Shown piece after piece: positions 1 to 39,908 of a stretch of 39,908 nucleotides of DNA. This stretch comes from Rhodopseudomonas infernalis (GTDB lineage Bacteria > Pseudomonadota > Alphaproteobacteria > Rhizobiales > Xanthobacteraceae). The stretch covers positions 1 to 39,908 of the forward strand of contig NZ_JAJNAL010000044.1 in assembly GCF_022271405.1 (NCBI RefSeq), read 5' to 3'. Each line of letters begins with the position of its first letter. Position 1 is the stretch's first letter. The translations under genes were made by a program, and so were the position numbers. A model generated the notes under the pieces. The model made no database searches. It saw only the letters and a program-made list of their open reading frames with translations, and was not told the origin of the DNA.

Positions 1-72
1 GATGGAGCGAAGCGTAATCCGGGGAGCGTTGTCGATGCCGTCCCGGATTTCGCTTCGCTTCATCCGGGCTAC
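1..72. repeat. Palindromic intergenic repeat (REP/BIME-like)
   Basis: The left part (GATGGAGCGAAGCG..ATCCGGG) and the right part (CCCGGAT..CGCTTCGCTTCATC) are inverted copies of each other, so the unit can fold into a long imperfect hairpin. Such short dispersed palindromes are common between genes in Bradyrhizobium/Rhodopseudomonas-type genomes. It lies downstream of the Crp/Fnr gene on the minus strand and may continue to the left of the window. Confidence 0.6.
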
Positions 73-107
73 TGACGGAGTCAGTGCTCGCGTCGCCCTC
101 ACCCCAG

Positions 108-131
108 CCCTCTCCCGCAGGCGGGAGAGGG
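108..131. repeat. Perfect 11-bp hairpin downstream of crp/fnr gene
   Basis: CCCTCTCCCGC (108-118) and GCGGGAGAGGG (121-131) are perfectly complementary around an AG loop. There is no T-tract on either side, so this is more likely a dispersed palindromic repeat than a canonical intrinsic terminator. It could still protect or end the minus-strand transcript of the regulator gene that stops at 163. Confidence 0.55.
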
Positions 132-162
132 AGCGCGCTGCGGTCCAGCCCGCAGCGGGCTG

Positions 163-843
163 TTACCGCTGCTGACTGCGCGCCATTGCGGTCAGGCGGC
201 CCATGTTCTTGAGCAGGATGCGGCCGCGGTGGAGGTCGAGGATGTCGTCTTTGCGCCAGGTCTGCAGTTGGCGGTTGACGCTCTCGCGCGCGGCGCCGAC
301 GAAGACGCCGAGTTGCTCCTGCGAGATATGCACCTCGGCGCCGAAATCGGCGGCGAGCGCGCACAGCCGCCGTGCCAGCCGCACCGGCAGCGGCTGCAGT
401 ACCGACTCGTCCATGCGCTCGCTCATCCAGCGAATCCGCTGGCACAGCAGCCCGATGAGTTTCACCGCCAGCTTCGGTTCACGCTCGAGATGGCCGAGCA
501 GATCATCACGCCGCAGCATGAAGACTTCGCTGGGCTCGCCCGCAGTCGCGTCGGTGGTGCGGCGGTGACCGTCGAGCACGGCGACTTCGCCGAACAGATC
601 GCCTGGCCCCAGGAAATTCAGGGTGAGCCGGCTGCCGTCAGCCGCGACTGTCTCGATCCGGATCTGACCACGGCGAACGCCGAACAGCGCGTCGCCGTCG
701 TCGCCCTTCCGGAACAGTACTTCGCCGGCCTCCATCTGCCGCTTATCGCCGAGCGCCGCGATCTGCTGCAGCTCATCGGCGCCCATTTCTGCGAACAACG
801 GATTGACCTTCAGCATCACCGCGAATTCAGCCTGATTACTCAT
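163..843 (-). CDS. Crp/Fnr family transcriptional regulator
   Basis: This 226-residue protein has a cyclic-nucleotide-binding-type beta-roll in roughly residues 10-130 (…GDLFGEVAVLDG… resembles the phosphate-binding cassette) and a C-terminal winged helix at about 150-215 (ISQEQLGVFVGAARESVNRQ is the recognition region). Members bind DNA as dimers and respond to a small molecule or redox signal. The N-terminus lacks the cysteine cluster of FNR, so an oxygen-sensing Fe-S cluster is unlikely; the ligand is unknown. I chose the ATG at 843 (MSNQAEF) because a GGGG-rich purine stretch precedes it and homologues start about there; the frame stays open to 1026 with low-quality sequence. It is divergent from the AsmA-like gene. 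Confidence 0.9.
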   Translation of the reverse strand: MSNQAEFAVMLKVNPLFAEMGADELQQIAALGDKRQMEAGEVLFRKGDDGDALFGVRRGQIRIETVAADGSRLTLNFLGPGDLFGEVAVLDGHRRTTDATAGEPSEVFMLRRDDLLGHLEREPKLAVKLIGLLCQRIRWMSERMDESVLQPLPVRLARRLCALAADFGAEVHISQEQLGVFVGAARESVNRQLQTWRKDDILDLHRGRILLKNMGRLTAMARSQQR

Positions 844-1058
844 CGCGATGGTTGCCCCGCCCCCGTTGACCTTGCAACGATTAGCCGCGCGAAACCGGCA
901 ATGGTTCAAAGTAAAATGTGGGGTCGGTTGCAGACTTTCCGCCAATGTCGGCGCTATCCTGCAGCCCGCGCGCGGTCCGATGCCGTGATGCGGCCCAAGA
1001 GATCGGCCACACACGGCGCGATGCACAGCCCGCGGTCACACTGCGCTGGGATAGCAAG

Positions 1059-2954
1059 ATGAGTAAGTCCAGAATTGTCGGCATCGTTGTCGTCGGCCTC
1101 GTTGCCGCGGTGGCGCTGCTGCTCACTGTCGGCATTCCGTCAGGTGCAATCTCGTCGGCGATCGAAACGCGTATCGCCCGCGCGACCGGCTACTCGGTCG
1201 CGGTGACCGGGACCAGCAAGATCGGTCTGTTTCCCGGCTTCAATCTGACCCTGAACGACGTGACCCTGACCGATCCGAACGAACCGACGCCGGGTCATCG
1301 CATCCGGATCGGCAGTGTCCGTGCCGAGGCGTCGCTCAGCAGCCTGCTGGCCGGTACGCCGCGGGTGACGGAGCTGACGCTGACGCGACCCGAGATTCAG
1401 ATTCCGCTGATCCGCGATCGCAAGCGGGTCGTCAACAAGCCGGCTGCCGATGAGCCCGGAACAAAGCCGGACACCGTGATCGATCACGTCACCATCAAAG
1501 ACGGCACCGTCATCATGGCGAACGCGGCCGATGGCGTGGAAGACCGCATCGACGGCATCAACGCCGCCATCGCGATCGATGCCGAGCGCAGCGTCGCCGC
1601 GACCGGCGCAGCGCGGCTCGGCGGCGGGCCGGCGACGTTCCAAATCAAAGCCGCCCCGGCGGGAGACGCCCAGCCGGTGCCGGTGGAGCTGACCTTCGCG
1701 GCGCCCGATCTGCTGAGCGGCGCCATCGCCGCCAAGGCCGAAGTCCGGCTGCGCGGCACGCTGCTGCAGATCAACGGCCTGTCGGGCACGCTCGGCGACG
1801 GCGCATTCAACGGCTGGGCCTCGGTCGATCTCGCCGGCAAGCCGCGGCTCAAGCTCGATCTCGATTTTCAGCGTATCGCGCTCGGCGATGCCGGCAGCGC
1901 GCCGACTCCGGCAGGCGCGCCGTGGAGCGATACAAAATTCGATCTCACCGGCCTCAACTACCTGGACGCCCAGATCCGACTTTCGGCGGCCGAACTTCGT
2001 CTCGGCGCCGGGCAGCTTGCGCCGGCGTCGATCGACGCAAAGCTGTCGAGCGGCGTGCTGACGGCCCAGTTCGCACAGCTCGGCGTTTATGGCGGCGAGG
2101 CTTCGGGTCAGTTCGCGATCGACGCGGCGCAACGCACGCCGTCGCTGACCTTTCGGGCCGACATCAAGGACGTCCGCGCCCGGCCGCTGCTCGCTGGGCT
2201 CGCGGACTTCGATCGGATCGACGGCACGTTGCGCTCCGAACTGGTGCTGCGCGCCGATGGCGACAGTGCGCGCGCGATGATGTCGACGCTCGCCGGCAGC
2301 GCGGTCGTGAAGCTGCGTGACGGCGAGGTCCGAGGCGTCAATATCGCCCAGATGATCCGAGCACTGACGACCTCGACATTGACGGGCTGGCAGGACCGCA
2401 GCACCGAGGCCACCGACCTCACCGAGCTCAACGCATCGTTTCGGATCGCCCAGGGCAAGGCAGAGACGGCCGACCTCGCGCTGGCCGGACCGCTGGTGCG
2501 GATGACCGGCCTCGGCACGATCGATCTGGGCGCCAAGGCGCTGGCGCTGAAGGTCGAACCGAAGCTCGTCCTGACAACGCAGGGACAGAGCGCCGTGCCA
2601 GGCAGCGCAGCCGCCGAGCCGGTCGGCCTCGGCATTCCGGTGGTGATCGAAGGGCCGTGGGCATCGCCGCGGATCTATCCCGACACTGCCGGTATCCTCG
2701 ACAATCCCGACGCCGCTTATGCGCGGCTGCATCAGATGGGCAAAGGCCTGTTCGGCGCGCTCGGCGGCGGCACCGATGGCGCCGACAATTCTCTCGGCGG
2801 CGCACTGGGCGAAAGCATCGGAAAGCTGATTCAGCAAGGCCTGCAGAATGGCAACGCCAAGCCGCAGCAACCATCGCCTGGCTCGCCTCCACCTCCCCCC
2901 GCCGCCGCTGATCCGACCATCAATGCGATCATGAAACAGCTGTTCGGCCGCTGA
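1059..2954 (+). CDS. AsmA family protein
   Basis: The 631-residue protein has one N-terminal membrane anchor (about residues 5-27), then a long periplasmic region rich in beta-strand repeats typical of AsmA/YhjG-type proteins, with the AsmA C-terminal module around residues 380-550. It ends in a proline-rich linker and a short NAIMKQLFGR tail. AsmA-like proteins are linked to outer-membrane assembly and inter-membrane lipid transport; that role is family knowledge, not visible here. Start chosen at ATG 1059 (MSKSRIVG), which puts the hydrophobic anchor at the N-terminus; the frame is open further upstream to 918 but that part looks non-coding and overlaps the divergent promoter region. Confidence 0.85.
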   Translation: MSKSRIVGIVVVGLVAAVALLLTVGIPSGAISSAIETRIARATGYSVAVTGTSKIGLFPGFNLTLNDVTLTDPNEPTPGHRIRIGSVRAEASLSSLLAGTPRVTELTLTRPEIQIPLIRDRKRVVNKPAADEPGTKPDTVIDHVTIKDGTVIMANAADGVEDRIDGINAAIAIDAERSVAATGAARLGGGPATFQIKAAPAGDAQPVPVELTFAAPDLLSGAIAAKAEVRLRGTLLQINGLSGTLGDGAFNGWASVDLAGKPRLKLDLDFQRIALGDAGSAPTPAGAPWSDTKFDLTGLNYLDAQIRLSAAELRLGAGQLAPASIDAKLSSGVLTAQFAQLGVYGGEASGQFAIDAAQRTPSLTFRADIKDVRARPLLAGLADFDRIDGTLRSELVLRADGDSARAMMSTLAGSAVVKLRDGEVRGVNIAQMIRALTTSTLTGWQDRSTEATDLTELNASFRIAQGKAETADLALAGPLVRMTGLGTIDLGAKALALKVEPKLVLTTQGQSAVPGSAAAEPVGLGIPVVIEGPWASPRIYPDTAGILDNPDAAYARLHQMGKGLFGALGGGTDGADNSLGGALGESIGKLIQQGLQNGNAKPQQPSPGSPPPPPAAADPTINAIMKQLFGR

Positions 2955-3117
2955 CGCCGACGGCATGCTCGCCCCCATCGATCGGGAATCTGTCGAATCG
3001 GCGAACCAGGGCGAGTGCTGCGGACACCAATCCGAACCCGGGCGCCTTGGCCTACCGGAGCGGCTCGACTAAACTCGTGACCGGCAGCTGGAGCGTTTCG
3101 ACTTGAGGGAAGCCACC

Positions 3118-4029
3118 ATGACGACGACGATGGCCAACAGCTCCCGCCTTGGCCTGCTCGCCGCGAGCGCCCTTGTGTTCGCTGCGCTGTCCGCGCAAGC
3201 CCCTGCTCGGGCCGCGGACGAAGCCGATGCTGACGCGCTCAAAGGCCAGGCCGTCACTGTGCTGAAGGCCACCAAGGCCTGCTTCCCGGCGATCGTCGAT
3301 GTCTCCGGCTTCCTGATCCCGCGCGACGAGATCTCGGTTCGGCCCGACCGGCCCGGCGCCAAGGTGACCGAGGTGCTGGTCGAGCCCGGCGAAACCGTGA
3401 CGCAGGGGCAGCCGCTGGCGCGGCTCGCGGCCGACGGCGCCGCCGCTACCGTGCTGGCGCCCGTTGCGGGCCTGGTTTCCAGTTCGACCGCAGTGATCGG
3501 AGCGCCGGCCTCGCCCAAGGGCGAAGCGCTGTTCAGCATCATCTCCCGCAATGAATTCGATCTGGTCGGGCAGGCCCCGACCAGCAACCTGCCGCAACTC
3601 GCGGTCAACCAGCCCGCCACGGTGAAGATCGTCGGCTCGCCCGACGAAATCGAGGGCCGGGTCCGCCGCGTTTCGGCGACCGTCGAGCCGAACAGCCAGC
3701 TCGCCAACGTGTTCGTCGGCATCAGCTCGACCAAGCGGCTGCTGGCGAACGCCTCCGGCCGGGCGATGATCAAGACCGGCGAAAGCTGCGGGATCTCGGT
3801 GCCGCTGACGGCCGTGCTGTACAGCTCCGCCGGCACCGTCGTTCAGGTCGTGCGGCGTCAGACCATCGAGACCAAGCGCGTCGAGGTCGGGCTGATGAAC
3901 GGCGGCAATATCGAAATTCGCGAGGGCCTGCAGGACGGCGACGTCATCGTTGCCAGGGCCGGCGCGCTGCTGCGCGAGGGCGACACTGTGCGGCCGGTGG
4001 TCGCCACCGCAGAGCCGGCGGCGGAGTAA
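3118..4029 (+). CDS. Periplasmic HlyD/RND membrane-fusion-type protein
   Basis: 303 residues beginning with a signal peptide (cleavage expected near ARAADEA, about residue 33). The middle has the biotinyl/lipoyl-like hairpin of efflux adaptor proteins (EVLVEPGETVTQGQPLARL), followed by beta-barrel and membrane-proximal-like segments (VEVGLMNGGNIEIREGLQDGDVIV is the typical C-terminal motif). Such proteins connect an inner-membrane pump to an outer-membrane channel. It lacks the long coiled-coil hairpin and has no pump gene next to it, so its partner is unknown. ATG 3118 follows a GAGGGA at about 3106; an in-frame TTG at 3103 is less likely. The gene is followed by a dispersed repeat. Confidence 0.75.
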   Translation: MTTTMANSSRLGLLAASALVFAALSAQAPARAADEADADALKGQAVTVLKATKACFPAIVDVSGFLIPRDEISVRPDRPGAKVTEVLVEPGETVTQGQPLARLAADGAAATVLAPVAGLVSSSTAVIGAPASPKGEALFSIISRNEFDLVGQAPTSNLPQLAVNQPATVKIVGSPDEIEGRVRRVSATVEPNSQLANVFVGISSTKRLLANASGRAMIKTGESCGISVPLTAVLYSSAGTVVQVVRRQTIETKRVEVGLMNGGNIEIREGLQDGDVIVARAGALLREGDTVRPVVATAEPAAE

Positions 4030-4077
4030 GCGATCGGTCGCGATACGTCGGATCAATTATCCGCGGGCATCGTGCAA

Positions 4078-4166
4078 GGTGGCGTGGAGCGACGCGAAGC
4101 TCACACGTTCTTAGCGGCTCATCCGGCTCGCGTGGGCACGGCGCTACGCGCCTTTGCCAGCCCTAC
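4078..4166. repeat. Dispersed repeat family A, copy 1
   Basis: This copy has GGTGGCGTGGAGCG..CGAAGCTCAC on the left and GCGTGGGCACGGCGCTACGC..TTTGCCAGCCCTAC on the right. Closely related sequence recurs at 6059-6150 and, in opposite orientation, at 16698-16826. The rest of the 4030-4351 gap holds only AT-richer leader sequence of the chemoreceptor gene, with no further gene visible. Confidence 0.7.
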
Positions 4167-4351
4167 AACTTATCCGATCCAGCAGGAAGGGCTGGGTGAA
4201 GCAAAGCCCGTCAAAAGCAGCCGTACTTCTACCTGCTTATTCATACGATGAGTCATAGTACCTGCGTATCATACGATGTCGCTTGTTAATGCTACGATCA
4301 GCGATCGAACCTATTCATCGTCGATCGCTTCAATCGACCGAGAACAACTCC

Positions 4352-6031
4352 ATGCGACTGACCGTGACACGCGCCGTCCTCCTGTTCGGATTGATCATCG
4401 GCTCTGGACTGATCGCGACCTTCGGCGCCAGTCAATATGGCCTGTCGCAGCTCAAGGTCGGCGGCCCGCTGTACGATCAGCTCAAGCTTGGTAACGACCT
4501 CGTGGCCGACATCCTTCCGCCGCCGGCTTACGTCATCGAGGCCTATCTCGAAGCCACCATGGCGGTGCAGGATCCCGGGGCGGCTGCCCTGCACCATGAG
4601 CGCCTGAAACAGCTGAAGAAGGACTACGACAATCGCCAGGCCTTCTGGCGCAGCGCGCCGCTCGATCCGGTCATCAAGGCGCGACTGATCGAGGACTCCG
4701 ATCGCGAGGTCAAGCAATTCTGGGAGGTGGTCGAAACCGGGCTGTTCCCCGCGCTCGAGGCCAAGGATCCGGACGCGGCGATGCTGGCCTACGGTCAGCT
4801 GACGGCGCTCTACACCGCGCATCGCGCGATCATCGACGACATCGTCACACGTACCACCGAGCTCAACGCCGCCACCGAAGCAGCCACCGCGGTCCGCGTC
4901 GCGGATCTCAACGCCCTGCTATGGGGCGTGTCGGGCGCTGTCTTCGTACTGTTCGTCGTCGGCCTGGCCGCCATCCTCAGAGGCGTGATCGCGCCGATGA
5001 CGCGGATGACGGAGGTGATGCGGCGGCTTGCCGAAGGCGACCGGTCGATCGCAATCCCTGCCATTACGCGCCGCGACGAAGTCGGCGCGATGGCGCGGGC
5101 CATCCAGGTCTTCAAGGACAATGCACTACGTGTCGAGGCGATGGAGTCCGAGAAGGACGTCCGCTCGCGGGCCGAGGCCGAGCGCCGCGACGAGATCCAC
5201 AAGATCGCCGACGACCTCGACCTCGCCATCGGCCGGATCGTCCAGACCGTGACGTCGACTTCCGCCGAGATGGAGTCCGCGGCGAGCAAGCTGGCCGGCG
5301 CCGCGAACTCCACCCAGCAACTCGTCGGCAACGTGGCGGCGACGTCGCAGCAATCCTGTGCCAGCGCCCAATCGGCCGCTCAGGCCTGCAACGAGGTGGC
5401 GACCTCGGCGTCACAGATCGGCAGCCAGATGCGGCAATCGCAGGATATCTCGCGCGCCGCGGTGCGCCAGGCGCAGGAGACCAACGCCAGGATTTCCGAA
5501 CTATCGAACGCGGCCAATCGTATCGGCGACGTCGTCAATCTGATCAATGCGGTGGCGTCGCAGACCAACCTGTTGGCGCTCAACGCCACCATCGAGGCGG
5601 CACGCGCCGGCGAAGCGGGGCGCGGCTTCGCCGTCGTCGCCTCCGAGGTCAAGGCGCTGGCGTCGCAGACCGCCAAGGCTACCGAGGAGATCACCGGACA
5701 GATCGCCCAGATGAAAGCCGCCACCGATCAGTCGGTATCGGCGATCGAGGCCATCGGCGCGACCATCCAGCAGATTGCGGAGATCTCCGATCAGATCTCG
5801 GCCGCGGTCGATCAACAGGGGACGGCGATGCGCGAGATCGCCGGCGGCATGCGGCAATCGGCCGACGGCGCCAGCGAAGTCTCCGGCACCATCGTAACGG
5901 TGCGCGAAGGCGCCGAGCACACCGGCGCGGCATCGGCGCACGTCTATGAGCTCGCCGCTTCGCTGCTCAGCGAAAGCCGCCACCTCAGGACCGAGGTCGA
6001 CCGCTTCTCCGCCGCGGTGCGGGCCGCGTAG
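4352..6031 (+). CDS. Methyl-accepting chemotaxis protein
   Basis: 559 residues. TM1 lies at about residues 8-28, a helical periplasmic sensor region follows to about 186, TM2 ([20 protein letters not shown]) is at about 188-210, then a HAMP domain to about 263 (ending [13 protein letters not shown]). The cytoplasmic signalling domain fills the rest. The conserved hairpin tip is visible as [20 protein letters not shown] around residue 410. Family role: senses a periplasmic ligand and controls CheA kinase. The sensor ligand cannot be read. There is no C-terminal CheR-docking pentapeptide. Start chosen at ATG 4352 (MRLTVTRA); a TTG at 4283 in frame is less plausible because it would leave TM1 away from the N-terminus. 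Confidence 0.92.
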
Positions 6032-6058
6032 TTGCATGATCCCGTCGGGTGATTGACG

Positions 6059-6150
6059 CAGGGTGGCGCTGAGCGCAGCGAAGCCCACGCGCTCCAGCCG
6101 CGGCGGCTATGACGCGTGGGCACGGCGCTGCGCGCCTTTGCCCACCCTAG
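6059..6150. repeat. Dispersed repeat family A, copy 2
   Basis: Starts AGGGTGGCGCTGAGCGCAGC and ends with GGGCACGGCGCTGCGCGCCT..GCCCACCCTAG. It matches 4078-4166 over both arms and fills the gap between the converging chemoreceptor and lysyl-tRNA synthetase genes. The ends (AGGGTGG..CCACCCT) are inverted repeats, so the unit can form a stem. Confidence 0.75.
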
Positions 6151-6159
6151 GCTCAGTAA

Positions 6160-7797
6160 CTACGCGCTCCGCGCCAGCGCGCCGTCGATCATCGCCACGG
6201 CGTTGGCGAGGCCATAAACCGCCACGAACGAGCCGAAGCGCGGGCCCTTCTCCTGGCCGAGCAGCACCTGGTACAGCATGTTGAACCAGTCGAGCGACAC
6301 GCCCGGCTTGCCGTCCTTGGCGGCCTTCTTGTGATCGAGGAACGGCTCGCGGCGGCCGATCTCGTAGACGACGTCCTGGATCGCCTCGGCGGTGGCGTCG
6401 GCCGGCAGTTGCGACAGCGCATCGCGCAGGTCCTGCAGCGCCGCGCGCTCGGCGTCGGTCGGATCGCGGAACACCTTGGTGGGCGCGACGAAGTCACGAT
6501 AGTAATTGATTGCGTAGCCGACCATGGCGTCGAGCTTGGGATGCGACTGCGGCGTCACGCCCGGCCGATAGCGCCCGATGAAGCCCCACAGCGTCTCGGC
6601 ATTCTCGGCGTTGGACGACGACACCAGCGTCAGCAGCAGCTGGAACGTCACCGGCATGTCCGACTTCGGCGGATTGCCGGCGTGAATGTGCCAGACCGGA
6701 TTGGCGAGCTGCTGCTTGGCGTCCTGCCGGCTGAAGCCGTCGAGGAACTGCTGATAATCGTCGACGTTGCGCGGGATGACGTCGAAATACAGGCGCTTGG
6801 CCGCCTTCGGCTCGCGATACATGAACAGCGACAGCGATTCCGGCGAGGCGTAGCGCAGCCATTCGTCGATGGTCAGGCCGTTGCCCTTCGACTTGGAGAT
6901 CTTCTGGCCCTTGTCGTCGAGGAACAGCTCGTAGTTGAAGCCTTCCGGCGGGGTGCCGCCGATCGCCTGGCAGATCTTGCCGGACAGCTTCACCGAGTCG
7001 ATCAGATCCTTGCCGGCCATCTCGTAGTCGACGCCGAGCGCGGTCCAGCGCATCGCCCAGTCCGGCTTCCACTGCAGCTTGCAGTGCCCGCCGGTGACCG
7101 GGACGGTGACGCGCTCGTTCGTTTCGGGATCGTCGTACGACACCGTGCCGGCCTGGACGTCGTGCTCGGCGATCGGCACCTGCAGCACCACGCCGGTGCG
7201 CGGGCAAATGGGGAGGAACGGCGAGTAGCTCGCGGCGCGCTCTTCGCGCAGCGACGGCAGCATGATGGCCATCACCTTGTCGAGCCGCTCCAGCACCTTG
7301 AGCAGCGTCGCATCGAACCGGCCACCCTTGTAGTAATCGGTCGCCGAGGCGAATTCGTAGTCGAAGCCGAAATGATCCAGAAACGCGCGCAGCCGCGCGT
7401 TGTTGTGGGCGCCGAACGACTCATGGGTGCCGAACGGGTCCGGCACGCTGGTCAGCGACTTGCCGAGATTCTGCTCGAGCAGCTCCTTGTTGGGCACGTT
7501 GTCCGGCACCTTGCGCAGGCCGTCCATGTCGTCCGAGAAGGCGAGCAGCTTGGTCTTGATCTTGTCGTCGGTGAGGACGCGGAAGGCATGGCGCACCATC
7601 GAGGTGCGGGCGACCTCGCCGAAGGTGCCGATATGCGGCAGGCCGGACGGACCATAGCCGGTCTCGAACAGCACCTCGTCCTTGGGCTGCTTCTTGAGCC
7701 GGTTCACCAGCGCGCGCGCCTGCTCGAACGGCCAGGCGTTGGATTGTTCGGCGAGCGTGCGCAGGTCGGCCGCGCTGGGCAGATCGGTCGTGGTCAT
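6160..7797 (-). CDS. lysK: Lysyl-tRNA synthetase, class I
   Basis: 545 residues, the usual length for class I LysRS. It charges tRNA-Lys with lysine in the cytoplasm. The HIGH-type motif is seen as [10 protein letters not shown] near residue 50 and the KMSKS-type motif as KISKSKGNG near residue 300, which places it in the archaeal-like class I enzyme found in many alphaproteobacteria rather than the class II LysS. The ATG at 7797 (MTTTDLP) follows GGAGACGTTG and is preferred over an in-frame TTG at 7809. It lies 53 nt downstream of the solute-binding protein gene on the same strand, so co-transcription is possible. Gene name is used variably (lysK or lysS). Confidence 0.95.
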
Positions 7798-7850
7798 CAA
7801 CGTCTCCAACCGCCGGCAGGCGGCTCCTTCAAGTCAAAACGTGGCTCGGC

Positions 7851-8786
7851 TCAAAACGGGCTGACGGAAAAATAGCGCAGCCACAGGTCGGTATAGCGCC
7901 CCTTGTCCCAGAGGCGAAACAGCGCCCAGTTCAGCGACTGGCGCAGCAGGTCGTTGCCCTTGCGCACCGCGATGCCGACGCCCTCGCCGAAATAGCGGCT
8001 CTCGGTGAACGGACCGCCCGAGAAGGCGCAGCAATTCTCCGAATCGGTGCCGTTGATCCAGAACGCCAGCGAGATCGCATCGCCGAAGATGAAGTCGACC
8101 TCGCCGCGCTTCAGCGCCGCGCGCAGCGCTTCGTCGTTTGGATAGGAATGCAGCTCCGCGTCGGTGAACATCGCCTTGAGGTAGGCCTCGTGCGCGGAGC
8201 CGGCGATCGCCCCGACCTTCTTGCCCTCGAGATATTCCGGACGGATCTCCGGCATCACGGCGTCCTTGCGGGCAACGAAGCGGCCGGGCGCGCGGTAATA
8301 CGGATCGGTGAAGTCGACCTTGGCGCGGGTCTGCGGCGTCACCGCCAGCGACGCGATGATGGCGTCGCCGCGGTTGCCGGCGAGCGCATCGAGCAGCGTC
8401 TCGAAGCGGCGCATCTGCACCGTGCAGGTGACCTTGATCTCCTCGCACAGCGCCCGCGCCAGATCGACATTGAAGCCGGCCGGATTGCCGTCGGGGCCGG
8501 TGAAATTGAACGGCGGATAGTCGGTCTCGGTCAGGAAGCGGATCACCGTGAGGCGCGACAGGTCCGGCCGCTCCGGCCGGCGCCGCGGATCCCAGAAGCC
8601 CGGCACCGCATGCGCGGTCGCGGCCGCCACCGCCTTGGCTTCCGCATCGGGCTCGGCCGCGCGTGCGCCTGTGCTCAGAACGAGGCTCGGCGTCAGCAGC
8701 ACGCCGGCGACCGCGGCGGCGATCAGCGCCGCGCGCCAGCCGGCCGATCGGCCGCTAAACATTTTCTCGATCCAGGGCTGCATCAT
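7851..8786 (-). CDS. Periplasmic amino-acid-type solute-binding protein
   Basis: 311 residues, SBP_bac_3 family. An N-terminal signal sequence is clear (hydrophobic core ALIAAAVAGVLLTPSLVL, cleavage after GARA). The ligand-binding lobes start at RFLTETDYPPFNFTG and include GFNVDLARALCEEI and VTPQTRAKVDFTDPYY, typical of polar-amino-acid binding proteins. It should bind a small polar solute in the periplasm, but no ABC permease or ATPase of the importer type is adjacent. The neighbouring exporter-type ABC protein is a different class. ATG 8786 chosen; GTG 8798 and ATG 8783 are alternatives, and the ribosome-binding site is weak for all. Confidence 0.85.
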   Translation of the reverse strand: MMQPWIEKMFSGRSAGWRAALIAAAVAGVLLTPSLVLSTGARAAEPDAEAKAVAAATAHAVPGFWDPRRRPERPDLSRLTVIRFLTETDYPPFNFTGPDGNPAGFNVDLARALCEEIKVTCTVQMRRFETLLDALAGNRGDAIIASLAVTPQTRAKVDFTDPYYRAPGRFVARKDAVMPEIRPEYLEGKKVGAIAGSAHEAYLKAMFTDAELHSYPNDEALRAALKRGEVDFIFGDAISLAFWINGTDSENCCAFSGGPFTESRYFGEGVGIAVRKGNDLLRQSLNWALFRLWDKGRYTDLWLRYFSVSPF

Positions 8787-8867
8787 AAGGGTCCGCACCG
8801 GCCGGTCTTATAGACCATCCGCCGCGCGACGCGAGCGTTTTGGCCCGGCGAGAGGCCGGTTAGGCGG

Positions 8868-10772
8868 TTAGGCCGCCTCGAACTGCAGCTTCGCCAGCCG
8901 GGCGTAGAGGCCACCGCGGGCCACCAACTGGGCGTGGGTGCCCTGCTCGACGATACGGCCGTGTTCCATCACCAGGATGCGGTCGCAGGACAGCACGGTG
9001 GCGAGGCGGTGGGCGATCACCAGGGTGGTGCGGTCGCGCATCAGGCCCTGCAGCGCGGTCTGCACCAGCGTCTCGCTTTCGGCGTCGAGCGACGAGGTCG
9101 CCTCGTCGAGCAGCAGTAGCGGCGCGTCGCGCAGGATGGCGCGGGCGATCGCGATGCGCTGGCGCTGGCCGCCCGACAGCATGACGCCGCGCTCGCCGAG
9201 CCTGGTGTCGAAGCCGTCCGGGAGGCGCTGGATGAATTCGGTAGCGTGGGCTTGCTGGGCGGCACGCTCGACTTCGGCGTCACTGGCCTCGTCGCGGCCG
9301 AACCGGATGTTGTCGCGGGCCGAGGCGGCGAACACCACCGAGTCCTGCGGCACCAGCGCCATGCGCTCGCGCACCGCCTGCGGATCGGCTTCGGTGATCG
9401 GCACGCCGTCGAGCGAAATCTTGCCGGCGACCGGGTCGTAGAACCGCAGCAGCAGATGGAACAGCGTGCTCTTGCCTGCCCCCGAGGGGCCGACGATGGC
9501 CACCTTCTCGCCGGCCTTGATCGACAGCGACAGACCGTTCACAGCGAGATAATCGGGCCGGGTCGGATAGGCGAAGCTGACATTGTCGAACGCCACGTCG
9601 CCGCGCACCGGCACCGGCAGCGCCCGGGGCTTGGCAGGCGCGGCGATCTGCGGCTTGACCCGCAGAATCTCGAACAGCCGCTCGGCGGCGCCCGAGGCCG
9701 CCGAGACTTCGCCCCAGACTTCGCTGAGCTGGCCGAGGCTGGAAGCCGCAAACGCCGCGTACAGGATGAACTGGCCGAGCCGGCCGGGGGTGATCGCACC
9801 GGAGGCGACGTCGTGCGAGCCGACCCACAGGATCGCCACCACGCTGGCGAACACGATGAAGATGATGATGGCGGTCAGGATCGCCCGCGCCTGGGTGGAG
9901 CCGCGCGCCGCCTCGTAGGACTGCTCGACCTCGACGCCGAACCGCGCATTGGCGAGTTTCTCATTGGTGTAGGCCTGCACCGTACGCATCGACCCGACCA
10001 GTTCGGAGGCGAAGGCGCTGGCGTCCGCGAGCGTATCCTGCGCATTGCGCGACAGCCGCCGCACCCAGCGGCCGAACGCCACCAGCGGGATCACGATCAG
10101 CGGAATCGCCGCCAGCACGAAGCCGGACAGCCGCGGACTGGAAATCACCATCATGGTGATAGCGCCGGCGAACAGCAGGATATTGCGCAGCGCGATCGAC
10201 ACCGAGGCGCCGACCGCGGATTTGATCTGCGTGGTATCGGCCGTCAACCGAGAGATCAGTTCGCCGCTGCGCGCGGTGTCGAAGAACGCCGGCGAAAGCG
10301 CCGTCAGATGCCGGAAGACGTCGCGACGAACATCGGCGACGATCCGTTCGCCGATCGTCATCACCAGATAGTAGCGCGCCGCGCTGGCGATCGCGAGCAC
10401 TCCGACGACGCCGAGCATCACCGAGAAGTAGCTGTTGATCAGCTCGATACCTTCCTGGCTGAAGCCGAAGTCGATCAGCCGGCGCACCGCCAGCGGCACC
10501 ACCAGCGTGGTCACCGCCGCGACGATCAATGCCGCCAACGCCAGCAGCGCGCGGATGCGGTAGCGCGCCACATAGGGCGCGAGTGCCAACAGCGGCCGCA
10601 GACGGCTGCGCTTGGCGACCGCCTCGACGTCCTCGACCTGGCTGACATCCGCATCGGCACGGAGCGTGCCGGTGCGCGGCCCCACATTCTCGGTCGCCGC
10701 GATCGCATCCAGCGACAAGGCGATCGGAGAGGCCTGGGGTTCAGAAGTCTGCCGTTTGCTAGCTGTCGTCAT
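8868..10772 (-). CDS. ABC exporter half-transporter (MsbA/LmrA type)
   Basis: 634 residues with a fused six-helix membrane domain (about 60-355) and an ATPase domain (about 385-630). Walker A is GPSGAGKST, the signature is LSGGQRQR, Walker B is LLLLDEATS with the catalytic Glu, and the H-loop is VIAHRLAT. It should act as a dimer that exports lipid, drug or another hydrophobic substrate across the inner membrane. The N-terminal ~55 residues are a polar extension without a recognised motif. Strand and spacing (about 80 nt to the solute-binding protein gene) permit read-through downstream. The substrate cannot be assigned from sequence. Confidence 0.92.
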   Translation of the reverse strand: MTTASKRQTSEPQASPIALSLDAIAATENVGPRTGTLRADADVSQVEDVEAVAKRSRLRPLLALAPYVARYRIRALLALAALIVAAVTTLVVPLAVRRLIDFGFSQEGIELINSYFSVMLGVVGVLAIASAARYYLVMTIGERIVADVRRDVFRHLTALSPAFFDTARSGELISRLTADTTQIKSAVGASVSIALRNILLFAGAITMMVISSPRLSGFVLAAIPLIVIPLVAFGRWVRRLSRNAQDTLADASAFASELVGSMRTVQAYTNEKLANARFGVEVEQSYEAARGSTQARAILTAIIIFIVFASVVAILWVGSHDVASGAITPGRLGQFILYAAFAASSLGQLSEVWGEVSAASGAAERLFEILRVKPQIAAPAKPRALPVPVRGDVAFDNVSFAYPTRPDYLAVNGLSLSIKAGEKVAIVGPSGAGKSTLFHLLLRFYDPVAGKISLDGVPITEADPQAVRERMALVPQDSVVFAASARDNIRFGRDEASDAEVERAAQQAHATEFIQRLPDGFDTRLGERGVMLSGGQRQRIAIARAILRDAPLLLLDEATSSLDAESETLVQTALQGLMRDRTTLVIAHRLATVLSCDRILVMEHGRIVEQGTHAQLVARGGLYARLAKLQFEAA

Positions 10773-10972
10773 CAGAACTGCCGCGTTATTCTAGAGGCCT
10801 TCCAGTCACACATAGGCAGCAACGGTGGCCACTGGCAAATCCGGTACATTGCGGTATCCGGATGACGGAATGCGCCGATACCTTGTCTTAGCGGCGCCGC
10901 TGCGATATAGAGCGCGCCAATTCGCCCCGAAATCATCGATGACTGTGGCGCCGGCGCGCGCAAGGATAGCCC

Positions 10973-11200
10973 ATGAAGACCGAAATTCACCCGGATTATC
11001 ATCAAATTACGGTCGTGATGACCGATGGCACCGAATATCAGACGCGTTCGACCTGGGGCAAGGAAGGCGACAAGCTGAACCTCGACATCGACCCCAGGTC
11101 GCATCCGGCCTGGACCGGCGGCACCCAGCAGGTGCTGGATCGCGGCGGCCGCGTGTCGCGCTTCCAGAAGAAGTTCTCGGGCTTCCTCAAGAAAGATTGA
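10973..11200 (+). CDS. rpmE: 50S ribosomal protein L31
   Basis: 75 residues beginning [20 protein letters not shown] and ending FSGFLKKD, matching the L31 family over its whole length. It contains no cysteine, so it is the zinc-independent (C-) kind. The ATG at 10973 is preceded by AGGATAGCCC. It is divergent from the ABC exporter and followed directly by a strong hairpin terminator. Confidence 0.95.
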
Positions 11201-11230
11201 TGGTTCGACGGCGCTCTCGCGCCACGAACA

Positions 11231-11260
11231 AAACGCCCCGCGGGTTCCGCGGGGCGTTTT
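11231..11260 (+). terminator. Intrinsic terminator of rpmE
   Basis: AAACGCCCCGCGG (11231-11243) pairs perfectly with CCGCGGGGCGTTT (11247-11259) around a GTT loop, with TTTT at the 3' end. The A-run on the left means it could also work on the minus strand for transcripts from the right, such as that of the RcdA-like gene. Confidence 0.9.
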
Positions 11261-11311
11261 CGTTTGGTCCGGGGCGTCTTCGTTCGGGCAAGATCAGCCT
11301 ACCGGGCGAGT

Positions 11312-11827
11312 TCAGCGCTCGAACGCCGCCTTCAGCATGTTGAGCTGCGGCACCAGCGGGTTGCCGATCGGCGCCCGTTCGGATGGCGGCGGCAGGTGCA
11401 TCGAGGCGTCCAACCGGCGGATTCGGGCCTGCAGGCTCATCGACCGAGCAATCAGGGACTGCAACTGTTCCGGCAGCCGCTCCAGCGTGTCGGACGCGCC
11501 TGGATCGGAGGCCGACAACTTGACCTTGGATTTTTCCCGGTTGGCCTGGATCAGCGTCATTTCGCCCTCCTTCACCGCGCGGTGCAGCAGCAGCCAGGAC
11601 GCCAGCTGCATCAGCCGCGTCGTCAGGCGCATGCTCTCGGTGGCGTAGGTCAGGCTGACAGAGCGCTCGAGAGCCTTCGCCTCGGCACGGCCGTCGCCGT
11701 CCAGATAGGCCGCGGTCTCTTCGACCAGGTCCATTCCCTCGCGAAACAACGCGCTGAACGCGGCCGAATTGGTCAGCCGTTCGCTCAGCACGACGAGCGG
11801 GGCTTCGCTTTGCGAAACTTCCGACAT
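11312..11827 (-). CDS. rcdA: DUF1465 / RcdA-like protein
   Basis: 171 residues, almost all helical, matching the DUF1465 family as I recall it, to which Caulobacter RcdA (regulator of CtrA degradation) belongs. In Caulobacter RcdA is an adaptor that, with CpdR and PopA, delivers CtrA and other substrates to ClpXP at the G1-S transition. Residues about 50-120 hold the helical core (SVSLTYATESMRLTTRLMQLASWLL). The start ATG 11827 is clear. A GANTC methylation site (GAGTC, 11911-11915) lies about 85 bp upstream; whether it matters is unknown. A cpdR gene occurs 19 kb away in this window. Assignment to true RcdA function is inference. Confidence 0.75.
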   Translation of the reverse strand: MSEVSQSEAPLVVLSERLTNSAAFSALFREGMDLVEETAAYLDGDGRAEAKALERSVSLTYATESMRLTTRLMQLASWLLLHRAVKEGEMTLIQANREKSKVKLSASDPGASDTLERLPEQLQSLIARSMSLQARIRRLDASMHLPPPSERAPIGNPLVPQLNMLKAAFER

Positions 11828-12000
11828 GGTTAACGCCTCACGCTATTGATTAGGCGTCGGCTTCTGCGCGCCGACTTATGCTAAACAAATCATTGCGCGC
11901 GCGACGCCGGGAGTCCAGCACGCGCGCTTGCAACGGTTAACGCAGCGTGGGCGCGAAGGATCACCACGCGCCATGACCAAACTGTGACGCGGTGAATAAA

Positions 12001-12032
12001 GCGCAAAAAAAGAGCCGCCGTTTCCGGCGGCT
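12001..12032 (-). terminator. Minus-strand intrinsic terminator
   Basis: AGCCGCCG (12013-12020) and CGGCGGCT (12025-12032) form an 8-bp stem with a TTTC loop. On the minus strand the stem is followed by CTTTTTTT, so it ends transcripts coming from the right, most simply that of the DUF1192 gene (stop at 12215). The 11828-12214 gap otherwise shows only the RcdA-gene leader and no convincing gene. Confidence 0.75.
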
Positions 12033-12214
12033 TTAAAGTTGATAACAGGGAGGCGTCAAAACAGAGTGGACAGGAGCCACTCGGTCCAAAGATGGACAAT
12101 GAAAGTAATACGCCAGAAAGCTTAATCGCCCGTAAATGAGCGATCCGCTTAACGATCTGTTTGCCATAGCGCTGTGCCGTACCGCTCCCGACGAGCTAAC
12201 AGCGCGCGTCGCGA

Positions 12215-12406
12215 TCAGGCTTTGAAAAACCTGTCGGCGGCTTCGCGGGTCGCGCGCTTCATCGTCATCGCGGCGTCGAGCCGGCCGATCTCTTCCTTGA
12301 GCAGCGCGATGCGATGGCCGAGTTCTTCGACCGACAGCAGCGACAGATCCTGCCCGATCTCGTGACTGATTTTGACCCTCGGCTTGTCGTCGTCCTCGAT
12401 CGCCAT
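12215..12406 (-). CDS. DUF1192 family small protein
   Basis: 63 residues. The stretch IGQDLSLLSVEELGHRIALL followed by a short coiled-coil (KEEIGRLDAAM) is the DUF1192 pattern found in alphaproteobacteria. No function is known to me. ATG 12406 follows GGAGGACAC, a strong ribosome-binding site, which supports expression. It is divergent from the quinone oxidoreductase gene with about 110 bp between the starts. Confidence 0.85.
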   Translation of the reverse strand: MAIEDDDKPRVKISHEIGQDLSLLSVEELGHRIALLKEEIGRLDAAMTMKRATREAADRFFKA

Positions 12407-12516
12407 CGTGTCCTCCGCCGTTCGTGATCCGGTCCGGTTGCCAGCAGGGCCTTCGCTGTCTAATCAGGCTGTCTCATCGCATGACACCCGCCCACTCCGC
12501 CAGCCAAGGACAAATC

Positions 12517-13515
12517 ATGGAACCGGTCCCTTCGCAAATGACCGTGATCGGAATCAGCAAACCGGGCGGACCGGAAGTGCTGCTGCCCGAGACCCGGGAT
12601 GTCCCCAAGCCCGGCCCGGGTGAAATCCTGGTCAAGGTCGCGGCTGCCGGCGTCAATCGTCCCGATGTGGCACAGCGCTCGGGCAGCTATCCGCCGCCGC
12701 CCGGCGCCAGCGACCTGCCCGGCCTGGAGATTTCCGGCGAGGTGGTGGCGCTCGGCGACGGCGCGACCCGGCACAAGCTCGGCGACAAGGTGATGTCGCT
12801 GGTCGCGGGCGGCGGCTATGCCGAGTACTGCATCGCCCAGGATGCCCAGGCCATCACGGTGCCCGCCGGATTTTCGATGATCGAAGCCGGCGCGACGCCC
12901 GAGACGCTGATGACGGTGTGGCACAACGTGTTCGAGCGCGGCGGGCTGCAGCCGGGCGAAACCCTGCTGGTGCACGGCGGCTCGTCCGGCATCGGCACGA
13001 TGGCGATCCAGCTCGCGGTCGCGCTCGGCTCCAAGGTGATCACCACCGTGGGTTCACAGGACAAGGCCGACGCCTGCCTCAAGCTCGGCGCCGTCCGCGC
13101 CATCAACTACAAGACCGAGGACTTCGTCGCCGCGACCAAGGAAGTCACCGGCGGCAAGGGCGTCGAAGTGATCCTCGACATGGTCGGCGGCGATTATATC
13201 GAGCGCAACTACGAGGCGGCGGCGATGGACGGCCGCATCGTGCAGATCGCGTTTCTCGGCGGCGCCAAGACCACCGTCAACTTCACCAAGCTGATGATCA
13301 AGCGCCTGCACCACACCGGCTCGACGCTGCGCCCGCGCAGCAACGCCGACAAAGCCGCGATGGTGGCGGCGATCGAGGCCAAGGTCATGCCATTGTTGGC
13401 GCAGGGCAAAATCAAGCCGCTGATCGACGGCAGCTTTGCGTTGAAAGACGCCGCCGAGGCCCACCGGCGGATGGAGACCAGCCAACATATTGGCAAAATT
13501 GTGTTGACGGTCTAA
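12517..13515 (+). CDS. NAD(P)H:quinone oxidoreductase, zinc-free MDR family (PIG3-like)
   Basis: 332 residues of the medium-chain dehydrogenase/reductase superfamily. An N-terminal GroES-like part includes AAGVNRPDVAQRSGSYPPPP, and the Rossmann nucleotide-binding motif is HGGSSGIGTMAIQLA. The catalytic zinc ligands of alcohol dehydrogenases are absent, as in zeta-crystallin/PIG3 quinone reductases. Such enzymes reduce quinones or enones with NADPH. ATG 12517 follows AAGGA at 12506; an internal ATG at 12538 is an alternative. Confidence 0.9.
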   Translation: MEPVPSQMTVIGISKPGGPEVLLPETRDVPKPGPGEILVKVAAAGVNRPDVAQRSGSYPPPPGASDLPGLEISGEVVALGDGATRHKLGDKVMSLVAGGGYAEYCIAQDAQAITVPAGFSMIEAGATPETLMTVWHNVFERGGLQPGETLLVHGGSSGIGTMAIQLAVALGSKVITTVGSQDKADACLKLGAVRAINYKTEDFVAATKEVTGGKGVEVILDMVGGDYIERNYEAAAMDGRIVQIAFLGGAKTTVNFTKLMIKRLHHTGSTLRPRSNADKAAMVAAIEAKVMPLLAQGKIKPLIDGSFALKDAAEAHRRMETSQHIGKIVLTV

Positions 13516-13626
13516 ATCGGCCACCGGTTGTTGCGGCTATGTTTTCTCCGTCTTTCATGTCATTTATCCGTCTCGGAGACGCGCGGGGGCCGCGCTTCCA
13601 GATCGGTGCGAACGCGGAGAACTGAC

Positions 13627-16503
13627 TTGCGTCTGATCAGATGCCTTGCGCTTCTGGCGCTGGGCTTGATGCTGATTGCGGGTGCACCGCAGGCTTTTGC
13701 GCTCGACGCCGTCAGCGTCCGCAGCGACGCGCCGGCCATCGACCTCACCGGCGTGCTCGATCACCAGCGTAGCGACACCGACCGCATCCAGGTTTCGACC
13801 GCCCCCGGCAACGACGGCATCGTCCGCCGCATCGAGGTGCGCGCGCGCGAGGGCGGCCAGAACTGGGTGGTGTTCGCGCTCGCCAACAACACCGACGATC
13901 AGCTCGACCGCCTGATCGTGGCGCCGCATTATCGCATGGTGTCGTCCGGACTGTTCTGGCCGGATCTCGGCCTTTCGCGCATCGCAACCATCACGCCGTC
14001 GACCGGCGACCGCCCGGAGCGGCAGGACTCGACCACCGCCGACATCTTCCGCGTCACGCTCGATCCCGGCTCGGTGATCACCTTCGTGGCCGAACTGCGC
14101 ACCGACAAGCTGCCGCAGCTGTATCTGTGGGAGCCCGAGGCCTACAAGGACAAGGTCAACTCGTTCACACTGTACCAGGGCATCGTGATCGGCATCTCGG
14201 GCCTGCTGGCGCTGGTGCTGACCATTTTGTTCGTCGTCAAGGGCAGCATCATGTTCCCCGCGGCGGCGGCGCTGGCGTGGGCGGTGCTGGTCTATATCGG
14301 CATCGACTTCGGATTCTGGAGCAAGGTGTTCGACATGTCGGCCGGCGCCGAGCGGATCTGGCGCGCGTCCGGCGAAGCGATCCTGGCGGCGACGCTGCTC
14401 GTCTTCCTGTTCGCCTATCTCAATCTCAGCCGCTGGCACGTACGCTACTCGCACATCACGCTCGGCTGGCTCGCCTTCCTCGGCTCATTGGTGGCGCTGG
14501 CGCTGTTCGATCCCGCGGTCGCGTCCGGCATCGCCCGCATGTCGCTGGTGCTGATCGCCTTCGCGGGCTTCGCGCTGATCGTCTATCTGTCGACCCACGG
14601 CTTCGACCGCGCGGTGCTGCTGATCCCGACCTGGTTCCTGCTGGTGATCTGGGTCATCGCCTCCGGCATGACTGTCGCCGGCTCGGTCACCAACGACATC
14701 GTCGGCCCTGCTCTGCTCGGCGGCCTGGTGCTGATCGTGATGCTGATCGGTTTCACCGTGATGCAGCACGCCTTCGCCGGCTCCGGCGCGACCGGCGGGG
14801 TCGTGTCCGACGTCGAACGCCGAGCTTTGGCGCTGATCGGCTCCGGCGATCTGATCTGGGATTGGGACGTCTCCGCCGACAAGGTGTTCACCAGCCCCGA
14901 GACGGAAGCGCTGCTCGGCCTGAAGCGCGGGGCGCTCGAAGGCTCGGCCGCGACCTGGCTTGAAGTGCTGCATCCGCTCGATCAGGATCGTTTCCGCGCC
15001 GCGCTCGATAGCGTGCTCGACCAGCGCCGCGGCCGGCTGACCCAGCATTTCCGGCTGCGCACACCCGACGGTCACTTCATGTGGTTCGCCCTCAAGGCGC
15101 GACCGGTGGTCGGCAATGACGGCGAAGTCACGCGCGTGGTCGGAACGCTGACCGACGTCACCGAGAGCAAGAACGCCGAAGAGCGGATGCTGCACGACTC
15201 GGTGCACGACAACCTCACCGGCCTGCCCAACCGCAAGCTGTTCATGGACCGGCTCGGCGCCGTGGCGAATTTCGCCAAGACGATGCCGAACCTGCGCCCC
15301 ACCCTGATGGTGATCGACATCGATCGCTTCAAGCAGGTCAACGACTCGGTCGGGATCGCCGTCGGCGACTCGATCCTGCTGACGCTGGCACGCCGCCTCA
15401 CCCGCATCCTGAAGTCGCAAGATACGCTCGCGCGGATCGCTGGCGATCAGTTCGGCCTGATCCTGCTGTCCGAGCAGGATCCCTCCAAAATCACCGCCTT
15501 CGCCGAAACCATCCGCAAGACCATCAAGGCGCCGATTGCCTTCAACGACCGCGAGATCTTCCTCACCGCCTCGATCGGCCTCGCGCTGTCCGACCCGCAG
15601 ACCCAGCTGTCCGACGAGATCATCAAGGACGCCGAGCTGGCGATGTATCATTCGAAGCGGATCGGCGGCGACCGCATCGACGTCTACAAGCCGGCGATGC
15701 GGGCGCGGAAGTCGGATCGCCTGACGCTGGAATCCGAGCTGCGCCGCGCTATCGAGCGCAAGGAAATCGCCATTCTGTATCAGCCGATCGTGCGGCTCGA
15801 GGACCGCTCGGTCGCCGGCTTCGAAGCGCTGGCGCGCTGGGATCACCCCAAGCTCGGCCGGATGTCGCCGGTGGAGTTCATTTCGATCGCCGAAGAGATC
15901 GGCCTGATCATCGAGCTCGGCACCTTCGTGATGGACGAGACCGCCAAGCAGCTCGCGATCTGGCAGCGTGCGATGCGCTCGCGCGAACCGATCTTCGCCA
16001 GCGTCAACGTCTCGTCGCGGCAACTCTTGCGCCACGACCTGATCCACGACGTTCGCACCGTGCTGTCGCGCTCCTCGGTGGCGCGCGGCACGCTGAAGCT
16101 CGAACTCACCGAGTCGCTGGTGATGGAGAATCCCGAGCACGCCGCGCAGATGCTGCAGCGGATCCGCGAGCTCGGCTGCGGCCTGTCGCTCGACGATTTC
16201 GGCACCGGCCATTCGTCGCTGAGCTACCTGCAGCGGTTCCCGTTCGACACCATCAAGATCGACCAGTCGTTCGTGCGCACCACCAGCCGCGGCACCCGCC
16301 CGGTGATCCTGAAGTCGATCATCTCGCTGGCGCACGATCTCGGCATGGATGTCGTCGCCGAAGGCGCCGAGACGGATTCGGATGCGGTGGAGCTGTATCA
16401 GCTCGGCTGCGAATACGCCCAGGGCTTCGCCTTCGGCGAACCGATGGACGCCGAAGCCGCGATGCGGCTGCTGACCGAAGAACGGCTGGAAGCGGCAAGC
16501 TGA
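13627..16503 (+). CDS. 7TM-PAS-GGDEF-EAL protein, probable c-di-GMP phosphodiesterase
   Basis: About 958 residues. A signal peptide (ending PQAFA, about residue 27) is followed by a periplasmic domain to about 170, several membrane helices between about 172 and 390 (7TMR-like), a PAS domain at about 405-515, then GGDEF at about 525-680 and EAL at about 695-945. The GGDEF signature is AGDQF (about 604-608), so cyclase activity is unlikely. The EAL domain keeps FEALARW (about 731) and DDFGTGHSS (about 855), consistent with c-di-GMP hydrolysis. The degenerate GGDEF may bind GTP as a regulatory domain, by family precedent. The start is a TTG at 13627 with GGAGA about 8 nt upstream; it places the signal peptide exactly at the N-terminus. 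Upstream in-frame codons to 13528 give poor sequence. Confidence 0.9.
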   Translation: MRLIRCLALLALGLMLIAGAPQAFALDAVSVRSDAPAIDLTGVLDHQRSDTDRIQVSTAPGNDGIVRRIEVRAREGGQNWVVFALANNTDDQLDRLIVAPHYRMVSSGLFWPDLGLSRIATITPSTGDRPERQDSTTADIFRVTLDPGSVITFVAELRTDKLPQLYLWEPEAYKDKVNSFTLYQGIVIGISGLLALVLTILFVVKGSIMFPAAAALAWAVLVYIGIDFGFWSKVFDMSAGAERIWRASGEAILAATLLVFLFAYLNLSRWHVRYSHITLGWLAFLGSLVALALFDPAVASGIARMSLVLIAFAGFALIVYLSTHGFDRAVLLIPTWFLLVIWVIASGMTVAGSVTNDIVGPALLGGLVLIVMLIGFTVMQHAFAGSGATGGVVSDVERRALALIGSGDLIWDWDVSADKVFTSPETEALLGLKRGALEGSAATWLEVLHPLDQDRFRAALDSVLDQRRGRLTQHFRLRTPDGHFMWFALKARPVVGNDGEVTRVVGTLTDVTESKNAEERMLHDSVHDNLTGLPNRKLFMDRLGAVANFAKTMPNLRPTLMVIDIDRFKQVNDSVGIAVGDSILLTLARRLTRILKSQDTLARIAGDQFGLILLSEQDPSKITAFAETIRKTIKAPIAFNDREIFLTASIGLALSDPQTQLSDEIIKDAELAMYHSKRIGGDRIDVYKPAMRARKSDRLTLESELRRAIERKEIAILYQPIVRLEDRSVAGFEALARWDHPKLGRMSPVEFISIAEEIGLIIELGTFVMDETAKQLAIWQRAMRSREPIFASVNVSSRQLLRHDLIHDVRTVLSRSSVARGTLKLELTESLVMENPEHAAQMLQRIRELGCGLSLDDFGTGHSSLSYLQRFPFDTIKIDQSFVRTTSRGTRPVILKSIISLAHDLGMDVVAEGAETDSDAVELYQLGCEYAQGFAFGEPMDAEAAMRLLTEERLEAAS

Positions 16504-16544
16504 TCGCGGCGCGGCTCATTGCCGGCGCGCGTTAATACCAAGTC

Positions 16545-16674
16545 GTCATTGCCGGGCTTGACCCGCCTGCAGGGCCGAAGCCCCTTCGGCGCGGCGAAGG
16601 CCCGGCAATCCATCGTTCGTCGCAACAAGCATTTTTCGAAGAAGATGGATGCGCGGGTCAAGCCCGCGCATGAC
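16545..16674 (+). repeat. Dispersed repeat family B, copy 1
   Basis: Runs from GTCATTGCCGGGCTTGACCC to GCGCGGGTCAAGCCCGCGCA..TGAC. A highly similar copy lies in the opposite orientation at 20280-20407. Each end is a version of the same palindromic arm (GTCAT..GGGCTTGACCCGC..ATCCATC), so the unit is a double-hairpin element. It has no coding capacity. Together with family A at 16698-16826 it fills the 16504-16861 gap, which contains no gene. Confidence 0.85.
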
Positions 16675-16697
16675 GGCAGGGCCGTGGAATACGGATT

Positions 16698-16826
16698 CGT
16701 AGGGTGGGCAAAGGCGCGTAGCGCCGTGCCCACGCGGATGCGGTGCGGTGAGCGTGCGGGGGCGCGCCCGACGAATACACGCGACGTGCGGGGATGGTGG
16801 GCACGCTTCGCTTTGCCCACCCTACG
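16698..16826. repeat. Dispersed repeat family A, copy 3 (inverted)
   Basis: Begins TAGGGTGGGCAAAGGCGCGT and ends GCTTTGCCCACCCTAC. The left half is the reverse complement of the right half of the copies at 4078-4166 and 6059-6150. The terminal AGGGTGGGCAAAG/CTTTGCCCACCCT pair is a 13-bp inverted repeat. Confidence 0.8.
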
Positions 16827-16861
16827 GAGCTACGAAGCCCGCTACGAGCCTACGACGCTAA

Positions 16862-17494
16862 CTACGCGTGGCCTGCTTCCGCCGACAGCATCCCCGGCTC
16901 GATGCCGAGTTTGTTCAAGGCGCGATCGTATTTTTCGTCGATGTCGTCACCGAACACCAGATCGGCATCGGCGTCGCAATGCAGCCAGCCATTGTCCTGG
17001 ATCTCGGTCTCGAGCTGGCCGGGCGCCCAGCCCGCATAGCCGAGCGCAAGGATCGCGCGCTTGGGGCCGGAGCCGCTGGCGATCGCCTTCAGGATGTCGA
17101 CGGTCGCTGTCAGAGAAATGCCGTCATCGATCGGCAGAGTCGCGTCCTTGATGAAGAAATCGCTGGAGTGCAGCACGAAGCCGCGGCCGGTCTCGACCGG
17201 TCCGCCGCGCAGCACCTTCATCGACTCGGCATGATCCGGAAGCTTGATCTGTTCCGGCTTCTCGACGATGTCGAGCTGCACCAGCAGTTCGGGGAAATCG
17301 ATGCTGCCGGCTGGACGATTGACGATGATGCCCATGGCGCCTTCCGATGAATGCGCGCAGATATAGATCACCGAACGCGCGAAGCGTTCATCCTCCATAA
17401 CCGGCATCGCGATCAGCAACTGGCCGTCGAGATAGCTCCCCTGCTCGGTCGGCCGGGCTTCGCCGGATTTGAGCCTTTTGGACTTGGTCGCCAT
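16862..17494 (-). CDS. YqgE/AlgH family protein
   Basis: 210 residues matching the YqgE/AlgH (DUF179) family along its length: [20 protein letters not shown] at the N-terminus, [27 protein letters not shown], and [20 protein letters not shown] near the C-terminus. The family's biochemical function is not established; AlgH was named for an alginate phenotype in Pseudomonas. ATG 17494 follows GAGGATCCCCT and starts MATKSKRLK; the frame is open upstream to 17548 but without a better start. It is divergent from the DsbD-domain gene, a pairing that may be conserved. Confidence 0.92.
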
Positions 17495-17628
17495 CAGGGG
17501 ATCCTCGCGTTGCAGCATTATCCTGATATTGGGTGCCAATCCTGTCAATCAACCAGTCGCTGCGGAGTGCCGATCGAATCACGGCCAATTCAGTGGTTAT
17601 CCTCGGTCTCCGTGCGTAAATACGTCAC

Positions 17629-18462
17629 ATGATCACAATCGTTCCTGCTCGGTCGGCGCTGCTCGCCGCAGTGCTCGCGGTGTTTGCGGTCGGCACGGCG
17701 CGCGCCGACGACTCCTCGCCTTGGGTCAGTGACAGCCACTCCGCAGTGCGGCTGCTGGCCGGATCGCGCAGCGGTGCGGTGCTGCTCGGTGGTATCGCTT
17801 TCCAACTGCAGCCCGGCTGGAAAACCTACTGGCGTTCGCCCGGAGATTCCGGTGTGCCGCCGCGGTTCGACTTCGCCAAATCCGACAACGTCGAGGCGGT
17901 GACGATCCTGTGGCCGGCCCCGACCGCATTTCCGGACGGCGCCGGCGGAATATCGCTCGGCTACAAATCGAATGTCGTGCTGCCGCTGCGCATTGTGGCG
18001 AAGAACGCCGACAAGCCGGTGACGCTGCGCGCCGAGATCAGCTACGCGGTGTGCGAAAAATTGTGCGTGCCGGTGGAAGCCTCGCCGGAGCTGACTTTCA
18101 CCAGCGTCGCCAGCACGCAGGACAGCGCGCTCGCAGCCGCTATCGATACCGTTCCGGTCCCCGCGAATGTCGGCGATCCGAATCCGATCACGATCCGCGA
18201 CGTGGTGATGCGCGGCGACACCGAGGTGTGGGTCGACGTCGTGGCGCCGCCGGCCAGCCAGGTCAGTCTGTTCGTCGAAGGCCCGACGCCCGACTGGGCG
18301 CTGCCGATTCCGAAGCGAGCCCCCAATGCCCCGGAAGGCGTGCAACGCTTCACCTTCGCGCTCGAGGGCCTGCCTCCCGGCGCGCACGCCGAAGGCGCGG
18401 CCTTGAGATTCACGCTGGTCGGCCCCGACAAATCCTACGAGTTCAACGTCAACCTGAACTGA
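17629..18462 (+). CDS. Periplasmic DsbD N-terminal-domain-like protein
   Basis: 277 residues. A signal peptide ends near TARADD (about residue 26). The remainder resembles the immunoglobulin-like N-terminal domain of DsbD/ScsB thiol-disulfide reductases (GFQ-like QLQPGWKTYWRSPGDSG; ISYAVCEKLCVP). Two cysteines at about 142 and 146 (CEKLC) sit where the domain carries its redox pair. In DsbD the same domain is fused to a membrane electron-transfer domain and a thioredoxin domain; neither is present here or next door. It may therefore take electrons from another CcdA/DsbD-like protein elsewhere. It ends 7 bp before the convergent LysR gene stop. Confidence 0.8.
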   Translation: MITIVPARSALLAAVLAVFAVGTARADDSSPWVSDSHSAVRLLAGSRSGAVLLGGIAFQLQPGWKTYWRSPGDSGVPPRFDFAKSDNVEAVTILWPAPTAFPDGAGGISLGYKSNVVLPLRIVAKNADKPVTLRAEISYAVCEKLCVPVEASPELTFTSVASTQDSALAAAIDTVPVPANVGDPNPITIRDVVMRGDTEVWVDVVAPPASQVSLFVEGPTPDWALPIPKRAPNAPEGVQRFTFALEGLPPGAHAEGAALRFTLVGPDKSYEFNVNLN

Positions 18463-18468
18463 GCGCGG

Positions 18469-19380
18469 TCAGCGGGGCGGCCGGCGCTTTGCCAGCCGCT
18501 CCGCCAGGAACGTCGCCAGCGCCTCGACCCGCGCCGGGCGTGGGCCGCCGGGCGGCATCACCAGATGCACCGAGCCTTCGCGCTGGTGCCAGCCTTCCAG
18601 GATCACCTCGACCTGACCGGCGGCGATCGCATCGCCGACAATAAATTCCGGCAGATCGGCGATGCCGAGGCCGGCGATCACCGCGGGCAGCAGCGCCTCG
18701 CCATTGTTGACGCGCAGCGGACCTGACGGGCGCACCGCCGCTTGCTCGCCCTGCGCATTGGTGTAGTGCCAGGCATTGGGCGTCGACAGATAGGCGTAGC
18801 CGAGGCAGCGATGGTCGGCGAGCTGCATCGGATGCGTCGGCTGCCCATAGCGCGCTAGATAGGACGCGGCCGCGACCGTGTAGCGCGGCATCGCACACAG
18901 CCGCCGCGCCACCAGCGAGGAATCCGGCAGCGACGCGATGCGCACGCCGGCATCGAATCCCTCGCCGATCAGATCGACCATCTGGTCCGACAGATGCAGG
19001 TCGACCGAGACTTCCGGATAGGCGGTGAGGAAATCCGGCAGCAGCGGCGCCACCACGTTGACGCCGAACGTCATCGGCACGGCGAGCCGCACCAGGCCGC
19101 GCGGCGCCGCTGATTGCGCCAGCGCCTCGGTCTCGGCTGCCTCGCCATCCGCCAGCAGCTGCGCGGCGCGCTCGGCGAGCCGGTGGCCGGCGTCGGTCAG
19201 CGCCAGCCGCCGCGAGGTACGGTTGAACAGCCGCGCGCCGAGCCGGGCCTCCAGCCGTGTCACCGCCTTGGAGACAGTTGCCTTGGACAGCGCGAGCTCC
19301 GCGGCAGCGGCCGCAAACGACCGCAGCTCCACCACCTTGGCGAAGATCGCCAGCGCTTCGAAGTCCGGCAATTTGGTCAT
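18469..19380 (-). CDS. LysR family transcriptional regulator
   Basis: 303 residues. Winged HTH at residues 1-60 (FAAAAAELALSKATVSKAVTRLEARLGARLFNRTSRRLALT), then the periplasmic-binding-protein-like effector domain from about 90 (GLVRLAVPMTFG). It is of the CrgA/AaeR-like branch that often sits divergent from the genes it controls; here the divergent gene is a pirin, 137 bp away, with wrbA behind it. Both targets belong to quinone or electrophile stress, which suggests the effector class, but this is inference. ATG 19380 (MTKLPDFEAL) chosen over an in-frame upstream start at 19425, since LysR proteins start just before the helix. Confidence 0.92.
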   Translation of the reverse strand: MTKLPDFEALAIFAKVVELRSFAAAAAELALSKATVSKAVTRLEARLGARLFNRTSRRLALTDAGHRLAERAAQLLADGEAAETEALAQSAAPRGLVRLAVPMTFGVNVVAPLLPDFLTAYPEVSVDLHLSDQMVDLIGEGFDAGVRIASLPDSSLVARRLCAMPRYTVAAASYLARYGQPTHPMQLADHRCLGYAYLSTPNAWHYTNAQGEQAAVRPSGPLRVNNGEALLPAVIAGLGIADLPEFIVGDAIAAGQVEVILEGWHQREGSVHLVMPPGGPRPARVEALATFLAERLAKRRPPR

Positions 19381-19408
19381 CGGCGTCGCCTGGATCAGTT
19401 CAATTTCG

Positions 19409-19423
19409 GAAACAATGAGTTTC
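19409..19423. promoter_or_regulatory. Candidate LysR operator between lysR and pirin genes
   Basis: GAAAC-AATGA-GTTTC is a perfect 5-bp inverted repeat in the divergent intergenic region, 29 bp upstream of the LysR start codon. LysR proteins bind dyads in such positions. Only the symmetry and the place support it. Confidence 0.3.
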
Positions 19424-19517
19424 AATCATTTCTATTTCTGGAATTCAAGACAGAGCTTATCCAGACACCAATCACTTCACCGGCGCCGCAGGCGGCGCCA
19501 AACCAGGGAGAATTCCC

Positions 19518-20216
19518 ATGATTGAACTTCGTCCCTTCACCAAGCTCGGCGGCGCCGATCACGGCTGGCTCAAGGCCAAGCATCACTTCTCGTTCGCCAG
19601 CTATTACGACCCGAACAACATGGGCCACGGCGCCCTGCGGGTCTGGAACGACGACGAGATCGCACCGAACACCGGCTTCCCGCCGCATCCGCATCGCGAC
19701 ATGGAGATCATCACCTATGTGCGCGACGGCGCCATCACCCACGAGGACTCGCTCGGCAACAAGGGCCGCACCGAGGCCGGCGACGTTCAGGTGATGAGCG
19801 CGGGTTCGGGCGTGCGTCACTCGGAATACAATCTGGAGCCGGAGACCACCCGGATCTTCCAGATCTGGATCGAGCCGACGCAAGCCGGCGGCCAGCCGAC
19901 CTGGGGCTCCAAGCCGTTCCCGAAGTCGGACCGCTCGGGCAAGCTCGTCACCATCGCGTCCGGCGTCAAGGGCGACACCGACGCGCTGCCGATCCGCGCC
20001 GATGCGAGGGTGCTCGCTACCACGCTGAAGGCGGGCGAGAGCGCCGAGTATGACGTCGGCAAGTCCCGGCACCTCTATCTGGTGCCCGCGGTCGGCAGCG
20101 TCGAAGTCAACGGCGTCAAGGTCGACGCCCGCGACGGCGCCGCGATCCGCGACGAGGCCAAGGTGACCATCACGGCACTCGAAGACGCCGAGGTGGTGCT
20201 GGTCGACGCGGCGTAA
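19518..20216 (+). CDS. Pirin family protein (YhhW-type quercetinase-like)
   Basis: 232 residues, bicupin. The N-terminal cupin has PPHPHRDMEIITYV (His pair) and GSGVRHSEYN (His and Glu), the metal ligands of pirins and of E. coli YhhW, which opens quercetin with oxygen in vitro. The physiological substrate is unknown. ATG 19518 follows AGGGAGAATTCCC. It stands between a divergent LysR gene and wrbA; repeat family B (20280-20407) separates it from wrbA, so they may be separate transcripts. Confidence 0.92.
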   Translation: MIELRPFTKLGGADHGWLKAKHHFSFASYYDPNNMGHGALRVWNDDEIAPNTGFPPHPHRDMEIITYVRDGAITHEDSLGNKGRTEAGDVQVMSAGSGVRHSEYNLEPETTRIFQIWIEPTQAGGQPTWGSKPFPKSDRSGKLVTIASGVKGDTDALPIRADARVLATTLKAGESAEYDVGKSRHLYLVPAVGSVEVNGVKVDARDGAAIRDEAKVTITALEDAEVVLVDAA

Positions 20217-20279
20217 CGCTGCAGCGGCAAACTCAATGCGGCGTCGCGCGTTGGCACGGCGCCGCATCACTCCCCTCAC

Positions 20280-20407
20280 GTCATGCGCGGGCTTGACCCG
20301 CGCATCCATCTCGCTTCGGAAGATTCGTCGCGAACAGGATGGATGGCCGGGCCTTCGCCGCGCCGAAGGGGCTTCGGCCCCGCAGGCGGGTCAAGCCCGG
20401 CCATGAC
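20280..20407 (-). repeat. Dispersed repeat family B, copy 2 (inverted relative to copy 1)
   Basis: From GTCATGCGCGGGCTTGACCC to CGGGTCAAGCCCGGCCATGA. Its reverse complement aligns nearly end to end with 16545-16674, including the central GGGGCTTCGGCCCC-type segment. The two copies bracket 3.6 kb holding YqgE, the DsbD-domain gene, lysR and pirin. Confidence 0.85.
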
Positions 20408-20458
20408 GGCTTACTAACAACGCTACTCCCCACCCACACCAACCAAACGGAGACTACC

Positions 20459-21058
20459 ATGGCGAAGGTTCTGGTTCTTTACTACTCGGCTTACGGCCAC
20501 ATCGAGACGATGGCGAATGCGGTCGCCGAAGGGGCGCGCGAGGCCGGCGCTCAGGTCGATATCAAGCGCGTGCCCGAGCTGGTGCCGCCCGACGTCGCCA
20601 AGGCCTCGCACTACAAGCTCGATCAGGCCGCCCCGGTCGCGACCATCGACGACCTCGCCAATTACGACGCGATCATCGTCGGCACCGGCACCCGGTTCGG
20701 CCGGATGGCTTCGCAGATGGCCAACTTCCTCGACCAGGCCGGCGGCCTGTGGGCGAAGGGCGCGCTGAACGGCAAGGTCGGCGGCGCCTTCACCTCGACC
20801 GCGACCCAGCATGGCGGCCAGGAAACGACGCTGTTCTCGATCATCACCAACCTGCTGCATTTCGGCATGGTGGTGGTCGGCCTCAACTACGGCTTCGGCG
20901 AGCAGATGCGGCTCGACGAGGTGACCGGCGGCGCGCCCTATGGCGCCACCACCATCGCCGGCGGCGACGGCTCGCGGCAGCCCAGCGCCACCGAACTCGC
21001 CGGCGCGAAGTATCAGGGCAAGGCGGTCGCCGAGACCGCGATCAAGCTGCACGGCTGA
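20459..21058 (+). CDS. wrbA: NAD(P)H:quinone oxidoreductase, type IV (WrbA)
   Basis: 199 residues with the flavodoxin-like fold of Wrb[17 protein letters not shown] binds FMN phosphate, [19 protein letters not shown] and [17 protein letters not shown] are family signatures. It performs two-electron reduction of quinones using NAD(P)H and FMN in the cytoplasm, avoiding semiquinone formation. ATG 20459 (MAKVLVL) follows ACGGAGACTACC; the open frame upstream to 20339 is repeat sequence. A terminator follows. Confidence 0.95.
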
Positions 21059-21070
21059 TCCAGAGGCCGG

Positions 21071-21098
21071 CCGCGCGGCGTTCGCGCCGCGCGGTTTT
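21071..21098 (+). terminator. Intrinsic terminator of wrbA
   Basis: CCGCGCGGCG (21071-21080) and CGCCGCGCGG (21085-21094) form a perfect 10-bp stem with a TTCG tetraloop, followed by TTTT. Confidence 0.9.
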
Positions 21099-21217
21099 GG
21101 CTGCCCGGAGACTGATTAATGCAGATGCATCTATCCTGCATGGCTGGTGTCCGGCCGCGGCTCTACTCGCGCCGGGCGCGGCGCTCTATCTCCACAACGC
21201 CCGCCGGAGACCGCCCT

Positions 21218-21367
21218 ATGCTCGAAATGTATTTCATGCTGCAGCTCGCCCGCAGCCCGCTGCAAGTCATGGCCAAGCGGCTGATGTGTAAGAGCCTCAG
21301 CGTCGCCACCCATGGACGGCGGCAGTGCCGCAGCTGCACCGGCGCTACGCCGCCCGACGCGGACTGA
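21218..21367 (+). CDS. Possible small ORF, unrecognised
   Basis: ATG 21218 opens a 49-codon frame starting MLEMYFMLQLARSPLQVMAKR; it overlaps the 3' end of the converging ABC-2 permease gene by 23 bp. GGAGA lies about 10 nt upstream. I recognise no family, and the second half looks like chance translation. It is the only candidate in the 21059-21344 gap. Confidence 0.2.
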   Translation: MLEMYFMLQLARSPLQVMAKRLMCKSLSVATHGRRQCRSCTGATPPDAD

Positions 21368-22871
21368 AGCGCCAGGTGGCAAGCAGAATGCCGAGCGTGA
21401 ACGCCGCAGACACCAGCGCGAACCGCGGTTCGGTGAGCACCAGGATCGCCGTTGCGGCCCAGCCGATCGACGAGAACGCCTCCGCGAAGGTCGCCAGCCG
21501 CGACGAGGTCTGACGGCGCCGGAATTGGCTGCGCCGCCCTTGAACCCGGAACCAGAGCTGGATCGCCGTCGCCGACGCCGCCGCCAGCCCACATCCAACC
21601 GCTGTCACCAGCGCCAGCAGCGGCGACAGCACCGCCAGCGGCAACAACAGCGGCGCCACCACGATCCCGATTCCCATCAGCACGACTTCGATACGCGCGC
21701 GCGTCACCGCGGAGCGCTGCAGCGGCGCGGTCTCGATCAGGTCCGGTGCGTCTTCGCCCGAGATCGTCAGCCATGCCAGTCCGCCGGCAAGCTGGCCGGC
21801 CGCCATCACCACCACCGGCGCGACCAGCACGACCGCGGTCGAGCTGTCCGAAAAGCTGCGCCACAATAGCAGCGCCGGCGGCACCAGATAGAGCAGCTGC
21901 ATCAGCGACTGCGACACCAGCCACGGGTCGCGCCGCAGCAACATGAATTCCTTCCAACGCAGCGCCTGTTGGCGTGAGCCGCGGCGAAATCGCGGTGCGG
22001 TACGGTGCTGCACCGTCGTGGCGCTCGCCCCTGCGGCCGCAATCACCACGGTGCCGAGCCGCGGCGTCACCAGGATCATCACCAGCCCGAGCAGCATCAG
22101 GCTGGCGCCGAGCAGCGCCGTTAGTACCAACGTGTCGCCGAGCACGGCGCGCGCCGGCCACCACAACACACTGGCAGGCTCCGGCGCCCACGCCGCGGCA
22201 ACACCCGAGGTCAGCACCGAAAAGCGCGACAGCGTCCCGGTCGACAGAATCGCCGCGACCTGCAGGCCGATGACGAAGCCGGCGCCGATCACCACCGAGA
22301 CGATCTGCGCGGCAAGCCGCGTCCGCTTCGGTCCGATCAGGTTGAACAGCGCCAGCGCGACCGCGATCGCCACCGCCGACGCCGAGATCCCGATCGCGGC
22401 AACCACGCCGTAGGCCGTCAGCCAATGCGCGCCACCGCCGAGCGCCAGCACGTCGATCACCGGCGCGGCGAACAGCAGCGCCATTGCGGTGACGGTCAGC
22501 GCGATCGCCGCCATCCGCACCGAGAACACCCGCGCCAGCGGCACCGGCGACGACATGATCAGATCGAGATCGGCGCGGCTGTAGAACACCCGTGTCACCG
22601 ATTCGATCGCCTGCGACAGCATCAGCAGCCAGCTCAGCGCCAGCGTCGCGGTAATCACCAGCAGGCTGGTCGTGTCCGCGTCCGAGGTGAGGCCCGCGTA
22701 GCGGCCGACCAGACCCCAGGCCGGCAGATGCAGCAGCGCCGCAACGACGATCAGCGCCAGCACGACATTGCGGACGCGGCCGCGGCGGCCGGCCATCAGC
22801 ATGCCGAGAAAGTCGCGCCAGGCGAGGCGCAGATCGTGCCGCGCGAAACTCGCGAGCGTCGCCGTGCTCAT
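21345..22871 (-). CDS. ABC-2 type exporter, membrane subunit
   Basis: 508 residues with about ten to twelve predicted membrane helices and no ATPase domain. Examples are VRNVVLALIVVAALLHLPAW, LVITATLALSWLLML and VVLVAPVVVMAAGQLAGGLAW. It forms the permease half of an exporter whose ATPase is encoded immediately upstream: the start ATG (22869-22871) overlaps the ATPase stop as ATGA, a sign of translational coupling. Substrate unknown. Confidence 0.85.
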   Translation of the reverse strand: MSTATLASFARHDLRLAWRDFLGMLMAGRRGRVRNVVLALIVVAALLHLPAWGLVGRYAGLTSDADTTSLLVITATLALSWLLMLSQAIESVTRVFYSRADLDLIMSSPVPLARVFSVRMAAIALTVTAMALLFAAPVIDVLALGGGAHWLTAYGVVAAIGISASAVAIAVALALFNLIGPKRTRLAAQIVSVVIGAGFVIGLQVAAILSTGTLSRFSVLTSGVAAAWAPEPASVLWWPARAVLGDTLVLTALLGASLMLLGLVMILVTPRLGTVVIAAAGASATTVQHRTAPRFRRGSRQQALRWKEFMLLRRDPWLVSQSLMQLLYLVPPALLLWRSFSDSSTAVVLVAPVVVMAAGQLAGGLAWLTISGEDAPDLIETAPLQRSAVTRARIEVVLMGIGIVVAPLLLPLAVLSPLLALVTAVGCGLAAASATAIQLWFRVQGRRSQFRRRQTSSRLATFAEAFSSIGWAATAILVLTEPRFALVSAAFTLGILLATWRFSPRRAA

Positions 22872-23623
22872 ATCGGCACGGCCTCGCCGCCGACCAGCTC
22901 GACGAACATGTCCTCGAGGCTCGAGTCGCCGCGACCGATCCGGCTGCGCAAGTCGTCGAGCGTCCCCTCGGCGACCAGCCGGCCGGCGACGATCACGCCG
23001 ATCCGGTCCGCCATCCGTTCGGCCACCTCGAGGATGTGGGTGGTCATGATCACGGTGCAGCCGGCCTGCACCCGGACCTGCAAGATCTCCTTCACGCGGC
23101 GGGCCGACACCGCGTCGAGGCCGGTGAGCGGCTCGTCGAGGATGATCAGCCGCGGCTCGTGCACCAACGCGCCGGCCAGCGCCACTTTCTGCCGCATGCC
23201 CTTGGAGAAGCCCTCGCAGCGTTGATGCTGATGCTCGGTCAGGTCGAGCTGCTCCAGCAGCCGGACCGCCGCAGCTTCGGCGGGCCCCGGATCGCAGCCC
23301 CACAGCCCGGCGACGAAGGCCAGATATTCGAGCGGCGTCAGCTTGTCGTAGATCATCGGCTCGTCCGACACCCAGGCGGTGACCTGCTTGGCGGCGATCG
23401 GATCGGCCAAAGCGTCGATGCCGAGGACGCGGATCGATCCGGCATCCGGCTGCAGCAGCCCGGCGACCATCCGCAGCGTCGTGGTCTTGCCGGCGCCGTT
23501 GGGGCCCAGCAACGCGTAGAACTCGCCACGGCGAATGGTGAGATCGAGCCCATCCACCGCCGGGCGATCGTAGCGTTTGGCGAGGCCCCGCAGTTCCAGC
23601 GCGAACCCGGTCGATCCGGTCAT
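22868..23623 (-). CDS. ABC exporter ATP-binding subunit (ABC-2 type)
   Basis: 251 residues. Walker A GPNGAGKTT, a signature-like GFSKGMRQKVALAGAL (the family variant SKGMRQK), Walker B LIILDEPLTGLD and H-loop TTHILEV. This is the CcmA/DrrA-like ATPase type that partners with separate ABC-2 permeases. ATG 23623 (MTGSTGFAL) follows AAGGGACCAT; an upstream start at 23653 is in frame but lacks this site. First gene of a two-gene operon with the permease (4-nt ATGA overlap). Confidence 0.92.
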   Translation of the reverse strand: MTGSTGFALELRGLAKRYDRPAVDGLDLTIRRGEFYALLGPNGAGKTTTLRMVAGLLQPDAGSIRVLGIDALADPIAAKQVTAWVSDEPMIYDKLTPLEYLAFVAGLWGCDPGPAEAAAVRLLEQLDLTEHQHQRCEGFSKGMRQKVALAGALVHEPRLIILDEPLTGLDAVSARRVKEILQVRVQAGCTVIMTTHILEVAERMADRIGVIVAGRLVAEGTLDDLRSRIGRGDSSLEDMFVELVGGEAVPI

Positions 23624-23713
23624 ATGGTCCCTTGGAGCATGGCTGAGCGACAACGGCTCGCAGCATGAGGGCGAGAAGTTTCGCCGCGATGAATCCGGAT
23701 GCCGAAACGACGA

Positions 23714-23737
23714 CGGCCTCCCGTTTCGGGGAGGCCG
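23714..23737 (-). terminator. Probable terminator of the pao operon
   Basis: CGGCCTCCC and GGGAGGCCG pair around a short loop, 49 bp past the stop codon of the molybdenum subunit gene on the minus strand. After the stem the minus strand reads TCGTCGTTTCGG, so the T-tract is weak. Confidence 0.5.
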
Positions 23738-23785
23738 CCGCGCGCATCGATGGTTAGCAGGCCGTTAGCAGCCGGGGCGCACCGC

Positions 23786-26119
23786 TCACATCAGCTTGTC
23801 GAGCGTCAGCGGCAGATCGCGGATGCGCTTGCCGGTGGCGTTGAACACCGCATTGGCGACCGCGGCTCCGACGCCGGTGATGCCGATCTCGCCGATGCCG
23901 CGGGCGCCCATCGGGGCGCGCGGATCGGGTATGTCGGTCCAGATCACGTCGATCTCCGGCACGTCGAGATGCACCGGGACGTGATACTCGGCGAGGCTGG
24001 GGTTCATGATCCGGCCATTGCGCTCGTCGAACTGCGTCTCCTCCATCAGCGCCAGGCCGAGGCCCATGATGATGCCGCCGCGGAACTGGCTCGCCGCGGT
24101 CTTCGGATTGAGGATGCGGCCGCAATCGTAGGAGCCGAGGAAGCGGCGGACCCGCGTTTCGCCGGTGACGCTGTTGACGCCGATCTCGCAGAACAACGCG
24201 CCGAACGAATGCATCGACCAGTGCATCGTCTCGAGCGGCGCCGAGGCGCTGCCTTCGGCCACGATTTGATCGCGGCCCGAGCGAGTCAGAATCGACACGT
24301 AGCTCTCGTGGCGCGACGAATCGTCGAGCTTGGCGAGGCCGCCGTTCAGCGTGCCGACTTCGCTGGCGCTCAGTCCCGCCAGCGGCGAGTCATTGCCGGC
24401 GAGCTTGAGCAGTTCGGCGATCAGTACGTGGTGCGCGGCGATCACCGAGGCGCCGATCGACGCGGTCTGCTGCGAGCCGCCGGCGAGCACGACGCCGGGG
24501 AACATCGAGTCGCCGTACGCGAACGTCACCTGATCACGCGACAGGCCGAGCCGTTCGGCGACCACCTGAGTGTGTGCGGTCGCGGTGCCCATCCCCATTT
24601 CATGCGCTGCGATCTCGACCCTGACGCTGCCGTCGCGCGTCAAGGTGATCCGCGCCGCGCCGCCCGGCATGCGGTGATACGGATAGGTCGCGGTGGCGCA
24701 GCCCATGCCGACCAGCCACTCGCCGTCGCGAACACTGGCAGCGGTCGGGTTGCGCTTGGACCAGCCGAAGCGATCGGCGCCCGCGCGCCAGGCCTCGATG
24801 ATATGCCGCGACGAGAACGGCGTGCCCTTCAGCGGATCTTCGTCCGGCTGGTTGAGGATGCGCAGCTCGACCGGATCGATGCCGAGCGCCACCGCCATCT
24901 CGTCGATCGCCGACTCCATCGCGAAACTGCCGACCGATTCGCCCGGCGCCCGCATGAAGGTGTTGGCCAGCATGTCGAGATTGACGGTTTCGACGTCGAG
25001 CTTGATGTTCGGCGAGCCGTAACTACTCATCGTCGGCAGGATGAACGGCTCGGGGAACGCGTTCTGGCGCGCGGTGGCGACCGTGCCGGTGTGGACCAGC
25101 GAGACGAAACGGCCATCGGGCTCGGCGCCGATCGCGAACCGCTGCTCGGTCATGGTGCGGCCGCCGATCAGCCGGTACACGCCCTCGCGCGATAGCGCGA
25201 TGCGCACCGGCCGGCCGGCGAGCTTCGACGCCGCGGCGCCGAGCACCTGATGCTGCCACAGACACTTGCCGCCGAAACCGCCGCCGACGAATGGCGAGGT
25301 GACGTGGACCTGCTCCTCGGCGATGCCGAAGATCTGTCCGAGCGACCAGGCGGTGTGCTGCACCGCCTGCGAAGCGTCGTGCACGATCAGTTTGTCGCCG
25401 GCCCACGCCACCGTGGCGGCGTGCGGCTCGATCGCGTTGTGATTGTGCCGCGGCGTCGTGTAGTGGCAGTCGACCCGAACCGGCGCCTTGGCGAGCGCGG
25501 CTTCGGCGTCGCCTTTCTCGGCCTTGAGCGGCTGGCCCATGAACAGGCCGGGCTCCGTGCCTCTGGCTTTGCCCGTGCCGAAGCTGGTGACCGCCGCCGC
25601 GGCCTCGTAGGTGGCGTGGATCAGGGCGACGGCGTGGTCGGCCTGCTCCTGCGTTTCCGCGAGCACGACCGCGACAGGCTGGCCGTTCCAGTGGATGCGA
25701 TCGTCCTGCATGATCGGCAGATTGTCGCCGCCGCCGGCCTTCTCGGCCGTCATGAACAGCGGCATCGGCGCCATTCGGGGCGCATTGCGGTGAGTCATCA
25801 CCAGCACGACCCCGGGTGCAGCTTCGGCCGCGGCGGTGTCGAGCGTGGTGATCCGGCCTTTCGCCACGGTGCTGAACATCAGCGCGGCATACAGCATGCC
25901 GTCGAGTGCGAACTCCGCTGCGAACGGCGCCGCGCCGCGAACTTTCAGCGGACCATCGATGCGCGGGACGGAAGCGCCGATCAACCCGTGCTTGGCGCGG
26001 ATCAGCGGATCGGGCTCGCCGCCCGGCATCCAGTTGTCAGGCGCCAGTGCGACGGCCTTTTCCATCACGCCCTGCACGGCGCCGCGCACGGCTTGTTTGG
26101 CTTCATTGACGATGCTCAT
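23786..26119 (-). CDS. paoC: Aldehyde oxidoreductase, molybdenum-binding subunit (PaoC-like)
   Basis: 777 residues of the xanthine oxidase family large subunit. Motifs include GVVLVMTHRNAPRM in the N-terminal hammerhead domain, VGGGFGGKCLWQHQVLGAAA, FMRAPGESVGSFAMESAIDE (cofactor-binding) and GARGIGEIGITG near the C-terminus, where the catalytic Glu is expected. It oxidises aldehydes or N-heterocycles at a molybdopterin cytosine dinucleotide centre and passes electrons to the Fe-S and FAD subunits. ATG 26119 overlaps the previous stop as ATGA. The gene order A-B-C and the B subunit type match E. coli PaoABC. No PaoD/XdhC-type maturation gene follows; the exporter genes come next. Confidence 0.88.
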   Translation of the reverse strand: MSIVNEAKQAVRGAVQGVMEKAVALAPDNWMPGGEPDPLIRAKHGLIGASVPRIDGPLKVRGAAPFAAEFALDGMLYAALMFSTVAKGRITTLDTAAAEAAPGVVLVMTHRNAPRMAPMPLFMTAEKAGGGDNLPIMQDDRIHWNGQPVAVVLAETQEQADHAVALIHATYEAAAAVTSFGTGKARGTEPGLFMGQPLKAEKGDAEAALAKAPVRVDCHYTTPRHNHNAIEPHAATVAWAGDKLIVHDASQAVQHTAWSLGQIFGIAEEQVHVTSPFVGGGFGGKCLWQHQVLGAAASKLAGRPVRIALSREGVYRLIGGRTMTEQRFAIGAEPDGRFVSLVHTGTVATARQNAFPEPFILPTMSSYGSPNIKLDVETVNLDMLANTFMRAPGESVGSFAMESAIDEMAVALGIDPVELRILNQPDEDPLKGTPFSSRHIIEAWRAGADRFGWSKRNPTAASVRDGEWLVGMGCATATYPYHRMPGGAARITLTRDGSVRVEIAAHEMGMGTATAHTQVVAERLGLSRDQVTFAYGDSMFPGVVLAGGSQQTASIGASVIAAHHVLIAELLKLAGNDSPLAGLSASEVGTLNGGLAKLDDSSRHESYVSILTRSGRDQIVAEGSASAPLETMHWSMHSFGALFCEIGVNSVTGETRVRRFLGSYDCGRILNPKTAASQFRGGIIMGLGLALMEETQFDERNGRIMNPSLAEYHVPVHLDVPEIDVIWTDIPDPRAPMGARGIGEIGITGVGAAVANAVFNATGKRIRDLPLTLDKLM

Positions 26120-27102
26120 CGGGCACCTCCTGCGAGTTCGCCGAGAACGGCAGTGATGGTTCGTTTGGCCAGTTCGATCTTGAACGCGTTGTCGCGCAGC
26201 GGCACCGCGTCCGCGAGCTCGGCTTCGGCCGCGGCGCGGAACGCCTCCGTCGAGGCCGCGCCGCCGCGCAGCGCCTGCTCGGCCTTCAGCGCGCGCCAAG
26301 GTTTGTGGGCGACGCCGCCGAGCGCAAGCCGCACGTCCTTCACCTTGCCACCGTCGAGTTCGAGCGCGGCTGCGACCGAGACCAGCGCGAACGCGTAGCT
26401 CGAGCGGTCACGAACCTTGCGATAGGTCGAGCGCGCGGCGATCGGCTGCGCCGGCAGTTCGATCGCGGTGATCAGTTCGCCCGGCTGTAGCGTCGTGTCC
26501 TGATCGGGACGATCCCCCGGCAGGCGATGGAGGTCGGCAAACGCCAGTTTGCGTGTGCCGCCCCTCCCCTCGAGATGCACGACCGCGTCGAGCGCGACAA
26601 GCGCCACGCACATATCGGACGGATGCGTCGCGACACAGGACTCCGAAGCGCCGAGGATCGCGTGGTTGCGATTGAAGCCATCGATCGCGTCGCAGCCCTG
26701 CCCCGGGCTGCGCTTGTTACAGCGCAAGCCGGCATCGTCGTAGAAGTAGGTGCAGCGCGTCCGCTGCAGCAGATTGCCGCCGACCGTCGCCATGTTGCGG
26801 ATCTGCGCCGAGGCGCCCGCCAGGATGGCGCGCGACAGCAGCGGATAGCGCGTGCGGACCGCGCGATGCTCGGCCAACGCGGTGTTGCGCACCGCAGCCC
26901 CGATCAGCAGACCGCCGTCGTCGTGCTCGGTGATCGTTGCCGGCAGGCCGGTGATATCGACCAGCGCGGCCGGACGCTCGAGCGTCTCGCGCATCAGGTC
27001 GATCAGATTGGTACCACCGCCGAGAAATTTGGCCTGGTCGGTCGCGCCGAGCCGCACGGCTTCGGCGACATCGCTGGCGCGTGAGTAATCGAAAGGAGTC
27101 AT
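26116..27102 (-). CDS. paoB: Aldehyde oxidoreductase, FAD-binding subunit (PaoB-like)
   Basis: 328 residues. FAD-binding motifs are KFLGGGTNLIDLM and ATVGGNLLQRTRC. Between them and the second lobe is a cysteine-rich insert (RCTYFYDDAGLRCNKRSPGQ, then GC and SC further on), which corresponds to the extra [4Fe-4S] cluster segment described for E. coli PaoB and absent from most xanthine dehydrogenase FAD subunits. The C-terminus has the CO-dehydrogenase flavoprotein domain. ATG 27102 overlaps the upstream stop as ATGA and is preceded by AAAGGAG within the end of the A gene. Confidence 0.9.
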   Translation of the reverse strand: MTPFDYSRASDVAEAVRLGATDQAKFLGGGTNLIDLMRETLERPAALVDITGLPATITEHDDGGLLIGAAVRNTALAEHRAVRTRYPLLSRAILAGASAQIRNMATVGGNLLQRTRCTYFYDDAGLRCNKRSPGQGCDAIDGFNRNHAILGASESCVATHPSDMCVALVALDAVVHLEGRGGTRKLAFADLHRLPGDRPDQDTTLQPGELITAIELPAQPIAARSTYRKVRDRSSYAFALVSVAAALELDGGKVKDVRLALGGVAHKPWRALKAEQALRGGAASTEAFRAAAEAELADAVPLRDNAFKIELAKRTITAVLGELAGGAR

Positions 27103-27635
27103 TCCGCCGCCTCCGCATAGGTGTCGCGGATCGCCGCGATGATGCCGTTGTGCGCGCCGCATCGGCACAGATTGCCGCTCATGCGTTCACGAATTTCGTC
27201 GTGGGTCGGCGCGACGTGGTCATCGGCGAGGTCGCGCGTCACGTGGCTGGGCACGCCGCGCTTCAGTTCGGCCGCCATGCCGACGGCAGAGCAGATCTGC
27301 CCCGGCGTGCAGTAGCCGCACTGAAAGCCGTCGTGCGCGATGAACGCCTGCTGCAACGGATGCAACTCGTTCGCGGCGGCGAGGCCTTCGATGGTGGTGA
27401 CGCTACGCCCGGCGTGCTGCACGGCGAGCGACAGACAGGACACGATGCGCTCGCCGTCGACCAGCACCGTGCAGGCCCCGCAGGCGCCCTGATTGCAGCC
27501 CTTCTTGGTGCCGTGCAGGTTGAGCGTCTCGCGCAGCAGGTCGAGCAGCGAGACGCGCGGGTCGGCGGGGATCGGGTAGTCGACCCCATTGATACGAAGC
27601 GCCGCGGCGGACGCGGCCGGTCGATCAGCGGTCAT
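27099..27635 (-). CDS. paoA: Aldehyde oxidoreductase, [2Fe-2S] subunit (PaoA-like)
   Basis: 178 residues with both clusters of the family: the ferredoxin-type cluster (CNQGACGACTVLVDG..C) and the helical-bundle cluster (CGYCTPGQI..CRCGAH). First gene of the three-gene operon. ATG 27635 follows a near-ideal AAGGAGGT. E. coli PaoA has a twin-arginine signal that exports the whole complex; here residues 1-20 (MTADRPAASAAALRINGVDY) contain no RR motif or hydrophobic stretch, so the enzyme is probably cytoplasmic. An in-frame upstream start at 27674 also offers no Tat signal. Confidence 0.9.
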   Translation of the reverse strand: MTADRPAASAAALRINGVDYPIPADPRVSLLDLLRETLNLHGTKKGCNQGACGACTVLVDGERIVSCLSLAVQHAGRSVTTIEGLAAANELHPLQQAFIAHDGFQCGYCTPGQICSAVGMAAELKRGVPSHVTRDLADDHVAPTHDEIRERMSGNLCRCGAHNGIIAAIRDTYAEAAE

Positions 27636-27820
27636 ATGACCTCCTTCGGGACGGGACTGGAGTAAAGACGGCACACACCCGCGACCGCCGCATTGCTGCG
27701 CAGCACGGAAAAATCGCTAACCGCTGAGCGGCAGGTTGGTTCGGAGCGTTGGTTGGTGGCAGCGATGCTGCGTAGCCCGGCAGGCATCGTTGTGAGATAA
27801 CGAACCGGTAAACGCCATAT

Positions 27821-27837
27821 ACGGAACATCGTTCCGT
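27821..27837. promoter_or_regulatory. Palindromic operator for the TetR regulator
   Basis: ACGGAAC-ATC-GTTCCGT is a perfect 7-bp inverted repeat with a 3-bp spacer, 18 bp before the TetR start codon and 185 bp upstream of the paoA-like gene. Size and place fit a TetR-type operator that would autoregulate the tetR gene and possibly the divergent operon. Confidence 0.75.
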
Positions 27838-27855
27838 TTATCAAGAGGTATTCTT

Positions 27856-28491
27856 GTGTCCGAGAAGCCGCCGCGAAAACGGGCCGCACCGGGCGTCGGC
27901 CCGCCGCGTCGGGTCCGCGCGGACGCGCAGCGCAATCTGAAGACGCTGCTGGATGCGGCGGTTGCGGTGTTCGCCGTCTCGGGAGTCGAGGCGCCGGTGC
28001 GCGAGATCGCCGAGAAGGCCGGCGTCGGAGTCGGAACGCTCTATCGGCATTTTCCGCAGCGCTCCGACCTGATCGTCGCGGTGTTTCGCAACGGCGTCGA
28101 CGCCTGCGCCGACGCGGCCGCCACACTGGCCGAGCAATATCCCCCGGTGGAGGCCCTGTCGCGCTGGCTGCAGCGCTATGTCGACTTCATCGCCACCAAA
28201 CGCGGCCTCGCAGCCGCGCTGTATTCGGGCAACCCGGCCTATGACAGCCTGCCGGCCTATTTCGAACAGCGGCTGCGCCCGGCGCTGCAATCCCTGCTGG
28301 ATCATGCCGGCGCCGCCGGCGAAGTGCGGCGCGACGTCGATCCGTTCGATCTGTTGAAGGCGGTGGCGCAGCTTTGCACCTCCGGGCCCGGCGACGACCC
28401 GGCGCATACGACCCGCATGGTGGCGCTGCTGATCGATGGCCTGCGCTATGGGGCCTCCGATCGGCGAGCGCGCACGTCCGACTCAAACTGA
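27856..28491 (+). CDS. TetR family transcriptional regulator
   Basis: 211 residues. The HTH at about residues 25-75 reads APVREIAEKAGVGVGTLYRHFPQRSDLIVAVF. The C-terminal ligand domain resembles the TetR_C_33/SbtR-like group (about 85-195). Starts at GTG 27856 with AGAGGT about 6 nt upstream; the N-terminus is basic (SEKPPRKR). It is divergent from the aldehyde oxidoreductase operon, so it is likely its regulator, responding perhaps to an aldehyde or aromatic compound; this is inferred from position only. Confidence 0.9.
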   Translation: MSEKPPRKRAAPGVGPPRRVRADAQRNLKTLLDAAVAVFAVSGVEAPVREIAEKAGVGVGTLYRHFPQRSDLIVAVFRNGVDACADAAATLAEQYPPVEALSRWLQRYVDFIATKRGLAAALYSGNPAYDSLPAYFEQRLRPALQSLLDHAGAAGEVRRDVDPFDLLKAVAQLCTSGPGDDPAHTTRMVALLIDGLRYGASDRRARTSDSN

Positions 28492-29050
28492 GGGATGTCG
28501 GCGCCGGAAATGAAGCGGCCTCCGAAGAGGGAGGCCCGACGAGACGGTCGTCGTCCGTCGCCAGTATCGCGAAGCCCCCCGTCGCCGCGTGATTGTCGAG
28601 CACAACGACGATTAAGACGAGCTCAGATCGTCAAGCGGCCTTCAGATGGGGTTAGCGCCTCCGAATAGCCCTTTTGCCGGTCGCCATCGCTCGGCTGATC
28701 CGGATAGGCCCGCTGGCCTTCCCACCACCCGGGGCCGGCCTGCACCCCACAGGTGCAGTGGGCGTCTCAGTATTGTCGGGCGCTCGCGCCTCGTGCTGGC
28801 AGAGCCGACCGCTGCAATGCTCGGATGCTCGTGACTGCCGCGTCGATCCATCGATCACGACAAGGCCAAAGCCCTAGACGTTGCGCCACCACCGTGGGGC
28901 CGCCAAACTCGGCCGCCCGTGTACAGTAAGGTCATCGAGCGGCGCGCCTTCGCCGATCACCGCGTGGTGGTGGTGAGCGTCGGCTCGACGACTTCGATTG
29001 ACAGCCTCTCAAAAAATCTCAGCTTGAGGCTTTACAGACCAAAGCAGCTT
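28492..29050. other. Gene-poor stretch
   Basis: No convincing gene on either strand. It contains a 7-bp hairpin (GGCCTCC/GGAGGCC, 28517-28536), possibly the end of the tetR transcript although no T-tract follows. A plus-strand frame without stop from about 28845 to 29058 (IDHDKAKALDV…) could be the remnant of a lost gene, but I recognise nothing in it. Confidence 0.4.
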
Positions 29051-29377
29051 TCAGGGTGATGCAGCCGCCACCTCGCGCGTTTGAATCTCATCAAGATCGT
29101 TGCCAATTTCCTGCCTTGCACATTCAAGCTCATACCTAGACTGCAAATTCATCCAAAACTCTGCAGTCGTACCGAAGTACTTAGATAGCCGGAGCGCAGT
29201 GTCGGCACTTATGCCCTGTTGCTCGCGCACAATTCTTTCGAGACGGGGACGTTCGATCTGGCAAGCTTTGGCTAGCGCGTATGCTGTAATCCCAAGCGGA
29301 TTCATGAATTCTTCGCGCAAAACTTCACCAGGGTGAAGTGGTACAAGATTTGCCATTTCGCTCTCCAGCCCGCTCAT
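29051..29377 (-). CDS. higA: HigA-type antitoxin
   Basis: 108 residues. Matches the HigA/VapI family: LHPGEVLREEFMNPLGITAY, a lambda-repressor-like HTH (ALAKACQIERPRLERIVREQ) and the family signature DTALRLSKYFGTTAEFWMNLQ. It neutralises the HigB toxin and represses its own operon. ATG 29377 overlaps the toxin stop as ATGA; ATG 29356 (MANLVPLHPG) is an internal alternative. The region is more AT-rich than its surroundings (25 G+C in 29101-29160). Two matching palindromes upstream of higB are the probable binding sites. Confidence 0.93.
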   Translation of the reverse strand: MSGLESEMANLVPLHPGEVLREEFMNPLGITAYALAKACQIERPRLERIVREQQGISADTALRLSKYFGTTAEFWMNLQSRYELECARQEIGNDLDEIQTREVAAASP

Positions 29378-29658
29378 TGATGATAGTCCACGATTTCAAC
29401 TTCGGCTGGACCTTCATCTGACCATTCGAAACAAACTCGGTACTTGTCGTTGATCCAAATTGCGTGCTGTCCGCTCCTGTCGTCGCTCAAGGGGTGGAGT
29501 TTGTTCCCCGGCGGGGCTTTCAGATCATCAAGGCAAGTTGCCGCATCGATCATGCGAAGCTTCCGAAACGCTGTCCTTTTCAGCTCAGCCGGAAAACCCT
29601 TAGGACACTCGCCATTGAAAACGGCCTCCGTCCAACCAGCCTTAAAACTCCGTATCAT
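29374..29658 (-). CDS. higB: HigB-type toxin (RelE superfamily mRNA interferase)
   Basis: 94 residues, the normal length. The C-terminal half KLHPLSDDRSGQHAIWINDK and YRVCFEWSDEGPAEVEIVDY is the HigB/RelE signature, with the basic and aromatic residues used for ribosome-dependent mRNA cleavage. The toxin gene is first and the antitoxin second, as usual in higBA. ATG 29658 follows GGAGAACATCAC. The reading frame is intact, so the module is probably functional. Confidence 0.93.
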   Translation of the reverse strand: MIRSFKAGWTEAVFNGECPKGFPAELKRTAFRKLRMIDAATCLDDLKAPPGNKLHPLSDDRSGQHAIWINDKYRVCFEWSDEGPAEVEIVDYHQ

Positions 29659-29671
29659 GTGATGTTCTCCG

Positions 29672-29692
29672 ACGTATCAGAAACAGATACGT
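29672..29692. promoter_or_regulatory. HigA operator 1 (candidate)
   Basis: ACGTATC (29672-29678) and GATACGT (29686-29692) form a perfect inverted repeat with a 7-bp spacer, 14 bp upstream of the higB start. It shares its consensus ACGTRTC-N7-GAYACGT with the site at 29705-29725. Confidence 0.8.
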
Positions 29693-29704
29693 TCCGCAAT
29701 CAAA

Positions 29705-29725
29705 ACGTGTCACGTACCGACACGT
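29705..29725. promoter_or_regulatory. HigA operator 2 (candidate)
   Basis: ACGTGTC (29705-29711) and GACACGT (29719-29725) form a perfect inverted repeat with the same 7-bp spacer as operator 1. The centres are 33 bp apart, about three helical turns, so two dimers would lie on the same face of the DNA. No gene lies between here and the tRNA at 30149; 29726-30148 shows nothing else I can support. Confidence 0.8.
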
Positions 29726-30148
29726 ACGCCCCTGAGGGGCAAGTCAAAGGTTATCCGTCGAAACAACTTAGACGGGTCCACAATTGGACTCTTTAGTCAC
29801 GGGCGAAGACAGCCATTGGTCTAGAGCGAGCGTACGTCATCTCACATTGGTGCAAGGTGCCCGCCGTCCGGCCTCGCGATGGTGGTGATCGAAAAACGGG
29901 CCGAGCGGAGGCAGCTGCCGTAATATCAATGGAAGGGGTGCGGGGTGCGGGCTGCGCCCGGTGCACGAGCTGGCGAACGAACCACGCTTCCTGGCCGAGA
30001 GGCATGGGCTCTTAAGTTAACGCCAGCACATGGGCGCAGACTCGGCTGATTCGTCATCCTGGCAGAGCAAGATGCCCGGCATGTATGGACAGATGTATGG
30101 ACTGGAAGGGAAGCTAAACCAAAAACTATTACAATTTGAATAAGTTAA

Positions 30149-30223
30149 TGGTGGGCGCGACAGGGATCGAACCTGTGACCCCCTCGATGTCAACGAGGTG
30201 CTCTCCCGCTGAGCTACGCGCCC
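30149..30223 (-). tRNA. tRNA-Val (GAC anticodon)
   Basis: On the minus strand the gene starts GGGCGCGTAGCTCAGCGGGA and ends GGTTCGATCCCTGTCGCGCC followed by A and an encoded CCA. The acceptor stem GGGCGCG/CGCGCCC pairs fully. The anticodon arm CCTCG-TTGACAT-CGAGG presents GAC, which reads GUC and GUU valine codons. Length 75 nt including CCA. Confidence 0.97.
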
Positions 30224-30307
30224 TTAGATCGTCTTCACGGGTGGCGTCCCTATATCGGCTCCGGGCCGGTCAGGCAAGGACACCAAAGCAGGATTTCGAC
30301 GCCAATT

Positions 30308-30670
30308 TCAGGCGGCCAGCATCTTGTTCACTTCGCTGACCAATTCGCGCAGGTGCACGGGCTTGGACAGCACCTTGGCATTCTTGGGAGCTTCCGAATC
30401 GGAATTCAGCGCAACGGCGGCGAAGCCGGTGATGAACATGATCTTGATGTCAGGATCGAGCTCGGAGGCGCGGCGCGCCAGCTCGATGCCGTCCATCTCC
30501 GGCATTACGATGTCGGTCAGGAGCATTTCGAACGGCTCCTCGCGCAGCCGTTGATAGGCCGACATGCCGTTGTCGAAGGAGGACACCTGGAACCCGGCAT
30601 TTTCCAACGCCTTGACCAGGAACCGGCGCATGTCGTTGTCGTCTTCGGCGAGGAGGATCTTGTGCATCAT
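30308..30670 (-). CDS. cpdR: Response regulator CpdR
   Basis: 120 residues, a lone receiver domain. Acidic pocket EDDND near residues 9-13, phosphoacceptor Asp53 in LLTDIVMPEMDGIEL, Thr/Lys in IMFITGFAAVAL and VLSKPVHLRELV. The sequence follows Caulobacter CpdR closely, as I recall it. In Caulobacter unphosphorylated CpdR localises and primes ClpXP for degrading cell-cycle factors; the CckA-ChpT relay phosphorylates it. ATG 30670 or 30667 (MMHK or MHK) is the start; the frame upstream to 30811 is non-coding in character. It is divergent from N-formylglutamate amidohydrolase, a neighbour seen in other alphaproteobacteria. Confidence 0.93.
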   Translation of the reverse strand: MMHKILLAEDDNDMRRFLVKALENAGFQVSSFDNGMSAYQRLREEPFEMLLTDIVMPEMDGIELARRASELDPDIKIMFITGFAAVALNSDSEAPKNAKVLSKPVHLRELVSEVNKMLAA

Positions 30671-30949
30671 TGCTGGACTTCGAATCCGGTCGGAGAACTG
30701 TGATTCACTTAGACCGGCCGTTGGTAAATTTCGGGTGAAATTCTCGCCCTGGTGCCAATCGCAGGCCCGCAATCTGCGCCGGACACGACTGCAAAGCAAT
30801 GATCTCGGCACTTTCCATGGCGGCGGCGGTCAGGGCCTGTCTGGAATGATTTTGCTTGGCACACGCTGACATTGCCGACAATGTTGGCGCGACGACACCA
30901 AGCGGTTGCAGAGCAACGCGGCGACAGCAGATTTGACGAACGGCGGACG

Positions 30950-31840
30950 ATGATGACTGAGTTCGACGGCGAGTTTTCGCCTCCGTTCGAGATTAGCGAA
31001 CCGCAGACCGGGCGTGCGCCGATCATTTTCAATTCGCCGCATTCGGGCTCGATCTACCCCAACGCTTTCCTGAATGCCTCGCGGATCGATCTCGAGGCGC
31101 TGCAGCGCTCCGAAGATTCGTTCATGGACGAATTGATCGACCACTTGTCGGGCCGCGGCTTCCCTGTCGTGCGCGTGCACTTTCCGCGCTCGTTCATCGA
31201 CGTCAATCGCGAGCCCTACGAGCTCGATCCGCGGATGTTCACCGGCCGGCTGCCCAGTTTCGCCAACACCCGCTCGATGCGGGTTGCCGGCGGCCTCGGC
31301 ACCATTCCGCGCGTGGTCGGCGATGGTCAGGAGATCTACCGCGAGCGCATTGCCATCGACGATGCGTTGAGCCGAATCGAAACGCTGTACAAGCCCTATC
31401 ATCGCGCGCTGCGGCGACTGATCAACCAGACCTATGACGTCTGGGGAACGGTGATCCTGGTCGATTGCCATTCGATGCCGTCGGTCGGCGTCGCTCGCGA
31501 CGAGGCGCGGCGTCCCGACGTGGTGATCGGCGATCGCTACGGCACCAGCTGTGCCGCGCTGATCCCGGGCGTGATCGAGGAAACGATGGCGGCGCGCGGC
31601 TATTCGGTCGGCCGCAACAAACCGTATGCCGGCGGCTTCATCACCGAGCATTACGGCAATCCGTCCCGAGGCCTGCACACAGTGCAGGTCGAGCTGAATC
31701 GCGCCATCTACATGGACGAGCGGCTCCGCCAGCGCAGCGAGCGGTTTCGTACCGTCGCGGAGGATTTCACCGTGCTGGCCGATGCGCTGGCCTCGATCCC
31801 GCTCAGCGATCTCGGCCCATACCAGGCCGCCGCGGAATAA
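30950..31840 (+). CDS. N-formylglutamate amidohydrolase
   Basis: 296 residues. Family motifs are IIFNSPHSGSIYP near the N-terminus, DVNREPYELDPRMF, the central ILVDCHSMPS and YAGGFITEHYGNP. The enzyme hydrolyses N-formyl-L-glutamate to glutamate and formate, the last step of one histidine-degradation route; no other hut genes are nearby, so the true substrate could differ. Start at ATG 30950 or the adjacent 30953, after GGCGGACG. Confidence 0.92.
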   Translation: MMTEFDGEFSPPFEISEPQTGRAPIIFNSPHSGSIYPNAFLNASRIDLEALQRSEDSFMDELIDHLSGRGFPVVRVHFPRSFIDVNREPYELDPRMFTGRLPSFANTRSMRVAGGLGTIPRVVGDGQEIYRERIAIDDALSRIETLYKPYHRALRRLINQTYDVWGTVILVDCHSMPSVGVARDEARRPDVVIGDRYGTSCAALIPGVIEETMAARGYSVGRNKPYAGGFITEHYGNPSRGLHTVQVELNRAIYMDERLRQRSERFRTVAEDFTVLADALASIPLSDLGPYQAAAE

Positions 31841-31920
31841 CTCGGAAATTGAAGCGCTCGGCAGACGGCATCGGCCTCGCATAGAGAAGGCTGCAGTACA
31901 CTGCCGTACCAACCTGCCAA

Positions 31921-31953
31921 GAAAAAAGGGCCGCTTGCGATGGCAAGCGGCCC
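31921..31953 (-). terminator. Minus-strand intrinsic terminator of the sRNA candidate
   Basis: GGGCCGCTTGC (31928-31938) and GCAAGCGGCCC (31943-31953) pair perfectly over 11 bp with a 4-nt loop; on the minus strand the stem runs straight into TTTTTTC. No minus-strand protein gene lies upstream of it within 1.2 kb, which is why a non-coding transcript is proposed. Confidence 0.88.
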
Positions 31954-32009
31954 AAGTCTAGGGAGGAAACGCCCAAGGAGGGCAGCGATAGCGCGAGGCG
32001 CTACCGCAC
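31921..32009 (-). ncRNA. Candidate small regulatory RNA with CCUCC loops (MmgR/alpha-r8-like?)
   Basis: On the minus strand a promoter-like TTGCGC (32044-32039), a 17-bp spacer and CATATT (32021-32016) precede an RNA of about 88 nt. It would fold into hairpin 1 (31987-32005), a small hairpin GCCC-UCCUU-GGGC (31971-31983), a single-stranded GUUUCCUCCCUAGACUU, and an 11-bp terminator stem. The UUUCCUCCCU motif is the kind of anti-Shine-Dalgarno sequence that I recall from alphaproteobacterial sRNAs such as MmgR of Sinorhizobium. It lies in a 537-bp gap between two plus-strand genes and has no reading frame. The family name is from memory and uncertain. Confidence 0.65.
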
Positions 32010-32015
32010 CGCAAC

Positions 32016-32044
32016 AATATGCGGCCGCGGCGCACAAAGCGCAA
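32016..32044 (-). promoter_or_regulatory. Promoter of the sRNA candidate
   Basis: Minus-strand -35 TTGCGC (32044-32039) and -10 CATATT (32021-32016), spacing 17 bp, fit the alphaproteobacterial housekeeping promoter. Start of transcription is expected near 32009. Confidence 0.5.
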
Positions 32045-32377
32045 GTGTTTTCGACCGTTTTTCTATGCAAAAAACGCATGTCAGGGCACCGGCAACGGGC
32101 AACGGAACTCAAGAAATATTTGAGCCAAATCAATGAGATGGAATTGATTGTCTCAGTCAGCCTGCGACCAAATTGACCAGGTTCCCGGTGTGGCAAAGTC
32201 GTCGCCCGGCTCAAAGAACGAACCTCAACGCAACGTTCATCCGAAAAATGTGAACGCAGCTTCGATAAATGGTTCAGCCTCTGGACCCTGCGCCGCGCTG
32301 TAGAATAAGCAAAGCGAACGGGCGAGGTTTCGGGCAAGCTAGGGCCTCGTGCAGTTGTAACCCCGCACTGACAAGGA

Positions 32378-33166
32378 ATGCCCGTGACCGTGATCGACTT
32401 CGCCGCCTTCATCGGACGCCTCGCGACGTCGTCGGGCGACACCATCCTGCCGTTCTTCCGCACCTCGCTGACGATCGACAACAAGCTGCAGGGCCGCGAC
32501 TTCGATCCCGTGACCGAGGCCGACCGTGCCGGCGAAGCGGTGATGCGGCGGCTCATCAAGGGGAGCTTTCCCCAGCACGGCATCGTCGGGGAGGAGTTCG
32601 GCAACGAGCGCGAGGACGCCGACTATGTCTGGGTGCTCGACCCGATCGACGGCACCAAATCTTTCATCGCCGGCTTTCCGGTATGGGGCACGCTGATTGC
32701 GCTGCTGCACAAGGGCACGCCGGTGTACGGCATGATGCACCAGCCGTTCATCGGCGAGCGCTTTTCCGGCGACAATGGTTCGGCTTCGTACAAAGGCCCG
32801 TCGGGCGAGCGAAGGCTCACCGTGCGCCGCTGCCCGTCGCTGAAGGACGCGACGCTGTTCACGACTTCTCCGCTGCTGATGAACGGCGGCGACCGCGCCA
32901 CCTTCGAAAAGGTACAAGCCGAAGCGCGGCTGACCCGGTTCGGCGGCGATTGCTACGCCTATTGCATGCTGGCCGCCGGCCAGCTCGACCTGGTGATCGA
33001 AACCGAGCTGAAGCCCTACGACATCGCCGCACTGATCCCCATCGTCACGGGCGCCGGCGGCATCGTCACGACCTGGGAGGGCAAGCCGGCGCAGAGCGGC
33101 GGCCGCATCATCGCCGCCGGAGACAAGCGCGTCCACGAAGCCGCGCTGAAGATCCTGAACGCCTGA
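32378..33166 (+). CDS. hisN: Histidinol-phosphatase, inositol monophosphatase type (HisN)
   Basis: 262 residues of the IMPase family. Metal-binding motifs are VGEEFG (Glu), [15 protein letters not shown] (Asp-Asp) and the C-terminal [15 protein letters not shown]. The HisN branch dephosphorylates histidinol phosphate in histidine synthesis in actinobacteria and alphaproteobacteria. The overall pattern ([18 protein letters not shown]) fits that branch, but related inositol or PAP phosphatases cannot be excluded. ATG 32378 follows AAGGA. It converges with the TetR gene, 14 bp away. Confidence 0.85.
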
Positions 33167-33180
33167 CGGCCGCAGCCGCC

Positions 33181-33771
33181 TTACTGCGGCAAGGCCAATC
33201 CTTCGATCATCGCCCGCAACCCCGCCAGCCAGTCCACGCGGTCGTCGCCCCGGGCAAGCGCCAGCGCCGCCCGGTCATAGGCGGCGCCGAGCAGCTGCGC
33301 GGTTTGGTCGATCGGCACCGGCCTGAGCGCGCCCGCGGTGACGGCCGCCTGCAGCCCCTCGCGCAAGGTGCGAACGCCGTTGCGGCTGTCGATTGCATCG
33401 ACCTCTGCCTGACCGAGCACGGAAGGCGCCTCGACCAGCAGCAGCCGTGTCCGACCCGGCAATGCCATCGCCTGCAGATAGGCCTCGCCACCGGCGACCA
33501 GCGCTTCGATCGGCGAGCCGGAGAAAGGTGCCGCCTCGATCTCGGCTGCGACGGCGGCGGATTCGGCCTCGATCACGGCGCGGAACAGCGCCTGTTTGTC
33601 GGCGAAGTGGTGATACAGCGCACCCCGCGTCACACCGGCGGCTTCGACCAAGTCCGGCGTGCTTGTGCCGGCGTAGCCACGAGCCACGAACGCCTGCCGC
33701 GCCGCCGCAATCAATCCGGCGCGGGTGGTGCTGGAGCGTTCGAGATTGGTGCGTCGCTTCGCCGCTCGCAT
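33181..33771 (-). CDS. TetR family transcriptional regulator
   Basis: 196 residues from ATG 33771 (MRAAKRR) or 201 from ATG 33786. [23 protein letters not shown] followed by FADKQALF, the typical TetR recognition helix. The C-terminal domain is poorly conserved, as usual. It is divergent from the VOC gene with a palindromic sequence between, so it probably represses that gene and perhaps the TauE/SafE permease behind it. Confidence 0.9.
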
Positions 33772-33797
33772 ACATACAGCCTGCATGTTATTAAAAC

Positions 33798-33810
33798 ATA
33801 CACACTGTAT
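33798..33810. promoter_or_regulatory. Candidate TetR operator
   Basis: ATACA-CAC-TGTAT is a perfect inverted repeat in the 63-bp gap between the divergent tetR and VOC genes. A second related dyad (ACATACAGCCTGCATGT, 33772-33788) overlaps the tetR start. Confidence 0.5.
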
Positions 33811-33834
33811 CTTTATTTAGCCAGGGAGGGAAGT

Positions 33835-34266
33835 ATGCGCGTGACCAGCTATTACCCCGTGATCATGACCGACGACGTCGGCGCCACGGCGCGATTCTAT
33901 GCGAAGCATTTCGGCTTCCGAGCGCTGTTCGCCTCCGATTGGTACGTCCACCTGCAGTCCGCCGACGACGCGACCATCAATCTGGCCGTGCTCGACGGCG
34001 CGCATCACACCGTTCCGGAAGCCGGGCGCGGTCGGGTCGCAGGTCTGATCCTGAATTTCGAGGTGGAGGATCCAGAAGCCGAATACGCCCGGCTGCAATC
34101 GGCAGGGCTGCCGATCCTGCTCGCGCTGCGCGACGAGGCGTTCGGTCAGCGTCATTTCATCACGGCGGATCCGAACGGCGTGCTGATCGACATCATCAAG
34201 CCGATCCCGCCGAGCGGGGACTACGTGGCCCAATACGTCGAGGGCGCCGCCGCAACGCAGACATAA
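33835..34266 (+). CDS. VOC (glyoxalase/bleomycin-resistance) family protein
   Basis: 143 residues. Two beta-alpha-beta-beta-beta modules are seen: [24 protein letters not shown] and, in the second half, [15 protein letters not shown] ending [20 protein letters not shown]. The family includes dioxygenases, glyoxalases and drug-binding proteins, so the activity cannot be fixed. ATG 33835 follows GGGAGGGAAGT, a strong site, and the same frame stays open upstream without being coding. Confidence 0.9.
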
Positions 34267-34314
34267 GCGTCCGCCCAGTTGTGCGACGGCGCGCGATCGG
34301 TCAGGTTGCGCGCC

Positions 34315-35067
34315 GTGTCCGATCCGCTTCTGCTTCTCATCGCCGCCGTCTTTGCCTTCGCCGGCTTCATCAAGGGTGTCATCGGCCTCGGCCTGCCGAC
34401 GGTCGCGATCGGCCTGCTGGCCGTGGTGATGCCGCCGGCGCACGCCATGGCGATCGTGATCGTCCCGGCGATCGTCACCAACATCTGGCAGACCTTCGCC
34501 GGCTCCTATCTGAGCGACATCCTGCGCCGGCTGTGGCCGCTGATGCTCGGCTCCGTCATCGGCATCCGTCTCGGCTCCGGTCTGATGACCGGCCCCTACG
34601 CGCGCTACGGCACGCTCGTGCTCGGCGGACTGCTGGTGATCCACGGCATCGTCGGCCTCAGCCGGGTGCGCTTCCACGTCGCGCCAGCGCAGGAGAAGTG
34701 GATCGGCGGGCCGGTCGGCCTGATCACCGGCGTGGTGTCGGCGGCGACCGGCGTCCAGGTGATCCCGTCGATGCCGTTCATGCAGGCGATCGGCATGGAG
34801 AAGGACGAGCTGGTTCAGGCGCTCGGCGTGTTCTTCACCACAGCGACCTTGGCGCTGGCCTTCAACCTCACCGACGCCGGCCTGCTGTCGGTCGCCACCG
34901 CCCTGCCCGGCGCGATCGCGATGGTTGCCGCCTTCGCCGGAATGTTCGTCGGCCAGGCGGTACGAACGCAGATGCATCCGGACGCGTTCCGGCGCTGGTT
35001 CCTGATCTCGATCATCGGGCTCGGCTGCTACCTTGCGGCCGAAACGCTGGTGCGGATGTTCGGCTGA
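34315..35067 (+). CDS. TauE/SafE family sulfite/anion permease
   Basis: About 250 residues with seven or eight membrane helices. The family's duplicated motif is visible as FAGFIKGVIGLGLPTVAIGLL in the first half and IGGPVGLITGVVSAATGV in the second. Members move sulfite, sulfoacetate or similar organic anions. GTG 34315 (VSDPLLL) is taken as start because it places the first helix at the N-terminus; a TTG at 34279 is possible. It lies 48 bp behind the VOC gene on the same strand, so the two likely share a transcript under the TetR protein. Confidence 0.85.
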   Translation: MSDPLLLLIAAVFAFAGFIKGVIGLGLPTVAIGLLAVVMPPAHAMAIVIVPAIVTNIWQTFAGSYLSDILRRLWPLMLGSVIGIRLGSGLMTGPYARYGTLVLGGLLVIHGIVGLSRVRFHVAPAQEKWIGGPVGLITGVVSAATGVQVIPSMPFMQAIGMEKDELVQALGVFFTTATLALAFNLTDAGLLSVATALPGAIAMVAAFAGMFVGQAVRTQMHPDAFRRWFLISIIGLGCYLAAETLVRMFG

Positions 35068-35202
35068 GCGTCCGCGTACCAACGCGCGCGCCGCCTGCGT
35101 CCTGACACCGCGGTCAAAAAAACGCTTTGTTAAGCTGATTGAAACCGCCGGAGCGCCTCCTGACCGCGGGGGCTCTGACGAGCAGACGGGATTCGATCAC
35201 GC

Positions 35203-36591
35203 ATGACGACACGAGGCCACAGGCTGACGCGCATCGCCGCAGGCGCACTCCTTGGAGCCGTATTGCTGCCGGCCGCAGCATGGGCGCAGAACCCGTTCGA
35301 CGTGTTCAATCTGTTCGGCGGAACCAACAAGGCGACCGCTTCGACCACGCAGCCCGCGAACATCACCACGCAGGCTCCATCGGGCAGCGGCAGCGCGCCG
35401 GTCTGGAGCGGCGAGGACGGCGCCTCCGGCCATCCGTTGATGACTTCGCAGGCGATCCGGCAATCCGCCGCCAATTTCGACGCCTGCGTCGCCGGCTTCT
35501 GGCCCGAGGCCGCGCGCCGCGGCATCTCGCGCGAGAGCTTCGAGCGCTACACCGCGGGCCTGTCGCCCGATCTGCGGCTGATGGACCTGATGGATTCGCA
35601 GCCGGAATTCACCAAGGCGATCTGGGACTATCTCGACATCCTGGTGAACGACAACCGGATGGCGCGCGGCCGCGAGATCCTGGCGCAGTACAAGCCGCAA
35701 TTCGACGCCGCCGAGCGCGCCTACGGCGTCGACCGCTACATCATCGCGTCGATCTGGGGCATCGAAAGCAACTACTCGACCCAGATGGGCGACCGCTATG
35801 TGGTGAACTCGACCGCGACGCTGGCCTGCGTCGGCCGCCGCCAAGCGTATTTCAAGGACGAATTCCTCACCGCGCTGGAGATCCTGCACCGCGGCGATCT
35901 GCGCCCCGAACAGCTGCGCGGCTCGTGGGCCGGCGCGTTCGGCCCGACGCAATTCATGCCGACCGCGTTCAAGCGCTTCGCCGTCGACGCCGACGGCGAT
36001 GGCCGCCGCGATGTCGTCGACAACCCCGCCGACCTGATCGCCTCGACGGCCAACAACCTCAAGAAGGACGGCTGGCAGAGCGGCCAGACCTGGGGCTACG
36101 AAGTGGTGATGCCGCAGGGCTTCGACTACATGAAGGCCGACCGCAAGCAGATGCTGACGCTGGCACAATGGCAACAGCTCGGCGTCAAGCGCCCGAACGG
36201 CCAGAGCTTCCCGCGCGGCTCCGACAAGGCCTATCTGCTGGCACCGGCAGGCTCGGAAGGCCCCGGCTTCCTGATGTTGAACAACTTCCGCACTATCATG
36301 AAGTACAACCCGGCCGAAGCCTATGCGCTGGCCATTGGCCACTTCGCCGACCGCCTTCGCGGCGGCGCGCCCTTCGTCCAACCCTGGCCCCGCCACGAAC
36401 GCGTCCTGTCCCGCAGCGAACGTCTCGAACTGCAACAACTCCTCGCCCAACGCGGCTACTACCGCGGCACCCCCGACGGCCAATTCGGCAGCATGACAAG
36501 AGAAGCGCTACGCAACTTCCAGGCCTCTATCGGAGCACCGGCGGACGGGTTTGCGACCGGGGATATGCTGGAGAGGCTTAGAGGAAGGTAG
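35203..36591 (+). CDS. Lytic murein transglycosylase, MltB type, with peptidoglycan-binding domain
   Basis: 462 residues. Signal peptide to about residue 28 (LLPAAAWAQ), a low-complexity linker, the SLT domain (about 85-390) with the catalytic Glu in ASIWGIESNYSTQMG, GAFGPTQFMPTAFKRFAVD and KAYLLAPAGSEGPGFLMLNN, and a C-terminal PG_binding_1 domain (about 400-460, LQQLLAQRGYYRGTPDGQFG). It cleaves the glycan strands of peptidoglycan in the periplasm. It is the last gene of GC-rich native sequence before the AT-rich cassette; its stop is 60 bp before the left inverted repeat. Confidence 0.93.
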   Translation: MTTRGHRLTRIAAGALLGAVLLPAAAWAQNPFDVFNLFGGTNKATASTTQPANITTQAPSGSGSAPVWSGEDGASGHPLMTSQAIRQSAANFDACVAGFWPEAARRGISRESFERYTAGLSPDLRLMDLMDSQPEFTKAIWDYLDILVNDNRMARGREILAQYKPQFDAAERAYGVDRYIIASIWGIESNYSTQMGDRYVVNSTATLACVGRRQAYFKDEFLTALEILHRGDLRPEQLRGSWAGAFGPTQFMPTAFKRFAVDADGDGRRDVVDNPADLIASTANNLKKDGWQSGQTWGYEVVMPQGFDYMKADRKQMLTLAQWQQLGVKRPNGQSFPRGSDKAYLLAPAGSEGPGFLMLNNFRTIMKYNPAEAYALAIGHFADRLRGGAPFVQPWPRHERVLSRSERLELQQLLAQRGYYRGTPDGQFGSMTREALRNFQASIGAPADGFATGDMLERLRGR

Positions 36592-36650
36592 GGGTTGCAA
36601 AATCACGCAACCCAAACGAGAGTTTCACTAGATTTAAGGCTCATAAATTG

Positions 36651-36670
36651 ATCATAACTACGAATTATGG
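36651..36670 (+). repeat. Left copy of 20-bp inverted repeat; possible recombinase crossover site
   Basis: ATCATAACTACGAATTATGG. The identical sequence in inverted orientation is at 38902-38921. Within it CATAA and TTATG are mutually inverted arms around the 7-bp asymmetric core CTACGAA. The repeat ends with ATGG, the start of the membrane protein gene. Arms extended to 11 bp on each side (ATTGATCATAA / TTATGGGAAAC) resemble the E. coli dif arms in 7 and 8 positions. Confidence 0.85.
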
Positions 36671-37683
36671 GAAACTTCAGCAGCTACGCTGTTATCGCCG
36701 GGATTGAGCAGATTCTCCTGCTCTATACGATAGCTGTTGCGGGACTACTCGGCATCTTATCATTCCAACTATATCGAATTCTGCAGGCGCAGGATCTGCA
36801 CTTATCAAGGGGAATGTCGAGCAATTTTCCGCGACAAGCACTGATTGTCGTCAAGGGAGCGATCTTTTGGATATTTGGCTACAAAGGAGAAGATCGAGAG
36901 AAGACCAGCTTTAACGAGCTAAATCTAGAATGGGTCGAACGCAACTGGCCATCCATTGTAGTTCGACTAATTCCAATCTATGGCCTGTACATTCTGGCAT
37001 TGGTAGTCTGGACTCGACCCGTCTATCTTGACGATGGGTCCGTTCATATATTTCGATATTCAACCAACTTGAACCAGCTGTTCTTTCTCTTTGTTCTCTA
37101 CGTTTCATCTAACGTCGTGTTTGATCTTCTGTCTCTGCGCTTCACGCTCTCTTGTCTTCTGCAAGCATTAGAGACGAAGAGATATATTGCACTGCTGCTT
37201 AAGAACATATTCGTTGCAATTCTTTTGTTCTTCGGTGCCCAGACCGCCTCCTGCATGTTGTGGATCTATAAAAGGCAAGATCCGAATTTTCCGAAACTAG
37301 AAGGAAATTTCTTGCAGCAGTTTGCCGAAATCACAACTTGGCCGTATGCGTTTGTTACGGGCCCCGGATCGACCGAGATCAATTCGCTCCTATTTCCGGG
37401 GCAGCTGCTTATCACCGGAACCGTATTCATACCAACAACATTACTCATTCTTGCGCTGATTGTTTTTTCTTCATTTTTGAAGGCAACAGAATTCACAAAG
37501 AAATTTCTGCTATCAAGGAAATGGGACTCCCTGTGTCGAATTCTTGTACGAGTTCGATTAGTTGGATTGCTTGAGCCGCCAGAGAAGGTGCGAAGCTTTG
37601 GCTATTGCAATTTAGCGTTTGTTGCGTTTCTCGACCTTTTGATCGTATCGATCGTCAGCGCGGTTGTTAGCCACATGGTGTAG
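36667..37683 (+). CDS. Unknown multi-pass membrane protein
   Basis: 338 residues, no family recognised. I see about six to seven hydrophobic segments, e.g. LLLYTIAVAGLLGILSFQLY (about 18-37), LIPIYGLYILALVVW (about 102-116), LFFLFVLYVSSNVVFDLLSL, IFVAILLFFGAQTASCMLW, LLITGTVFIPTTLLILALIV and AFVAFLDLLIVSIVSAVV at the C-terminus. The region is much more AT-rich than its neighbours (25 G+C in 37081-37140 against 41 in 35941-36000), a sign of transfer. Its start codon lies in the left inverted repeat, with no Shine-Dalgarno sequence. It converges with the methyltransferase gene and their ends overlap by 17 bp. Function cannot be assigned. Confidence 0.8.
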   Translation: MGNFSSYAVIAGIEQILLLYTIAVAGLLGILSFQLYRILQAQDLHLSRGMSSNFPRQALIVVKGAIFWIFGYKGEDREKTSFNELNLEWVERNWPSIVVRLIPIYGLYILALVVWTRPVYLDDGSVHIFRYSTNLNQLFFLFVLYVSSNVVFDLLSLRFTLSCLLQALETKRYIALLLKNIFVAILLFFGAQTASCMLWIYKRQDPNFPKLEGNFLQQFAEITTWPYAFVTGPGSTEINSLLFPGQLLITGTVFIPTTLLILALIVFSSFLKATEFTKKFLLSRKWDSLCRILVRVRLVGLLEPPEKVRSFGYCNLAFVAFLDLLIVSIVSAVVSHMV

Positions 37684-38905
37684 GTCTGACTACAATATGA
37701 ACATTGTAACAAGATCTGCCATGATCTCTGAATGCCAATCGACTGCCTTGTAAATAGAATTCCCAAGTTCTCAGTATTCTGTCAGCATCTCGCCGTGGGA
37801 GATTCGCCAATAAGATCTCTCGCAGAGAGGCCTCATTGCGATAGAGATTGTCCACCCACGCCGACAGGGTTCTAAAATAATTGTCGCTGCCGTGAATATA
37901 GATATCCATCACCTTTAGCGATGAGCGCTCAAAGTTATGGATCACCTCCGATAGTCGCGGAATATAGGCTCCCGGAAATACCTCTCGATCGATCCAACTG
38001 TTCGTAGACCCCGCTTCGGTTTTCACTATGCAGTGGATCAGCGCCAATCCGTTGTCAGCCAAGAGGCTCGATATTTTGGAGAAGTAGCTCTCAAGCCTCC
38101 CTCTGCCGACATGTTCGAGCATGCCAATTGAATAGATTCTGTCATACTTCGCATCGGGTTGAAATCGTTCAAAAGCGCTCGCAACAAAGCTAACCAGATC
38201 CGACGAAGAGCTCCTCTGCGCAAACTTGATCTGCTCATCCGAGATGCTTATCGCCGTGATTTTTGCTTTGGTCCGCCGGGATATCTCTTCGGCAACCTGG
38301 CCCCAACCGCACCCAATATCTAGAATGGTCTGCCCTTCTGCAAGCTGCAGTCGATCTATGACCTTTCTGATCTTGTTCTCCTGAGCGGCCTCAAGAGTCA
38401 TGACTGGAGACTCGAAGAACGCGCAGGTATACTCAAGATTTCGACCTAGGATAAGCCTCATGAATTCGGGCGACGTATTGTAGTGTTCCGCTATGCGGCG
38501 CCTGGCAACAATCGGGAACAGTCGGTATACGAATCCATCCCGCACAGGATTCCTATTGAACAATCGAAACCAAAGATGGAGCGGAGATTTGTTCTGCTTT
38601 ACTAACAGATCGAGAAAATCGAAGAGCCTGCCTGTTTCGCAGCACCAGAAGCCTCGGGTATAGTAGCTTGGAAGTCTGTAGTCTGGCCGCAGTAGAAGGC
38701 GGATTAGGCGCCAGAGTGTGGGCGGCGCTATGGTGCAAATATAGTCGCCTGAACCAACGTTGATGATCTGGTCTTCAAACTGAAGACCAATCATTCCGTC
38801 CTTTATGCTCGTGGCAAAGAGCGCCCGGACTATTCGTTTGGTCAGATGCGAAGGATACTTATACCCGTCCGCAGTCATAATTCGCTGGCAGGACAACTCT
38901 TCCAT
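37667..38905 (-). CDS. Cyclopropane-fatty-acyl-phospholipid synthase family methyltransferase
   Basis: 412 residues (E. coli Cfa has 382). The N-terminal lipid-binding-like part is present; the SAM site is ILDIGCGWGQVAEEI (about residue 193). Residues matching Cfa catalytic positions remain: the Cys in EYTCAFFESPVMTLEAAQ, the Glu in SIGMLEHVG, the His in LIHCIV, and the Tyr in TWEFYLQGSRLAFR. The likely reaction is methylene transfer from SAM to unsaturated phospholipid chains at the inner membrane; other CFA-family products are possible. AT-rich like its partner gene. Start ATG 38905 lies in the right inverted repeat; an internal ATG at 38878 is an alternative. Confidence 0.85.
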   Translation of the reverse strand: MEELSCQRIMTADGYKYPSHLTKRIVRALFATSIKDGMIGLQFEDQIINVGSGDYICTIAPPTLWRLIRLLLRPDYRLPSYYTRGFWCCETGRLFDFLDLLVKQNKSPLHLWFRLFNRNPVRDGFVYRLFPIVARRRIAEHYNTSPEFMRLILGRNLEYTCAFFESPVMTLEAAQENKIRKVIDRLQLAEGQTILDIGCGWGQVAEEISRRTKAKITAISISDEQIKFAQRSSSSDLVSFVASAFERFQPDAKYDRIYSIGMLEHVGRGRLESYFSKISSLLADNGLALIHCIVKTEAGSTNSWIDREVFPGAYIPRLSEVIHNFERSSLKVMDIYIHGSDNYFRTLSAWVDNLYRNEASLREILLANLPRRDADRILRTWEFYLQGSRLAFRDHGRSCYNVHIVVRPTPCG

Positions 38906-38921
38906 AATTCGTAGTTATGAT
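38902..38921 (-). repeat. Right copy of 20-bp inverted repeat; possible recombinase crossover site
   Basis: The minus strand reads ATCATAACTACGAATTATGG, identical to 36651-36670. The match stops at exactly 20 bp on both sides. It contains the ATGG of the methyltransferase gene. On the minus strand TTTCGA lies 18 bp before CATAAC, a weak promoter whose -10 part would be inside the repeat. Confidence 0.85.
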
Positions 38922-39060
38922 TGCTCGCGTCACTCTCTCGAAAGTGGCGAGCCTGACTGGACACAACCGCTAACCCTATTTCGCCTTTCGATTTTTGGAT
39001 GCTGGTTGTTTTCTTCATCCTCCTCCACAAACGCACCGCCCCGGTTGGGCGGAGCACGGA

Positions 39061-39908
39061 ATGCCCCTCACCAAATCGATTGCCACTTTCCTCGACCATT
39101 GTTCAGTCGAGCGGCAGTTATCGGACCATACGTTGCAGGCGTACGGGTATGATCTGGCGGACTTTGCGGCGTGGATCGGGACGCGGCGGCGGAAGGACAA
39201 GGGGTTCTGCGCCGACGCATCGATCGAGACCGACCACCTCCGCGCCTATCTTGAGCACATGACCGAGCGGAAGCTGTCGGCCGCGACGGTGCGGCGTCGG
39301 CTTGCCTGTTTGCGGTCGTTTTTCCGTTATCTGGAAGATCTTGACACCATGCCCAATCCGTTCGATGGCTGGCGGCTGAAGCTGCCGAAGCGGAAGCGGT
39401 TGCCGCGAACGTTGTCGCGGGACGAGACCACGCGGCTTTTGAAATCCACGCGCGCGCCAGGCGCGGCGCGGCATGCGACTCCGAACTCGTCCTCGCTATG
39501 CACCGAGATCAGGCTGATGATCGCGACCGGAATCCGGATCGGCGAATTGTGCAAGATCGCCAGCAGCGACGTCGCCAGCGACGGCGCGGCGATCCGGATC
39601 CACGGCAAGGGCTCGCGCGACCGGATGGTGTATGTGACGGATATCGGGTTACGCACCGAGCTCCGCAAGCTCGCGGCGCAACGCCAACGTCGGCTCGGCG
39701 GCGACGGGCCGTTGTTCCTCAATCGTAACGGCGAGAAGCTTCGGCCGCATTCGTTCCGCGCCAAGCTCCGCGACTTCGCGGGCCAAGCCGGCGTGCGCCG
39801 CCGCGTCACGCCGCATATGCTGCGGCATACCGCGGCGACACTGCTGATCGAGAGCGGCGTCGACATTCGCATCGTGCAGCGTCTACTCGGCCATTCCAGC
39901 ATCGCCAC
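39061..39908 (+). CDS. Tyrosine recombinase (Xer/integrase family), partial
   Basis: At least 282 codons, open to the window edge. The N-terminal SAM-like core-binding domain (about 5-95, DHTLQAYGYDLADFAAWIG) is followed by the catalytic domain with the first Arg in MIATGIRIGELCKI, Lys in IHGKGSRDR, His-x-x-Arg in TPHMLRHTAA and the second His in RLLGHSS. The nucleophilic Tyr should lie just beyond the edge. GGAG is 6 nt upstream of ATG 39061. GC-rich, unlike the neighbouring cassette. It may be a housekeeping Xer protein or a dedicated recombinase for the adjacent inverted repeat. Confidence 0.92.
   Translation, partial: MPLTKSIATFLDHCSVERQLSDHTLQAYGYDLADFAAWIGTRRRKDKGFCADASIETDHLRAYLEHMTERKLSAATVRRRLACLRSFFRYLEDLDTMPNPFDGWRLKLPKRKRLPRTLSRDETTRLLKSTRAPGAARHATPNSSSLCTEIRLMIATGIRIGELCKIASSDVASDGAAIRIHGKGSRDRMVYVTDIGLRTELRKLAAQRQRRLGGDGPLFLNRNGEKLRPHSFRAKLRDFAGQAGVRRRVTPHMLRHTAATLLIESGVDIRIVQRLLGHSSIA

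Follow-up and report, generated by a model that had tools for sequence, protein, structure and literature searches.

Invertible DNA segments that place alternative genes behind a fixed flank are long established in the Mu G and P1 C segments and in switches of the Hin type, which use serine recombinases and act on tail-fibre or flagellar genes. The locus described here, from Rhodopseudomonas infernalis, a bacterium of soil and water, resembles these in that an inverted segment would put alternative genes behind a fixed flank, but differs in having an Xer-like tyrosine enzyme, a start codon within each site and two mutually unrelated genes; a switch of the Mu or Hin type is excluded because the adjoining recombinase belongs to the phage-integrase family and not to the serine recombinases. 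The inversion of tail-fibre genes in Mu and P1 is mentioned in a survey of inversions (PMC5903667) which, in the portion of the text available, found none in its 4 Alphaproteobacteria samples.

A closer likeness is offered by the dif modules of Acinetobacter. In the accessible part of the source (PMC13141974) these are interchangeable, lie on plasmids between inverted pdif sites of the form ...ATAA-spacer-TTAT... with 6-bp spacers, and are acted on by the host XerC and XerD. Our segments share with them, as so described, genes that lie between inverted Xer-type sites and a cargo that is interchangeable, but they have 7-bp spacers, an adjoining third recombinase of presumed role, a convergent gene pair and a location on chromosomes as well as on some plasmids; assignment to the pdif/dif modules fails both on the 6-bp spacer (7 bp found) and on the absence of a dedicated recombinase. 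Three further comparisons rest on partial texts. Promoter invertons of the fim or RecV type have a tyrosine recombinase, inverted repeats and reversible ON/OFF control in common with our locus, but their segment carries a promoter, whereas here two whole genes leave almost no spare sequence, and this class is excluded since 20/23 of the segments tabulated below are filled by two ORFs. Inversion of hsdS with PsrA likewise combines a tyrosine recombinase with inverted genes and a culture of mixed states; it shuffles hsdS specificity-subunit genes, whereas here whole unrelated genes would swap places. Integrons, finally, also have a tyrosine recombinase adjoining exchangeable cargo at a fixed site, but here two convergent genes form the cargo, with inverted sites enclosing them, and the recombinase (P0003) fails the test for an IntI-type integrase (TIGR02249, 88.5 bits vs a cut-off of 265). 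No description of such a switch is among the literature matches listed, in which subscription papers are thinly covered, so that an earlier description is possible. We consider it highly probable that the DNA analysed holds an inversion switch in which a dedicated recombinase flips the segment and the recombinase-proximal gene is expressed.

The segment, its sites and its neighbours

The window, that is, the whole stretch of 39,908 nucleotides that was analysed, is one entire contig whose end at 39908 falls inside the recombinase gene. Its segment at 36651-38921 is bounded by ATCATAACTACGAATTATGG, a 20-bp inverted repeat with copies at 36651-36670 (+) and 38902-38921 (-) and 0 mismatches, in agreement with a preliminary description that had called the repeats perfect. 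There is no third copy within 3 mismatches across the window, 100 dinucleotide shuffles gave 0 matches, the 5.5-Mb genome has 2 exact copies only, both bounding the segment, and 100 relatives contain 0 copies with as many as 2 mismatches allowed. Within the repeat lies a dyad of the form CATAA-N7-TTATG, the bordering gene starting at the ATG of its inner end, as had also been claimed. The putative left recombination site (36651..36670, +) thus reads CATAA-CTACGAA-TTATG with the start codon of a membrane protein gene inside, and the putative right site (38902..38921, -) is the same sequence inverted, with the start codon of a CMAS gene inside. The 16 nt upstream of each ATG are identical and the identity extends 1 base beyond the ATG, which corrects the 17 common nt before the ATG given originally.

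The segment measures 2.27 kb and has 47% G+C vs 65% in the flanks. Its ORFs, 36667-37683 (+) and 37667-38905 (-), are convergent with 3' ends that overlap by 17 bp, so that the ORF coordinates bear out the inward-pointing genes and the overlap of the preliminary description. Cargo gene 1 (P0001, 36667..37683, +) encodes 338 aa with 6 TM-like segments. At E <= 1 nothing in Pfam, NCBIfam or PADLOC matched it, neither 100 related genomes nor the plasmid collection contained a relative, and the AlphaFold model made from the single sequence was poor (mean pLDDT 43). Cargo gene 2 (37667..38905, -), recombinase-proximal in this assembly, encodes a 412-aa CFA-synthase-like SAM methyltransferase whose CMAS domain scores 206.8 bits against PF02353 (cut-off 27) and whose residues 133-393 were aligned to 7qos; the earlier 'CFA-type lipid methyltransferase' is upheld as a family call, the protein falling below equivalog level (NF053839, 227.7 bits vs 600; PRK11705, 189.6 vs 400). 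An anti-phage system is not claimed: in a PADLOC run on 13 proteins (12 cargo proteins and P0003) 10/13 had no match, and three methyltransferases matched mad2 in the methyltransferase part only, with 66, 20 and 36 bits.

To the left lies a gene (35203..36591, +) that is present in 16/16 genomes of the genus and that marks the insertion point while standing outside the switch; judged by eye its product is lytic-transglycosylase-like. To the right, starting 139 bp outside the right repeat, is the gene for the Xer-like tyrosine recombinase P0003 (39061..39908, +), interrupted at codon 282, where the contig stops. P0003 contains the domains PF00589 and PF02899 of the phage-integrase family and scores with the XerC and XerD models, well under their cut-offs. 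The motifs TGxR, GKG, HMLRH, GHSS and TTEIYTHV, which we take to be the catalytic motifs of the recombinase, are kept in 15/15 aligned relatives; since P0003 is truncated by the contig end, before the tyrosine, the catalytic tyrosine itself is visible in the relatives only. Two further Xer-type genes, distinct from P0003, occur in the same genome, and in a tree of 35 proteins the segment-adjoining recombinases, a side that includes three plasmid relatives without a full site pair, are split with support of 100/98 from the two chromosomal Xer paralogues. Between site and recombinase the right flank carries the element CAACCGCTAACC (38964..38975, +), of which the form CAAYCRMTAACC is present in 7/7 right flanks of the genus and which is possibly the recombinase promoter or an accessory site. 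Both the adjoining recombinase and the interchangeability of cargo had been overlooked in the preliminary description.

In the switch that we propose, the Xer-like recombinase (39061 onward) would recombine 36651-36670 with 38902-38921 across the identical 7-bp spacer and the 2.27-kb segment would flip, with both reading frames preserved, since start codon and leader of either gene belong to the site next to it. The recombinase-proximal gene would then be ON and the other gene parked at the distal flank, a flip selecting either the CFA-synthase-like methyltransferase or the membrane protein, and related bacteria have the same chassis with other two-gene cargoes. That the recombinase acts on these sites, that switching takes place in this strain and that the proximal gene is the one expressed are three steps which we infer.

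Sites and cargo in related bacteria

In the genus Rhodopseudomonas a profile search (E <= 1e-70) finds the recombinase in 7/16 genomes; two more gave short weak matches only. The pattern CATAAYNNNNAATTATG is present exactly once on each strand in 6/16 genomes and is absent from the other 10; the seventh, G001, has a variant site, and the recombinase is found in these same 7. In G012, G002, G015 and G007 a convergent pair unrelated to that of the window lies between the upstream gene and the recombinase, bounded in each case by inverted dyad sites with start codons inside. The pair of G002, a methyltransferase (49% identical) and a GNAT-like membrane-anchored protein (58% identical), is also that of G015, where its orientation is reversed. 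The GNAT-like label of the partner was given by eye, and the Pfam search returned no match for it. Of the nine genomes without the recombinase, eight go from the upstream gene straight to the next conserved genes, with the element absent; a dapA-like gene comes first in four of these and is missing in the other four. For the ninth, G008, the 2.5 kb fetched held the upstream gene alone. From these occupied and empty loci it would seem that the recombinase is gained and lost together with the segment, as a single element within which the cargo varies.

Across the family the profile search (E <= 1e-70) detects the recombinase in 21/391 genomes, and at least one site is near it in 19/21 including our own (18/20 of the others); G423 and G429 have a variant site ~0.8 kb from the recombinase, and for G051 and G312, in which no site was found near the recombinase, a contig end or N-gap is close to the gene. 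A search with the site pattern hits 18/391 family genomes, the reversed control 1. Pattern matches are not all switches: G028, G260, G016 and G102 have one match each, G258 has two on separate contigs, and G206 and G244 have one surplus match each. In the order the recombinase is found in 12/397 genomes, our own included; in those outside the family a site adjoins it in 11/11 and a full inverted pair is present in 9/11, the outer arm often being GTTACGATAAC, and three order genomes have two segments, one on either side of the recombinase. Among the 14 plasmid loci retrieved, the patterns used detect a pair of sites in 4, of which three come from a single plasmid present in three strains, one site in 1 and no site in 9. 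Of the annotated examples, Methylobacterium radiotolerans pMRAD01 carries a pair of D-Ala-D-Ala ligase and ATP-binding protein with a variant site, and Phaeobacter inhibens pP66_d an AAA ATPase and a HAD hydrolase vs glycosyltransferases.

The 46 sites of 23 segments obey simple rules. The spacer begins with C and ends with A throughout, the N7 spacer is the same on left and right in 23/23 tabulated segments, and in all three two-segment genomes (L168, L172 and L177) the one segment has a different spacer from the other. All sites had a 7-bp spacer in scans that permitted 5-9 bp and 6-8 bp, later scans being limited to 7 bp; ATAA and TTAT are invariant in the table because sites were chosen by that pattern, and the variants G001, G423, G429 and pMRAD01 are left out of it. 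For pdif sites inversion requires identical or near-identical spacers, according to the part of PMC13141974 at hand. Judged from the sites themselves, the rules match what would be expected of a tyrosine recombinase that needs spacer homology, and would fit recombination and not transcription.

Exactly two convergent ORFs, tail to tail with a gap of -143 to +18 nt, make up 20/23 segments; L172a, L172b and L177b depart from this layout. The cargo differs by locus, yet pairs recur across genera at 22-58% identity, namely methyltransferase/GNAT-like, pentapeptide/PLP aminotransferase, FAD/membrane and AAA/ATP-grasp. The window and G206 form a fifth class, membrane/CMAS, for which BLAST matches the CMAS halves only and not the membrane proteins. 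Further cargo includes SHMT with AAA-TPR, glycosyltransferase with AAA, a spermidine-synthase-like protein and PAP2. Many pairs consist of a soluble enzyme and a membrane or ATPase protein, a rule that by a simple hydropathy count fails for L173a, L174a, L176a, L177a, L177b and G385. The pairs compared all have the same kind of site, in contradiction of what the preliminary description had named as grounds for abandoning its idea, homologous gene pairs that lack the repeat.

Such variety might be taken to mean that the repeats are the boundary of a mobile cassette, with the recombinase swapping or moving two-gene modules and inversion a by-product. Five genomes of the genus have four classes of cargo between the same flanks at a single orthologous locus, the element is missing between the same neighbours in eight more, the cargo of most segments is AT-rich relative to the flanks, and the site resembles pdif sites, whose modules move in the account that PMC13141974 gives in its accessible part. 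No excised or relocated module was seen, however, spacers differ among many loci so that exchange would be limited, and assemblies show inversion (see below), and we regard this explanation as unlikely, if the least so of the alternatives.

Layout and orientation of the segments

Where a full segment follows downstream, the stop codon of the recombinase gene is either within the site or 1-6 nt short of it in 8/9 cases (the exception is G385, with 62 nt), and the proximal gene therefore looks operonic with the recombinase; where the segment lies upstream, as in the window, the proximal gene is divergent from it. The enzyme is the recombinase-proximal gene in 15 segments, that of the window included, and the partner in 5, so that orientation is apparently non-random. 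This tally, with classes assigned by hand, covers 25 segments (the 23 and two plasmid examples), among which G420 and G272 show both orientations and L172a, L172b and L177b are unclassed. The bias toward a proximal enzyme may reflect growth conditions or selection.

It is conceivable that the segment inverts while both flanks are transcribed, in which case both genes would always be on and a flip would have little effect, or an effect on relative levels. The upstream gene points at the segment and its stop codon is 59 nt before the left site, making read-through possible, and a promoter scan found no sigma-70-like promoter in either intergenic flank. Against this stand the operon layout of recombinase and segment in the 8/9 downstream cases and a hairpin, GGGTTGC-N8-GCAACCC (36592..36613, +), directly 3' of the upstream gene's stop; it has no T run and was not flagged by the terminator scan, but the 85-nt stretch containing it has z = -2.75, and it may insulate the segment from upstream read-through. 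An either/or choice would, moreover, account for pairs being kept invertible. Taking these points together we think it quite improbable that both genes are always on.

Inversion itself can be read from assemblies of relatives. The single contig of G420 begins with bases 1-21500 that repeat its last 21.5 kb with no mismatches and small indels only, a terminal repeat which we read as an untrimmed circular overlap, and within the overlap the two copies of a 1,742-bp segment have opposite orientations, the inversion reaching exactly from site to site with 0 mismatches. In G272 contig C83 runs from the left flank through the segment and then into 59 nt of the left flank reversed (59/59 identical), and in C86 the recombinase flank (37 nt) is joined to the segment end that is also joined to the left flank. 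In G429, too, both ends of the segment are attached to a single flank (109/109 nt identical). Contig C25 of G423 (6,305 bp) is exactly the segment, with C14 and C20 ending exactly at the site; in G373 both flank contigs stop at the site; and in G015 the contig stops at the site's outer edge, with an N-gap 63 bp outside. Some of the relatives' genomes are possibly metagenome bins, in which two strains and not one culture may have supplied both orientations.

Contig ends are concentrated at the sites. Breaks within 100 bp inside the site occur in 10/22 drafts vs 0.26 expected, and breaks within 100 bp on either side in 11 vs 0.52 expected, figures that assume uniform contig ends and use rounded, hand-entered contig numbers and distances, with a limit of 100 bp that was chosen once the distances were known (largest 95). 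The 22 are the drafts with a site; excluded are G051 and G312, which have no visible site, and the complete or one- or two-contig genomes G002, G012, G385, G420, G433, G602, G653 and G681. The remaining 11/22 drafts, that of the window among them, have no break at the site, and three Phaeobacter inhibens plasmids with a related segment agree in its orientation and show 0 differences across 12.8 kb. The opposite orientations that the preliminary description wished to see sought are thus found both as one gene pair reversed between two genomes of the genus and within one assembly, and its refuting case of a single orientation throughout is contradicted in relatives, where both ends of a segment are found attached to a single flank; with both orientations present in relatives' assemblies, the invertible segment that it had suggested is supported and is our best reading.

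The window's own assembly shows a single orientation, and this, together with the identical 16 nt before each ATG, would also agree with a static inverted repeat that acts as a common regulatory or leader sequence of both genes in a strain in which no inversion takes place. We judge this to be very improbable, as inversion is seen in several relatives whose site and recombinase are of this kind and the spacer rules suit recombination rather than transcription. Mis-joins at repeats do occur in draft assemblies, but an artefact of assembly, or homologous recombination acting on the repeats, is scarcely credible when the perfect repeats in these loci are ~15-40 bp, which is short for homologous recombination or for breaking an assembly, when the G420 inversion is exact to the base between sites and when independent drafts break at the same element.

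Meaning for the Alphaproteobacteria

Switches of a single family occur in several bacterial families of the window's order and extend to plasmids of the Rhodobacterales, with a cargo that departs from the usual surface antigens. Recombinase and site together form a simple sequence handle by which more members can be found, and the short sites with their internal start codon could serve as a recombination tool. The recurring pairs pose the question of why linked genes are kept if, with the proximal gene ON, one is used at a time.

A bolder reading, to which we give somewhat less than an even chance, is that these loci make up a widespread, modular either/or platform of the Alphaproteobacteria, in which a dedicated Xer-like recombinase with one or two invertible docking positions would serve exchangeable pairs of functionally linked genes and split a clonal culture into cells with one gene expressed and cells with the other. 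In many of the pairs a membrane or AAA-type partner would accompany an enzyme (CFA synthase, SHMT, D-Ala-D-Ala ligase, PLP aminotransferase, methyltransferase or glycosyltransferase). If this is true, the co-inherited partners would act at the level of the population, as a genetically encoded division of labour.

Right flank of the segment, and a tRNA gene elsewhere in the window

An element of the form CAAYCRMTAACC is present in all seven of the right flanks (the recombinase side) found in the genus and lies in the window at 38964-38975, 42 bp outside the inverted-repeat site, where it is possibly a promoter or a site for an accessory protein. The window also carries a tRNA-Val (gac) gene on the minus strand (30149-30223).

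Contig ends and an assembly gap

Three contigs from the genus terminate inside the recombinase gene, towards its 3' end, namely that of the window (at 39908), C25 of G015 (at its start, locus L075) and C107 of G007 (at its end, locus L077), with the window and G007 contigs stopping at nearly the same point, codon 282-283, as if some local feature had halted assembly. At L094, a locus of G312 with a close recombinase relative, a ten-N assembly gap lies ∼35-45 bp upstream of that gene, where a segment would be expected.

Loci with two segments

Two invertible segments flank a single recombinase at L168, L172 and L177, while at L173 a second site is present, unpaired. The upstream segment of L172 contains a perfect internal inverted duplication of 491 bp, and its two convergent arms therefore have sequence in common. 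The downstream segment of L177 is 6.2 kb long and may carry more than two genes, since its end ORFs are ∼3.3 kb apart. Because the recombinase sits between two segments whose 7-bp spacers differ, one enzyme may drive two independent switches at each of these three loci.
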